Positions 1 to 55,070 of a stretch of 55,070 nt of DNA are shown in pieces; positions within the stretch are counted from its first letter, which is position 1, and every line of letters starts with the position of its first letter. Made by a program: the position numbers and the translations under genes. Origin of the DNA: Candidatus Loosdrechtia aerotolerans. Lineage in GTDB: Bacteria > Planctomycetota > Brocadiia > Brocadiales > Brocadiaceae. Below the pieces are notes generated by a model. That model searched no databases. It was given only the letters and a program-made list of their open reading frames with translations, and was not told the DNA's origin. The stretch is from contig SOER01000018.1 of the NCBI GenBank assembly GCA_021646405.1, forward strand, positions 1-55,070, read 5' to 3'.

Positions 1-565
1 CCTGCCAGATATGTCCTTCATCGATCCAGACCGTAACACTCTTGCCTGGTCGACTTTGCTCCACGTGCTCAAGAGCCATGGCGAATGCTTTCTGGTCTTT
101 TTCATTGGCTTTGATAAACTTCTTGTGTGGCTTCTTCAGTACAAAGCCCAACCGACGCAAATACCGTCGTGCTGTATGGGGATGAACCGTTTTCCCAAAT
201 ACCTTTTTTATATAAGCGGCCACACTCTTACCGCTCCAGCGACCAGTTTTCATCCTGCTCTGGCGTGGAGGCTTTTGTACTGCCTGATACAAGATCTCAA
301 ATTCCTCTTTGGTCAGATATGGTTCTTGAGGGCTTTTGAACTCTGGCACCAAACCCTCTATTCCTTTCTGATTAAAACTATGCACCCACCCACTTACGGT
401 TTGACGCCTCCGGTGGATTTGCCTGGCAACACTCTGTACCGATTTCCCAGAGACAATAAGTGCCAATGCCAGATATCGTTCTCTCAAACGCTTATTTTCA
501 GTAGCAATACTTTTCTGAAGCAGGGTTTCGGTTGTTTCTCCCCATTTCGGATCCAATTGAAGCAT
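1..565 (-). CDS. IS630-family transposase, N-terminal part (runs off left edge)
   Basis: An open frame on the minus strand starts at ATG 565-563, behind an AGGAGGT ribosome-binding site at about 570-577, and stays open to the window edge (about 188 codons). The first third reads as helix-turn-helix DNA-binding segments (SVQSVARQIHRRRQTVSGWV), followed by a second winged-helix-like part rich in Lys and Arg (TARRYLRRLGFVLKKPHKK). At the edge comes VWIDEGHIWQ, the usual setting of the first catalytic Asp of the IS630/Tc1-mariner DDE domain. The remaining catalytic residues and the other end of the element are outside the window. The reading frame is intact as far as visible, so the copy could be active. 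A long open frame on the opposite strand here is only its shadow. Confidence 0.88.
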   Translation of the reverse strand, partial: MLQLDPKWGETTETLLQKSIATENKRLRERYLALALIVSGKSVQSVARQIHRRRQTVSGWVHSFNQKGIEGLVPEFKSPQEPYLTKEEFEILYQAVQKPPRQSRMKTGRWSGKSVAAYIKKVFGKTVHPHTARRYLRRLGFVLKKPHKKFIKANEKDQKAFAMALEHVEQSRPGKSVTVWIDEGHIWQ

Positions 566-675
566 AGGATACCTCCTCGTATAACTTGTTTACAAACTTT
601 CAGAACTTTCTTACAGAAGTATCCTTTTAAACAATTTTATTTCCTGTTCGGTTTCAACTGCTGTTAACTATAGTA
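1..675 (-). mobile_element. IS630-type insertion sequence, partial; boundary approximate
   Basis: The transposase reads leftward, so its upstream end faces the defence operon. The exact terminal repeat cannot be set because the other end is not visible. The inner limit is the start codon at 565 and the outer limit is about 688, where a clearly protein-like frame resumes. IS630 elements insert at TA and duplicate it; TA dinucleotides at about 669-672 are candidate junctions. Confidence 0.6.
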
Positions 676-687
676 CAGAGGAATACA

Positions 688-1176
688 AAACCGGATGAAT
701 TAGCGGCAGTTAAAAAGTGGACTGACTTATGGAAAAATCTTTTAAGAGAATACTATACCTCAATTAGCAACAACTTCAAAAGATTAGTTGAGGATTTGAG
801 AAAATATGAATGCAAAAGGCATGAAGTTACAATCAGGATATGGTTGCAAGACGATAACATAATTGGGCCAGATGATGATACAGATTTAATCTGTATTGCT
901 TTGCTCACGAATACAGAATTGCTCTTTGAAAATATTTCAACAGTTAGAAAAGCAATCAGTCAAATGACAAGTTGGAGAATGAGAGCTTCTGATTTTGTTC
1001 GAGATAGAATTAAAAACAAACTGCTTGAACTTGCACAAGCTTCAATAATTAATTCGTCAATTGAAATTCAGGACTTAGGCAGAGTAGATATTTTGAAGAT
1101 ATGCGAATTGAAAAAAGAATCTGAGGATATTGATAAAAAATATGTTCACCGCTTAATACAAAAGGATGTTATTTAA
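688..1176 (+). pseudogene. 3' part of an unrecognised gene, cut by the IS630 element
   Basis: The frame that ends at TAA 1174-1176 is open back to 631 and has convincing protein character from about 688 (KPDELAAVKKWTDLWKNLLR...). The first usable start, TTG 796, is internal and has no ribosome-binding site, so the true 5' end was probably separated by the insertion. The visible 163 residues are helical and charged, rich in Glu, Asp, Lys and Ile, with no motif I recognise. The stop overlaps the ATG of the next gene by one base (TAATG), which indicates an original operon with the helicase and drm genes. It may be the C-terminus of a regulatory, ATPase or methylase subunit of the same defence system. 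Its function is unknown. Confidence 0.6.
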
Positions 1177-2915
1177 TGGCAAAACTTTTACCGCCATATA
1201 TTGATAAAAATTGCAAAAGCACAGGTGAAAGAATGCTGTTTGATATTTTTAAAAATAGCCCTTTTGCCAAGGACTGGATTATTCTTCACTCACTCAATCT
1301 TTCACAGCACACTAAACGTCTATATGGTGAAATAGATTTTCTGGTACTTATTCCAGACGGAGGTATATATGTAATGGAGGTTAAAGGGGGAAATGTAAAA
1401 TGTGTTGACGGAGTTTGGCATTTCACTGATAAATTCAACAACACATACACAAGCAACATCGGCCCGTTTAATCAAGCAAAAGATGCAATGTTTTCTTTAC
1501 GTTCAGCAATTGAAAAAGAATATGGCAAAGGACACAAATTTACAAAAATACTGTCTGGTTTTCTCTGTGCGTTTCCGCATGTAAGTTTTGACAAACACAG
1601 CGTTGAATATGAACCTTGGCAGATACTTGATAAGGATTCAATACGCGACAATATGGAAAACTTCTTTCAGAATTTAATTCAGCTGTTTATTCAAAAACAC
1701 AAAGGGCAAAAATGGTTTTCAGAAAAAGATTCATTACCTGATGTAAATGATTTGAACTTGCTTTGTGATTTTCTCAGAGGAGATTTTGAAAGAGTCAGAA
1801 CCATTAAAGAAAGACTTTTGGAATTTGATAAACAGGTAAAGTCATATACAACCGAACAATACAGAATTCTTGATTCTGTTCAAATCAATAATAGAAGCGT
1901 TACGCAAGGAAGCGCCGGAACCGGCAAGACCATGATTGCAATTGAATCGGCTATTAGAGCAGCATCAGAAGGCAAAACAGTTTTTCTCACTTGTTACAAC
2001 AGGTTAATTGGTGAATGGATGCAAAAACAAGTTGATGAATGGAAAGATAAAATTACTGTTTCAAACTTGCATAGTTACCTGTTTGAAGTTTCAAAAGGTT
2101 TTGATTATGATAAAACTCAAAGCAATAATCAGGATTTTTACACAAAATATCTTCCTGCACTGCTGAAAGATATTTTTCAGAAAGGAATTGAAAAGCAATT
2201 TGATAAACTAATTATTGATGAAGGTCAGGACTTAATCAGAGAAGGATACTTAAGTTTGTTTGATTCAATGGTCGTTGGTGGTTTGACAAACGGTAATTGG
2301 GAGATTTACGGAGATTTTGAAAGGCAGGCGATATTTGCCCAACTGTCAAAAAAAGAAATGCTTTCACTGATATACAAAGTTGCACAGCCAGCAAATTTCC
2401 TTTTGAAGATAAATTGCAGGAACACGAAGCAAATTGGAGAAGAAACATCTTTGCTTTCAGGATTTGAAAAGCCACCATTTTTACTTGAATATCTGGAAGG
2501 TATTCCTGTTGAATATGCTTTTTATAATAATCAGAAACACCAGGCGGAACTTCTGGAAAAACAACTCAAACAACTTTCTGAAAACAGATTACCATTAAAC
2601 GAAATGATAATTGTTTCACCAAAGAAATTTGAAAATTCTTGTGCTTCTTCTGTTTCTGGCATTACAATTAGAGTAATAAAACATACTAATGAGATTTCTG
2701 CAGAACAAAGCTATTACAGCTTTGCAACTGTGCAGTCATACAAAGGAATGGAAAGTAATTATATTTTGATTGCAGATATTGAAGATTTGACAAGCGACAA
2801 TGCAAAGTCATTATTATATGTTGGCATGAGCAGAGCAAGATATGGTTTGATAATGCTTATTGCAGAATCAATGAGAAGCCAATACAGAATAATTTTAAAA
2901 AGTAAACTTAATTAA
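1176..2915 (+). CDS. NERD nuclease-domain / superfamily 1 helicase
   Basis: A 579-residue protein. The N-terminus carries a NERD domain: GERMLF near residue 17, then GEIDFLVL and YVMEVKGG at about 50-72, with the Asp and Glu-x-Lys expected of this PD-(D/E)XK-like fold. From about residue 240 comes an SF1 (UvrD/Rep-like) helicase core: Walker A GSAGTGKT near 245, Walker B LIIDEGQD near 345, a motif III-like region GDFERQAIF near 378, and the C-terminal YVGMSRAR motif. A nuclease fused to a DNA or RNA helicase suits cleavage of invading nucleic acid. It starts at the ATG overlapping the preceding stop and ends one base before the DrmA-like gene, so these genes form one transcription unit. The block is visibly more AT-rich than the housekeeping genes further right, suggesting transfer. 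Confidence 0.85.
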   Translation: MAKLLPPYIDKNCKSTGERMLFDIFKNSPFAKDWIILHSLNLSQHTKRLYGEIDFLVLIPDGGIYVMEVKGGNVKCVDGVWHFTDKFNNTYTSNIGPFNQAKDAMFSLRSAIEKEYGKGHKFTKILSGFLCAFPHVSFDKHSVEYEPWQILDKDSIRDNMENFFQNLIQLFIQKHKGQKWFSEKDSLPDVNDLNLLCDFLRGDFERVRTIKERLLEFDKQVKSYTTEQYRILDSVQINNRSVTQGSAGTGKTMIAIESAIRAASEGKTVFLTCYNRLIGEWMQKQVDEWKDKITVSNLHSYLFEVSKGFDYDKTQSNNQDFYTKYLPALLKDIFQKGIEKQFDKLIIDEGQDLIREGYLSLFDSMVVGGLTNGNWEIYGDFERQAIFAQLSKKEMLSLIYKVAQPANFLLKINCRNTKQIGEETSLLSGFEKPPFLLEYLEGIPVEYAFYNNQKHQAELLEKQLKQLSENRLPLNEMIIVSPKKFENSCASSVSGITIRVIKHTNEISAEQSYYSFATVQSYKGMESNYILIADIEDLTSDNAKSLLYVGMSRARYGLIMLIAESMRSQYRIILKSKLN

Positions 2916-2916
2916 C

Positions 2917-5900
2917 ATGAGAGACGATATTCTGAAATTTATCAAACGGGAACTTATTGGGCCTGACCCTGTGAAGCCACATATACAGGGAAACGGAGAA
3001 GAAATTTTAATTAATGAACCACCAAGATTGAGATACGGCGCAGGAATCTTATTTCCGAAAAGTGCAAGATTTGGAAAAATTGATTCAACTTCAAATTCAA
3101 AAGACGAAAATGCAGTTTTGGAAAACGCGGAGGAAGGAAAAACCGATGATGACCCAGTCCAGACAACAGATAAAAATACCCCTGTTGATGTCAGTGAAGA
3201 TTTTGAAGAAGAAATAGGACTGGCAAATAGCTTTCTTTCGTCAGCAATGGGATTCAGTTGTTTTTCTAAAATTCCCAAAGAAGGTTTTAAGATAAAAGCC
3301 AACGCGGCGGTATATGAGAACGGAAATTACACTTATCAAAAAGATGAAGAACGCACAATAACACGAAAGGCTTACTACAGAATTCCTTTAGACCAGGAAC
3401 TTGTTCTGAAAGCTGATGAAATACCATTGCAGTCAGGAAAATATTTTGACAAAGCTTTGATTGGCAAAAACGGAAAGGAAATTAATCTAAAATTAAATAT
3501 CAGAAACAGAACACATGGAGACAATGCGGACAAAGGAATTCATTTACTAACTTTTACTTTGATAAACTTGAATTCAAGTGCAGCAGGAAACATCAGGGAT
3601 GAAGATTGCTTTTTCCAAGTTTCGTTTTCTGTAAGTGCTGCTAATGGTGAAAAATGTTTTTACCCTTACAAAGTTGCAGCATCTAAGACGGACAAAGAGG
3701 ATGAAAAATCAAACCGGTTACTTTTCAGAAAGAAAAATACTTTCGCAGTAGGACATGGATGTTCTCCATCGTGGAATGACCGCGATATTGATCTTACGGA
3801 TTCAATAACAACAGAAACAATTCCTTCTTACGAAATAAAACCAATAGTGCCGAATGAATTAAAAAGGGTTGAGTTGAAAATGTTTGACCTGAGTGATTTG
3901 TCAGGTGCAGACATTACTTCAAATCTTGTAAAGCTAAATTTAGAATATGAATTATGGATAAACAATCAGGAAGCAATTGCAAAAACAGAATTGAAAGACG
4001 AATATTTAGAAACTGCTTTGCGACACATTGGAAGTTGCCGTACATGCTTATTACGAATGCAAGAAGGAGTTGAATTAATAAAGTGTAATGAAAAAGCAAA
4101 TAGGGCTTTCAAGTTGATGAACAGAGCAATGTTGCTTCAACAACTTAATTACAGTATTCATACACGAAACTGGATAATTGAAAAAGGGAATATTACGGGA
4201 TTGACTCAGCCAAAATTAGACGGTCATAAAGAACCTGTTTTTCCAGATATAAAAGATAATAATACTTGGCCAAAAAATACGGATGGAAATTTAAAAGTCG
4301 GTTCGTGGCGACCTTTTCAGCTTGCATTTATTTTAATGAACCTGAATTCTATGCTGGATGCGGAACATCAGGACAGAGAAATGGTGGACTTAATTTGGTT
4401 TCCAACAGGTGGAGGAAAAACTGAAGCGTATTTGGGTTTATCTGCATTTACAATATTTCTGAAAAGATTAAAAGAAAAAAATGATTCAGGCACAACCGTG
4501 TTGATGCGTTACACTTTGCGATTGCTGACAGCACAGCAATTTCAAAGGGCAGCATCATTGATTTGTGCTTGTGATAAAATAAGAAAAGAAAATGAGGAAG
4601 AATTAGGAACTGCAAGAATTACAATTGGGCTTTGGGTGGGAGAGCTTACACCGAATAAAAGGAATGAAGCAAGGCAAGCATTTCAACATATGGAACAAGG
4701 GAGGGAAGAAGAAAATCCTTTTATTGTTTTGAAGTGTCCCTGGTGTGGTTCTCAAATGGGTTATCTGAAAGATGAAAAGAGGAATAAAGTAAAGGGCTAT
4801 AAAAGAAGAAGGGTTGGAGTGAACGAAACAATAGTTTATCAATGTGACAATTCAGAATGTGATTTTTCAAAAACTGATTTCAACCTGCCTTTGCTTGTTA
4901 TTGATGAAGATATTTATGACAATCCCCCTACTCTGTTAATTGGAACAGTTGATAAGTTTGCGATGCTTACATGGAAACCGGAAGCAAGAACACTCTTTGG
5001 TTTTAGAGATAATGGAGAAAGATTGTCACCGCCCGAACTGATTATTCAGGATGAACTGCATTTAATTTCTGGTCCGTTGGGTTCAATGGTTGGATTGTAT
5101 GAAACAATGATTGAAGAACTTTGTACAGCAAATAATGTAAAGCCAAAAATTATTGCATCAACAGCAACAATCAGTAGGGCAAAAGAACAAATCAATTCCC
5201 TTTACGGCAGAGGAACTCAGAATGTAAATATTTTCCCGGCTCAGTGTTTAAGTGCTGGTGATTCATTTTTTGCTTACGAAGATAATGAGAGTACAGGAAG
5301 AATTTACGCTGGCATATTTGCATCTGCGTTACCTTCACATGCAACAGCACAGGTGAGAGTTTTGTCTGCATTGCTTCAATCAGTAAAATCTATTTCGGTT
5401 ACAGATGAAATTTTAAGAGATCCCTACTGGACTGCTTTAACATATTTCAATAGCATCCGTGAGTTAGGTCATGCAGCTACGCTTATTCGTGCAGATATAC
5501 GGGAATATATGAATTCAATTTGGATTCGTAAAGCAATCAAAGGTGATGAAAGAAGGTTTATAAACAGAGACATTGAGTTGACAAGTCGTATCAATAGTTG
5601 CGATATCCCTGAATACCTTGAACATCTTTCAAAATCATGGACAGGAGATAAAACAGAATATCCGGTTGATGTTTGCCTTGCAACGAATATGATTTCAGTT
5701 GGTGTGGATATTCCACGATTAGGTTTAATGACTGTAATTGGGCAGCCAAAAACTACATCAGAATATATTCAGGCAACAAGTCGTGTAGGTCGTTCAAAAC
5801 GAGCACCTGGGCTTGTTTTTACAATCTACAATTGCTCAAAACCGAGAGACCGTTCACACTTCGAACATTTCCAGGAATATCATTCAAAAATATACAGCAA

Positions 5901-6327
5901 GGTTGAACCAACAAGTGTTACACCCTTTTCAGCACCGGCAAGGGAAAGAGCATTGCACGCAATCTTAGTTGGGCTGATTAGATTTTATTCAGAAGAAAGC
6001 AGAAATTCACCAAGACCATTTCCATGTTTGGAAATAATTGAAAGAGTAACAAGAATAATCTTTGATAGAGTAAATCTAATTGACAGAGAAGAGTATGAGA
6101 AAACTCTTAATCTGATTGAAGAAAAACTGGAATACTGGAAAAATGAATTGCCGTTGATTTATGGTTCATTTGGACAAATAACAGACATTCCACTGATGTA
6201 TCCGGCCGGAACAAATCCGCCAGAAGATATTAAAGCAAGGGCTTGGTCGACACCAACTTCAATGAGAAATGTTGATTCAACATGCGATGCAATTGTTATA
6301 AATGAATATATCAACATTGACAATTAA
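2917..6327 (+). CDS. drmA: DrmA-like DISARM helicase
   Basis: A 1136-residue superfamily 2 helicase. After an N-terminal domain of about 450 residues come Walker A PTGGGKTEAYLGL near 495, a zinc-ribbon-like insert (CPWCG near 606, paired with CDNSECDF near 650), a DEAH-type motif IIQDELHLISG near 708, motif III STATIS near 745, and the C-terminal helicase half with NMISVGVDIPRLG and TSRVGRS (about 928-958). This length and arrangement match DrmA, the helicase of DISARM phage-defence systems, and the next gene is DrmB-like, which strengthens the call. In described DISARM, DrmA and DrmB form a complex that loads on DNA and helps discriminate self from foreign DNA. No drmC phospholipase-D gene, drmD, drmE or DISARM methyltransferase is visible here. 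Missing partners could lie left of the IS element. Confidence 0.8.
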   Translation: MRDDILKFIKRELIGPDPVKPHIQGNGEEILINEPPRLRYGAGILFPKSARFGKIDSTSNSKDENAVLENAEEGKTDDDPVQTTDKNTPVDVSEDFEEEIGLANSFLSSAMGFSCFSKIPKEGFKIKANAAVYENGNYTYQKDEERTITRKAYYRIPLDQELVLKADEIPLQSGKYFDKALIGKNGKEINLKLNIRNRTHGDNADKGIHLLTFTLINLNSSAAGNIRDEDCFFQVSFSVSAANGEKCFYPYKVAASKTDKEDEKSNRLLFRKKNTFAVGHGCSPSWNDRDIDLTDSITTETIPSYEIKPIVPNELKRVELKMFDLSDLSGADITSNLVKLNLEYELWINNQEAIAKTELKDEYLETALRHIGSCRTCLLRMQEGVELIKCNEKANRAFKLMNRAMLLQQLNYSIHTRNWIIEKGNITGLTQPKLDGHKEPVFPDIKDNNTWPKNTDGNLKVGSWRPFQLAFILMNLNSMLDAEHQDREMVDLIWFPTGGGKTEAYLGLSAFTIFLKRLKEKNDSGTTVLMRYTLRLLTAQQFQRAASLICACDKIRKENEEELGTARITIGLWVGELTPNKRNEARQAFQHMEQGREEENPFIVLKCPWCGSQMGYLKDEKRNKVKGYKRRRVGVNETIVYQCDNSECDFSKTDFNLPLLVIDEDIYDNPPTLLIGTVDKFAMLTWKPEARTLFGFRDNGERLSPPELIIQDELHLISGPLGSMVGLYETMIEELCTANNVKPKIIASTATISRAKEQINSLYGRGTQNVNIFPAQCLSAGDSFFAYEDNESTGRIYAGIFASALPSHATAQVRVLSALLQSVKSISVTDEILRDPYWTALTYFNSIRELGHAATLIRADIREYMNSIWIRKAIKGDERRFINRDIELTSRINSCDIPEYLEHLSKSWTGDKTEYPVDVCLATNMISVGVDIPRLGLMTVIGQPKTTSEYIQATSRVGRSKRAPGLVFTIYNCSKPRDRSHFEHFQEYHSKIYSKVEPTSVTPFSAPARERALHAILVGLIRFYSEESRNSPRPFPCLEIIERVTRIIFDRVNLIDREEYEKTLNLIEEKLEYWKNELPLIYGSFGQITDIPLMYPAGTNPPEDIKARAWSTPTSMRNVDSTCDAIVINEYINIDN

Positions 6328-6338
6328 GAATTAATATT

Positions 6339-8219
6339 ATGCCAGCAAAAAAACCAATCAGAAGGTCACAGCTTATTTCCCCCTGGGGAGTTGGGCAAAT
6401 GATTAATTTCCCAAAGGATGAGTCATTAATGGTTGCCGGACTTGATTTATGGGAAGAAAAATTCAGGACACTTTCTGACCTTGAAGAGTTCATAATAACG
6501 GAAGAACGGTTAGCAAAAAGATTGGGTGTAAAAGAATTCAGGTTACCGCCGGATTTCAGAGACCCGGGACCTGGCGTTACAAATCCATCTTTGAAAATTC
6601 CATTCGTAAGATTTCCCCAATGGCATTATTGCACCCGATGTGGTCACATGGAAAATGTTTCAATTTTCCATTCTCAAAAACCAACTTGTTCTGGTGGTTC
6701 CTTTGATTCAGGAAGGTCATGTTCAAATATTGCTCCCAACAAACGCCAAAGATTAATTCCAGTTCGTTTCATTGCTATTTGTCCACACGGACACATACAG
6801 GATTTTCCATTCAGGGAATGGGTTCACGGTTCAACACCAGCAGAAGGAAATCATCGATTGAGATTAAGGGCAGGGAGAAGTTCAGGAGCATTGTCAGGCA
6901 TTGAAATTACTTGCAGTTGTGGAGCACATAAAACAATGGCTGGCGCATTTAACGAGCAATCACTTACAAAAATTGGAGTTACTTGCTCCGGTGGCAGACC
7001 ATGGTTAGGTGAAGAAGCCGAAAGAAATAACACGCAACATTGCGGACAACATTTAATAGTAGTTCAGAAAGGTGCATCTAATGTTTACTTCTCTCAAGTT
7101 CGTAGTTCAATTTATTTGCCTCAATGGGAAAAATCAGTAGACAGAAGAATAATAGAAGTTTTGGAAAAGAATTGGAATTGGCTTACCTCGGGTTTAGTTG
7201 ATGGGAAATTCGATAAGATGAGGTTCGAATTAGTTGCTGAACAAAAATTTAATCCTGAAAAAAAAGATTATTATACAGAAAAACTCCTTGAAGCTGCGAA
7301 TAAAAGGATAACAGGAGCAGAAAGTTCTACAACAGACGATTCAGAGGAAAAATACAGAAAGATGGAATATGATGCAATTCTTTCTGAAGCTGGAGGAGAG
7401 AATCAGGATTTCTATGTTACGAAGATGCAGGCGGAAACTTATGATGATTCAGAAACCGGATGGGCAATTAGTAGAGGTTTTACAAGTATAGGATTGCTTC
7501 ATAAGTTGAGAGAAACAAGGGCATTTGTAGGTTTTTCAAGGTGGCTCCCTGATGATGAAAAAAGTTTAGAAGCAAGAAAAGAGTTTATCAAACTTGGCAG
7601 AAGCATCAACTGGCTTCCTGCAATAGTTGTAAGAGGTGAAGGAGTATTCTTTGAATTTAGGGAAAAGCGATTAAAAGAATGGGCTGCAAAAAAAGAAGTG
7701 ATTGGGAGAGCAAATTATTTATCACAACACTATAATCAGCCAAGACAACAGAAAGGACAAAAGTTGAGAGTGATAAAGCCAGAGTTTGTTTTGATTCACA
7801 CTTTTGCTCATTTAGTGATAAACCAGTTCAGCTACGAATGTGGTTACGGAAGTTCTGCATTGAGAGAAAGAATTTATTGCAACCTTGAATTTCCAAACGA
7901 CACCATGAACGGAGTTTTGATTTACACTGCATCTGGTGATTCAGAAGGTTCATTAGGCGGACTTGTACGACAAGGGAAACCAGGTAATCTTGAAACAATT
8001 GTTTATAACGCAATTGAAAATGCAAGATGGTGCTCAAGCGACCCTATCTGTATTGACAGCCACGGACAGGGACCAAACTCATGCAATCTTGCCGCTTGTC
8101 ATAACTGTGCTTTATTGCCTGAGACTTGTTGCGAAGAATCAAACATGTTGCTTGACAGAGCAATGCTAATTGGAACTTTGGACAATCCTTCAACAGGATA
8201 TTTTAACATAGTAACTTAA
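6339..8219 (+). CDS. drmB: DrmB-like DUF1998 protein
   Basis: A 626-residue protein starting 11 bases after the DrmA-like gene. It opens with RRSQLISPWGVGQMINFP, typical of DrmB N-termini. It has several cysteine clusters that suggest zinc sites: CTRCGHMENV near 98, CSGG and CSNIA near 118-130, CSCG near 188. The C-terminal DUF1998 region includes LIHTFAHLVINQFSYECGYG near 488-505, then CSSDPICIDS, CNLAACHNCALLP and CCEESNMLLDRAML near 565-610. In DISARM, DrmB works with DrmA as the core complex. Length and motif order fit the family and nothing looks truncated. I infer an antiphage role from family and neighbours. Confidence 0.82.
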   Translation: MPAKKPIRRSQLISPWGVGQMINFPKDESLMVAGLDLWEEKFRTLSDLEEFIITEERLAKRLGVKEFRLPPDFRDPGPGVTNPSLKIPFVRFPQWHYCTRCGHMENVSIFHSQKPTCSGGSFDSGRSCSNIAPNKRQRLIPVRFIAICPHGHIQDFPFREWVHGSTPAEGNHRLRLRAGRSSGALSGIEITCSCGAHKTMAGAFNEQSLTKIGVTCSGGRPWLGEEAERNNTQHCGQHLIVVQKGASNVYFSQVRSSIYLPQWEKSVDRRIIEVLEKNWNWLTSGLVDGKFDKMRFELVAEQKFNPEKKDYYTEKLLEAANKRITGAESSTTDDSEEKYRKMEYDAILSEAGGENQDFYVTKMQAETYDDSETGWAISRGFTSIGLLHKLRETRAFVGFSRWLPDDEKSLEARKEFIKLGRSINWLPAIVVRGEGVFFEFREKRLKEWAAKKEVIGRANYLSQHYNQPRQQKGQKLRVIKPEFVLIHTFAHLVINQFSYECGYGSSALRERIYCNLEFPNDTMNGVLIYTASGDSEGSLGGLVRQGKPGNLETIVYNAIENARWCSSDPICIDSHGQGPNSCNLAACHNCALLPETCCEESNMLLDRAMLIGTLDNPSTGYFNIVT

Positions 8220-8269
8220 AGATAAAACTGAACAGAATATTTACTTTGTCTTGCAAGAGGGGATATTAC

Positions 8270-9412
8270 ATGGTGGTCAGAGGACAGGGCCATTCAATGA
8301 ATAGTTGTTTATTGCAGATTTCCAATTCTAATAGAATACATGCCCCTAATAGTGACCCACTTGTTACTGAAATCCGGGCTATTCTCGGTAAGTGCGATGA
8401 TTTTAGGGCTGAAAAGATAGCTAAAAGGGCACATTTACCATTGAAGTGGTTAGATGAAGCTCCTTCAATGAATGGTGAGAAGGGAATGGAGAAACTTAAA
8501 CATGAAAGAGGTGTGCTTCTGTTAAAAAATCGCACCAGCCCCTTTATCGAACAATTCCAACATCCCATTGGCAGGTGTGCGAAATTTTATAAATTAACAG
8601 CTTATAACAACTGTAATTTCTGGTGTGAATACTGCTACCTCTATCTCACATTCCGTACCATGCCTGTATCAACCCACTTCGTGAATTACGAGAAGATGTT
8701 CCGGGAGATTGTGAATTTTGACAGGGCAAATATACCTGATGCCCTCAGAATTCTGAATCTCGGAGAACTCTGCGACCCTTTGGCATTAGAAGATATCACC
8801 GGGTTTGCTGAAGAACTTATCCCTTTTGTTGCAAACGAAACACGAAAAACAAGACTCCTCTTTCTTACGAAAAGTGATACCATTCGTTCTTTATTGAATG
8901 TAAATCATGACAATAAGATTATTATGTCATTCAGCGTTAATACCAACATCATCCATCAGCAACTTGAACACCGGACACCGTCTCCAGAAGCGCGATTGGT
9001 TGCTGCAAAGAAATTACAGGAGTGTGGTTATGAAATACGTTTAAGGATAGACCCTGTTATATGGTATTCAACATGGGAAAAGGATTATCTTGAACTTGTT
9101 CAAAAAATATTTAGTTATGTTAACCCTGCACGAATTACCATAGGTGAATACCGCCCTTCTAAAGGACTCGCCACACATATAAGTTCACGCTTTCCGGAGT
9201 CCTCTCTCCTGAAAGTTACATCCGGACTAATTAGTGACGGAACAAAACTCCGCTACCCGGAAGAATACCGCATCTCTCTGTTTAGCACAATAATCAACGC
9301 GATAAAGAAATACGATAGCAATGTAAAATTGGCTCTCTGTAAAGAGGATGTAAAAATCTGGAAAGGCCTTGGTATGCCAATAAACAGTTTGTATTGTAAC
9401 TGCCTTGAGTAA
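8270..9412 (+). CDS. Radical SAM protein, spore photoproduct lyase-like
   Basis: A 380-residue protein. ATG 8270 is preferred because AGAGGGG lies 7 bases upstream; an earlier TTG at 8246 has no such site. The Fe-S motif is CNFWCEYC (CX3CX2C, residues about 114-121), followed by YLYLTFR as in SplB-type proteins. Downstream are RILNLGELCDPLALED, LLFLTKSD and an RIDPVIW segment, all consistent with the SplB/DUF1848-like radical SAM barrel. True SPL repairs a thymine dimer. This relative could act on DNA or on something else, and its substrate cannot be read from sequence. It follows the drmB-like gene by 50 bases on the same strand, so it may be part of the defence operon or a neighbouring cargo gene. 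Part of it is duplicated in decayed form at 18297-18370. Confidence 0.8.
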   Translation: MVVRGQGHSMNSCLLQISNSNRIHAPNSDPLVTEIRAILGKCDDFRAEKIAKRAHLPLKWLDEAPSMNGEKGMEKLKHERGVLLLKNRTSPFIEQFQHPIGRCAKFYKLTAYNNCNFWCEYCYLYLTFRTMPVSTHFVNYEKMFREIVNFDRANIPDALRILNLGELCDPLALEDITGFAEELIPFVANETRKTRLLFLTKSDTIRSLLNVNHDNKIIMSFSVNTNIIHQQLEHRTPSPEARLVAAKKLQECGYEIRLRIDPVIWYSTWEKDYLELVQKIFSYVNPARITIGEYRPSKGLATHISSRFPESSLLKVTSGLISDGTKLRYPEEYRISLFSTIINAIKKYDSNVKLALCKEDVKIWKGLGMPINSLYCNCLE

Positions 9413-9698
9413 AAGGAGTCGCAATTTTTTGCCATTGCATGGTAAAAGACTTACCCCCAGGATAAAAGAAAAGCGCTTTGGGCGTTAATAACCGGAAGAA
9501 TTTGCCTACGACTCCGGATGCCATCTTCCAACAGTCAACCTCTGGCTTCCATCACCCACAGGTAATCACACGCTGGCCTCAACAGGAGAGCGGTTCGTTG
9601 CAGTGTAGTTGTTAGGCAAGCTATTCGCCAACTCATTTCAGTACTTCGTTCAATTCTGTATCTTCTACCTTTTATCTAATCCTTCTCTTACGCCGTAT

Positions 9699-9866
9699 CT
9701 ATCCTACCGCCCTGTCTGCAATTTCCTGGAGTTGATCTCTCGCCGGCAATGGTGATTCCTGCCCGGTAAACCTTCTTTCGATCGTTTCCGCAAGCTCAGC
9801 CCAAAGATTTTTGTACTCTACATTGCTCAGAGAAAGAATGATTTTCTTTTCTGAGATATTTTGTGT
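9699..9866 (-). pseudogene. Short protein-like remnant without a start codon
   Basis: On the minus strand a frame of about 55 codons ends at TAG 9701-9699 and encodes a helical sequence with good protein character (EYKNLWAELAETIERR, then LPARDQLQEIADRAVG). It has no ATG, GTG or TTG before the in-frame stop at 9869-9867. It could be the C-terminal stub of a lost gene or a very small protein with an unusual start. I do not recognise the family. Confidence 0.3.
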
Positions 9867-9931
9867 TTAAAACTGTTTCATGAGACAAAAGTATCTCAGG
9901 ACAAAAATGTCCCATAGTACACTTTTGTCTT
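9851..9931. repeat. Cluster of related inverted and direct repeats (operator-like)
   Basis: Four related copies of a GAGACAAAAGT-type word lie in 81 bases: inverted at 9851-9868 (CTGAGATATTTTGTGTTT), direct at 9882-9898 (GAGACAAAAGTATCTCA), a palindrome GGACAAAAATGTCCC at about 9899-9912, and inverted at 9917-9931 (GTACACTTTTGTCTT). The first two form a hairpin with an 8-bp perfect outer stem, CTGAGATA and TATCTCAG. The arrangement resembles multiple binding sites for a dimeric regulator upstream of the 10359 operon. No T-run follows, so a simple terminator is unlikely. Confidence 0.5.
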
Positions 9932-10299
9932 AATATTAGAGAACAGATGCTAATGGATGTTATGAGGGAAATATATTGTAAGCTGATATTTGCTTGTAAT
10001 ATAAGATACATTTTGTATATTTTTGTAGTATTTCTTCCCTTTGGTATTTATTTTGTTCGTTACCTTTATTCATATACATTTTCTCCACTACGTTTCTTAA
10101 AGCCAATAGTGAAGTCTATCATTAGTAATACGAATTTTTTTAAGTTAGATTCCAATAAAAATTTTGTAATCTTATACAGGTATAAGATATATTTATTCAC
10201 TTGCTAATAAATAATGAATTACAGCAGATCCGGCAAGAGAACCTTTTTGATAATACCAAGGAATTCGTTCTTTGATTCTTCTTATTTCTATCTTGATTT

Positions 10300-10327
10300 T
10301 TGACAAGAAAGTGAAATGATATGTTAA
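10300..10327 (+). promoter_or_regulatory. Possible sigma70-type promoter of the repeat-protein operon
   Basis: TTGACA at 10300-10305 is followed after 16 bases by TGTTAA at 10322-10327, which matches the -10 consensus at only about three positions. A start near 10334 would leave a leader of about 25 bases before ATG 10359, with AAGGAG in between at about 10346-10351. The -35 is perfect and the -10 is weak. Confidence 0.4.
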
Positions 10328-10358
10328 CCCGTAAATCGCAAACATAAGGAGATTGACA

Positions 10359-10703
10359 ATGGCGGAAAAAAGTGAAAGACAGGAAAAAGGTATATCTTTA
10401 CCGAAAGCCGAAACCATAGCCGGAGCTATTGATGATTTAGCCAAGAAATATAAAGCTGCTGCCGATCTGGATTTTCAGAGACCTACAGCAAGAAATATAG
10501 CAGGCACTTTGCAAGATCTGGCTAAGAAGTACCATGCAATGGGGGAAATCAGCGTTCCTGAGGCAAAAAATATAGCTGGAACCATTGAAGACGTTGCCAA
10601 GAAGTATAAAGCAGCCTCTGAAGTGGATTACTCAAAGCCATTTGCTCAAGGTATTGCTGGCACACTGGATAACCTGGTCAAGAAGTATACGGGCATGGAA
10701 TAG
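10359..10703 (+). CDS. Four-repeat small protein, candidate RiPP-like substrate
   Basis: A 114-residue protein starting at ATG 10359, with AAGGAG 7-8 bases upstream; a TTG two codons earlier is not needed. After about 12 charged residues it consists of four imperfect repeats of 25-27 residues, the last one shorter. Their shared core is P-x-A-x-x-I-A-G-[TA]-[LI]-x-[DN]-[LV]-[AV]-K-K-Y, with the prolines spaced 27, 25 and 27 residues apart. There is no Cys, no Trp, no signal peptide and no membrane segment. Each repeat predicts a short amphipathic helix ending in Lys-Lys-Tyr. The genes that follow on the same strand encode radical SAM enzymes with PqqD-like ends, so I infer that this is a multi-core substrate modified at each repeat, perhaps at Ala-Gly-Thr or Lys-Lys-Tyr. 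It could instead be a plain structural repeat protein. I recognise no known family. Confidence 0.7.
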   Translation: MAEKSERQEKGISLPKAETIAGAIDDLAKKYKAAADLDFQRPTARNIAGTLQDLAKKYHAMGEISVPEAKNIAGTIEDVAKKYKAASEVDYSKPFAQGIAGTLDNLVKKYTGME

Positions 10704-10843
10704 ATATAATTAAAATCACTAGAGAAAGTTGTTTTTCCAGAGGAAATCGTCTTAAAATATGTTTAGACCGTGAAAACTTTGTTATATCTTACCCAAATGT
10801 AAAAATGCTATGAAATTGCATTCGGCGCTGATAATTTTCTTAC

Positions 10844-12100
10844 ATGAAATTAATTTATGAGATTGAAAAGAATCCATCTACCAGGCTTTCAAAGGGAGAA
10901 ATCGATACCCATTTTCAAAAGTTATCTGCCCAAGGCTTAAAGTCCCTTCATTTGGATATAAGAAACACCATTACATGTACCATTCCTTCCATAATCGAAC
11001 GCGCTTCCGTGTTTTTCGAAGAGATTATCCTTTATTGCATGCCAAACTGTTCAGAACTAATTCCGTCACACGTTACCACACCTCTTTTTGTTGACAGTCA
11101 TGTATCTGCTCATGAGGTTCCACATCTGGAGCCTTGCGTTCACTCGAAAGAAAACAAATTGCCCTCCGACAGGTTCAGTATAACACTCTTCCTGGATCTT
11201 CAGAGAACTTTTGATCCAACGGCGTTATTTGATTGGATCAATAACCAGAATATCTCATATATAAAGTTGTTTATTTCAAATACGGAAAACCTGCAAAGCA
11301 GCCTTTCCATAGAGGCATTAAGACCTCAGGCACAAAAGATGGTACAGTTTATTTCAATGCTTGCAAACCGAAATTTACGAATCGAAATAACAAGTCCCCT
11401 CCCTTTTTGTCTTTTCTCCGAATCCGAACTTGGTATGCTTGCGCGTGAATGCCTGCCTAATTACGATTATAGAAGAGACATTATTATATTGGCTATCAAC
11501 ACGGCTGGTGCAGTCTTTCCGTGGCATGGCCCAATGCGTTCGCTAGTTGTTCCGGTAGAAAATAATATGACATTCGTACAGATTAATAATTTTTACAAAG
11601 TTAGAAGGCATGAACTTGCCCGTAGATTCACAGCATTTAGCGCTTGTGAAAATTGCGATTTGAAGAGAAGAGGCTACTGCAGTGCCAACTACTTTTATAG
11701 CCCAACCCTCTATGAGGAAGAAAGATTCGGATATTATCCAATAAGTTCTTTTCCAGGCCTTATGTCCTTTCTTTCCTGTAGAATCCACTCCGATATAAGC
11801 GTGAAAAAGAAGGAAGATTGCTGCATCCTGTCTATTAAAGAAGACCGAACACTATCGTCCCAGCAGTTAAACCGGACTGCCTTTCTTTTATGGGAATTCT
11901 GTTCAGAACACGGGAAGCTTTCCGACGCAATTGATAAAGTTTGTCGCCTTTGTGGAGGAAAATATTTGAACGATTTTCTTGCAATAGCAGACATGCTGCA
12001 ACGAAGTGGTTTCCTCATCCTTGAACCTTCCGGGGATTTATCTTCAAATATGCAGATATCATTACGTGAGTGGATGTCGGAGACGTGGAGAAATTTATGA
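10844..12100 (+). CDS. Radical-SAM-fold protein lacking the cluster motif, PqqD-like C-terminus
   Basis: A 418-residue protein from ATG 10844, with no strong ribosome-binding site. It is a divergent paralogue of the next gene: SPLPFCLFSESELGMLAREC (about residues 183-202) aligns with CPLPYCIFSDEDMGFLSRES there, and the following ~30 residues also track. It has no CX3CX2C motif near the N-terminus, so it should not bind the radical SAM cluster. A reduced SPASM-like piece CENCDLKRRGYC lies at about 267-278. The last ~90 residues (LSSQQLNRTAFLLWEFC..., GGKYLNDFLAIADMLQRSGFLIL) look like the PqqD/RRE winged-helix fold that binds peptide leaders. It probably acts as a substrate-binding or scaffold partner of the active enzyme. 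Its stop overlaps the next start (ATGA), implying coupled translation. Confidence 0.65.
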   Translation: MKLIYEIEKNPSTRLSKGEIDTHFQKLSAQGLKSLHLDIRNTITCTIPSIIERASVFFEEIILYCMPNCSELIPSHVTTPLFVDSHVSAHEVPHLEPCVHSKENKLPSDRFSITLFLDLQRTFDPTALFDWINNQNISYIKLFISNTENLQSSLSIEALRPQAQKMVQFISMLANRNLRIEITSPLPFCLFSESELGMLARECLPNYDYRRDIIILAINTAGAVFPWHGPMRSLVVPVENNMTFVQINNFYKVRRHELARRFTAFSACENCDLKRRGYCSANYFYSPTLYEEERFGYYPISSFPGLMSFLSCRIHSDISVKKKEDCCILSIKEDRTLSSQQLNRTAFLLWEFCSEHGKLSDAIDKVCRLCGGKYLNDFLAIADMLQRSGFLILEPSGDLSSNMQISLREWMSETWRNL

Positions 12101-13371
12101 ATATAGCCATAACGAATGTCTGTAACCGCAGATGCCCCTTCTGTTATCAAAGTAAAATCATGGAAAATGCAAAAAATTCCGGAGGAACCGAGATTTCTCT
12201 GGAAAATTTTTTACACGTCATAGATTTCATCATTAAATCCGGAGAACACAAATTGCACATGGTTGGGGGTGAACCGACTTTGCATCGCAGTTTTGCCGAG
12301 ATAGTAAGAATCGTGGGTGAGAATCCATTCATACACCAGGTAATTCTTTTTACCAATGGCGAGTTCAAACCTTCCACCATAGAACCTATCATAAAATATT
12401 CCAATAAATTCGTCATATCTATAAACGTGCCGGAACCCCGCTATGAGACCGGTTCCAGGTTAAAACGGCTCCACAACAACCTGCAGCACCTGTCTCTAAA
12501 TGGCGTACCGTTCGATCTCAGCTATGTTGTTTCCACGCCAGATTTCGATATGTCGTTTCTCCTTGATTACACAGAAAAGTATGGGATAAAATCTCTTCGC
12601 TGGGCATTAGCTTTTCCTGTTGTCGAGAGAGCCCATCATATTGTCAAAGAAGAACTCAAAAACATTGGCAGAAAAGTGGTGTCATCTCTTAGAATGCTCA
12701 ACGCCAGAGGGATCAAAACATATGTAGATTGTCCTTTGCCTTATTGTATCTTTAGCGATGAAGATATGGGTTTTTTATCACGGGAGTCTTTAAGTGTAGT
12801 AAACTGGGGATATTGTGGATTGACCTTAGAGGTCAATCCTGATCTAACCATAAAGGCATGTCCGGTACAGCGGGAGCAGGAACGGGTGCCTCTTTCCTTT
12901 TTTAGAAATATGCAGGAAATGGAAAGGTTTTTCTTTGCGAAGATGAGCGTTTATAAAGCCAATCATATTCTTTTTGAAGAATGCAGGGATTGCCGTTATT
13001 ACCTTAATAACCGTTGCCAGGGAGGGTGTCTCGGCTACAGCAAGGACAAGTATGAGGGCATGCAGGAGAGTGGTATAAGTGCCCTCTGCAGTACCCTTCT
13101 TTCCAGGGATCCGCATATCAGAAAGTTACCTTTTTTAAAGGTTAGGGAAGATAGAGGCATGCATCAAATTTATTCCTCCGTATCCCAACAGGTAAAGTCT
13201 GAAACAATAGACGGTATCTGTCTCCGGTTGTGGAATGAGTTGTCTTCTGAGCCAAAGCTCAGTTCTATTCTTAAAGGTAAATCCATGGAGGAAAAAAACG
13301 CTGCACTTTTTTTTATTGAGCGGCTTCAAAGGATTGGATTCGTAGATTTATACCTCATTGACCGAAATTAG
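12097..13371 (+). CDS. SPASM-domain radical SAM enzyme with PqqD-like C-terminus
   Basis: A 424-residue protein. ATG 12097 overlaps the preceding TGA (ATGA) with GGAG just upstream, and is preferred over GTG 12070. The cluster motif is CNRRCPFC (CX3CX2C, Cys 9, 13, 16). The SAM-binding GGEP motif is at 57-60. A SPASM/twitch region with auxiliary-cluster cysteines, CRDCRYYLNNRCQGGC, is at about 295-310, with CGLTLEVN and CPVQ upstream. From about residue 350 the sequence (IDGICLRLWNEL..., LFFIERLQRIGFVDLYL) resembles a PqqD-type peptide-recognition domain. Enzymes of this design install crosslinks or other modifications on ribosomal peptides. Substrate by context: the four-repeat protein at 10359. 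Confidence 0.8.
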   Translation: MNIAITNVCNRRCPFCYQSKIMENAKNSGGTEISLENFLHVIDFIIKSGEHKLHMVGGEPTLHRSFAEIVRIVGENPFIHQVILFTNGEFKPSTIEPIIKYSNKFVISINVPEPRYETGSRLKRLHNNLQHLSLNGVPFDLSYVVSTPDFDMSFLLDYTEKYGIKSLRWALAFPVVERAHHIVKEELKNIGRKVVSSLRMLNARGIKTYVDCPLPYCIFSDEDMGFLSRESLSVVNWGYCGLTLEVNPDLTIKACPVQREQERVPLSFFRNMQEMERFFFAKMSVYKANHILFEECRDCRYYLNNRCQGGCLGYSKDKYEGMQESGISALCSTLLSRDPHIRKLPFLKVREDRGMHQIYSSVSQQVKSETIDGICLRLWNELSSEPKLSSILKGKSMEEKNAALFFIERLQRIGFVDLYLIDRN

Positions 13372-13379
13372 AGACCAAT

Positions 13380-15794
13380 ATGAAAACCCTTCTTCTTTTT
13401 CCACCAGTGTGGAATGTTCACGCTCCTTATTTAGCACTCCCCCTTCTGGCTGCAAATCTGAGAAAGTCCGGCAATGAAGTTGATATAATAGATTGTAACA
13501 TCGACTTTTTTGACAGGATTCTCTCTCCGGAATATCTCCATCGCGCTTTGGGCAGGGCTGAAAGCATCCTCAGAAAACCCGAAAAAGGTACCCTGGAAAA
13601 CGCTATGCGCGAGATGGCAATATTTATGGGACCAGAGCTTATCAATTCCATTACCGTAGCAAAAGAACACTACCGCTCAATGGAAGCATTGCAAAAATCA
13701 GAATGTTACGAATGGAGCCGTAATATAATCGGTGCATCTGTAAACCTTGTATCTTCAAGCTTTAAAGGACTAAAAATCAACTTTAACGGGGTCTCCTTTA
13801 AAGGACTCTCATTTTCAAATTCAAGGGAACTGCTGAATTTTGTTAAAAATTCAAACGAAAACAATATATTTGCGGAATATTATGAGGAGATAGTTAAACC
13901 GCTAATTAAAAAGAATGGTTACGGCCTGGTCGGTCTTTCTGTGGCAGACAGGGGGCAACTTATGGCGGCACTTACATTTGCTATAGAAACCAAAAGGGTA
14001 TTTGATGATTCCGTTAAAATTGTTTTTGGCGGGAACTTTTTCACCAGGATTGCGAAGAGATGGAAAGAACCCCACCCTTTCCAGGGTTTTATTGACTATA
14101 TCATTTTGATGGAAGGTGAAAATGCTATTGTAGAGCTGGTTGAGTCCCTAAAGGACGGCGGCGACCTAAAGAGAGTCAGTAACCTCTGTTATGCTGAAAA
14201 CGGAAATATTTTCTATACAGACAACCGGAATGTGGATATAAACAACTCTCCATTTCCGGATTTTTCCGGATTTCCGTTGAACCGTTACTTTCTACCAAAG
14301 TTAGTCTTACCGTCATATATGTCCAGAAGTTGTCCCTGGAACAAATGCACCTTTTGTACGATTGCCGATGCAAGCGGAAAATTCAGAGCGCGTTCGGCAC
14401 AAAGGATTGTGGAAGAAATTGAATTCTTAAAAAACAGGCATAGTACTTCTTATTTCACCTTTGTTGATGAATCTCTCTCTCCGGGGCTTGTAAGGAAGAT
14501 GTCCGGGGCAATTATAGAAAAAGGCCTGGATATCAAGTGGTATGGAGAGGCAAGACTGATTCCGGGCTTTGACGATGAAGTCCTGGGAAAAGCATGGCAG
14601 TCAGGCGCAAGGTTGCTGCAATTCGGCCTGGAGTCCTATAATCAGCGCATCCTGGACTTGATTAATAAAGGTGTGAATGAAAAAGATATTATTCCGTTAC
14701 TGAGGCGTTGTCTCTCAAAGGGGATATCCTTTCATCTTTTTTGCATATTAGGATTTCCTATGGAAACTACAGATGAAGCGATGCGGACATTGTCGTTTTT
14801 GGACGAAATTATTTCTGTGGCCGAAAACGAATATCAAAACCCTTACTGCACGAAGGGACTAAGCACTTTTGGCATGGAAAGCGAAACGCCTATTCACAAG
14901 GACCCTGAGAGATTCGGCGTCAGGATCATACCATCCGACGAAAACAATGACCTGGCTCTGGATCTTAAATACGAGGTATCCTCAGGTCTTAGTTCTGAAG
15001 ATGTGCAGCAATTGCTCGATAAATACACCGGGATAAATGTATTTACGGAACTTGCAGAGAAATTGAGCATTTTTTTCTGTAACAGGATGATCCCCGTCCC
15101 ACCTCAGAAAGAAGAAGAGTCCTTTGTCAGGTGGTCCAATTACAAGGAAATGTCATTGCATTCCGGGAGAAAAGATAAAACTTTTTGCATGTGGGACGCA
15201 AATTTTGACAATAAGGCAGATATTATCAAGGTCGCCCCGTGGATCAAAATAAAGGATGTATCCTATGATTTTACAACCTTTGATCATGCCCGGAATAATG
15301 CGGCGATTATCGCATACAATCTTAGAAAAGGCAGGATCTTTTGTTTGACGCAGAAGCAAAAAATGCTGCTTGAGAAAATAGGCGATGGGCGTCCAAACGA
15401 TTGGTATGTAAGTCTGGCGAAAGAAGACCGTTCCTTATACAAAAACCTTATCAGGCTTGTACAACTTGGCGTTATTACCATGGATTGTGAAGAAATATTG
15501 GTTGATTTTAAGGAAGACAAAATCATAGAGACCTCTTTGCTTCCCTTCGAAGATATAAGCTTTCACGGAATTTCAGGCGACAGGTATGTCCTTTTAGACA
15601 GGGCCCGTGAGAAAGTGGTGGCATTAAACCATACCGGAGCACTGATCTGGGCGATGATTGGCAATGAAATACGGATACGATTGCTTCTGGCCAGTCTTCA
15701 GCAGATATACGGTAAACATTTTCAATGGGAGCATTTATCAGGTTTCCTGCGGATGTTGTATCGGGAAGAGGTTCTTTTTCTTTCGAGGCTTTAG
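13380..15794 (+). CDS. B12-binding-type radical SAM protein with PqqD-like C-terminus
   Basis: An 804-residue protein starting 8 bases after the previous gene. The N-terminus (LLLFPPVWNVHAPYLALPLLAANLRKSG) is the Rossmann-like cobalamin-binding fold found in B12-dependent radical SAM proteins, continued by YGLVGLSVADRGQ and KIVFGGNFFTR. The cluster motif at about 319-327 is CPWNKCTFC, a CX4CX2C spacing instead of the usual CX3CX2C. FVDESLSPG and GLESYNQRILDLINKG follow as in the family barrel. The last ~75 residues (RYVLLDRAREKVVALNHTGA, FLRMLYREEVLFL) match the PqqD-like pattern. Likely chemistry is C-methylation or another B12/radical reaction on a peptide, inferred from family only. The canonical DxHxxG cobalamin motif is not visible, so base-off His ligation is not expected. 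Confidence 0.75.
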   Translation: MKTLLLFPPVWNVHAPYLALPLLAANLRKSGNEVDIIDCNIDFFDRILSPEYLHRALGRAESILRKPEKGTLENAMREMAIFMGPELINSITVAKEHYRSMEALQKSECYEWSRNIIGASVNLVSSSFKGLKINFNGVSFKGLSFSNSRELLNFVKNSNENNIFAEYYEEIVKPLIKKNGYGLVGLSVADRGQLMAALTFAIETKRVFDDSVKIVFGGNFFTRIAKRWKEPHPFQGFIDYIILMEGENAIVELVESLKDGGDLKRVSNLCYAENGNIFYTDNRNVDINNSPFPDFSGFPLNRYFLPKLVLPSYMSRSCPWNKCTFCTIADASGKFRARSAQRIVEEIEFLKNRHSTSYFTFVDESLSPGLVRKMSGAIIEKGLDIKWYGEARLIPGFDDEVLGKAWQSGARLLQFGLESYNQRILDLINKGVNEKDIIPLLRRCLSKGISFHLFCILGFPMETTDEAMRTLSFLDEIISVAENEYQNPYCTKGLSTFGMESETPIHKDPERFGVRIIPSDENNDLALDLKYEVSSGLSSEDVQQLLDKYTGINVFTELAEKLSIFFCNRMIPVPPQKEEESFVRWSNYKEMSLHSGRKDKTFCMWDANFDNKADIIKVAPWIKIKDVSYDFTTFDHARNNAAIIAYNLRKGRIFCLTQKQKMLLEKIGDGRPNDWYVSLAKEDRSLYKNLIRLVQLGVITMDCEEILVDFKEDKIIETSLLPFEDISFHGISGDRYVLLDRAREKVVALNHTGALIWAMIGNEIRIRLLLASLQQIYGKHFQWEHLSGFLRMLYREEVLFLSRL

Positions 15795-15807
15795 CCAGAC
15801 AAAACAT

Positions 15808-17736
15808 ATGAAGCTCAAAATTATCCTTGTAGGTCTTAACATCGGCGGGAATGTTCCCATGGGTCTTGCATATCTGAAAGCCTATGTAATGTCTTTGTCA
15901 CATCTTGCTGGTGAGATTGAAATAATTATTCAAGATTATGATTTTCTGACAATGCCAGAATACATAGCAGAACATGTTCTCCTGGAAAAGCCCTATATCG
16001 TAGGATTCAACGTCATGCATGGAAGTTTAAGGACGGTTACAAAGGCTGGCAGGTACATAAAGCAGATAAGCCCGGATATAAAAATAATCCTCGGCGGGGT
16101 AGAAATTACCCCGATTGCGGAGGATGTCATGAAGACGAGTCCTTTCGTTGATATCATAGTATGTGGTGAAGGAGAACAAACCTTTGCGGAAATATTGGAG
16201 GCAGTGCTTAAAGATGAATGTTGTTTTGAAATACCCGGCACTGTAGTGCGCCGACATGGAGAGATAAGAGTGAATCCCGAAAGGCAGCTTCTCGACATGA
16301 ATTCTATTCCTTCGCCCTATCTGACAGGGGTTATAGATTGTTCAAAATATCATGCCCTGCATATCGAAACCTTCAGGGGTTGCCCTTATTCTTGTGATTA
16401 TTGCAACGAGGGGCGTGGTTTTAAAGAGATCAGGAGTTTTTCCCGGGAAAGGATATTTGAAGAGTTGGAGTTTATTCTCAAGGCTGGATGTAAGAATGTT
16501 AAATTCTACGATACAACCTTTAATTTCGATCGGGAAAGAGCGCGGAACATTCTTGAGTTCATCGCCAGAAATAATTGTCAAGAGACAAAGTTAAGATTTG
16601 GGGCTGAGGTGCGTATGGAGTTGTTTGACCCGGAGATGGTCGAACTAGCTCTTAAGGCTAATATGATAGACATCGAAACAGGAATGCAGTCAATACGGGA
16701 GAAAACCCTTAAGGGCATCGGCCGTGTAAATAATATGAATAAGTTTAGAGAAAATGTCGGGTATTCTGTTAAAAGAGGCATTAGGGTTCTGGTCCATATT
16801 ATGGGAGGGCTTCCGGGAGATACACTTTCCGATGTATACGAAGCATATGATTACGTGATGTCTTTAGGTGCGACACCCTGCATTTTTCATACAAAAGTCC
16901 TGCCTGGTACGGTTCTTTTTAAACAGGCCAGCAAGGAGAACTACGTCTTCGACCCGGACCCGCCTTATGACATGATTAACAACACATCTTTTAATTTACA
17001 ACAATTCCAAAGATATAATACATTTGGTCTTGCCCAGATACTCTTATCTCCTTACAATAGTTTAATCCGCTGTCTATACAGCAATATTAACATGCATCCC
17101 TCCCGGGTTATAGAACGATTTGCAAAACTTCTCGAATCCGTCGAGGAGTGGCAAAGAATAGTCTTAAGGTATAAATGGTGGGATGCTACTATAGATCCCT
17201 CATTCATGGCTTATGTCATACGAAACAGACACATATGGGATGACGTCCTGGCAGGTCTTATTGACGAAATAGGAGATTCGCTTACCGCTCATGAGAAGAT
17301 GGTGATCGATGATTTTAAAAATTATCTTTGCGCGTTCGAGGAGGTAAGAAGGATGCAGCCGCCAGGGTCTTTGTCAACACAACATATTGCGGAAGATATG
17401 TCCTGCATTCTCTCGCAAAGTCAGCGTTTTTTAGTCTTTCGGTTCGATATCAGACCTTTAATAGAGAACGCGGAATCAAGCCTGGGTGATATTAAAGAAG
17501 AGATGACAAATTTATTGATAACAAGGAATGCGAACGGCACATTCACGAAGGTAATTAACCCCCAGATGAAATTTCTTCTTGAAAGTTTTGTAACCCCAAC
17601 CCGGTTTAAAGACGCTATCAGGAACCTTACTGGTTGTGAATTTACCATCCTCAGTGAGGAAAATAAAGACTTATTTAGAAATATGTTTAGAGATATGATA
17701 AAAGATGAAATATTGCAGGTAATGGAGAGCATATGA
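15808..17736 (+). CDS. B12-binding-type radical SAM protein
   Basis: A 642-residue protein. ATG 15808 is chosen because the family N-terminus starts there (MKLKIILVGLNIGGNVPMG); the frame is open further upstream only inside the preceding gene. Residues 1-150 form the cobalamin-binding-type domain (IVGFNVMHGSL, IKIILGGVEITPIAEDV, DIIVCGEGEQTF). The radical SAM motif is CPYSCDYC (CX3CX2C) at about 191-198, followed by FYDTTFNFDRERA and VLVHIMGGLPGDT. It has a helical C-terminal extension of about 250 residues whose role is unclear. It lies 13 bases after the previous gene and overlaps the GNAT start (ATGA), so it belongs to the same operon. Unlike its three neighbours I see no PqqD-like end. 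Confidence 0.78.
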   Translation: MKLKIILVGLNIGGNVPMGLAYLKAYVMSLSHLAGEIEIIIQDYDFLTMPEYIAEHVLLEKPYIVGFNVMHGSLRTVTKAGRYIKQISPDIKIILGGVEITPIAEDVMKTSPFVDIIVCGEGEQTFAEILEAVLKDECCFEIPGTVVRRHGEIRVNPERQLLDMNSIPSPYLTGVIDCSKYHALHIETFRGCPYSCDYCNEGRGFKEIRSFSRERIFEELEFILKAGCKNVKFYDTTFNFDRERARNILEFIARNNCQETKLRFGAEVRMELFDPEMVELALKANMIDIETGMQSIREKTLKGIGRVNNMNKFRENVGYSVKRGIRVLVHIMGGLPGDTLSDVYEAYDYVMSLGATPCIFHTKVLPGTVLFKQASKENYVFDPDPPYDMINNTSFNLQQFQRYNTFGLAQILLSPYNSLIRCLYSNINMHPSRVIERFAKLLESVEEWQRIVLRYKWWDATIDPSFMAYVIRNRHIWDDVLAGLIDEIGDSLTAHEKMVIDDFKNYLCAFEEVRRMQPPGSLSTQHIAEDMSCILSQSQRFLVFRFDIRPLIENAESSLGDIKEEMTNLLITRNANGTFTKVINPQMKFLLESFVTPTRFKDAIRNLTGCEFTILSEENKDLFRNMFRDMIKDEILQVMESI

Positions 17737-18269
17737 AAGTATTGGAGAAAGACAACGATATGTTTTTAGTAAGGCTTACCAGTAAAGATATTCATGAGGT
17801 TGCCAGGATTTATCAGGAAAATCCTAAATTTTTCAAACTTCTTACAGGCACAGAAGAAATTCCTCTGGCATACATAGAGAGTGAAATAGAGGGTATTCCC
17901 CAGAATTTTAACAAAGAAAACAAATTTTTCATGGGAATTTTTTTAAAAATCTCAAACACAATGATAGGGGTTGCTGATTTTTTAGTCAGTTATCCTGTGT
18001 ACGGCAAAGGGTGTCTTGGCCTTTTACTTTTATCAGAACAATTCCAATCTCAGGGTTATGGAAAAAAGGCTGTTCAGCTTGTTGAAAAATGGGCTTACGA
18101 ATGTTATGCAGTCAGAGAAATAACTCTTGGAGTGGAATTGATCAACCAGAAGGCTTACGCCTTCTGGTCAAAGTGTGGCTATGTGCCCACAGGAGAAATA
18201 TTTGAAAATACCGCAATGGGGCAAACCCATAAGACCGAACTTTTTAAGAAAATTCTGAAGGATGTTTGA
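17733..18269 (+). CDS. GNAT family N-acetyltransferase
   Basis: A 178-residue protein whose ATG overlaps the preceding TGA. It has the GNAT fold signs: GVADFLVSYPVYGKGCLGLLL, the acetyl-CoA loop QSQGYGKKAVQLVEKWA (motif A, about 108-124) and LINQKAYAFWSKCGYVPTGE (motif B, about 137-156). As the last gene of the radical SAM operon it could acylate a lysine or amino terminus of the repeat protein, whose repeats each end in Lys-Lys-Tyr. It could equally be a self-protection enzyme. The acceptor is unknown. Confidence 0.8.
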   Translation: MKVLEKDNDMFLVRLTSKDIHEVARIYQENPKFFKLLTGTEEIPLAYIESEIEGIPQNFNKENKFFMGIFLKISNTMIGVADFLVSYPVYGKGCLGLLLLSEQFQSQGYGKKAVQLVEKWAYECYAVREITLGVELINQKAYAFWSKCGYVPTGEIFENTAMGQTHKTELFKKILKDV

Positions 18270-18296
18270 TGTAACTTTAAAATTTTACTGTTAATT

Positions 18297-18370
18297 CCTT
18301 ATTGAATACAAATCATGACAATAAGATTATTGTGTTATTCAGTATCAATACCGACGTTATTCATCATAGA
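18297..18370 (+). pseudogene. Decayed fragment of the SplB-like radical SAM gene
   Basis: About 72 bases match 8892-8963 of the radical SAM gene at roughly 80% identity by eye, in the same frame: NHDNKIIVLFSINTDVIHH here against NHDNKIIMSFSVNTNIIHQ there. Similarity ends abruptly on both sides. A short open frame runs on to 18544, but I see no homology in the rest. This is a remnant of a paralogue, probably left by a rearrangement at the right edge of the radical SAM operon. Confidence 0.7.
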
Positions 18371-18505
18371 ATGTATAAGACTTTTGAAACCGTTGGACAG
18401 CTTATAATTCGAGACTCATCAGATTGGCAGAGAGCAGGAAAGATTATTGCAAAACCTGGTAAGAAATATGGATTTGAGGGTATTTTTAATTTCTCTGTAG
18501 ATTAT

Positions 18506-18538
18506 CCTGTAGAGCGAAGGGGGGCTTCACTCTACAGG
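18506..18538. terminator. Hairpin after the radical SAM operon
   Basis: A perfect 9-bp stem (CCTGTAGAG and CTCTACAGG) encloses a second short stem GAAG/CTTC around a G-rich loop. It lies between the rightward operon and the leftward glutamate-synthase-like gene, a sensible place for a bidirectional terminator. No T-run follows, so intrinsic termination is only a possibility. Confidence 0.45.
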
Positions 18539-18600
18539 GTATAATGCGTAACATCAACCTTAAAAAATCTTTAATACTTTAAGATCAGAGGGAAAAAAGA

Positions 18601-20316
18601 CTATTTCCTTTTTTTGGCTTTAGCCTTTGCCTTCCCCGCTGCTTTCTTCGGAGCTGTTTTTGTCTTTGCCTTCGCCTGCACCTTTGCCGATGCCTTTGCT
18701 TTTGCCTTTGATTTGGTTTTTGCAGTTTTCGTTCTTCCTTTTCCCGAGAGGATCTTTTCTGCTTCTTCAGCATCGGCATCCATAATATATTTTAAACCGG
18801 TTACTTCAGCCGCTTCACGGGTAAGGCATACAACATCATCCCTTGTTAAGTACGGTAATGCAAACTTTCGTGCACCACACATCAACTGCCTTAAACCTTG
18901 CGATAACCGTTGATAGTATGAATAAACACCAATTGCTCCGGGAGGTACCGTTCTGCCGTTCGTATTGAATAACCTCTCAACCTTAGACGCTAAAACGAAA
19001 ATTTCATCCATTTTTTTACCATACGGTTCAATAGTTCTGTCAATTTCGTTCTTTTTGATCTGCTCACCAAGCAGTTTGCCAACATGTGCGGCACACATTG
19101 GAGGACGGGCCATACCCACAGCCTTTACATACGGTGCACCTAATGCGAGCGCCTTGAACATGTCGTCTTCAAACGCAAAGCCACCAGCAAGGATAACATC
19201 GGGAACATGCTTTCCTTTCGATGCTAATTTGTGGACATAATTATAGGTAAGAGCGGAGATGTAGAGCGTTGGTACCCCCCACTCGTTCATCATATGCCAG
19301 GGACTCATTCCGGTACCGCCACCAGCGCCGTCAACTGTTAATACGTCTACACCAGCAATAGAACTAAAGTATACCGCCCGTGCAAGATCTGCAGGTCTAT
19401 ATGCACCTGTCTTCAGGAAGACGTATTTGGCACCCATTTTCCTTAATTCTTCTACCCTTTTAACAAATCCTTCTTCCGTTACCATCCCCACCCTGGAGTG
19501 TCTCTCAAATTCTTTAAATGATTTACCAAAGACCGAAGCAACTGCTTCTTCATAAGGATCTGGTAATACAATGTAACCCCGGTCCCTTAACATTCTTGCC
19601 TTTTCCAAATTGTCAATTTTAACCTCTCCTCCAATATCCTTGGCACCCTGTCCCCACTTCATCTCGACAGCTTCAACACCCAGCTTGTTTATACCGTAAT
19701 CCAGAATGCCTAGCCGGGAGTCTTCAACATTCTCCTGCATTACAATCATACCATAGCCGTCCTGCTGCCAATCTTTGAATGTCTTTACCCGGTACTCAAG
19801 GTCAGGACAATAGGTAATTTTTCCTTTTTCAAATTTGGAGTTAGGATCCATACCACCTACATTTTCACCTATTGTTAACGCTGTTCCTGAAATCGCAGAA
19901 CCAACAGCCAAACCATCCCAATGCGTCTTGGCAACTTTTGTTGAACCCAATCCGGGTATCATAATAGGAAGCTTCAGCTTAATTCCTTTATCCTTCCCCA
20001 ATCTTGTCTCTGTGTTTACATTCTCAAAAATTGCCCGGTCGCTGTCATCCTCTATTCCAAGGGCACCAACAGCCGTTCCCATGATATTTAGATGGGAAAA
20101 ATCAACAGGATACTCTTTATCCGCACCTGCCGTAATAGTTCCAAACGGTTGCGGATATAAATTCTCCGCTGCCCGAAACGCTGATTTTCCGATTTCACAT
20201 AAACCAGGACACTCATCGACACAAACCGAACACATGCCGCTGGCATGTGTCCTATCATTGGGTGTTCTATTTTTTGTACGTGTCGCTATAGACGCATTTG
20301 GTTTTGAAAATGACAT
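18601..20316 (-). CDS. Glutamate synthase FMN-domain protein with Lys/Ala-rich tail
   Basis: A 571-residue protein. It begins with a cysteine group (Cys 29, 32, 36, 40; MCSVCVDECPGLC) that could hold an Fe-S cluster. The main body is the FMN-binding glutamate synthase barrel (GltB central-domain family): LPIMIPGLGSTKV, VEMKWGQGAKDIGGEV, the FMN-loop sequence DGAGGGTGMSPWHMMNEWG, and ILAGGFAFEDDMFKALALGA. There is no glutamine amidotransferase domain, as in archaeal-type stand-alone synthase subunits, so its amino donor or partner is not evident. The last ~47 residues are almost only Lys, Ala and Thr in KAKAK-type repeats, like the tail of histone H1. That tail is not part of the enzyme family. 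Transcribed leftward from the AT-rich spacer it shares with moxR. Confidence 0.85.
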   Translation of the reverse strand: MSFSKPNASIATRTKNRTPNDRTHASGMCSVCVDECPGLCEIGKSAFRAAENLYPQPFGTITAGADKEYPVDFSHLNIMGTAVGALGIEDDSDRAIFENVNTETRLGKDKGIKLKLPIMIPGLGSTKVAKTHWDGLAVGSAISGTALTIGENVGGMDPNSKFEKGKITYCPDLEYRVKTFKDWQQDGYGMIVMQENVEDSRLGILDYGINKLGVEAVEMKWGQGAKDIGGEVKIDNLEKARMLRDRGYIVLPDPYEEAVASVFGKSFKEFERHSRVGMVTEEGFVKRVEELRKMGAKYVFLKTGAYRPADLARAVYFSSIAGVDVLTVDGAGGGTGMSPWHMMNEWGVPTLYISALTYNYVHKLASKGKHVPDVILAGGFAFEDDMFKALALGAPYVKAVGMARPPMCAAHVGKLLGEQIKKNEIDRTIEPYGKKMDEIFVLASKVERLFNTNGRTVPPGAIGVYSYYQRLSQGLRQLMCGARKFALPYLTRDDVVCLTREAAEVTGLKYIMDADAEEAEKILSGKGRTKTAKTKSKAKAKASAKVQAKAKTKTAPKKAAGKAKAKAKKRK

Positions 20317-20881
20317 TTACAAACCCCTTTCTATTAAGTTTATATAGTTGCTGATATTTATATGATCTGTATATATTTATAAATTTTCTATAGTACTTTC
20401 AATATTCTCTAGACTGTTCTATAATTTTATAATACTCTTGTATTTATAAATTTTCGAACTTTCAATATATACACATTTTCAAATTTACTGTCAATACAAT
20501 TTTGATAACAAATGAAATTTTTTCCTATGTTTTAACTCCCGGTAAAATATACTCATATATCCTTTCTATACGGTAATACTATCCTATATTATAGTGTAGC
20601 ATTACTAAAATTATCTTTACTTAACAATCATGTATGATGAAGTATAATTTGTTTGTAAATATAGGTAAATGAATATATAATCTCAATTTTAAGTAAAAAT
20701 CTTTTCAGTAGCAAGTTTTTAAATTTGCATCAGCACTGGAGATAAAGAGTATACAATTTAACAGCTTGCCACTGTTAAGTTAGGCATTCTAGCAGTTATT
20801 GACCTCTTGATTTATCTCAAGGAAACGGGAATACGGTAGGCCACTAACAAAGCCTGTTTATCTATAATAGGGGTTAAAATT
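20317..20881. other. AT-rich divergent intergenic region
   Basis: About 565 bases between the divergently transcribed glutamate-synthase-like gene and moxR. It must hold both promoters. It contains an imperfect direct repeat of about 30 bases (TATTTATAAATTTTC followed by ACTTTCAATAT) at 20374-20404 and 20441-20468, and a small hairpin CTTGA/TCAAG near 20811-20822. No small gene stands out. Confidence 0.5.
20374..20468. repeat. Imperfect direct repeat pair
   Basis: Both copies contain TATTTATAAATTTTC, followed after 3-6 bases by ACTTTCAATAT. Copy starts are 67 bases apart. The position upstream of the leftward gene suits a regulator site, but the composition is low-complexity AT, so chance or slippage is possible. 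Confidence 0.4.
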
Positions 20882-21877
20882 ATGAAATCACGCACGAAAG
20901 CAGTAATAAATGATAAGGGATTTATAAAAGAAAAGGTTGATAAGATAAAAAATGAGGTGGGAAAAGTTATTGTCGGTCAAGAGGAAATGGTTGAGGGTAT
21001 TATCATTGCGCTTTTGTCGGATGGACATATCCTTCTCGAGGGATACCCTGGACTCGGAAAAACCGTAACGGTAAAAACTATTGCCCGTACGTTAGGTGCA
21101 AAATTTCAAAGGGTGCAGTTTACGCCTGATCTCATTCCGGGGGATATCACAGGATTTGAAGTATGGGACCCCGAAACAAAGAAAAGCAAGGTACAAAAAG
21201 GGCCGGTGTTTACAAATTTATTACTTGCTGATGAGATCAATCGCTCCCCTGCAAAGGTCCAGAGTGCCCTCCTTGAAGCAATGCAAGAAAAACAGGTAAC
21301 CATTGGCCGGGAGACACATTTCTTAAATAAAGTATTTCTCGTACTGGCAACCCAGAATCCTATTGAGATTTCAGGGACATATCTGTTACCTGAAGCAGAA
21401 ATAGACCGTTTTATGTTTAAATTGAAAATAAACTATCCGTCATATAAGGACGAGAGGGAAATTGCAGAAAGACAAGTTCTTGATACCGAGACCCCGTTAG
21501 ATGTTATTTTAACGCCAAAGGAGATACTCTCACTCAGGCATACCATTACAGAATGGTTTCCTTTGCATGAAACGTCCGCTATTATAAAGTATATTACACG
21601 GCTTGTTCGGGCAACAAGACCTGAGGAGAGTAATGGCGAATTAAACAGCCTGGTAATGTACGGGGCATCACCACGGGCAACTATTTCTTTAGCAAAAGCA
21701 TCCCGTGTATATGCCTTTATCCACGGAGACGATATTGTATTGCCTGAACATGTTTACACAATGGCTTACCCTGTACTGCGGCACAGGATCATTCTTACCC
21801 ATGAAGCGGAATCACAGGGTATTACCTCCGATGATATTATTGAAAAAATACTGCATAAGGTTACGAGACTAGAGTAA
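20882..21877 (+). CDS. moxR: MoxR-type AAA+ ATPase
   Basis: A 331-residue AAA+ protein. Walker A is LLEGYPGLGKTVTVKTIA at about 52-69; Walker B LLADEINRSPAKVQSALLEAM and sensor I LATQNPIE follow, with sensor 2-like GASPRATISLAKASR near the C-terminus. MoxR ATPases act as chaperones that mature or insert cofactors in partner proteins, often together with VWA-domain proteins. It is the first gene of a classic moxR-DUF58-bat series continuing to 26980. ATG 20882 gives the usual family length. Confidence 0.92.
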   Translation: MKSRTKAVINDKGFIKEKVDKIKNEVGKVIVGQEEMVEGIIIALLSDGHILLEGYPGLGKTVTVKTIARTLGAKFQRVQFTPDLIPGDITGFEVWDPETKKSKVQKGPVFTNLLLADEINRSPAKVQSALLEAMQEKQVTIGRETHFLNKVFLVLATQNPIEISGTYLLPEAEIDRFMFKLKINYPSYKDEREIAERQVLDTETPLDVILTPKEILSLRHTITEWFPLHETSAIIKYITRLVRATRPEESNGELNSLVMYGASPRATISLAKASRVYAFIHGDDIVLPEHVYTMAYPVLRHRIILTHEAESQGITSDDIIEKILHKVTRLE

Positions 21878-21971
21878 ACCATGGTTGTGATAAATTGTAC
21901 CTTGTATATTTTCCCATATTTCGTAGAAAAAATATGTGCAACCTTCAAATTAACGCCCGGGAACAAAAGAG

Positions 21972-22826
21972 ATGAGGAAAAGAATAAAGCTTTCTTTGCA
22001 ACGGCTCATTGGAAATCTCTTTGATGGAATATTTTCTAGTTATTTCAATGCACTCCACGGGATAGAACTTGATGAAATCCGGCAATATCAACCAGGAGAT
22101 GACTTTAGATCTGTCGACTGGAAAGCAACTGCAAGGACAGGAAAATTACACGTACGTATAAAATTGGTTGATAAGCGGGTAACCGTCTTGTTCCTTATAG
22201 ATAAAAGCAAATCAGAAAAGTTCGGGTCTTTTATAAATACCAAAGAAGTTATCCAATCCAATATCCTCTCACTTCTTGTCTATGCTGCATCGGAAACCGG
22301 TAATGAAATAGGTTTTATTACCTTTACCGATAAAATCGAAAATTATATTCAACCGAAAGCCGGTGAAAAAGAGGCGCTAAAAAATGTGAAAAACATTTTA
22401 CAGGAAAAACCATCGGGTAATTTCACCGATTTAAATAACGTATTTAAATTTGTAAACGAAAGATTTCATACACCATTACTGGTATTTATCCTGTCAGACT
22501 TTTTAGCGCCTTACAATTATGAACATTCATTAAAGACATTGTCATATCGACATGAGGTAATTCCAATTATTATCTCTGATAGGACAGAAATACATTTTCC
22601 GAAGACACGAGGATTCTTATCTGCCCAGGATATGGAAACAGGCATGATAAAATCGTTAGATATTTTAACAGCATTAGAAAAACCGCAGCCACATTTGGCT
22701 TTATTGAGAAAATTACATATAGATCATCTTCTCCTCTCTACCGGGGAGGATGAAGAGATCTGGATAAGAAAAATATCGGAATTTTTTGATAGACGTATCA
22801 GAAGAGGGGGAAGAAGAAAACGATGA
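21972..22826 (+). CDS. DUF58 domain protein
   Basis: A 284-residue protein. It carries the DUF58 signature near residues 30-50 (GIELDEIRQYQPGDD then RSVDWKATARTGKLHVR) and a VWA-like continuation (VLFLIDKSKSEKFGS, FILSDFLAPYNYEHSLK). DUF58 proteins almost always follow moxR and are thought to be partners of the ATPase. It lies 94 bases after moxR and its stop overlaps the next start (ATGA). Confidence 0.9.
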   Translation: MRKRIKLSLQRLIGNLFDGIFSSYFNALHGIELDEIRQYQPGDDFRSVDWKATARTGKLHVRIKLVDKRVTVLFLIDKSKSEKFGSFINTKEVIQSNILSLLVYAASETGNEIGFITFTDKIENYIQPKAGEKEALKNVKNILQEKPSGNFTDLNNVFKFVNERFHTPLLVFILSDFLAPYNYEHSLKTLSYRHEVIPIIISDRTEIHFPKTRGFLSAQDMETGMIKSLDILTALEKPQPHLALLRKLHIDHLLLSTGEDEEIWIRKISEFFDRRIRRGGRRKR

Positions 22827-24223
22827 GATATATCTTTATGGGCCTATTCATTGCTACTCTTTTTATAGGAGCCCGTTATATTCCTTTATATGCACAAGAG
22901 CAACTACAAACTGAAGGATCAGAAGAAACAGAACAACTACCCGTACTCACAGATAAACCGCTTGAGATATGGACGTTTATTGATGATTACAGGGTTATTA
23001 CCGGCAAGATATTACATGTAACAGTTCAGGTTATCTGGAAACTGGGGGTTACGGTTAATTTGGAGAATATCGACACAATTGATCTCCACCCATTTACCAT
23101 AGAAAGTGTAACTGTCGGAGAGCGTCAAATCTTTGACAACGAACATGATTATATCGTTATTACTTACGCACTTTCTTTACCTCCTGATCTTGAAAATGGT
23201 ATTTATTCTATACCTCCTTTTTCCCTTTCATACCGGAATGAAGTTGACAAGACCGAAGGAGAATCTCTGTCCTCGCCAATTGCTATTCAGAAAACCCCCA
23301 TTATTGTTGAAGGCAAGGTAGACAGAGATGTCATTACCCTTGGTGATCAGATTACCTATACCCTTACGATACGGCATGAAAAGGAAGTAAAACTATTATG
23401 GGAAAATATTAAGAACATAAATTTCTCTCCTTTTGAAATATTGGAAAAAAATATTGATACACAAACAAAAGGAAATATTGAAAGGGCTGTAATTAACTAC
23501 ACACTTTCTCTTTATGAATTAGGAGGGAAAAAAAAGACCCCTGAAATTCCTGGTGTACCAATCCTGTATTACGAAGAGCCCAACCCTCAGCATGCTGCAA
23601 AAACGAATACAACAACTATTGAAACAAAAGAAACGAGAACTACTCCTGTACCTATTGTCTTAAATAGTCTTCTCAAAACAGTTGACGTACCGCTTGAAGG
23701 TATGAAAGGTCCCTTCTATATATCAAAGAAACAGGTTTTTTTCCGTGGGTATTTACCGATAGGTTTCGGTGTCGTTCTACTCTTGTTTCTGGGTGGTATG
23801 ACTGCCTGGTCAAGAGCAAAGAGACTTTCAACCCGTCGTATACCAAAGCCTGAATTAGAAACACCGCAGCTTGCCTTACAAAGGCTAAAAAATACCCTGG
23901 CGTCATTCCAGTTTACCCGTGAAGATGCTGCAGACCGAAAGAATATACATGCTATAGATAAGGCATTCAGGACATACCTCGGTACGCTTATTGGTATTTC
24001 GGGTGAGTATGCACAATCTGTTACAACATCGGAATTCCTGAACTATGATACGGAAAAAAAACTGTCAGAAGAAACCTCGCACATTATTCAGACGGTATTA
24101 AAACAGCTTGACGTTCTTATATTTGGAGAGCATGTTGATAAAGAGACGGTGAATACAATGATACAAGGAACAGAGGAAGTAATAAGACAGACAGAATCGG
24201 GAATATTAGCAAAATCGGTTTGA
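22823..24223 (+). CDS. BatD-like membrane protein
   Basis: A 466-residue protein with an N-terminal signal sequence (FMGLFIATLFIGARYIPLYAQ), two successive beta-rich domains that resemble each other (IDDYRVITGKILHVTVQVIW and VDRDVITLGDQITYTLTIRH), one membrane helix at about 311-328 (YLPIGFGVVLLLFLGGMTAW) and a helical cytoplasmic part. This layout fits BatD-type proteins of the Bacteroides aerotolerance operon. It overlaps the DUF58 gene by four bases and is followed 16 bases later by a VWA protein. Its role is envelope-stress-related by family only. Confidence 0.72.
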   Translation: MRYIFMGLFIATLFIGARYIPLYAQEQLQTEGSEETEQLPVLTDKPLEIWTFIDDYRVITGKILHVTVQVIWKLGVTVNLENIDTIDLHPFTIESVTVGERQIFDNEHDYIVITYALSLPPDLENGIYSIPPFSLSYRNEVDKTEGESLSSPIAIQKTPIIVEGKVDRDVITLGDQITYTLTIRHEKEVKLLWENIKNINFSPFEILEKNIDTQTKGNIERAVINYTLSLYELGGKKKTPEIPGVPILYYEEPNPQHAAKTNTTTIETKETRTTPVPIVLNSLLKTVDVPLEGMKGPFYISKKQVFFRGYLPIGFGVVLLLFLGGMTAWSRAKRLSTRRIPKPELETPQLALQRLKNTLASFQFTREDAADRKNIHAIDKAFRTYLGTLIGISGEYAQSVTTSEFLNYDTEKKLSEETSHIIQTVLKQLDVLIFGEHVDKETVNTMIQGTEEVIRQTESGILAKSV

Positions 24224-24239
24224 GAGCGGGTAGAGATAT

Positions 24240-25259
24240 ATGACTATTGCATATCCCTGGTTCCTGCTTCTTCTTATTCCCTTTGGCCTGTTATTTTTCT
24301 TCTGGAGGGGAAAAAAATACATTGGGTATTCGAGCCTCTGTTACATTGAAGAACCAAAAGGCCATAAAAAGATTGTATCTGGTTTATTCAAACCGGTATT
24401 TTTTGGGGCTATATTCTTTTTAATCGTGGCGATTACCTATCCGCAGACAAAATATTATGAAGAAGAAACATCCATTCGGGGACGAGAAATTGCCCTCTGC
24501 ATAGATACTTCGTTTAGTACGACAGGTGAAGCTATTGAAACTATTAAAAAAATTGTGGGAGATTTCGTAAAAAGAAGACCCAATGATCTCATTGGTATTA
24601 CCATCTTCGGTACTGATGCTGCCCTTATTGTTGTGCCAACGATGGAAACTCAATTACTTGAAAAATCGTTAGAGCGAATCCATGCCTCCCAGGTTGGTTA
24701 CCAGACAGCTATTGGTGAAGGACTTTTTACATCCATTGCAGCATTATTTGAAAAAGAGATGGATAAACAGTTTACTATTACAGAATTAAGAAACAGCATC
24801 AACAGAGAATATCTTGCTGATTATGCCATTTCTTTTATAAAAGAGATGGAAAGAAGGGATGTGCTGAAGAATAAACTTGTCATCCTCTTTACCGATGGGA
24901 TATATAACATCGGCATTTCACCTGAAAGACCATTACGCCTGTTGAAAAGAATGGGAATAAAAGCATATGTTGTAGCAGTTAAGGCATCCGACGTTACCGG
25001 TATTGACCCTGATCTCGCAGCTCAGCATATTGAGGAGCTGAAACAGGCTGTCGAATCGACAGGGGGTAAGTATTTCCACGCTGAAAATTTTGACGAAGTT
25101 GCTAAATTTTACCGTGAAATTGATAAGATCGAAAAAGACAAAATTATTGTAGAGCGTATTTCAAGGAAGAAAGACCTTTATATTTACCCCACATGTATTG
25201 GTCTCTTCTTACTCATACTCGCTATTTTTATTGAAAATTTTTGGATACGGATTCCATAA
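24240..25259 (+). CDS. BatA-like VWA-domain membrane protein
   Basis: A 339-residue protein with two N-terminal membrane helices (WFLLLLIPFGLLFFFW and FKPVFFGAIFFLIVAITYP), a von Willebrand A domain and a C-terminal helix (YIYPTCIGLFLLILAIFIE). The metal-ion-dependent adhesion site is visible as DTSFSTT at about 88-94 and LFTDGIYNIG near 215. It has an insert of about 35 residues in the VWA domain (EKEMDKQFTITELRNSIN) compared with usual BatA. It is part of the moxR operon and probably assembles a periplasm-facing or cytoplasmic VWA complex with 25970-26980. Confidence 0.85.
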   Translation: MTIAYPWFLLLLIPFGLLFFFWRGKKYIGYSSLCYIEEPKGHKKIVSGLFKPVFFGAIFFLIVAITYPQTKYYEEETSIRGREIALCIDTSFSTTGEAIETIKKIVGDFVKRRPNDLIGITIFGTDAALIVVPTMETQLLEKSLERIHASQVGYQTAIGEGLFTSIAALFEKEMDKQFTITELRNSINREYLADYAISFIKEMERRDVLKNKLVILFTDGIYNIGISPERPLRLLKRMGIKAYVVAVKASDVTGIDPDLAAQHIEELKQAVESTGGKYFHAENFDEVAKFYREIDKIEKDKIIVERISRKKDLYIYPTCIGLFLLILAIFIENFWIRIP

Positions 25260-25301
25260 ATATATTTTTTAAACAATGCATAAGCCTTTGCAGGAGGAGT
25301 T

Positions 25302-25886
25302 ATGTCTGGAAAAAATTTTATAACATTGTTTCTTCTTGTCTCAGCCTTTATCCTGATAGTGTACGGTTATACATACTATAGAAAATATAGTACGATAGCC
25401 CTGCTTGATGAGAAAATTAAAATGGGAAGATATCAGGACGGATTAGCCGCCCTTCAACAACTACAGGATTCTCTGTCATTCAGAATTTTAAAAGCAGCAG
25501 GAAAAGAAGATCCTGTAATCTCCTATAATAAAGGAGTATTATATGCCCTTTTGGAAAACAAGAAACAGGCACATATCGAATACCGGAAAGCCATGGAAAC
25601 AAATGACCCCGTATTAAAGGCAAGGGCTATTTATAATAATGCAAATCTCATTGCAACCGATATGGATTTTTCTACTGCAGCCCTGCAATATACAGAAGTA
25701 TTAAAAATAGACGCCCATGATTTTCAGGCAAAGAAAAATCTCGAAAGAATGCGCCTGGGTGAACAGCAATTCAATACGATGTTCAGTCCGGAGCAACTGG
25801 AACGCGAAGACAGAATTGAGGCCCTGAAGCTTATTCCATGGGGAACAAAATACCGGTTTAGCGGAGACCAGAAAATACGATGGTAA
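25302..25886 (+). CDS. Membrane-anchored TPR protein (BatC-like)
   Basis: A 194-residue protein with GGAGG upstream of its ATG. An N-terminal helix (FITLFLLVSAFILIVYGYTYY) anchors it, and three to four TPR-like helical pairs follow (ISYNKGVLYALLENKKQAHIEYRKAM, AIYNNANLIATDMDFSTAALQYTEVL in order). Position between the two VWA genes is where BatC-type TPR proteins sit. It is likely a scaffold for the VWA partners. No enzymatic motif. Confidence 0.7.
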   Translation: MSGKNFITLFLLVSAFILIVYGYTYYRKYSTIALLDEKIKMGRYQDGLAALQQLQDSLSFRILKAAGKEDPVISYNKGVLYALLENKKQAHIEYRKAMETNDPVLKARAIYNNANLIATDMDFSTAALQYTEVLKIDAHDFQAKKNLERMRLGEQQFNTMFSPEQLEREDRIEALKLIPWGTKYRFSGDQKIRW

Positions 25887-25969
25887 GCTTCTCATCCCGG
25901 CAGGACAAACGCAGAGAAGATTTACGATTTGTGATTTACAACAACAACATTTAAACCAGAAGATGCTTC

Positions 25970-26980
25970 ATGCTATTTTTTAATTACGAAGAATATAAAT
26001 GTATTCCGTATATCCTTTCAGGCCTGATTTTTATCCTGTACCTTTTTCTCTTCTTGCGAAAGGGTATGTGGCTCAACGCCTTTGGTCAAAAACTGTTAAT
26101 AAACAGATATAGTAAAATCCCGGGAATTTACCGGAATATTTTGAAAGGTATGAGTATTAGTGTTGCTTTTTGCGCTGTAAGTCTTGTCGTATTACAGCCT
26201 AAGTGGCAAACAACGCAGGGTTATTATGAGAAAGAAGGACTGGAGATTATTTTTGTACTTGATGTCTCAATCAGTATGCTTGCAGAAGATGTTAAGCCCA
26301 ACCGGTTACAACGCGCAAAAATAGAAATAGCAAATCTTGTTCATGAACTGGAAGAAGACCGGGTCGGCATCGTTGTTTTTGCAGGGAGGGCGTTTTCACT
26401 CCTGCCCTACCCTACAAATGATTACGACCGGGTTTTCCTGCGCATACTCAATATGATCAATGAAAGATACGTAAGATTCGTCCCGTATGGAACAAATATT
26501 GGTAATGCATTCATCCTGGCTATGGATTCATACAGCAAAGAACATGCAAGGAAGGTTATGATCTTCCTCTCGGATGGTGAAGAGCAGATTATTACCCGCA
26601 GTCAGGTGGCAGAGGCGGTAAAATTATTACTGGAAAAGAAAGATATTGCAATTTATGTGGTCGGTTTGGGAAATCCCAATGAATTATCAACAATACCGAA
26701 AAAGGATAAAGAGGGAAACATAACAGGTTACGAAACAACAGAGGATGGAGAGATTATCTATACAAAACCCGATCCAAAGTTTTTGGCTGAAATTGCAGAA
26801 ATAGTGGGCGGTACCTACCAGCATGATGCAACAGGCAATGAACTCAAAAATATATTCAAACAGGCTATTGAAAAAAATAAAAATATCGTTGGAATTAAAA
26901 AGAAGAACATCATAAAGGATATTTCACACTATTTTTTAGGTGGCGCACTGGCGCTTCTTGCACTGTATTTTATTCTGTAA
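25970..26980 (+). CDS. BatB-like VWA-domain membrane protein
   Basis: A 336-residue protein with two N-terminal membrane helices (ILSGLIFILYLFLFL and ISVAFCAVSLVVLQP), a VWA domain and a C-terminal helix (HYFLGGALALLALYFIL). The MIDAS is complete: DVSISM at about 101-106, a Thr in PYGTNIG near 179, and FLSDGEEQI near 204. It is the last gene of the moxR-bat operon, with a spacer of 83 bases after the TPR gene. Confidence 0.87.
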   Translation: MLFFNYEEYKCIPYILSGLIFILYLFLFLRKGMWLNAFGQKLLINRYSKIPGIYRNILKGMSISVAFCAVSLVVLQPKWQTTQGYYEKEGLEIIFVLDVSISMLAEDVKPNRLQRAKIEIANLVHELEEDRVGIVVFAGRAFSLLPYPTNDYDRVFLRILNMINERYVRFVPYGTNIGNAFILAMDSYSKEHARKVMIFLSDGEEQIITRSQVAEAVKLLLEKKDIAIYVVGLGNPNELSTIPKKDKEGNITGYETTEDGEIIYTKPDPKFLAEIAEIVGGTYQHDATGNELKNIFKQAIEKNKNIVGIKKKNIIKDISHYFLGGALALLALYFIL

Positions 26981-27010
26981 AAATAACCTATTGAGGTGGC
27001 GCAGACGAAA

Positions 27011-27044
27011 ACCTGTGGCTACCTGTAGTTGCCTTCGGCAACTT
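27011..27044 (+). repeat. Dispersed hairpin repeat copy 1
   Basis: The segment ACCTGTGGCTACCTGTAG followed by TTGCCTTCGGCAACT recurs in inverted orientation at 39539-39572, with about 80-85% identity by eye. TTGCC/GGCAA forms a small stem. It lies in the spacer between the bat operon and nrfH and has no coding sense. Confidence 0.6.
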
Positions 27045-27125
27045 GTTACCCTCATCATCCCCGCATCGGCATTTCCTTTGTAAATTTTACAGGGAAATTT
27101 CTAATTTATACGAGAACATTCTTCT

Positions 27126-27608
27126 ATGATTAAAGAAGATATGAGATTCATATCAAATTTAAGTTTTACAACTCTGTTCCTGTTGGGCTTTCTTGGCCTG
27201 TTCATTGGTTTGAGTGCATATACGTTCTATTACGCACAAGGTGCATCATATCTTTCTAATGATCCTAAAGCTTGTGTCAACTGTCATATTATGCGTGAAC
27301 AGTATGACGGATGGCAGAAGGCGAGCCATCACGCCGTTGCAACATGCAATGATTGTCATATCCCGCACGAACCCTTATCAAAATACGTAACAAAATTAAA
27401 AAATGGTTTCTGGCACTCAAAAAGTTTTACCTTTCAGGACTTCCACGAACCGATTCGAATTAAACCCCAAAACCGTACCGTATTACAGAAGAACTGCCTT
27501 CATTGTCACGGAGAGTTTGTGAGTCAGATCGCTACCCATCCAGGGAATGACCGGCAGATGCTTGATTGTATTCATTGCCATAAAAGTGTTGGTCATGGCC
27601 CCGGATAA
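27126..27608 (+). CDS. nrfH: NrfH/NapC-type tetrahaem cytochrome c, quinol dehydrogenase
   Basis: A 160-residue protein with an N-terminal membrane anchor (TTLFLLGFLGLFIGLSAYTF) and four CXXCH haem-binding motifs: CVNCH near 50, CNDCH near 74, CLHCH near 124 and CIHCH near 148. It has the NrfH-type spacing, with ASHHAVATCNDCHIPH between the first and second haems. It takes electrons from the quinol pool and passes them to NrfA at the periplasmic (or equivalent) face. nrfA follows 94 bases downstream, the usual pairing. Start ATG 27126 is likely; ATG 27141 is an alternative. Confidence 0.9.
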   Translation: MIKEDMRFISNLSFTTLFLLGFLGLFIGLSAYTFYYAQGASYLSNDPKACVNCHIMREQYDGWQKASHHAVATCNDCHIPHEPLSKYVTKLKNGFWHSKSFTFQDFHEPIRIKPQNRTVLQKNCLHCHGEFVSQIATHPGNDRQMLDCIHCHKSVGHGPG

Positions 27609-27702
27609 TTGTATTTAATGAATCAATGCTATAATTTTGCCAGGAAAATCATCATGTATGATTTATGTAATTTGCTGAGAATGGACCAGGAGGAACAAGA
27701 TT

Positions 27703-29106
27703 ATGGACCGAAGAAACATGAGAATTGCCTATCTGCTACTCGTTGCTATAGTTGCAACGGCAACAATAGGAGTTACCCTGCTGCTGGAGAATATTGCCCG
27801 CCGCAAAAGAGAGGCAGAACAGCGTGTGTTCCGTGTTGTTGAAATAGATGAAGACACGATAGACCCGGCCGTCTGGGGGAAAAATTATCCGCGTCAATAT
27901 GATAGCTACCGGCGGACTGTAGACACAGAGCGAACCCGGCATGGCGGTAGTGAGGCCTTTAATAGACTCGAGGATGCCCCTCGCTGGCGTACCATCTTTA
28001 AAGGCTATGCTTTTAGTATAGACTACCGGGAAGACCGGGGCCATGCCTATATGCTGTCCGATCAGGATATAACAGAACGAACAAAGGTTGTCAAACAACC
28101 GGGGGCATGTCTCCATTGCCACTCATCCGTTCTTCGCGCATACCGTGAAGCAGCACTTATGGCTGGTGTACCTGCCGGTGAGGATCACCGCCAGGAACAG
28201 ATTATGAAAGGGTTTGAGATTGTTTGTGCCATGCCGTATGAAAAAGCACGTACAATGGTTTCGCATCCTGTATCCTGTATAGACTGCCACAGCCCGGAAA
28301 CCATGCAAATACGTGTCACCCGGCCAGGATTTCTCAATGCTATTCAGGAATTAGCCAAATCAGATTATCCGTTGCCGCATTTACCCAGCATCGAGCGCTG
28401 GCGCCAGGACGGACGCAAGGGTCAATATGATGTTAATACTATGGCAACACGGCAAGAGATGCGATCATTTGCCTGTGGTCAGTGCCATGTGGAATATTAT
28501 TTCAGGGGAGAAGGTAAACTTTTAGTCTACCCATGGCATAAAGGACTTGGAGTCGGGGAGATTGAAAGCTATTATAACGAAACAGGCTTTCATGATTGGA
28601 TACATGAAGACAGCGGTGCACCGGTACTAAAGGCGCAGCATCCGGAATTTGAACTGTGGAGTCAGGGGATTCATGCGCGCAGTGGTGTTGCCTGTGCAGA
28701 TTGTCATATGCCCTACAAACGCGAGGGTGCAATGAAAATCAGCGATCATCATGTACGCAGTCCGTTACTGAATATCGCCAGTGCATGCCAAACATGCCAT
28801 CACTATAGTGAATCGGAAATCAAAGCCCGTGCAGAACTGATTCAGGACCGGACAAAGACCCTTTTGATTCGGGCAGAAGAAGCAGTTGTAGATCTTATCC
28901 ATGACTTGCAAAAAGCGCAGGAATTCGGCATCCCGGCTGAACAATTGAAAGCCGCACAGGAGTTACACCGGAAAGCGCAATGGCGCCTGGATTTTGTTGC
29001 AGCAGAGAATTCCATGGGATTTCATGCATCACAAGAGGCTGCCCGCATTTTAGCAGAGGCAATTGATTATGCCCGGCAAGGCCAGCTTGAGGTTGTGAAA
29101 CCGTAA
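27703..29106 (+). CDS. nrfA: Ammonia-forming cytochrome c nitrite reductase
   Basis: A 467-residue pentahaem protein with AGGAGG upstream of ATG 27703. Its N-terminal hydrophobic segment serves as export signal or anchor (IAYLLLVAIVATATIGVTLLL). Haem motifs are CLHCH near 135, CIDCH near 192, CGQCH near 257, CADCH near 330 and CQTCH near 362. The family landmarks CGQCHVEYYF, PWHKGLG and ESYYNETGFHDW are present, as is LKAQHPEFELW. NrfA reduces nitrite to ammonium with six electrons. The active-site haem 1 motif is CXXCH here, not the CXXCK of the enterobacterial type; CXXCH-type NrfA enzymes are known. In an anammox-like organism this would supply ammonium from nitrite. Confidence 0.92.
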   Translation: MDRRNMRIAYLLLVAIVATATIGVTLLLENIARRKREAEQRVFRVVEIDEDTIDPAVWGKNYPRQYDSYRRTVDTERTRHGGSEAFNRLEDAPRWRTIFKGYAFSIDYREDRGHAYMLSDQDITERTKVVKQPGACLHCHSSVLRAYREAALMAGVPAGEDHRQEQIMKGFEIVCAMPYEKARTMVSHPVSCIDCHSPETMQIRVTRPGFLNAIQELAKSDYPLPHLPSIERWRQDGRKGQYDVNTMATRQEMRSFACGQCHVEYYFRGEGKLLVYPWHKGLGVGEIESYYNETGFHDWIHEDSGAPVLKAQHPEFELWSQGIHARSGVACADCHMPYKREGAMKISDHHVRSPLLNIASACQTCHHYSESEIKARAELIQDRTKTLLIRAEEAVVDLIHDLQKAQEFGIPAEQLKAAQELHRKAQWRLDFVAAENSMGFHASQEAARILAEAIDYARQGQLEVVKP

Positions 29107-29899
29107 CCAGCAATATACTGTAAATGTTCTTTCCTTTTTCAAGTTCTTCCCTCCTCTTTAATCCCTTTGCAGAGGGGGACAGGTGTATGCACCGGGCGGG
29201 GGTACCTTGCCGTATTTTTCTCAAGCCCAAAGGGATTTTCTCTGATAGCCCGGGATAAATATTTTCCTTTGAGATAACAAAAAGCAGCGAACGATCGCCT
29301 CCGCAAGGAGGCTGTCCCCTCTGGAGGGGGCGAAGGGGGAGGGATTTTTTGTCTTTTTTCTCTCCTCTCCTGCACACTGAATTATCTCAACACCGGTATG
29401 TATATTTTTGAGAACCTCTTCATCTGAAAACCTCTTGAATGTCAGATATATGGCATGTCCCTATTCTTGACACTCTATCCTTCATCATTCTTTATTCTCT
29501 GTGTCTCCGTGTCTTTGTGTGATGAAGATACCTTAGCTTGATTGTATAGGAATTTTCATTTGTTCAGTAATAAGATGCTCTCTTAACACCATGAAAAGAC
29601 GAGATTCTTCGCTGCCGCTCAGAATGACAGATTTCCTGCTGATATATCATCTGGAGTGGAATGAAGGGTTTTCAGGATGGCAACCCCTATTCTGTCACCC
29701 TGAGTGGAGCGAAGGGTCTCATCCCTGATGAAAGAGATTCATTCTTGCACAAGAGAGTAATACCATGTATTGTCATAGGGTATATGCCAAAAGTCGGATG
29801 TCCGGGGTGTACAACTATACCATGGAGTGTGTTGAGTAAAAGTCCGCCGAAGGCGGTAAGTTCATGAATATGGGGATTAAGGGGAAAAAAGCAATTCAC
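29107..29899. other. Repeat-rich intergenic region between convergent nrfA and scpA
   Basis: About 790 bases with no credible gene. Two G/C-rich segments, about 29137-29180 and 29309-29343, are rough inverted relatives built around CCCTCT/AGAGGG words, with a CCTCC/GGAGG hairpin near 29299-29312. The part at 29582-29748 is a dispersed repeat listed separately. This is a dumping ground for small repeats and should also hold terminators for both genes. Confidence 0.6.
29582..29748 (+). repeat. Dispersed intergenic repeat, copy A
   Basis: This segment reappears in inverted orientation at 42877-43092 (shared words include AAAAGACGAGATTCTT, TTTCCTGCTGA, AAGGGTTTTCAGGATGGCA-like and GCGAAGGGTCTCATCC), and its left end also recurs inverted at 30880-30958. 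Identity looks about 75-85% by eye, with a hairpin-bearing insert in the second copy. It is non-coding and of unknown role. Confidence 0.7.
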
Positions 29900-30661
29900 T
29901 TATTCCTTCCCGAAAATTTCAATCCTGTCTCCATAAGAATCATTTATGGATATTTGAATGTCTTCATGGTCTGCTGATTGCTCGAGCTTTACTCTCTTTA
30001 AACGAACGAGTTCCAGGAGGGCCAGGAAAAATCCGATAATCCGAATCCTTTCACATACCCCCTGAAAAAGGCCCGTAAAGGATACCGAGGTATGAAGCTG
30101 AATTTTTTCCAGGATCCAATTCATGTATTCCTGAATCGGCGTATCGTCATATGTCACTTTTGTGTCTATATCAGACATTGTTTGCTTCATGAGCCGGGAG
30201 AATCTCTGGAAAAGGTCCCATATACTTATTCCCTCAAGGGATATTTCCCCCGTGTCTGTTTCTTTCGGAATCACCCTGTACATACGCCTTACTTTTTTTT
30301 CCCATTCGGATGCCCGTGATTCCAATAAGAACGTACTCTCTTTATATCGTTTGTACTCAAGCAATTGTTGTACTAACGATAACCGCGGGTCCATATCATC
30401 TTCCCCTTCATCGGCCTGCGTCTCTGTACGCGGAAGAAGCATGTACGATTTAATGTACATAAGGGTAGTCGCCATTACCAGAAAATCTCCTACAATGTTC
30501 ATATCGAGTGTTTGCATTGCTTCAACATACTGCAAATACTGATCTGCAATCCGTGAAATAGGGATATCATAAATGTTTACTTCTTCTCTTCTAATGAGGT
30601 AAAGAAGCAGGTCGACGGGTCCGTTGTATACGTCCAGATCTACCTTATATTCGTTCGACAT
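29900..30661 (-). CDS. scpA: Segregation and condensation protein A
   Basis: A 253-residue protein that begins MSNEYKVDLDVYNGPVDLLL, the standard ScpA start (F-x-GPLDLLL-type), followed by YLIRREEVNIYDIPISRIADQYL and DFLVMATTLMYIKSYMLLP. The C-terminus is the winged-helix kleisin end (FFLALLELVRLKRVKLEQ). ScpA is the kleisin subunit of the SMC-ScpAB condensin complex that compacts and separates chromosomes. No scpB is adjacent. Confidence 0.93.
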   Translation of the reverse strand: MSNEYKVDLDVYNGPVDLLLYLIRREEVNIYDIPISRIADQYLQYVEAMQTLDMNIVGDFLVMATTLMYIKSYMLLPRTETQADEGEDDMDPRLSLVQQLLEYKRYKESTFLLESRASEWEKKVRRMYRVIPKETDTGEISLEGISIWDLFQRFSRLMKQTMSDIDTKVTYDDTPIQEYMNWILEKIQLHTSVSFTGLFQGVCERIRIIGFFLALLELVRLKRVKLEQSADHEDIQISINDSYGDRIEIFGKE

Positions 30662-30975
30662 GTCTTTATTCTATATTTAGATACTTGATTCGTCCTGAAA
30701 ATGAAGGGTTGTTTCCATGTGCATTGAACTACTCAGGTTCAAGGTTCAGAGTTCAGGGTTAAAGGCATGAGGAAAAGAACTGCCTGAAAGAGTATGAAGA
30801 ACACACATGACAGCCAGCCTCACTCCTCCCCTGAGTCTTAAACCGCAAAAACTTCAAGATTCTTCACTCCACTTAGCGGAGTGAAGAATCTCGTCTTTTC
30901 ACGGTGTTAAAAGGACATCTTATTTACTGAACAAATGAAAATTCTTTAGCCTGATGCATATGGGATTGTTCCTGA
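30662..30975. repeat. Intergenic spacer with two dispersed-repeat copies
   Basis: At about 30725-30768 it carries a shorter relative of the arms of the 39432-39701 element (GAACTACTCAGGTTC, TTCAGGGTTA). At 30880-30958 it carries an inverted, partial copy of the 29531-29625 repeat, with a hairpin CTTCACTCC/GGAGTGAAG. No gene is visible. Confidence 0.6.
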
Positions 30976-31611
30976 TTAGAATTGCAGGCCTGTAAATACC
31001 CTTAAAAAATATTGAACAGGCGGTCCAATGATCATACTGATGATCGATACATTTGCGTAATTTCCCATAAGAATTAATCCCAGCAGGATAAAAGGGCTGT
31101 AGCGTTCCATTTGTTTATATTTTAAGGCCAGCGGGTAGGGCAACAGGCTTTCCATGATGTGTGAACCATCCAGAGGAAAGAGGGGAATCATATTAAAAAA
31201 TGCGAGCGACAGGTTCATAATAATGCCCAATATCAGTAAATTATACAGAAAGGCAGATACATTCATCGGCATAAACGATGCGTTCCGCAATAATTGGAAA
31301 ATTATACCAAACACAAATGCAGAAACAAAGTTGGAAGCAGGACCTGCAAAAGACACAATCATATTGTCCCGGCGAGGATTGCTAAAATTATGCGGATTGA
31401 TCGGAACGGGCTTACCCCACCCAAAATGGGCAATGACAAAGCATATTGCGCCAATAATATCAATATGGGCCAGGGGATTGAGTGTCAATCTGCCCTGCAA
31501 CCTTGCCGTAGGGTCGCCAAGTTTATTTGCAGCCCAGCCATGAAAATACTCATGGATGGTGAGTGCATATAATATCACAGGAATTGAGATAATCAGGTTA
31601 GAATAGTTCAC
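30976..31611 (-). CDS. Site-2 protease family (M50) membrane metalloprotease
   Basis: A 211-residue protein with five to six membrane helices. The zinc site is HEYFH (HEXXH, residues about 20-24, inside helix 1), with the third ligand motif FFNMIPLFPLDGSHIM near 140-155. It is a short M50 enzyme without PDZ or CBS domains, like the YwhC-type group. It likely cleaves membrane-embedded substrates; the substrate is unknown. The start is GTG 31611, with GGAGGG about 12 bases upstream. Confidence 0.87.
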   Translation of the reverse strand: MNYSNLIISIPVILYALTIHEYFHGWAANKLGDPTARLQGRLTLNPLAHIDIIGAICFVIAHFGWGKPVPINPHNFSNPRRDNMIVSFAGPASNFVSAFVFGIIFQLLRNASFMPMNVSAFLYNLLILGIIMNLSLAFFNMIPLFPLDGSHIMESLLPYPLALKYKQMERYSPFILLGLILMGNYANVSIISMIIGPPVQYFLRVFTGLQF

Positions 31612-32048
31612 AAATACTTATACCCTCCGTAACGGTTAAAATAGCCTATCTTTCAGGCATGATCTTATCATGCAAGAAATAAGTTGTCAAGTTTAGAACA
31701 CTTAATAAATTTTTTATTCCCGATAATACCGTGTCTTTTCTCTTGAATATTCAAGAGATGCCCACTATAATAACTCCCATTAAAATCCATCTTATCTCTT
31801 ACAAAAACCCTGGACATCTCAATACGAGTAACGTGATTCGCAGTACGTATTTTTGTGGTCTTAATTGTTTAGCGAAAAACCTCTCGCTATACGTCATCCT
31901 GAGAAGCAAACCCTTATGATTCTTTACCTGGATAAAATTGATAAAATTAATGAATAAATAAGAAACACTTTACTCCCGTTCAAGTATACTAAATTCTCCT
32001 CAAAAGGATACGGAAAAATACTTATTATACTAATGAATAGTGTATCAA
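31612..32048. other. Intergenic region between divergent M50 protease and kdsD genes
   Basis: About 440 bases, AT-rich. It has a fragment of a dispersed repeat (GTCATCCTGAGAAGCAAACCC at about 31895-31915) and nothing else that I can assign. Promoters for both genes should be here, but none has a clear consensus match. Confidence 0.45.
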
Positions 32049-33038
32049 ATGCAAAATAACCTGATAAAAGAAAGATCACTCTCCGATATGGCTTATGCAA
32101 AGGAAATACTATCCATTGAATCGGAAGCAATAAAGAATCTCATTAACCGGCTCGATCATAACTTTCAAAAAGCTATTGATGCGATCTTTACCTGCAAAGG
32201 TCGTGTGGTGGTTACGGGCATTGGGAAGGCAGGCATTATTGGTCAGAAAATTTCTGCAACACTGGCCAGTACAGGCACTCCCTCGTACTGGATCCACTCA
32301 TCAGAAGCACGGCATGGTGATCTTGGGCGGATCGTTACCGATGATATCGTCCTTGCTCTCTCTAATAGCGGTGAAACCGAGGTCGTCGCCCTCCTGCCAT
32401 TTATTAAACAGATCGGGGCTGGGGTAATTGCCATTACAGGAAATAACAAGTCTTCCCTGGCTTTGTACAGCGATGTTGTACTTGATATCGGGAAAATTGA
32501 GGAACCTTGCCCTTTGGGCCTGGCACCGTCAGCAAGCTCAACCGCAATGCTTGCCTTAGGCGATGCGTTAGCCCTCACCATCTTTAAAAAGCGAAATTTA
32601 AGCAAGAAGGATTATGCCTTCTACCATCCGGGAGGAGAGCTCGGAAGAAAACTGCTTACCGTAGAGATGGTAATGCGTAAGAACGAAGAAAACCCCGTTG
32701 CCAACGAGGATATGATATTAGTAGATGTACTGAATATTATGACTGAAACAGCAGGTAAGCCAGGTGCTGTAAATATTGTTGATAAAAATCGCAAGCTCGT
32801 AGGGTTCTTCACCGATGGCGACCTGAGAAGACATTTGAGAACCGATGTGTCATTCTTACACCGCAGCATAAAAGAAGTTATGACGCGGTCACCTAAAGTT
32901 ATTAAGAAAAATTGCCTGGTTGCCGAGGCATATAGAATACTCAAGGATTATAAAATTGATCAGATTCCTGTCGTTGATGATTCTCATACACCTGTTGGCA
33001 TTATAGACGTACAGGATTTATTGGAGGTTGGATTCTAG
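32049..33038 (+). CDS. kdsD: Arabinose-5-phosphate isomerase
   Basis: About 329 residues. An SIS sugar-phosphate isomerase domain (VVVTGIGKAGIIGQKI, SSEARHGDLGRI, LALSNSGETEV) is followed by a CBS pair (about 210-329; VMTRSPKVIKKNCLVAEAY, IDQIPVVDDSHTPVGIID). It converts ribulose-5-phosphate to arabinose-5-phosphate, the first step of Kdo synthesis for LPS. It is directly followed by kdsC, another Kdo gene. The start is uncertain: ATG 32049 is used; GTG 32040 and ATG 32088 are alternatives, and none has a strong ribosome-binding site. Confidence 0.92.
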   Translation: MQNNLIKERSLSDMAYAKEILSIESEAIKNLINRLDHNFQKAIDAIFTCKGRVVVTGIGKAGIIGQKISATLASTGTPSYWIHSSEARHGDLGRIVTDDIVLALSNSGETEVVALLPFIKQIGAGVIAITGNNKSSLALYSDVVLDIGKIEEPCPLGLAPSASSTAMLALGDALALTIFKKRNLSKKDYAFYHPGGELGRKLLTVEMVMRKNEENPVANEDMILVDVLNIMTETAGKPGAVNIVDKNRKLVGFFTDGDLRRHLRTDVSFLHRSIKEVMTRSPKVIKKNCLVAEAYRILKDYKIDQIPVVDDSHTPVGIIDVQDLLEVGF

Positions 33039-33042
33039 GTCT

Positions 33043-33570
33043 GTGCTCAGAAAAATAAAACTTGTCATTATTGATGTCGATGGCGTATTAACCGATGGCA
33101 GTATTTACGTCGACCAGAATGGATACGAAACAAAATCATTCAATATCGTGGACGGAACAGGTATCACATACCTTCATCGCGTTGGTATAAAAACTGCTAT
33201 TATTAGCGGAAGGACCAGTAAGGCCGTAATTCACCGGGCAAAAGAGCTCAAGATCGAGGATGTATATCAGGGGTCTCACAACAAACTGGAAGCATATGTA
33301 ATAATAAGAGATAAGTATGAACTTAAAGACGAAGAAATATGTTATATCGGTGATGACCTTATAGACATTCCGATACTTCGTTGTGTAGGATTCCCCGTTG
33401 CAGTGGCGAATGCCTCACCAATCGTTAAGCAACTATCGGTTTATGTCACAAAGACAAAAGGAGGAAGCGGTGCAGTAAGAGAGGTTGCAGAAAAAATCAT
33501 TACCTTTCAGGATAAATGGCACATTATTATGGAACGATATTTGAATCCTTCTGTACGGTCTACTATATAG
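33043..33570 (+). CDS. kdsC: Kdo-8-phosphate phosphatase (HAD family)
   Basis: About 175 residues. HAD motif I is IIDVDGVLTDGSI, the KdsC-specific form. Motif II lies in TAIISGRTS, with CYIGDDLIDIPIL (motif IV) further on. It removes phosphate from Kdo-8-phosphate. The frame is open into kdsD. GTG 33043 gives the normal family N-terminus; TTG 33028, overlapping the kdsD stop, is also possible because GGAGG lies just before it, though too close. It probably forms an operon with kdsD and the Lpt-like gene beyond. Confidence 0.9.
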   Translation: MLRKIKLVIIDVDGVLTDGSIYVDQNGYETKSFNIVDGTGITYLHRVGIKTAIISGRTSKAVIHRAKELKIEDVYQGSHNKLEAYVIIRDKYELKDEEICYIGDDLIDIPILRCVGFPVAVANASPIVKQLSVYVTKTKGGSGAVREVAEKIITFQDKWHIIMERYLNPSVRSTI

Positions 33571-33897
33571 TAATCTGCATCCGGTTGTTTCTTTTAGTAA
33601 TTCAAAGATGCCGTGAAACAGAATATAATTGCTTTAACCAGAAAAAGGTATAAGAATAATACTTTAGTTTTTTGAAAAAAACCAGAAAAGCCCTGCCAGG
33701 AATGGTATATTAAGAGAATGAAAATCTTTATACCAATTGAAGAAACGAAGTTACATTATACCTTTGGCGACCAAATGTCTCCCTCCCTTGATGGGAGGGG
33801 TTAGGGGAGAGTGATGGAACGTGCGATAGATTCTTTTCCTTCACCCCCACTTTAATTTCAGTAAGAAACAAAACTAATTCTCTATTCCTGAAATAGC
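33571..33897. other. Intergenic spacer with a G/C-rich hairpin
   Basis: About 330 bases without a gene. At about 33780-33812 CCCTCCC/GGGAGGG forms a strong short hairpin within a word (TTGATGGGAGGGGTTAGGGG) that has the look of a dispersed repeat. It could also end the kdsD-kdsC transcript, but no T-run follows. Confidence 0.45.
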
Positions 33898-35850
33898 ATG
33901 AACAAAAAAAGATATATATTTATTGGTATTCCTCTTGCCTGCATAATTTGCATTATCGTATCTCTTGTTGTCTCCCGGCCGGAAGAAGGTAAAAAAAACC
34001 AGGAAGAACAGATCATTCCTGAGGCACAAAAACAGGTAAAAGGTATACAGGGAGACAATACACCAACCCAAATGATAGAAGGCCTATCCGTCCCGGAATA
34101 TAATGAAAAAGGCGAACAAATTTTAACCATGCGTGGCAAAAATACCCTATTATTAAACAATAATATTTTTAAAATAACTTCTCCTGAAATTGAAGTGGTG
34201 GATTCCAATACTACTGACACAGAGAATGAAGAACAGTCCGTTTTTATTACATCCGATAGTGGTGAAATGAATAGTACCACAAACGAAGGTTATCTCTCTG
34301 AAAACGTCACAGTCTGTCTTGATGCAGAAACACAATTGAACACCGATTATTTAAGGTATCTGCCGGAAAAAAAGACCGTGTATACCGATACCTTTGTTAC
34401 CATTTCCGGTAAGGGCATAATTATCAGGGGTCAGGGGTGCGAGATTGACCTTATCAACAAAATGATGCAGATTAAAAGAGATGCTGAAATGGAGATGGAT
34501 GGTGACAAGAACAACTTCTGTTTCCTATCCGGGCATGCCACACCAGAGGATGAAACGGACCCGGGAAAAAGCCCCCCTGATAAAACTGTTATACGATCAA
34601 GTGGTAAACTTGTCTTTAACCGGCAGTTAGAAACCAATGTTATGACCTTTCATGATAACGTTGAGGTTAAGAGTGGCGATTCGACTATTCTCTCAGACAC
34701 GTTAACTGTATACCTTAACCCTGAAACCAAGAAGACAGAACAGGCCGTTGCACATGGAAATGTCCTTATATCAGAAGGTACAAGACTTGCAAAGGGAAGC
34801 TCGTTTACATGGGATGCTGATACTCAAACCATTATTTTAGAAGACCCTTATAAGGCAGAATTTATAACAGAGAATTTGAATGTTGATGCCCTGAAAATAA
34901 TTTTTCACAAAGATACAGGGAATATCCATATACCCACTGCCGGTAATCTGAAAACATGTATGAAAAAAAATACCGATAAAAAAAATTCCCCGGAAAAACC
35001 AGAGATACCCGATACTACTCTTACTATAAGCTGGGAAGGAAAAATGAATTACCTGAGTGAAACACGAGAAGCTTACTTCGAAGAAAGTATCGAGGTCAGA
35101 GAGGAAGATTCAATCCTGCGTTCCCATTACCTTAAGGTAACTTTCAAGGATAGTGACTATAACGTGCAGACCTTAAAGGCAACTGAAAACGTTCATATTG
35201 TGAATAAAAGAAACAACCTCTATAGTGAGGCCGTCGGGGATCAATTTGCATGGAATGCAAGAAATAAAATTACTATCTTGCGGGGGCACCCCTTTGCTTT
35301 ATTAAGCGAAGGAGAGAAAAGACAGATACTCTCGCCCAAGATTTTATTTTATGGAAACGAGAATAAAATCCTCTGTAAAGGCAGAGGCACTTTATATGAA
35401 AAAGCCGGGGAGGGACTTCCTCATGACGGAACTGGTGAAAACGATACAAAGATCAATTGGACAAATAAAATGACGTATAATGATGTATCAAGAAAAGCAA
35501 GCTTTTACGGACTGGCACAGGCAAGAAGGGATGGACATAGTTTACACGGTGACCAGATCGATGCCTATCTTAATGACGATCAAAAGATACACAAAATCAT
35601 TGCTACCAGTAACGTTTATTTTTCCATTACAGGCATGACCAACAAAACTTTGAACGGTGTTGAAGGGCTCGGGGTATTTCTTGTATGGGATCTCACTCAA
35701 AATGTCGCTCTGCTGACGGGTGATCCAAAAGCTGAGTTACGAAAGGAAAATTCGAGAACATTCTCGGAAAAGGTCTATTTTGATATGGCAGAAGACCGTA
35801 TCACGTGGGAAGGCAGACCACACTGGCAGCTTACCAGTAATGACCGGTAA
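33898..35850 (+). CDS. LptC/LptA-like LPS export protein (OstA-type repeats)
   Basis: A 650-residue protein with one N-terminal membrane helix (YIFIGIPLACIICIIVSLVV) followed by a long beta-rich region. The start of that region looks like LptC (IEGLSVPEYNEKGEQILTMRG, LLNNNIFKITSPEIEV), and later stretches repeat the OstA/LptA theme (FHDNVEVKSGDSTILSDTL, YFEESIEVREEDSILRSHYL, FYGLAQARRDGHSLHGDQID). The LptC-LptA-OstA folds form the periplasmic bridge that carries LPS to the outer membrane. At 650 residues it is much longer than LptC (about 190), suggesting a fused or multi-domain bridge. Its place behind kdsD-kdsC supports an LPS role. Confidence 0.75.
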   Translation: MNKKRYIFIGIPLACIICIIVSLVVSRPEEGKKNQEEQIIPEAQKQVKGIQGDNTPTQMIEGLSVPEYNEKGEQILTMRGKNTLLLNNNIFKITSPEIEVVDSNTTDTENEEQSVFITSDSGEMNSTTNEGYLSENVTVCLDAETQLNTDYLRYLPEKKTVYTDTFVTISGKGIIIRGQGCEIDLINKMMQIKRDAEMEMDGDKNNFCFLSGHATPEDETDPGKSPPDKTVIRSSGKLVFNRQLETNVMTFHDNVEVKSGDSTILSDTLTVYLNPETKKTEQAVAHGNVLISEGTRLAKGSSFTWDADTQTIILEDPYKAEFITENLNVDALKIIFHKDTGNIHIPTAGNLKTCMKKNTDKKNSPEKPEIPDTTLTISWEGKMNYLSETREAYFEESIEVREEDSILRSHYLKVTFKDSDYNVQTLKATENVHIVNKRNNLYSEAVGDQFAWNARNKITILRGHPFALLSEGEKRQILSPKILFYGNENKILCKGRGTLYEKAGEGLPHDGTGENDTKINWTNKMTYNDVSRKASFYGLAQARRDGHSLHGDQIDAYLNDDQKIHKIIATSNVYFSITGMTNKTLNGVEGLGVFLVWDLTQNVALLTGDPKAELRKENSRTFSEKVYFDMAEDRITWEGRPHWQLTSNDR

Positions 35851-35856
35851 TATACT

Positions 35857-37686
35857 ATGCGCTGTATTTTCATTGTTAATATCTTATTTTTCATAATTAC
35901 TATAACATCACATGTTCCTTCAGAAGAAACCCATGCAGCAGAGATCTTTATACATCAGGGTATACTCGAGGATATCCCGGAAAATACATTCGCTGCATTA
36001 AGAAGGGCTGTCGAGTTAGGTGTCGATGGAATCCAGGTTGATGTCCGAAAAACAAAAGATAATCAGCTCATACTGATGTGCGATGAGACAATTGACAGAA
36101 CAACCGATGGGAAGGGACGGGTAGACACGTTATTGTATGCAGAAATACAGCAATATGATGCAGGTTCCTGGCGTGGTGCTGAGTTCAGGAATGAACGGGT
36201 TCCTCTCCTCTCAGATGTACTCAAGTTCTGCAAGGTTAACAACCTCAAATTGATCCTCAATGCCAGACAGGTCTGCCTGGAAAAACAGGTAGTAGACCTT
36301 GTCAGATCACATGAAATGTTTTCCCGGATATATTTATGGGGAACATTAAGAAATCTGAACAGAGAAGAACCGGAATCATCCATAAAGGAGCTGGTACTGG
36401 TAATACCTGAAGAACTATCTGCAGAAAAAGTTGCCCGCATACAGGAAGAAAAGAAATATGTGCTGTCAACTATACTGAACAGCGATACGAGAAAAACTAT
36501 AAAAGACCGGATCAGGACAGGTGCAGATGTCATACTCGTAGATTACCCATGTGTAGCCCTCGATATTTTGGGTATTAAAAGCCCGGTAATTACAAACAAG
36601 ACCCCGGTAAAAAACACGGAGAGAGAAAAAAGCGGTGCCAGACAGGAGGTAATACAGAACCCGGCCTTTATTCAGGGAAAAATAAAGGTTCTGATAAAGA
36701 ATATAAAAGGAGAGGATTATGATAAGGCAAGAACCGCCGCCATGGCATTGATGGCGCTCCCGCAGGAGTATGTGGTTCCTTCTCTTATAAAGCTTATCCA
36801 GGGCAGTTATCTCAGTCTTTTCAGGGGTAATCATCCATCCGCAAAACAGCACGCCGTCTGGGCACTCGGATTTTGCAGTACTCCAGATGTTGCATCATAT
36901 ATTCATCCCCTTCTTAAAGAGAAAAATCCTGAAATGAGAAGGGAAGCCGCTCTTGCATTAGGAAGGCTGGGCAATGTCCAATCGGTTCCGGTACTTCTGG
37001 AGGCGCTGAAAACAGAAATGAACCCTGAGGTTAAATACGATATCATAAGGGCATTAGGAATGATCGGTGATCACAGTGCAGTGTTCACCCTGTTTACCAT
37101 TCTCACAGAGGAAAAATACTGGTACATAAAGAGTGCCGCTGTTCAGGCATTACTTCCTTTCCGGCATGATAAAGCGGTTCGTGTACTTGCAGATACGCTG
37201 ACTACCGATGCAGGAGAAGATGCGGCATGGACGCGTACCATGGCCGCATGGGTATTGGCTGTAATAGGCAAAAAGTCAATTCCTGAACTGATAAACGCTT
37301 TAAGAGACAATGAAGAAGCAACGAGACGCAGGGCAGCATGGGCGCTGATAAAGATCGGCACCCCTGCAGTAAAGTCGTTAATCCATTCACTTCGTGACCC
37401 AAATACGTTTGCAAGGGAGCGTGCAGCAGAGGCACTTGGCTGGATAGGGGATACAAGCGCTGTTACTGCACTTATATGGGCATTAAAGGATGAAGAATTA
37501 TCTGTTGTAGGCACCGCTGCATGGGCACTGGGCAGGATTGGCGACCCTCATGCCCTTCCAGCCCTGAAATTACTTTCCAGGAACAAGGATAATGACATCC
37601 GGGAAAATGTAAACGAGGCTATTGAAAGAATAGCAGCAAAGAAAGAAAATATGGTTTATAATAAAAAGTCTGTGCGAAAACCATAA
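35857..37686 (+). CDS. GDPD-fold protein with HEAT repeats, catalytic residues altered
   Basis: A 609-residue protein. A signal peptide (FIVNILFFIITITSH) leads into a glycerophosphodiester phosphodiesterase domain (about 28-235) and then, from about 270, at least five HEAT/PBS-lyase-type repeats (REAALALGRLGNVQSVPVLLEAL and similar). The GDPD motifs are recognisable but changed: H-R-G is His33-Gln-Gly, the metal-binding E-L/V-D is Gln60-Val-Asp62, and the second catalytic His before Asp is Cys75. PENT and DRTTDGKG are kept. It is therefore probably a non-catalytic or repurposed domain. It starts 6 bases after the Lpt-like gene and is translationally close to it, so an envelope-associated role is likely. 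Confidence 0.8.
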   Translation: MRCIFIVNILFFIITITSHVPSEETHAAEIFIHQGILEDIPENTFAALRRAVELGVDGIQVDVRKTKDNQLILMCDETIDRTTDGKGRVDTLLYAEIQQYDAGSWRGAEFRNERVPLLSDVLKFCKVNNLKLILNARQVCLEKQVVDLVRSHEMFSRIYLWGTLRNLNREEPESSIKELVLVIPEELSAEKVARIQEEKKYVLSTILNSDTRKTIKDRIRTGADVILVDYPCVALDILGIKSPVITNKTPVKNTEREKSGARQEVIQNPAFIQGKIKVLIKNIKGEDYDKARTAAMALMALPQEYVVPSLIKLIQGSYLSLFRGNHPSAKQHAVWALGFCSTPDVASYIHPLLKEKNPEMRREAALALGRLGNVQSVPVLLEALKTEMNPEVKYDIIRALGMIGDHSAVFTLFTILTEEKYWYIKSAAVQALLPFRHDKAVRVLADTLTTDAGEDAAWTRTMAAWVLAVIGKKSIPELINALRDNEEATRRRAAWALIKIGTPAVKSLIHSLRDPNTFARERAAEALGWIGDTSAVTALIWALKDEELSVVGTAAWALGRIGDPHALPALKLLSRNKDNDIRENVNEAIERIAAKKENMVYNKKSVRKP

Positions 37687-37814
37687 AACAAAGTTGATTA
37701 ATATATAAATTTTCACTATGATTGATCTTTACAATTCCCCTATAGGGTACTCTCTCTGCAGGGGCTGTTCAAATTAAAATTCCAAAACATACTATTTTAT
37801 GAGGTCCTATTTCG

Positions 37815-39341
37815 ATGAAACGCAGTATGGTATATCTTGTCGGTGCTGGTCCGGGTGATCCACGGCTTATCACGATAAAAGGCCTGGAGTGCATTAAAAA
37901 GGCCGATGTAATTATTTACGATTATTTGGTAAATGTTGATCTCCTTAAGGCTGCTAAACCTGATGCAGAACTTATCTATGTGGGCAAACAGGGAGGCGCA
38001 CATACCCTTGAACAGGACGAGATTAACGAACTACTCGTGAAAAAAGCACAGGAAGGTATCGTTGTAACACGGCTGAAGGGTGGTGATCCCTATGTCTTCG
38101 GACGCGGTGGAGAGGAAGCCCTTGTTCTCCGCGAAAACCAGGTACCATTTGAAGTTGTCCCCGGCATTACCGCAGCCATTGCAACTCCTAACTACGCAGG
38201 TATACCGGTTACTCATCGTAACTATACCTCTACTTTCGGACTTATTACCGGGCATGAGGATCCAACAAAAGATGAGAGCTCAATTGATTGGGCCAAGGTG
38301 AGTACCGGAATTGGGACCTTAACCTTTTATATGGGAATCAAAAACCTTCCCTATATTACCGAACAACTCATGAAACACGGCCGTTCTAAAGATACCCCCG
38401 TTGCTGTCATCCGATGGGGAACCACTGCCCAGCAAAAAACCGTGATAGGGACGCTGGATACTATTGTAGAAAAGGCCAGGCATATACGGCCTCCGGCAAT
38501 TACGATTGTAGGTGAGGTCGTAAAACTGCGTGACCAGCTCAACTGGTTCGAAACCAGGCCACTGTTTGGAAAGACCATTGTGGTAACACGTTCAAGGGAA
38601 CAGGCAAGTGAATTTGCCGATCAGTTATCTGAATACGGCGCCCGTGTTATTGAATTCCCGACCATCGAGATTGCAAAGCCAGACGCGATTCAACCCTTGG
38701 ATGACGCTATCAACAATATCCATTCTTACCATTGGCTCGTCTTTACCAGTATCAATGGTGTCGATAGCTTTTTCCAGCGTCTGTTTGAACTGGGCAATGA
38801 TATCAGGGACCTGAAAGGTATTAAGCTTTGTGCCATTGGTCCTGCAACCGAGGAAGGGATTAAAAAATACCATATAAGGGTTGACTGCAGACCACCTAAA
38901 TTTGTTGCAGAATCGGTCGTAGAAGAATTAAAGAAGGTAACAGCCATACAGGGCGAAAGCTTCCTGCTGCCGCGGGCAGATATTGCCAGAAGTTTCCTCC
39001 CGGAGGAACTCCGGAAATTAGGGGGAACGGTTACCGATCTGGTAGCATATAAAACCGTTATGGCACAGCCCGGGGATACAAATCTGGCAGAGAAAATCAA
39101 AAACGGTGAGGTCCATATCGTTACCTTTACCAGTTCTTCTACGGTAAGAAATTTTGTTCAGATCATCGGAGAGAAAAATATTGCATCGTTGAACGGACAT
39201 GTCCGGTATGCCAGTATCGGCCCGATTACTACAGAAACTGCAGAAGAATTAGGGCTCCCTGTTACTATTAAGGCAAAAGAATACACCATCCCTGGACTGG
39301 TAAACGCTATTCTGGAAAGCACTACCTCGGTATCGGGATAA
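37815..39341 (+). CDS. cobA-hemD: Uroporphyrinogen-III C-methyltransferase / uroporphyrinogen-III synthase fusion
   Basis: A 508-residue fusion. Residues 1-245 are the SAM-dependent methyltransferase (VGAGPGDPRLITIKG, LKGGDPYVFGRGGEEA, VVPGITAAIATPNYAGIPVTHR, GIGTLTFYMGIKNL), which makes precorrin-2. From about 255 comes HemD (TIVVTRSREQASEFADQL, WLVFTSINGVDSFF, CAIGPATEEGI, LPRADIARSFLPEEL, VTFTSSSTVRNF), which closes the tetrapyrrole ring. Together they lead from hydroxymethylbilane to precorrin-2 for sirohaem, haem d1 or cobalamin. This fusion is common in Clostridia, deltaproteobacteria and planctomycetes. ATG 37815 gives the expected length. Confidence 0.95.
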   Translation: MKRSMVYLVGAGPGDPRLITIKGLECIKKADVIIYDYLVNVDLLKAAKPDAELIYVGKQGGAHTLEQDEINELLVKKAQEGIVVTRLKGGDPYVFGRGGEEALVLRENQVPFEVVPGITAAIATPNYAGIPVTHRNYTSTFGLITGHEDPTKDESSIDWAKVSTGIGTLTFYMGIKNLPYITEQLMKHGRSKDTPVAVIRWGTTAQQKTVIGTLDTIVEKARHIRPPAITIVGEVVKLRDQLNWFETRPLFGKTIVVTRSREQASEFADQLSEYGARVIEFPTIEIAKPDAIQPLDDAINNIHSYHWLVFTSINGVDSFFQRLFELGNDIRDLKGIKLCAIGPATEEGIKKYHIRVDCRPPKFVAESVVEELKKVTAIQGESFLLPRADIARSFLPEELRKLGGTVTDLVAYKTVMAQPGDTNLAEKIKNGEVHIVTFTSSSTVRNFVQIIGEKNIASLNGHVRYASIGPITTETAEELGLPVTIKAKEYTIPGLVNAILESTTSVSG

Positions 39342-39354
39342 TGTACCTTTTTTC

Positions 39355-39414
39355 ATAGTGGCATAAAGACGCCCTATCCGTATAAACTACAGGCAGAATG
39401 CCTGATGCCACTAT
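39355..39414. terminator. Nested hairpins after cobA-hemD
   Basis: A 10-bp perfect inverted repeat ATAGTGGCAT (39355-39364) and ATGCCACTAT (39405-39414) surrounds a second hairpin, CAGGCA-GAA-TGCCTG (39390-39404). CTTTTC follows. It lies 14 bases after the cobA-hemD stop and probably helps end transcription. Confidence 0.5.
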
Positions 39415-39431
39415 CTTTTCATGGTATGTAT

Positions 39432-39701
39432 GTAACTACTCAGGTTCTGTGTTCAGGGTTCCCGGTTCAGGGTTAGGGGCATATGCATTGAATTAAGGTG
39501 CCAGCACCTATGCACACCTGAAGGGATGCGGCTACCGTTGTTGCCAAAGGCAACCACAGGTAGTCGCAGGTCGTTAGCCTGCGCATACTCACGCTCAAAT
39601 CACATACAGCAAAATTCCCTGGCTTGCTGCTTATAGAGCAATGCCATACCTTGTTTTTAACCCTGAACCGGGAACCCTGAACACAGAACCTGAGTAGTTA
39701 C
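39432..39701. repeat. MITE-like element with 44-bp perfect inverted ends
   Basis: The arms 39432-39475 and 39658-39701 are perfect reverse complements over 44 bases (outer end GTAACTACTCAGGTTCTGTG). The interior of about 180 bases holds a GGTGC/GCACC palindrome near 39498, the inverted copy of the 27011 repeat at 39539-39572, and a CGCAGG/CCTGCG hairpin at 39565-39583. No open frame is present. A decayed arm-like copy lies at 30725-30768. No clear target duplication is visible. Confidence 0.7.
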
Positions 39702-39841
39702 AAAGCCTTTGATAATAAAAGAGAAGCAGAGAAAATAAAAAAATCTGCGTTCATCTGCGCAAATCTGCGTCCTATTCCTGGTTTCTGAAAGTGTAGCGCA
39801 TCCCTTTATGATATACATTTTCACTACGGTAAAATTCCTCT

Positions 39842-40612
39842 ATGAGAAGAATCCTTCATGTAGATATGGACGCATTCTATGCGTCTATCGAGCAGAACCG
39901 GCATCCGGAACTACGAGGTAAACCCCTGGTAATCGGTAACAGCAGGGATCCTGCAAAAATGGATACCGTATCAACGGCATCTTATGAAGCCAGAAGGTGT
40001 GGGATATATCTTACTATGCCTTTAAAGACAGCTCGTGAAGTATGCCCTCAGGCTATCTTTCTTCCTGCGGATCACGGAGAGTACTTAAAAATTTCTGAAA
40101 AGATAAAAAACCTTCTGAGAACATATTGTTCCAGAATAGAAGATGCCGGAATTGACGAGGCATTCCTTGATATATCGCATACAAACGCATCTGCAGAAGA
40201 GATTGCACAGGAGATTAAAAAGATCATTGTAGGTGAAACAGGCCTCACTTGTTCCATTGGAGTGGCCCCGAACAAACTCCTTGCAAAAATGGCCTCCGAT
40301 ATGCAAAAGCCGGATGGAATCACCATACTTACCGGAGATGATGTAAAGAGCCGTATATGGCCATTACCGGTACGTAAACTTGTGGGGGTAGGACCAAGTA
40401 CAGAACGGACTTTAACAGCTATGGGTGTCAGGACTATTGGAGACCTGGCGGGATTGCCTCCTGATGAACTCACCAAAAGATTTGGAAGGTCTCGCGGTAA
40501 ATACCTTTATGAGGCATCAAGAGGCATTGATGAAAGCCCTGTAACAACCAGCCCGGAGAAAAAATCATCCGGCAGAGAAACCACTGGTCTGGAAGATAAA
40601 GGTAAGCAATAA
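39842..40612 (+). CDS. dinB: DNA polymerase IV-like, lacking the little-finger domain
   Basis: A 256-residue Y-family polymerase. The catalytic palm motifs are present: HVDMDAFYASIEQN at the start, TASYEARRCGI, and GIDEAFLDIS near 110-119, with LTCSIGVAPNKLLAKMASD, GITILTGDD and a helix-hairpin-helix thumb (LVGVGPSTERTLTAMGV). Normal DinB is about 350-400 residues; this one stops at KKSSGRETTGLEDKGKQ, just where the little-finger domain should begin. The next gene starts 19 bases later, so there is no room for the missing domain in another frame. Little-finger loss should lower DNA binding and processivity. It may be a deletion remnant or a working short form. Confidence 0.85.
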   Translation: MRRILHVDMDAFYASIEQNRHPELRGKPLVIGNSRDPAKMDTVSTASYEARRCGIYLTMPLKTAREVCPQAIFLPADHGEYLKISEKIKNLLRTYCSRIEDAGIDEAFLDISHTNASAEEIAQEIKKIIVGETGLTCSIGVAPNKLLAKMASDMQKPDGITILTGDDVKSRIWPLPVRKLVGVGPSTERTLTAMGVRTIGDLAGLPPDELTKRFGRSRGKYLYEASRGIDESPVTTSPEKKSSGRETTGLEDKGKQ

Positions 40613-40631
40613 AATTGTGTGAAAGAGAATT

Positions 40632-41870
40632 ATGATTAAGACAAAGGTAAAACCTGAAGATTTCATTGTGGAAGAGGTAGCAGAGATTCCCATCAATAAA
40701 ACAGGGGATTTCTGCGTGTATCTGCTCTGGAAAAGAGGGCAGAATACTACCGAGGTCCTGAAGAAGCTTTCCAAACAATCAGGCATCCCTCTTTCCTGCT
40801 TCTCTTATGGCGGCCGAAAGGATAAATACGCCTCTACATCACAGTATATTACTATTGCCAGAAATAGTCTCAGGCAGCTACCCCGTAATCACCCCTGGTC
40901 CCCTTTTAAAAAAGAAGAAACAGGAAAAATTCGGAGGCCTCTCTTTACAAAAGAAGAAAGAGAAGAAAACCATTCCTTAGAATTTATAGGTTTTACGGAT
41001 AGAGAAATGGGACCCGACCTCATAAAGGGTAATATATTTCAAATCACTGTCCGAAATCTTACCAGGGCAGACATACAATATGCGTTGAGTGAAATTGACA
41101 GAGTAAAACAGGACGGTTATCCGAATTATTTTGACGACCAGCGATTTGGCAGTTTTGACAGCAGACAGGGCTTTATCGCGGAAAAGATACTCAAAAAACA
41201 TTACAACGGGGCACTGAAGATATACTTCACCCGCTTCCATCCGGCAGACAGGAAAAAGGAGAAGGAACATAAAAAGTTTCTGTTTGAAAACTGGGGTAAC
41301 TGGCAGGCGTGTATAAAAGAGGCCGGGAATACTTTAGAGAAAGAGGCATTCAAATATTTAGAGAAAAACCCAAAAGGGTTCATACTAGTCATCCAAAGAA
41401 TACCACCGGAAGAGCTATTACTCTTTTTTTCAGTATACCAGTCACATTTGTGGAATGAGGTCTTAAAAAGGATTATTGTAACGATAGGTAAGGATTATCT
41501 TAGGGTTTGTAAGGGCATCGCTGGGGATTACCTCTTTTACGAACATCTGGATGACAAACATATTGAGTATCTCAGGAACTTATCTTTTCCAACCCCCGCA
41601 TCAAACGTCAGAATGCCCGATACTCTAACCGAAACAGTCTATTCAAACGTGTTAAAGGACTACGAACTGAAATCTTCTTTCTTCAACATAAGAAAAATAC
41701 GGCAGGCGTTTTTTAAGGGTACGGAAAGAAAGGCTGTCGTAACCCCGGAAGACCTCGTTACTGATTCTGCAGATGACGAAATCTACTCTAACAAGAAAAA
41801 GCTCATCCTGAAATTCTTCCTGCCAAGGGGGTCTTTTGGTACCATGTTTATCAAAAGGCTGTTTAGTTAA
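40632..41870 (+). CDS. truD: tRNA pseudouridine(13) synthase
   Basis: A 412-residue protein. It has the TruD start (TKVKPEDFIVEEVAEIP) and the catalytic region with Asp in YGGRKDKYASTSQYITI near 56-72, then PNYFDDQRFGS near 156-166. It carries the RNA-binding TRUD insertion (FFSVYQSHLWNEVLKRI). It makes pseudouridine at position 13 of some tRNAs. It lies 19 bases after the short dinB and is probably cotranscribed. Confidence 0.93.
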   Translation: MIKTKVKPEDFIVEEVAEIPINKTGDFCVYLLWKRGQNTTEVLKKLSKQSGIPLSCFSYGGRKDKYASTSQYITIARNSLRQLPRNHPWSPFKKEETGKIRRPLFTKEEREENHSLEFIGFTDREMGPDLIKGNIFQITVRNLTRADIQYALSEIDRVKQDGYPNYFDDQRFGSFDSRQGFIAEKILKKHYNGALKIYFTRFHPADRKKEKEHKKFLFENWGNWQACIKEAGNTLEKEAFKYLEKNPKGFILVIQRIPPEELLLFFSVYQSHLWNEVLKRIIVTIGKDYLRVCKGIAGDYLFYEHLDDKHIEYLRNLSFPTPASNVRMPDTLTETVYSNVLKDYELKSSFFNIRKIRQAFFKGTERKAVVTPEDLVTDSADDEIYSNKKKLILKFFLPRGSFGTMFIKRLFS

Positions 41871-42526
41871 TCACGGCAAAACAATCACACATAACTCTCT
41901 CTATGTTTACGAAAAACAGGGATAAACAGGAGAAACAAGACTAAAAACATTTTTTGGTACTGAAATTGCTTAATTAAAAATACCAGACCCAAAAAGGGGT
42001 TATTGGAAAGTACAACTGACATTCAAGAGGTTTTTTATCAAGTTAAGGAAATTTCTTGTAAAAGTTGATAGAGTATAGCATCAAAGTTACCATGAGGCCT
42101 GGTGAGGAAAGATCCCTTTTCCCTCCCCCTCCGTTAGTGAAATCCGAAATGCTAAATCCAAAATACGAAATAAATTCCGAAATACAAAATTCCAATAAAA
42201 ACCGTGTTTTGAACATTTGAAATTGAGAATTTGTTTCGTATTTCGTATTTCGCATTTCGTGCTTCATATCCGGTTAGCATGTTGAAAATATGCGGGTAAA
42301 GGATATTCTCCGGAGGGGGAGGGATCTTTTCTCTTTATCTCCTTTACTACGTATGAGATTGTCTCAACAACTGCATTTTTTACAAGAAATTCCACAACCT
42401 GACGGAAACCTCTTGAATGTCAGGTACAAGACACATGGGACAGAAAAACAGCGGAACCCTTTCCCTATCCCGTGTGTCTCTGTTTTTATTTTCTCCGGAA
42501 AAATCAGTTTGAGAGGAGGTAGTACG
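41871..42526. other. Intergenic region with a palindromic repeat element
   Basis: About 655 bases between truD and the GYD gene. Between about 42105 and 42330 rough inverted ends rich in GGAGGGGGAGGGA enclose a second inverted pair of GAAATACGAAA-type words (about 42138-42178 and 42229-42266). A similar design occurs at 54494-54634. The frame open from 42290 into the GYD gene has no family similarity before 42527, and I treat it as non-coding leader. No other gene is seen. Confidence 0.55.
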
Positions 42527-42862
42527 ATGGCAACATACATTATACTTTTCGATTTCACACCACAGGGTATAGAGAATATTAAGGAAAGTCCAAACAGGGT
42601 TGAGTTAGTCAGACAGGCCTTTCAAAACATGGGTGCCCGGGTAAAAGATTTCTATATGGTGTTAGGCCAGTACGACACCATCATTATTGCAGAGGCGCCG
42701 GATGACGAAACAATAGCGAAACTATCCCTTGCCATCAGCTCACTCGGCAATGTCCTTGTTCAAACCCACCGTGCCTTCACAGAAGATGAATATCGAAATA
42801 TCATTCGTACACTACCCCAGATACCGAAAAAAGCAACGAGAACACTTAAGAAAAAACGCTAA
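42527..42862 (+). CDS. GYD domain protein
   Basis: A 111-residue protein. ATG 42527 follows GAGGAGGT by about 6 bases, which decides the start over longer in-frame options. It is a ferredoxin-like small domain: MATYIILFDFTPQGIENIKESPNR, VLGQYDTIIIAEAPDDETIAKL (the G-x-YD motif that names the family), then a basic Lys/Arg tail. GYD proteins are common in anaerobes and have no established function. It stands alone between repeats. Confidence 0.85.
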   Translation: MATYIILFDFTPQGIENIKESPNRVELVRQAFQNMGARVKDFYMVLGQYDTIIIAEAPDDETIAKLSLAISSLGNVLVQTHRAFTEDEYRNIIRTLPQIPKKATRTLKKKR

Positions 42863-42876
42863 GAACCACTTCTGCA

Positions 42877-43092
42877 TGCAAGAATGAATCTCTTTCATCA
42901 AGGATGAGACCCTTCGCTTCACCCAGGGTAACAGAATACAGGGTGCCATCCTGAAAATCCTTCATTCCATCCCGGATGAAACGTCAGCAGGAAATTTGTC
43001 ATTCTGAGCACATTCACGGAGTTTATACTGAGCGAAGCGAGTGTGTTCAGTGTAAACTCCGCAAAGAATCTCGTCTTTTCACGGTGTTAAGA
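42877..43092 (-). repeat. Dispersed intergenic repeat, copy B (inverted to copy A)
   Basis: The reverse complement of this segment aligns with 29582-29748. It carries an additional insert at about 43018-43062 that folds into a long hairpin (CGGAGTTTA... with TAAACTCCG), containing GAGCGAAGCGAG. Non-coding. Confidence 0.7.
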
Positions 43093-43223
43093 GAAAAACG
43101 CTATGCACCACTATCAAGCTCCGGAGGAGCGGCAGAGAAGGCACGGAAACAACCGATGGTAATCGTACCGAATCTTTATAACCTCCAAACAGTCCTTTTC
43201 CTAACTTTGTGCTGTAAATTGTA

Positions 43224-43260
43224 TTGACATCGTTATATCATTTATAGCATAATGATAACA
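43224..43260 (+). promoter_or_regulatory. Promoter with overlapping ModE-like operator
   Basis: TTGACA (43224-43229), an 18-base spacer and CATAAT (43248-43253) form a good sigma70-type promoter ahead of the modE-like gene. Across it lies an imperfect inverted repeat, GTTATATCAT (43232-43241) and ATGATAAC (43252-43259), resembling the half-sites of the ModE box (CGCTATATA-type). Repressor binding here would block the promoter, giving molybdate-controlled autoregulation of the mod operon. Confidence 0.6.
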
Positions 43261-43271
43261 CAATAAATCTT

Positions 43272-43613
43272 ATGAAAGTAAAATACAAGATATGGCTGGA
43301 AAAAAACAACGGGGTAGCCTTTGCAGAGGGAAGGAAACTGCTGTTAGAGGCAGTAGACCGGTTAGGGTCCCTGAATGCGGCAGCAAAGGAACTGGGTATG
43401 TCATACCGTGCTGCATGGGGAAAGATTAAGGCAACAGAAAAGGCATTAGGCATTAAATTGCTCGAAGTTACTACCGGAGGAAAGGGAGGAGGAGGGGCAA
43501 TCCTGACAGCAGAAGCGAAGGAACTTCTCTCGAAATATGAAAAATATAAACAAAAGATATCACTGTACCTGGAAAAGGAATTGAAACGCATTTTTGAAAG
43601 TAAGAAATCCTGA
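43272..43613 (+). CDS. modE: ModE-type winged-helix regulator, DNA-binding domain only
   Basis: A 113-residue protein matching the LysR-like HTH of ModE: LLEAVDRLGSLNAAAKELGM, SYRAAWGKIKATEKALGIKLLE and TTGGKGGGGAILTAEAKELL. E. coli ModE continues with two molybdate-binding TOBE domains; here the protein ends after the HTH and a coiled dimerisation helix. The next gene supplies exactly two TOBE domains, so the regulator seems split over two genes. It heads the molybdate operon, with a probable operator upstream. Confidence 0.88.
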   Translation: MKVKYKIWLEKNNGVAFAEGRKLLLEAVDRLGSLNAAAKELGMSYRAAWGKIKATEKALGIKLLEVTTGGKGGGGAILTAEAKELLSKYEKYKQKISLYLEKELKRIFESKKS

Positions 43614-43641
43614 TTTTTATCATTTATTGTAGTGTATTTTT

Positions 43642-44055
43642 ATGGCGAGCAGGCTCCGAGGAACTATTGTAAAAATCACTCCGGGACAAATCCATGCCCA
43701 TGTTCAGATTTTATGGAAGGCCATTCCTTTAAGTGTTATTGTAACAAGGGCTTCCTGCGAGGACATGCATCTTACAGCGGGTGATGATATCAATGTAATC
43801 ATTAAGGGTACAGACGTCATGCTCGCAAAATCCCTTTCGGGGCTGTTAAGTGCAAGAAACAGGGCCAAAGGGGTTGTAAAGCATATTGTACAGGGAGATG
43901 TATTATCAAAGGTCTTTGTGGAATCTCAGGGCGATACGCTTCACGCTATCATAACGAATGCATCATTGAAGGAAATGGATATTCACCATGGTGATGAAGT
44001 TACGGCAATTGTAAAATCAACAGAATTGATATTATCAAAGGAAATCGAATCATGA
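43642..44055 (+). CDS. Di-TOBE molybdate-binding (Mop-type) protein
   Basis: A 137-residue protein made of two TOBE/Mop domains of about 67 residues (RGTIVKITPGQIHAHVQILW... and RAKGVVKHIVQGDVLSKVFVE..., each ending in a V-I/A-I-V-K-[GS]-T-[DE] strand). Such proteins store molybdate or tungstate or act as the sensor of ModE. It starts 28 bases after the modE gene and overlaps modA by four bases (ATGA), so it is translated with the transporter. Confidence 0.87.
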   Translation: MASRLRGTIVKITPGQIHAHVQILWKAIPLSVIVTRASCEDMHLTAGDDINVIIKGTDVMLAKSLSGLLSARNRAKGVVKHIVQGDVLSKVFVESQGDTLHAIITNASLKEMDIHHGDEVTAIVKSTELILSKEIES

Positions 44056-44828
44056 GACAGATATACATATACCCCCTTTCCATCGCTGTACTCTGTATCA
44101 TATGCCTCTCATCCCGTGTTCAGGCAGATGAAAAGATACTTATAGCAGCGGCATCAAATTTACACCCTGTTATGGATGAGATTCGCCATGCCTTTGAAAA
44201 AGAACATCCATCAATTAAGGTCGGTATTTCCTATGGTTCTTCCGGGAATTTTTTCGCACAAATTAAACACGGTGCACCATATGATATATTTTTCTCTGCC
44301 GATAATTTCTACCCCCTGCGCCTTGAAGAGGAGGGTTTGGCAGTAAAGGGCCAGAATCGAGTTTATGGTATAGGCAGGATTGTCCTCTGGGTCCCTGAGA
44401 AATCGGTATTGAATGTCCAAAAGGGATTATCAATAGCATCTGACCCTGCTGTAAAAAAGTTTGCTATTGCAAACCCGAAGCATGCACCTTACGGCAGGGC
44501 AGCGGAAGAAGCACTCCGGTATTATGGTTTTTGGGATACAATTCAAGGTAAGTTGGTCTTCGGGGAGAATATTTCACAAACGGCGCAATTTATCCAGACG
44601 GGTACGGCCGATGCGGGAATTGTTGCATTGCCTTTGGCAGTATCGCCCCCTCTGGTAAACAAAGGAAGGTATTGGATGATCCCTGTTGAATCATATCATA
44701 AACTGGAACAGGCTTATGCGATCCTTCACCGGGGAAAAGAGAAACATGGTGTTAAGATTTTTCTGGAATTCATGCAGGGGAAGAACGGGAAAGAATTACT
44801 TTCTCGTTACGGTTTTATCCTGCCGTAA
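44052..44828 (+). CDS. modA: Molybdate ABC transporter, substrate-binding protein
   Basis: A 258-residue protein with signal peptide (IYPLSIAVLCIICLSSRVQA, probable cleavage before Asp-Glu). The ModA landmarks are ILIAAASNLHPVMDEI, SYGSSGNFFAQIKHGAPYDIFFSAD and FAIANPKHAPYGRAAEEAL. It binds molybdate or tungstate and delivers it to ModBC. The start is the ATG overlapping the previous stop. Confidence 0.95.
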   Translation: MRQIYIYPLSIAVLCIICLSSRVQADEKILIAAASNLHPVMDEIRHAFEKEHPSIKVGISYGSSGNFFAQIKHGAPYDIFFSADNFYPLRLEEEGLAVKGQNRVYGIGRIVLWVPEKSVLNVQKGLSIASDPAVKKFAIANPKHAPYGRAAEEALRYYGFWDTIQGKLVFGENISQTAQFIQTGTADAGIVALPLAVSPPLVNKGRYWMIPVESYHKLEQAYAILHRGKEKHGVKIFLEFMQGKNGKELLSRYGFILP

Positions 44829-44855
44829 TTTTACGGACTATACTACAAACTCCAA

Positions 44856-45524
44856 ATGAACTTTGCGACACCACTCCTTTTATCATTAAGACTGTCCCTT
44901 GTTACCATGGTTCTTTTGTTTATTACCGGCATACCTCTTGCTTACTGGCTTGTCTTTTCAAGGACAAAATGGAAGTTTATCATTGAATCGGTAGTAGCCC
45001 TTCCCCTTGTCCTTCCGCCAACTGTTTTAGGTTTTTACCTTCTTATGGCCATAGGAGGTAACAGTATTATCGGACAGTGGTATGAAGCTATCTTTAATAG
45101 CACCCTTGCCTTTTCCTTTCAGGGACTCATTTTAGGCTCGTTTCTCTACAGCCTGCCCTTTGCCGTACAACCCTTTCAAACCTCATTTTCATCGGTTGAT
45201 AAAAAGCTGCTTGAGGCCTCCTGGTCTTTAGGACGATCCCATGTATACACCTTCTTTTCTGTTATCTTACCCCTGTCCAGACAAGGCATTATTACCGGAT
45301 GCGTTCTCTCATTTGCGCATACCCTCGGTGAATTTGGAGTTGTACTCATGATAGGAGGCAATATCCCCGGTGTTACCAGGGTTGCCTCGGTAGCAATATA
45401 CGACGAAGTGCAGTCGCTGGATTACGGGAATGCCAATATGTATTCGGCAATACTACTATTCTTTTCGTTTACCATACTAGCTATAGTATATTTCACAAAC
45501 AGAAGATTTATACGGACTCTTTAG
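44856..45524 (+). CDS. modB: Molybdate ABC transporter, permease
   Basis: A 222-residue membrane protein with five predicted helices. The EAA loop that contacts ModC is visible as LEASWSLGRSHVYTFFSVILP near 114-134, followed by GITGCVLSFAHTLGEFGVVLMIGGN-type sequence characteristic of ModB. It lies 27 bases after modA. Confidence 0.95.
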   Translation: MNFATPLLLSLRLSLVTMVLLFITGIPLAYWLVFSRTKWKFIIESVVALPLVLPPTVLGFYLLMAIGGNSIIGQWYEAIFNSTLAFSFQGLILGSFLYSLPFAVQPFQTSFSSVDKKLLEASWSLGRSHVYTFFSVILPLSRQGIITGCVLSFAHTLGEFGVVLMIGGNIPGVTRVASVAIYDEVQSLDYGNANMYSAILLFFSFTILAIVYFTNRRFIRTL

Positions 45525-45552
45525 TACATTGTCAGGATACGGAGGGCTATTC

Positions 45553-46431
45553 TTGCTGCATGTTTCGTTTAAAAAAATATGGAATGGATTTACGCTTGAT
45601 GCCACCCTTGAAATCCCTTTTGGAAAGATAACGGCCTTATTTGGGCCTTCGGGAGCCGGCAAGTCAACAATCTTACGTATTATTTCAGGTCTCGAGACAG
45701 CAGATGAAGGAAGGATCTCTTATGGAAGTGAGGTATGGTTTGATAAGTTATCGGGAATCCATTTACCTCCTCAGCAACGCCCTGTTGGATTTGTATTTCA
45801 GGATTTTGCCCTGTTTCCACACCTTACCGTGAAAAAGAATGTGGCATATGGAATCAAAGAAAAAAAGCATGCACAGGAGGTAAGAGATCTTATTTCACTC
45901 GTTGGCCTGTCGGGATATGAGCATTACTATCCCGCACAACTATCCGGTGGACAGAAACAAAGGGTAGCTCTCATCCGGGCTTTAGCAAGAAAACCCGGCT
46001 TACTCCTCATGGATGAACCGCTTTCAGCCCTTGACTGGGAAACGAGAAGGCAACTGCAGGAAGATTTAAAACAAATCTTACGGCAATTTAACGTAACTAC
46101 AATCTACGTAACCCATGATATTACAGAAATGTATAAACTGGCAGATTATGTTATAGCGCTGGAATCAGGAAAGGTCATGAGAAGGGGTACCCCGGAGGAG
46201 ATATTTCTCGGGAAAAAGTTAAGCACCCGCATCCAGATCTCAGGCAAGGTGATTGGTATAGAGTCTGATCCTATCATGGTTGCTGTTACGGTCATGCATG
46301 AAGACCAATATATTAAGACCCTCATCGATGCAGAAGAAATAGACCGGATGGACTTGAAAATAGGGGATGATGTCATAATTGGCGCTAAATCTTCTGATGT
46401 AATCTTATTTAAGACCTTAACAAAACTTTAA
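45553..46431 (+). CDS. modC: Molybdate ABC transporter, ATP-binding protein
   Basis: About 292 residues. TTG 45553 is the preferred start because GGAGGG lies 6 bases before it; TTG 45529 is possible. The ATPase has Walker A FGPSGAGKSTILRIISG, signature LSGGQKQRVALIRAL, Walker B LLLMDEPLSALD and switch His in YVTHDI. A TOBE/Mop domain forms the last ~65 residues (VIGIESDPIMVAVTVMHEDQ, DDVIIGAKSSDVIL), allowing feedback by molybdate. It ends the modE-mop-modABC operon. Its last codons overlap the Pho-box-like array of phoU. Confidence 0.95.
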   Translation: MLHVSFKKIWNGFTLDATLEIPFGKITALFGPSGAGKSTILRIISGLETADEGRISYGSEVWFDKLSGIHLPPQQRPVGFVFQDFALFPHLTVKKNVAYGIKEKKHAQEVRDLISLVGLSGYEHYYPAQLSGGQKQRVALIRALARKPGLLLMDEPLSALDWETRRQLQEDLKQILRQFNVTTIYVTHDITEMYKLADYVIALESGKVMRRGTPEEIFLGKKLSTRIQISGKVIGIESDPIMVAVTVMHEDQYIKTLIDAEEIDRMDLKIGDDVIIGAKSSDVILFKTLTKL

Positions 46432-46460
46432 TAAAATCTTAACATTCTTTTAATAATTCT
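46417..46460 (+). promoter_or_regulatory. Four-copy Pho-box-like array upstream of phoU
   Basis: Four consecutive 11-base units start at 46417, 46428, 46439 and 46450: TTAACAAAACT, TTAATAAAATC, TTAACATTCTT, TTAATAATTCT. Exact 11-base spacing of TTAACA-type half-sites is the hallmark of PhoB/PhoP-type binding sites. The array begins inside the modC 3' end. An A/T-rich TATAAA at about 46468-46473 could be the -10. phoU starts at 46484, giving a very short leader. Confidence 0.65.
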
Positions 46461-46483
46461 CTGTAAGTATAAAAAGAAGTATT

Positions 46484-47161
46484 ATGGAAAGACATTTTGA
46501 TCAACAATTAGGTATATTAAGGAAGAACCTTATTCAAATGGCCTCTGTGGTAGAAGCAGCCATTGCCAATGCTGTAAAGTCTTTAATAGAGAGAGATAGT
46601 GAATTAGCCCATCTCGTTGTATGTAACGATGAGCAGATAGATACTTTAGAATTGGAAATCGATAAGCAATGTATAGATTTGCTCGCATTACGACAGCCTT
46701 TAGCCATTGACCTCCGATTCATTACATCATCACTTAAGATTATCAATAACCTTGAACGAATGGGTGATCTCGCTGTCAATATTGCGGAACGGGTAATTCC
46801 TCTGAATCAAGAGCCGCAGCTGAAACCACTCATTGACATTCCGAGAATGGCTGCTATTACCCAGACAATGGTGAAAGACAGTATTGATGCCTTTGTGAAT
46901 CGGGATACCGAACTGGCCAGATCGGTATATGAACGGGATTCCACGGTGGATGCCCTGAATGATCAAATATTCCGGGAATTATTAACATACATGATGCAGG
47001 CTTCATCAAATATAACACGTGCTGTCCATTTGATATTAATTTCCCGTCATTTGGAGAGAATCGCTGACCATTCTACCAATATTGCAGAAGAAGTAGTCTA
47101 TATTGTCAAAGCAAAAGTTGTTAAACACCGTGGCCATATCCTGGAAGAACCTCTACCGTAA
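46484..47161 (+). CDS. phoU: Phosphate-signalling protein PhoU
   Basis: A 225-residue all-helical protein of two PhoU domains: MERHFDQQLGILRKNLIQMA and a second part with DSTVDALNDQIFRELL. The E/D-xxxD metal motif repeats appear as NNLERMGDLAVNIAERV and RHLERIADHSTNIAEEVVY. PhoU links the Pst transporter to the PhoR histidine kinase. No pst or phoBR genes are in the window. The 11-base repeat array before it suggests phosphate-starvation control. Confidence 0.95.
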   Translation: MERHFDQQLGILRKNLIQMASVVEAAIANAVKSLIERDSELAHLVVCNDEQIDTLELEIDKQCIDLLALRQPLAIDLRFITSSLKIINNLERMGDLAVNIAERVIPLNQEPQLKPLIDIPRMAAITQTMVKDSIDAFVNRDTELARSVYERDSTVDALNDQIFRELLTYMMQASSNITRAVHLILISRHLERIADHSTNIAEEVVYIVKAKVVKHRGHILEEPLP

Positions 47162-47264
47162 TCATTCAGCAGGAATACATACCGTTTTTATATTGCCAAG
47201 AAAAGATGTATTATGATAGACTACTACTGATTTTAATCAATGGAAACTTCTAGAGTTTATACCT

Positions 47265-48167
47265 ATGGAAACGAATAAAGAAGGTCTTATAGAAATATCG
47301 GTTATCGGTGAGATTGCCAGTCCTGTCGTCGGCCCTCAGGCTTATCGTATAACGCCTGAAGGAAAACCTGTTATACTTCCAGGCGTGGGAGGGATTACGT
47401 ACAATGTCAAGATAGGTGATAACGCCATTCAGTGGGAAGCAGATCACGTAGAGCCTTGTGTATCAATCAAAAATAAGGACCGGGAGGAAAACGGTGCCCT
47501 TAATCTGCTCTCCTGTATCGGAAATACGGCTAAGGTTATCACCGGTGATGCAAAGGGAAGCACAGGTATTGTAACAGGAAAGCACGGCGGTATTGAACAC
47601 ATACTGGTAGATTTTGAAGATGAAGTATTAGAAAAGTGTATTATCGGAGATAAGATTCTGATTCGCGCAACGGGTGTTGGTTTAGTACTTAAGGAATATC
47701 CGCATATTAAAATTATGAATACATCTCCGGGCTTATTACAGGCGTTACGGATTAAACCAAATAAAGAGGTGTTACATATCCCTGTAACGCATGCCATTCC
47801 TGCAGCCATTATGGGTTCCGGCCTGGGATCTCAGCACTGCTACCGGGGAGATTATGATATACAACTCTTTGATAAACGGCACGTCGAGGAGTATCACCTT
47901 CAGACATTACGTTTTGGCGATATTGTAGCAATCATGGATGCAGATCATACCTATGGAAGGATCTACAGGACCGGGTCGGTAAGTATAGGAATAATCGTAC
48001 ATAGTAACTGTGCTACTGCAGGCCACGGTCCGGGGGTAACAACACTCCTTACCTCTGCGGAAGGCAAAATTGTTCCGTATACCGATAAAAATGCAAATAT
48101 TGGTATCTATCTGGGAATCGGACGATTTAGAAAAAGGCCGGCAAAAAACAAAAAAAGAAGGGGTTGA
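47265..48167 (+). CDS. DUF4438 domain protein
   Basis: A 300-residue protein with the family features: GEIASPVVGPQAYRIT, ILPGVGGITYNVKIGD, GDAKGSTGIVTGKHGGIEHILVDF and GSGLGSQHCYRGDYDIQL. It ends with HGPGVTTLLTSAEGKI and a basic tail. The family is found in anaerobes and hyperthermophiles, is beta-rich and has no proven function. It stands alone between phoU and rpsB. ATG 47265 gives full family length. Confidence 0.85.
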   Translation: METNKEGLIEISVIGEIASPVVGPQAYRITPEGKPVILPGVGGITYNVKIGDNAIQWEADHVEPCVSIKNKDREENGALNLLSCIGNTAKVITGDAKGSTGIVTGKHGGIEHILVDFEDEVLEKCIIGDKILIRATGVGLVLKEYPHIKIMNTSPGLLQALRIKPNKEVLHIPVTHAIPAAIMGSGLGSQHCYRGDYDIQLFDKRHVEEYHLQTLRFGDIVAIMDADHTYGRIYRTGSVSIGIIVHSNCATAGHGPGVTTLLTSAEGKIVPYTDKNANIGIYLGIGRFRKRPAKNKKRRG

Positions 48168-48190
48168 ACACGTTTTACCATAAAAAATAC

Positions 48191-48218
48191 TTGACTTTTC
48201 TACTTCAGGTAATATAAT
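48191..48218 (+). promoter_or_regulatory. Sigma70-type promoter of rpsB
   Basis: TTGACT at 48191-48196, a 16-base spacer and a perfect TATAAT at 48213-48218. A start near 48225 leaves a leader of about 50 bases before rpsB, which could carry ribosomal-protein feedback control. Confidence 0.75.
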
Positions 48219-48274
48219 GTTAAGTTTTTGAACGTTTATATATTTGTAAACTTTTTATTAGGAGAGGAGATTAT

Positions 48275-48979
48275 TTGTCTATTGTGGGTATTCAAGAATT
48301 GATTGATGCGGGATTTCATTTTGGCCACCGGACAAGCAAGTGGAACCCAAAAATGAAACCGTATATTTTTGGTAAACGGAACTTAATCCATATTATTAAT
48401 TTGCGCGAAACGGTAAAAGGGCTTGTTACAGCATGCAGGTTCTTAACGAACCTTGCGCAGACAAACAAAGAGATATTGTTCATTGGCACCAAGTGGCAGG
48501 CAAGAGATATTGTCGAGCGTGAAGCACAGCGTTGTGGAATGCACTATGTGAATAAGCGCTGGCTGGGTGGTACGCTAACAAACTTTGATACCATTCGGAA
48601 ACGGCTGGAGCGTTTAGAAGAATTAGAGAGCATGGAAGAAACAGGCGCTATTAATCAGTTCAGCAAGAAAATGATCTCTTCTCTTAACCGGGAACGGAAG
48701 AAGATACTCTCAAATCTGGAAGGTATCCGTAAAATGACTTCTCTTCCAAGCGCTCTCGTAGTGATTGATCCACGGTATGAGCATAATGCTATCGATGAGG
48801 CAAGAAATCTGGGGATCCCAACGGTATGCCTGGCTGATACAGACTGCAACCCCGAAGTTGTGGATATTTGTGTTCCTGGAAATGATGATGCAATACGATC
48901 AATTAATCTCTTTTTAACGAAAGCAGCAGATGCTATTTTAGCTGGTAAAGAACAGGCAATGGCCGTGGCAAAGGTTTAA
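48275..48979 (+). CDS. rpsB: Small ribosomal subunit protein S2
   Basis: A 234-residue protein starting at TTG 48275 with a strong GGAGAGGAG site upstream. Typical S2 sequence: IQELIDAGFHFGHRTSKWNPKMKPYIFG, NKRWLGGTLTNFDTIRKR, ALVVIDPRYEHNAIDEARNLGIP and DAIRSINLF. It heads the conserved order rpsB-tsf-pyrH-frr. A TTG start on a ribosomal protein is uncommon. Confidence 0.96.
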   Translation: MSIVGIQELIDAGFHFGHRTSKWNPKMKPYIFGKRNLIHIINLRETVKGLVTACRFLTNLAQTNKEILFIGTKWQARDIVEREAQRCGMHYVNKRWLGGTLTNFDTIRKRLERLEELESMEETGAINQFSKKMISSLNRERKKILSNLEGIRKMTSLPSALVVIDPRYEHNAIDEARNLGIPTVCLADTDCNPEVVDICVPGNDDAIRSINLFLTKAADAILAGKEQAMAVAKV

Positions 48980-49097
48980 TGAGGATATCGAACAGGTATT
49001 GAAAAATCCTTCCATATTGAATAATAAGATTATATTTACGAGATAGCAAATCTGGTAACTGCCTTCAAAAGCATATCATATAGGTCACAATTCTACA

Positions 49098-49139
49098 GTT
49101 GTTTTTATACCGTGACGTATAAAATTATATAGAAACAAC
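49098..49139 (+). promoter_or_regulatory. Inverted repeat in the tsf leader
   Basis: Nested arms TTTATAC/GTATAAA (inner) and GTTGTTT/AAACAAC (outer) could fold into a stem 34 bases before tsf. It may be an attenuator or RNA-processing site between rpsB and tsf. No T-run follows. Confidence 0.35.
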
Positions 49140-49172
49140 GATAGTTTTACATTATATATATGGAGAATGTTA

Positions 49173-49760
49173 ATGGCAGATATAGCAAGTATTACAAAAT
49201 TAAGAGAACAAACCGGAGCCGGCATATTAGAATGCAAGAGTGCACTGGATGAAGTTAAGGGTGATTTTGGGAAAGCTTTAGAGATTATTAGAAAGAAGGG
49301 GATTAAGAAGGCTGCAAAAAAAGAGCAGCGGGTAACTACAGAGGGCAGGGTCGGTTCATATATTCACACCACGGGAAAATTAGGTGTGCTTGTAGAACTC
49401 AACTGTGAAACAGACTTTGTAGCAAAAAATGAAGTATTCCAACAGTTCTTAAAAGATCTCTGCATGCAGGTTGCAGCAACAAAACCAATTGCTGTTAGAA
49501 GAGAAGATATCCCTGTTCCTGTTATAGAAGAGCAAAAGAAGATATTTATGGAAGAGGCTAAAGGAAAACCCGTGGATATAATGGAAAAAATTGCCCTTGG
49601 AAAATTAGAAAATTTCTATAAAGAAAGCTGCCTTCTGGAACAACCTTTTATAAAGGATAATACCAAAACGATCCAGGATTTATTAATTGCAAATATCGCT
49701 AAAATAGGAGAAAATATAAAAATAAGCCGTTTTTGCAGGTTTGAGGTTGGCGATGTTTAA
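49173..49760 (+). CDS. tsf: Translation elongation factor Ts
   Basis: A 195-residue protein. ATG 49173 is chosen over ATG 49167 because GGAG at 49162-49165 is 7 bases away from it and only one from the other. EF-Ts landmarks: ASITKLREQTGAGILECKSALDE, GDFGKALEIIRKKGIKKA and GVLVELNCETDFVAKNEVF. It is the short form of EF-Ts with a single dimerisation subdomain, as in several bacterial phyla. It exchanges GDP for GTP on EF-Tu. Confidence 0.96.
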   Translation: MADIASITKLREQTGAGILECKSALDEVKGDFGKALEIIRKKGIKKAAKKEQRVTTEGRVGSYIHTTGKLGVLVELNCETDFVAKNEVFQQFLKDLCMQVAATKPIAVRREDIPVPVIEEQKKIFMEEAKGKPVDIMEKIALGKLENFYKESCLLEQPFIKDNTKTIQDLLIANIAKIGENIKISRFCRFEVGDV

Positions 49761-49785
49761 CTAACGGGAAAATATTTTATACCCC

Positions 49786-50511
49786 ATGACAATGCAGAAT
49801 ACCATTCGGTACAAACGGGTACTGGTAAAGATAAGCGGTGAAGGTTTTGGCAATGCAGACGGACGCGGCATTAAGACAGAGCAATTTACTACTGTTGCCA
49901 GAGAATTACAGAAGGTCTCTGAAATCGGTATCGAATTGGCAGTTGTTCTTGGTGGTGGTAATATACTTCGTGGTGCAAAATTAAATAACGTAGGAAAATC
50001 AAGGGTACAGGCAGACCAGGCAGGGATGATTGCTACGGTAATTAATGCACTGCTCCTTCAGGATATCCTGGAAGGATTCAATATAAAGGCACATGTAGTT
50101 AGCGCTATCGAGGTAAAAAATATCACAGAGTCTTTTGTATTGAGAACCTGCTTGCAATATTTGAAAGAAAAGGATATTATCATCTTTGCAGGTGGAACAG
50201 GAAATCCTTATTTTACAACAGATACAGCAGCAGCTTTACGCGCAATTGAAATAAGCGCTGAGGTAATGATGAAGGCAACAAGGGTTGATGGAGTATATAC
50301 GGACGACCCTATAAAAAATCCATCTGCAAAACTATATAAAAGACTGACGTATATGGATGTATTGAATAAACAGTTAGGTGTTATGGATTTAACAGCAATT
50401 TCCCTATGCATGGAAAATAAATTGCCAATAATTGTTTTTAATATGAATAATCAGGAAAATATCAAAAAGGCAATTCGGGGGGAACCCGTCGGAACATATA
50501 TTGGGGAATAA
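49786..50511 (+). CDS. pyrH: UMP kinase
   Basis: A 241-residue amino-acid-kinase-fold protein: RVLVKISGEGFGNADGRGI, VVLGGGNILRGAKLNN, QADQAGMIATVINALLLQD, FAGGTGNPYFTTDTAAALRA and ATRVDGVYTDDP. It phosphorylates UMP to UDP. It lies 25 bases after tsf. ATG 49786 or ATG 49792 may be used. Confidence 0.96.
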   Translation: MTMQNTIRYKRVLVKISGEGFGNADGRGIKTEQFTTVARELQKVSEIGIELAVVLGGGNILRGAKLNNVGKSRVQADQAGMIATVINALLLQDILEGFNIKAHVVSAIEVKNITESFVLRTCLQYLKEKDIIIFAGGTGNPYFTTDTAAALRAIEISAEVMMKATRVDGVYTDDPIKNPSAKLYKRLTYMDVLNKQLGVMDLTAISLCMENKLPIIVFNMNNQENIKKAIRGEPVGTYIGE

Positions 50512-50514
50512 AAT

Positions 50515-51075
50515 ATGAGTAGAGAGTCGATATGTAAGGAAACAAGAGTTAAGATGGATAAAATAATAGCACACTTGCAAGAGGAATTAAAAGGCTTAAG
50601 AACGGGCAGGGCAAGTACAGGATTAGTGGAGAATATAAAGGTGGAATGCTATGGAGATATATCCCCCTTAAAACAAATAGCGGCGATTTCTACGCCTGAT
50701 TCCCAGGTAATTATGATTAAACCTTACGATCTTTCTATACTATCCAATATAGAAAAGGCAATACTGAAATCTGATATCGGCTTGACCCCTGCAATTGAGG
50801 GAAAAGCTATACGAATTACCGTTCCGTCGCTCAATGAAGAACGGAGAAAGAAACTTTCTGCCCATGCAAAAGAGCTTGGGGAAACAGCAAAAGTATCCTT
50901 GCGCAGTATACGGCACGAGGCTATAAAACTTGCCGATAAAGAGGAAAAAGAGAAAATCCTGACTGAGGATGATACCAAGCGTACTAAGGACGAGATACAG
51001 AAAATTATTCATGAGCACGAAGGTAAGATTAATGATGCCGTTAAAAAAAAGACGGAAGAAATACTCAAGATATAA
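50515..51075 (+). CDS. frr: Ribosome recycling factor
   Basis: A 186-residue protein with the RRF pattern: MDKIIAHLQEELKGLRTGRA, VECYGDISPLKQIAAISTPD and long helices ending in IQKIIHEHEGKINDAVKKKTEEIL. It splits post-termination ribosomes with EF-G. It starts 3 bases after pyrH and closes the rpsB-tsf-pyrH-frr group. Confidence 0.97.
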   Translation: MSRESICKETRVKMDKIIAHLQEELKGLRTGRASTGLVENIKVECYGDISPLKQIAAISTPDSQVIMIKPYDLSILSNIEKAILKSDIGLTPAIEGKAIRITVPSLNEERRKKLSAHAKELGETAKVSLRSIRHEAIKLADKEEKEKILTEDDTKRTKDEIQKIIHEHEGKINDAVKKKTEEILKI

Positions 51076-51141
51076 CGAGCACACAACCACACCCTGTAAT
51101 TTTATTTTTTGTTTGTATATGACGAAGAAAAACGTATAATT

Positions 51142-51214
51142 GGGGGCATAGCTCAGCCGGTAGAGCACCGCCCTTTTAAGGCGGGTGTCGATGGTTCGAA
51201 TCCATCTGCCCTCA
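51142..51214 (+). tRNA. tRNA-Lys (anticodon TTT)
   Basis: Acceptor GGGGGCA pairs with TGCCCTC. The D-arm is GCTCAGCCGGTAGAGC. The anticodon stem CCGCC/GGCGG holds loop CTTTTAA with anticodon TTT. The T-arm is GATGG-TTCGAAT-CCATC. Discriminator A at 51214; CCA is not encoded. Confidence 0.96.
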
Positions 51215-51231
51215 TATAGATAATCAGTATC

Positions 51232-51306
51232 GGCCCCATCGTCTAGTCTGGTCTAGGACAACAGATTTTCGATCTGTGAACAGGGGTTCAAATCCCCTTG
51301 GGGTCA
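51232..51306 (+). tRNA. tRNA-Glu (anticodon TTC)
   Basis: Acceptor GGCCCCA pairs with TGGGGTC. The anticodon stem ACAGA/TCTGT holds loop TTTTCGA with anticodon TTC. The T-arm is AGGGG-TTCAAAT-CCCCT. Discriminator A at 51306; CCA is not encoded. It lies 17 bases after tRNA-Lys, probably on one transcript. Confidence 0.95.
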
Positions 51307-51316
51307 ATTCTTATAT

Positions 51317-51357
51317 AAAAGGCCATAAGATGCAAAACATCTCATGGCCTTTTATTT
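51317..51357. terminator. Bidirectional intrinsic terminator
   Basis: A long stem, AAAAGGCCATAAGATG with CATCTCATGGCCTTTT (one mismatch), has a short A-rich loop. T-runs lie on both sides, TTTTATTTTT on the plus strand and TTTTATAT on the minus strand. It ends the tRNA transcript from the left and htpG from the right. Confidence 0.88.
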
Positions 51358-53265
51358 TTAAACGATAATCTTCTTCCCCCCTCCCAATGTTGCCATTGTT
51401 AACTCCTCTATAAGTTCGTTCAGCCTTTGAACCATAGAAACAGGATCCGAAACAACACCATCCTGCATGAGTGCATTCTCAAATAACTGCTGTATGATCT
51501 TTTCAACTAATGATTGGTAGCCAGAATTTTCATTCATCTTCGCTAAATTCTGAATCATTTGGTTTTTCCTGTTAATCTCCATAATCTTTTTGGACACCTT
51601 ATAGTTAGTGTCTACCATTTGTATCAGCTTCTGGACATGTACACTTGGCATTCCATCGGGATTTACCAGACAACATGGACTATCACTCAGCCTCTTCGAT
51701 TCCTTGACATCGAGAACCTTATCCGCCAATACAACCCTCATCGTCTTCATCAGATGGTTAAATATCTCTTCATAATTTTGAGGTTCCGAAGAAGTATCAA
51801 TAATCTTACTGTCGCCATCCTTCAGCAGGTCTAGATTCGCCTGATCAACTGACCGGAGGGGCTTCTTCTCAAATTCCATAAGGCCGGAAAGGAGGAATTC
51901 ATCGTGTGGGTCTGTTAAATACAGTACTTCAATATCTTTTTTACGGAATATCTCAAGGTAAGGGCTCTTTTCTATCGTCTCACGGTTCACCGCTGTTATA
52001 TAATAAATTTCCTTTTGATCTGGCTTTATCCTCTCTCCATACTCTTTCAGAGAAACCAAACCGTGTGAATCTGAACACCTCGAAGAATTGAATCGTAATA
52101 ATTGTGCCAGGGTGTCCCGGTTTTCAAAATCAAGATGTACTCCTTCCTTTAAAATCCTCCCGAATTGCCTCCAGAATGTCTCATATTTCTCTTTCTCGTT
52201 TTTTGCTATATCCTGTAAAAGCGAAAGCAATTGTTTAACAAGGATACTCTTCATCTTATGAACGATCCTATTATCCTGAAACGTTTCCCTTGAAATATTT
52301 AATGGAATATCTGCAGAGTCAACGACTCCGTGAATAAACCTTAGGTATTCAGGCAGAAGCACCTTGCAATCAGATTGAATTAAGACCTTGTTTGAGTAAA
52401 GCTGAACCCCGTGTTCCAATTTTTTAAACCCATAGATCTCATAATTTGTGGCCGGGCAGTACAATATACTATAAAATTGGATAGGGGCCTCTGCAGAGGT
52501 ATGAAGACGGAAAAGGGGTGTCTCCTCGGTATTGGTAATAAACTTATAAAACTCGTTGTAGTGCTCTTCTGTAATATCCTTTTTCGGCTCTTTCCAGATC
52601 GCCGCAATCTGGTTGGCTACTTCTCCACAAACCTTGATAGGAAAACTGACAAAGTTAGAATACTTTTTAATAATAGATTGTATTCTCGCCTTTCCCGTAT
52701 ACTCCTTCTCATCCTCCCTGAGATGGATGATGATATCGGTTCCTCTTCTCTCTTTTTCAATCGGATTCAGGAAGTACTTCCCTGATCCATCTGAATGCCA
52801 TTCATATGATTGCCCGTCTTTGTAAGACCGTGTTCTAACCTTAACATTATCTGCAACCATAAAAACCGAATAGAAGCCTACACCAAACTGACCAATGATA
52901 TTAGAATCCTGTTTCGCCTGCTCTGATAATTTTGTTATAAACTCCAGCGACCCTGATTTTGCAATAGTTCCGATATTCTGGATAATCTCATCCCTTGTCA
53001 TCCCAATACCAGTATCACTGATCGTCAGGGTTCTGTCCTTCTCATCCATATCTATCGTGATTTCCATCGGAAGGTCTTTCCCCTCATATTCCTGATCGGT
53101 AAGGGAAATATATCGCATTTTCGTTAATGCATCTGACGCATTTGAAATAAGTTCTCTTAAAAAGATCTCCTTATGTGTATAAAGGGAATGGGAAAGAATA
53201 TTCAACAGCTTCTTTATTTCTGCCTGAAACTCAAAACTCTCCTCATGTTTCACCTTTTCACTCAT
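51358..53265 (-). CDS. htpG: Chaperone HtpG (Hsp90)
   Basis: A 635-residue protein. ATG 53265 (MSEKVKHEESFEFQ) is preferred because GAGGAGG lies 5 bases upstream; a GTG six bases earlier is too close to that site. The GHKL ATPase motifs are present: ELISNASDALTKMRY, DTGIGMTRDEIIQNIGTIA and GQFGVGFYSVFMVAD. The middle-domain signature VDSADIPLNISRETFQ follows, with the Hsp90 C-terminal domain after that. It assists folding of client proteins under stress. It is convergent with the tRNA genes. Confidence 0.97.
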   Translation of the reverse strand: MSEKVKHEESFEFQAEIKKLLNILSHSLYTHKEIFLRELISNASDALTKMRYISLTDQEYEGKDLPMEITIDMDEKDRTLTISDTGIGMTRDEIIQNIGTIAKSGSLEFITKLSEQAKQDSNIIGQFGVGFYSVFMVADNVKVRTRSYKDGQSYEWHSDGSGKYFLNPIEKERRGTDIIIHLREDEKEYTGKARIQSIIKKYSNFVSFPIKVCGEVANQIAAIWKEPKKDITEEHYNEFYKFITNTEETPLFRLHTSAEAPIQFYSILYCPATNYEIYGFKKLEHGVQLYSNKVLIQSDCKVLLPEYLRFIHGVVDSADIPLNISRETFQDNRIVHKMKSILVKQLLSLLQDIAKNEKEKYETFWRQFGRILKEGVHLDFENRDTLAQLLRFNSSRCSDSHGLVSLKEYGERIKPDQKEIYYITAVNRETIEKSPYLEIFRKKDIEVLYLTDPHDEFLLSGLMEFEKKPLRSVDQANLDLLKDGDSKIIDTSSEPQNYEEIFNHLMKTMRVVLADKVLDVKESKRLSDSPCCLVNPDGMPSVHVQKLIQMVDTNYKVSKKIMEINRKNQMIQNLAKMNENSGYQSLVEKIIQQLFENALMQDGVVSDPVSMVQRLNELIEELTMATLGGGKKIIV

Positions 53266-53421
53266 ACACACCTCCTCAATAAAATGTTTTCTTTAGTTTA
53301 TCTTTATATCATATGAATAAATCCAAAAGGTGCCGTTACTGGAAACAAACACCTCCTGCATGCAATCTCTTTATCACATGAAAAACGGCTCCAACCTCTT
53401 ACACTCTCATCGCAATCCTAA

Positions 53422-53450
53422 AAACTAACACATCTATAAAAGATTGTCAA
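53422..53450 (-). promoter_or_regulatory. Possible htpG promoter
   Basis: On the minus strand TTGACA (53450-53445) is followed after 17 bases by TAGTTT (53427-53422). A perfect -35 with a moderate -10, about 155 bases upstream of the htpG start. No CIRCE or sigma32 consensus is seen. Confidence 0.5.
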
Positions 53451-53503
53451 TACTACGTACCCCACTTCCATGCTGAAGTATTTAATAAACCAGTATGTTA
53501 TCC

Positions 53504-53532
53504 TTGACACAAGAAATACCTCGTGATAAACT
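53504..53532 (+). promoter_or_regulatory. Promoter of glyQ
   Basis: TTGACA at 53504-53509, a 17-base spacer and TAAACT at 53527-53532. Transcription from about 53539 excludes start codons upstream of that point and supports ATG 53591 (or ATG 53576) as the glyQ start. Confidence 0.7.
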
Positions 53533-53590
53533 CCTCTACTGTACAAATCAAAAAATTTCTCTTTCTATCTGTCAAATGAATAGGACCTGT

Positions 53591-54478
53591 ATGACATTTC
53601 AGGAAATCATACTAAAGCTTCAAAACTATTGGGCTCATTACGGCTGTGTGATATGGCAGCCATATGATATTGAAAAAGGGGCGGGTACTTTTAATCCTGC
53701 AACGTTTCTTAAGGCATTGGGACCAGAACCCTGGAAATGTGCCTATGTGGAACCTTCCCGGAGACCAACAGATGGCAGATATGGTGAAAATCCCAATAGA
53801 TTACAACATTATTATCAGTTCCAGGTAGTAATAAAACCAGCCCCTGATGATTCCCAGGATATTTATTTAAACAGTTTAAGGGTTCTCGGCATCGATCTGG
53901 TAAAACATGATGTACGGTTTGTTGAGGATGACTGGGAATCCCCAACCCTTGGAGCTACCGGTCTCGGCTGGGAAGTATGGTTAGATGGGATGGAAATTAC
54001 GCAGTTTACTTATTTTCAGCAAGTAGGGGGAATCGAGCTTGAACCTATTACCCTCGAACTTACCTACGGACTTGAACGCATTGCTATGTTCATCCAGGAA
54101 AAGGAATCTGTTTTTGATCTTGAATGGGTCGGTGGCTATACATACGGGGATATCCATAAACAGGATGAGATACAGTTTTCTATCTATAATTTCAATACGG
54201 CGGATACGAACATGCTCTTTCAGCTTTTTGAGATGTACGAAAAGGAATGTCAAAGGCTCCTGAAAGAAGGGCTCGTACTGCCTGCATACGATTACGTTCT
54301 CAAATGTTCACATACCTTTAATATGCTTGATGCAAGGGGTGTTATTGGAGTAACACAGCGTACAGGATACATCGGGCGGGTAAGAAACCTTGCCAGGTAC
54401 TGCGCAGAGGGCTATGTTCAACTGCGGGAAGCGCTGCACTGGCCGCTCTTAAAAAATAAACCAGCCGCATCCCTTTAG
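53591..54478 (+). CDS. glyQ: Glycine-tRNA ligase, alpha subunit
   Basis: A 295-residue protein. ATG 53591 gives the standard GlyQ N-terminus [14 protein letters not shown]. Class II synthetase motifs are visible: [40 protein letters not shown] and [15 protein letters not shown]. The alpha subunit holds the catalytic core of the alpha2-beta2 enzyme. The usual neighbour glyS (beta) is not next to it, because repeats and an IS4-like transposase follow. glyS must be elsewhere. Confidence 0.95.
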
Positions 54479-54784
54479 GGTGCGCCTTATGCTAAAACAC
54501 CAAATCACAAATTACAAATAACAAACAAGTTCCAAAAAACAAATCCCAAATTCCAAACAGTATGATTTGGAGATTGAAAAATTGATATCTGGAATTTATT
54601 TGGGATTTGGAATTTGATATTTGGAGTTTGAACATGAGTGTGCGCCAGCATTGTCCGGTTAAGTATTTGCGAAGCAAATACTCAACAAAATTTTTTGTAT
54701 GGAGGTAATTTTTTGCTTGACTTTTTGAAATAAATTTCTATGGTAAAATTTTTATAACACTTTAACTATAAAGGAGTTATAAAA
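54479..54784. repeat. Palindromic intergenic repeat and IS leader
   Basis: Between about 54494 and 54634 words of the CAAATCCCAAATTCCAAA type recur inverted (TTTGGGATTTGGAATTTG), forming a long imperfect hairpin related in style to 42138-42266. A perfect hairpin GTATTTGC/GCAAATAC lies at 54663-54681. The rest is the AT-rich leader of the transposase, where the left end of the IS should be. No clear terminal repeat can be fixed with only one end visible. Confidence 0.6.
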
Positions 54785-55070
54785 ATGCCATATACAATTG
54801 AACCGTTAAACAAAAAGCAAAAGGCACCTTCATTTCACGAACTCTTAGTTCCTATTGATAACATTATTAACCATGTGCCTATTCTCCAATCAAAAGGAAA
54901 CAGGTCTTTGCAAATGAATTTTGAACAACAACTGAAAGCGCTTATTTTTTATCATCTTGAGGAACACTCCTCTGGAAGACACCTCCTTGAGGTACTCGAA
55001 AAAGATGATTTTGCAAAAACAAACATAGCTCCTCCTGATGGTATTAAAAAAAGCAGCTTTTTCGAAGCCA
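54785..55070 (+). CDS. IS4-family-like transposase, N-terminal part (runs off right edge)
   Basis: An ATG with AAGGAG upstream opens a frame to the window edge (95 codons). The sequence SFHELLVPIDNIINHVPIL, then LKALIFYHLEEHSSGRHLLE and KSSFFEA, is the N-terminal (DUF4372/IS4-like) region of DDE transposases found in many anaerobes. No catalytic residue is reached yet. The frame is intact as far as seen. It lies where glyS often follows glyQ, which may be coincidence. Confidence 0.75.
   Translation, partial: MPYTIEPLNKKQKAPSFHELLVPIDNIINHVPILQSKGNRSLQMNFEQQLKALIFYHLEEHSSGRHLLEVLEKDDFAKTNIAPPDGIKKSSFFEA

Follow-up and report, generated by a model that had tools for sequence, protein, structure and literature searches.

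The described systems closest to the locus analysed here are RiPP pathways with a SPASM-type radical SAM (rSAM) enzyme that bears an RRE, i.e. those of PQQ, the sactipeptides and thuricin CD, in which a small ribosomal substrate is likewise encoded beside the enzyme. In thuricin CD maturation, the two rSAM proteins TrnC and TrnD act together, in a complex that depends on RREs (PMC12093266). For TvgA/TvgB, it has been described that an rSAM enzyme modifies several units of one repeat precursor (PMC9062424). B12-type rSAM C-methyltransferases of RiPP pathways (TIGR03975; PoyB/PoyC, bottromycin) occur as two enzymes per operon, and the PoyC type has the motif Cx7Cx2C (PMC5682303). GNAT enzymes, which N-acylate Lys/Orn side chains, are found together with Lys-rich substrates in the loci of selidamide-type RiPPs (kamptornamide, nostolysamide; PMC13060382).

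The locus lies on a 55,070-nt stretch of DNA from Candidatus Loosdrechtia aerotolerans, the whole of which is called "the window" here. It differs from the SPASM/RRE systems in that the substrate has no Cys and that B12-type rSAM enzymes and a GNAT are encoded in addition; furthermore, TrnD is an active rSAM enzyme, whereas the partner of the SPASM enzyme in the window lacks the SAM cluster. TvgA has short TVGG repeats and is accompanied by transporter and peptidase genes, in contrast to the helical repeats of about 26 residues in the window, where neither gene is present. The window also has two B12-type rSAM enzymes, but the first of them (B12-rSAM-a) stays below the TIGR03975 cut-off, has a Cx4Cx2C motif and is fused to a C-terminal PqqD-like domain. 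It shares the GNAT and a Lys-rich substrate with the selidamide loci; however, the GNAT consists of a single domain, there is no lanthipeptide synthetase, and N-acylation of Lys is only putative.

Two kinds of loci, most of which contain a relative of the SPASM enzyme (see below), were included in the comparison. As in the window, a substrate (with repeats or Tyr) is encoded alongside the enzymes, both in the Tyr-repeat loci (L219-L221 and L194, with a SPASM homologue plus a DynA/DarE-like rSAM) and in the poly-Tyr loci (L200, L225, L231), and the latter have a B12-rSAM in addition. In contrast to the window, the substrate sequences are unrelated, no pseudo-rSAM or GNAT was seen, and the SPASM homologues of the Tyr loci lack an RRE-like C-terminus. 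L225 combines PqqD, a SPASM rSAM, a second rSAM, a B12-rSAM and a lasso-B2 peptidase, and thus the claim of a preliminary description of this DNA that known systems use one or two such elements was too strong. The same description had called the combination undescribed, and indeed the open-access literature gave no description of the operon. The ingredients are each known, and what is undescribed in the literature searched is their combination, the substrate with its helical repeats, and a twin of the SPASM enzyme that bears an RRE and lacks the cluster.

The six genes are located on one strand (positions 10359-18269; Table 1). From the second gene on, the spacing is operonic, as had been noted before, and the five enzyme genes are connected by ATGA overlaps or spaced by 8-13 nt. 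Genes 3, 4 and 5 match radical SAM families (E-values of 1e-15 to 5e-20), and gene 6 matches the GNAT family (E 1e-11). The locus contains neither an exporter nor a leader peptidase gene, in agreement with the preliminary description; both are common in RiPP clusters, albeit not universal. A genome-wide search for the C39 peptidase family was also negative. G+C-rich short hairpins are more numerous in the operon than in shuffled sequences, and nearly all of them are situated within coding sequence. Taken together, the operon probably encodes a RiPP-type post-translational modification pathway. This reading, which had been proposed previously, is supported by RREs detected by profile, by conservation in a second species, and by relatives that are encoded beside repeat or poly-Tyr substrates.

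Table 1. Positions of the operon features in the window and of Tyr-rich substrates and loci of SPASM enzyme relatives
Feature	Position	Strand	Remark
Putative substrate/precursor, 114 aa, four repeats	10359..10703	+	Sequence; 98% identical in G001
140-bp gap, substrate gene to enzyme genes	10704..10843	+	~190 bp larger in congener G001 (L010)
Pseudo-radical-SAM protein (pseudo-rSAM), 418 aa, paralogue of SPASM enzyme	10844..12100	+	
SPASM-type radical SAM enzyme, 424 aa	12097..13371	+	ATGA overlap with pseudo-rSAM gene
B12-type radical SAM enzyme a (B12-rSAM-a), 804 aa	13380..15794	+	8-nt gap before
B12-binding radical SAM enzyme b (B12-rSAM-b), 642 aa	15808..17736	+	13-nt gap before
GNAT acyltransferase, 178 aa, single-domain	17733..18269	+	ATGA overlap with B12-rSAM-b gene
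Tat-signal-like Tyr-repeat protein, L192	6795-7163		
Tat-signal-like Tyr-repeat protein, L193	200-616		
Tat-signal-like Tyr-repeat protein, L194	9240-9596		
Tat-signal-like Tyr-repeat protein, L217	4851-5333		
Tat-signal-like Tyr-repeat protein, L218	1817-2161		
Tat-signal-like Tyr-repeat proteins, L219	6976-7350, 7522-8001		
Tat-signal-like Tyr-repeat protein, L220	5084-5497		
Tat-signal-like Tyr-repeat protein, L221	4544-5020		
Tat-signal-like Tyr-repeat protein, L223	7136-7537		
Poly-Tyr locus, L225	2323-10277		
Poly-Tyr locus, L231	3745-8822		
Poly-Tyr locus, L200	10216-17397		

The putative substrate gene has a strong SD motif, AAGGAG, close upstream of its ATG. The protein consists of four repeats of ~26 aa with the invariant pattern P.A..IAG......KKY. 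Chance can be discounted as the origin of the repeats, because the best self-match over 16 residues has 12 identities, compared to a maximum of 8 in 1000 shuffles, and because the repeat DNA pattern occurs three times versus 0 expected. Eleven residues precede the first repeat, no signal peptide is apparent, and the composition includes no Cys, no Trp and five Tyr. Thus, the Cys thioether donor that characterises sactipeptides and ranthipeptides is absent. Membership in a known family was rejected, as neither Pfam and NCBIfam above their cut-offs nor PDB and plasmid searches gave a match identifying one; the best PDB match was a de novo designed protein (E 0.06). Pattern searches across 84,980 species retrieved no relatives, with the restriction that they see only those that have kept the 8-residue motifs; in the substrate scans, permutations of the four repeats were used as alignment rows purely to derive degenerate patterns. 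One candidate on a viral contig (L068) was rejected because the similarity was restricted to one chance helix.

The mature product could be the whole repeat protein, i.e. a cytoplasmic, modified structural or metal/cofactor-binding helical protein without a division into leader and core, and we give this reading a chance not far short of even. It is compatible with the near-perfect helical repeats and their resemblance to a designed protein, with the very short stretch ahead of the first repeat, and with the lack of a signal peptide and of peptidase, exporter or C39 genes. However, peptidase or export genes may be unlinked, and the substrates of some relatives carry Tat signals.

The preliminary description had proposed a search for the repeat protein beside the same enzymes in other genomes, and this search was successful. 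The whole operon is present in one congener (G001), with protein identities of 95-98% and all six frames intact. The substrate is 98% identical, next to the same enzymes and more conserved than these. Hence, as is characteristic of RiPP systems, a ribosomal substrate gene adjoins modifying-enzyme genes in both genomes. The dN/dS values of the six genes versus G001 are about 0.12-0.37, and therefore the pseudo-rSAM gene (about 0.23, no stops) is also regarded as maintained. The dS values of the operon are 0.05-0.20, in contrast to 0.46 for a flanking gene for a spore-photoproduct-lyase-like (SPL-like) rSAM, which suggests that the operon was exchanged recently or is under unusual constraint. 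The substrate and SPASM genes are absent from 96 other relatives, where the weak matches are unrelated or represent single remote rSAM proteins. Likewise, a joint profile of the pseudo-rSAM and the SPASM enzyme was applied to a sample of 392 Planctomycetota, which overlaps with the 96 relatives, and the other 390 genomes yielded only remote single rSAM proteins. The operon is known from two genomes only, both congeners.

The joint profile also retrieved homologues in Nitrospirota, and a SPASM profile to which these had been added retrieved many in Desulfobacterota. The homologues beside Tyr substrates have phmmer values of 1e-36 to 1e-41 and identities of 25-29%. In nine loci, a Tat-signal-like Tyr-repeat protein is encoded directly upstream of the SPASM homologue. 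Examples of the repeats are YYNYGDYYYNYGD (L220), YSRSYYNYSRY (L218, L219), YANYADYTNYAN (L221), SGYTSGYTS (L217) and TNYGAYTNYGAY (L223), and the proteins tested belong to no NCBIfam or Pfam family. Most of these loci contain a second rSAM; both second rSAMs tested (L194, L220) resemble the DynA/DarE cyclophane/ether formers, and some adjoin a GT9 glycosyltransferase. These loci seem to represent a system that has no name yet and is widespread in the two phyla.

L225, L231 and L200 are candidates for a poly-tyrosine RiPP class. In L225, L231 and, with the genes arranged differently, L200, a PqqD gene directly precedes a peptide of 29-48 aa that ends in poly-Tyr, e.g. STYYYYYYY or QWYYYYYYYWY. 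The peptide is accompanied by a more remote rSAM, a B12-rSAM and genes for an HprK-related kinase, a lasso-B2-type peptidase or an ABC exporter. A SPASM homologue is found with PqqD, the poly-Tyr peptide and a B12-rSAM in L200 and L225, and L231 has only the remoter rSAM. L225 and L224 also share a SPASM homologue, a B12-rSAM and a lasso-B2-type protein. No repeat or poly-Tyr neighbour was seen for L195, L196, L222, L224 and L226-L230, although contig ends truncate some of these loci. The open-access literature gave no account of poly-Tyr precursors, nor of rSAM substrates with a Tat signal and Tyr repeats.

In a tree, the SPASM enzyme of the window falls within the assemblage of the Tyr-locus homologues, with weak support. 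Because its relatives adjoin repeat or poly-Tyr substrates, the enzyme can be tied to peptide maturation, an argument that is independent of the RREs, and this genomic context supports a RiPP-type pathway. The window substrate has no homology to the Tyr-repeat proteins and is not Tyr-rich. As the nearest relatives accompany Tyr-repeat or poly-Tyr substrates, the Tyr of each KKY is predicted to be the most likely target of the SPASM enzyme.

To characterise the C-termini, a profile of 26 PqqD domains from the same genome and its relatives was run against 390 tiles of window proteins, including a small number from spurious frames. The best matches were the C-termini of B12-rSAM-a (84%) and the pseudo-rSAM (73%), compared to 9% for the next-best unrelated tile. 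B12-rSAM-a was also above the PqqD cut-off in a genome-wide search. The domains comprise about residues 338-393 of the pseudo-rSAM and residues 736-778 of B12-rSAM-a; a possible second copy upstream in B12-rSAM-a (about 643-699) is weak (18%). The profile detected no PqqD-like/RRE domain in B12-rSAM-b. The C-terminus of the SPASM enzyme reached 5% (noise) alone and 86-89% when profiled with its paralogue, which partly carries this score. An AF2 model (pLDDT 69, two sequences) predicts an RRE-like winged helix at about residues 345-424. Its top two VIA matches were the leader-bound lasso RREs 5v1v and 6jx3, with middling Z values of about 6, and Foldseek gave no significant match with the model. 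Three PqqD-like C-termini had been claimed, and the profile check that had been suggested for them gave matches by profile and weak matches by fold: those of the pseudo-rSAM and B12-rSAM-a are supported by profile, whereas the case for the SPASM enzyme consists of paralogy and a modest fold match. PqqD-like winged helices are found outside RiPP clusters, too (PMC7470986), which counts against the RiPP reading. Judged from sequence, RRE/PqqD-like domains, which are a feature of RiPP systems, appear to be present in the operon's maturases.

For B12-rSAM-a, the RiPP maturase model TIGR03975 is among the closest named models. The matches of the two B12-type enzymes to TIGR03975 (136.3 bits and 1e-39 for B12-rSAM-a, 80.2 bits for B12-rSAM-b) are below the curated cut-off of 281.85, and the Cx7Cx2C motif is present in neither. 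B12-rSAM-a has a weak B12-binding match (2e-5, below the Pfam cut-off). B12-rSAM-b has the motif CPYSCDYC (Cx3Cx2C), a B12-binding match of 1.5e-15, and similarity to KedN5 (160 bits, below the KedN5 cut-off of 700). KedN5-like methyltransferases are known from small-molecule pathways. B12-rSAM-b was rejected as an ortholog of the B12 enzymes of the poly-Tyr loci, as other B12-rSAMs score alike; that it is not specifically closest to the B12 enzymes of the Tyr loci argues against the RiPP reading. Residues 1-549 of B12-rSAM-a represent a core common to a family widespread in Planctomycetota; the same genome and most of the anammox relatives encode a paralogue of it. The use of B12-rSAM-a as an operon marker was abandoned, because the matches listed elsewhere, including one in Collinsella (L074), belong to this core family; no SPASM, pseudo-rSAM or substrate gene is located alongside. 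The Collinsella aerofaciens B12-rSAM (L074, 7995-10271) is the best relative of B12-rSAM-a outside the genus among the matches listed (325 bits); a comparable PqqD-like stretch (40%) is located at its C-terminus, a SPASM partner is missing, and two MFS fragments adjoin.

Alternatively, the enzymes could build a small molecule or a lipid, and the repeat protein could be a carrier, a scaffold or an unrelated neighbour. The many B12-type rSAM enzymes in anammox genomes, the KedN5-like character of B12-rSAM-b and the gap between the substrate gene and the enzyme genes would be in accord with this, as would the one core paralogue of B12-rSAM-a that was examined, which adjoins argininosuccinate synthase and two-component genes and no peptide. 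We nevertheless consider it improbable, because the anammox paralogues lack the PqqD-like extension of B12-rSAM-a, RRE-like domains occur in two further operon proteins, the repeat protein is in place in G001 and more conserved than the enzymes, and the SPASM relatives accompany peptide-like substrates.

The SPASM enzyme has the cluster motif CNRRCPFC plus eight conserved auxiliary Cys; the 11 Cys that it shares with four relatives comprise CxxxCxxC and the auxiliary ones, including C..C.......C...C. Pfam and NCBIfam SPASM models gave no match above their cut-offs. The product of gene 2 matches no rSAM model, nor TIGR04150, which represents the pseudo-rSAM of GG-peptide systems (cut-off 250). 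It is a paralogue of the SPASM enzyme (blastp 1e-10; about 24% identity); the alignment excludes the first 120 residues and starts with the second barrel half, from where it includes the SPASM part and the C-terminus. None of the three CxxxCxxC cysteines is present, and three of the eight auxiliary-cluster Cys are missing as well, so that the designation as a cluster-less radical SAM homologue was correct. An AF2 model with the paralogue as the only other sequence was set aside (pLDDT 37). It is very improbable that the PqqD-like C-termini are mere remnants, or have no role beyond contacts between proteins, and that the pseudo-rSAM is a decaying duplicate: its divergence, the lost SAM cluster and the noise-level score of the SPASM C-terminus alone would fit, but the gene is intact in both species at the dN/dS given above, and its C-terminus holds the higher PqqD score of the pair, while decay predicts otherwise.

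For the favoured RiPP-type pathway, we infer the following chemistry, order of steps and product fate. The three RRE domains would dock the N-terminal stretch of the substrate or the helical repeats themselves, and the pseudo-rSAM, paired with its active SPASM paralogue, would be the subunit that holds the substrate, in analogy to the RREs of TrnC/TrnD. In every repeat, the invariant K-K-Y would be oxidised or crosslinked by the radical chemistry of the SPASM enzyme. The two B12 enzymes may methylate unactivated carbons, the candidates being the invariant Pro, Ile or Ala, and the GNAT may acylate Lys or the N-terminus of the substrate. As a leader peptidase, an exporter and an export signal are all lacking, the modified protein would be kept in the cell as a whole, or unlinked genes would process it. 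A more specific version is tentative and on balance doubtful, i.e. that the SPASM enzyme is a member of a so far uncharacterised clade of maturases acting on Tyr of repeat proteins, that its cluster-less twin presents the helical repeats, and that radical oxidation, C-methylation and acylation at each repeat lead to a new modified intracellular repeat protein and not to a secreted peptide. If the RiPP-type reading is true, the operon would represent a new RiPP-type class, in which the substrate consists of helical repeats, a pseudo-enzyme acts as partner, and three rSAM enzymes are encoded together. Its hosts would be anammox-type bacteria, for which few peptide products have been described so far. 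The link to the Tyr-repeat and poly-Tyr substrates of related SPASM enzymes singles out one specific target residue that can be tested, and it hints at a broader family of maturases that apparently has no name.

The surroundings of the operon were also inspected. Just downstream, positions 18295-18366 of the window contain a 72-bp copy (83%) of a segment from within the SPL-like gene that lies upstream of the operon (8246-9412), as though a duplication or an insertion had left it behind. The synteny with G001 stops there. The drmB gene of G001 is truncated and lies beside a pair of transposase genes (IS3-type by eye). Positions 1176-9412 of the window harbour a defence-like run of a NERD/UvrD-type helicase and a DrmA-like helicase (both named by eye), DrmB (NF038324, 3e-142) and the SPL-like rSAM.
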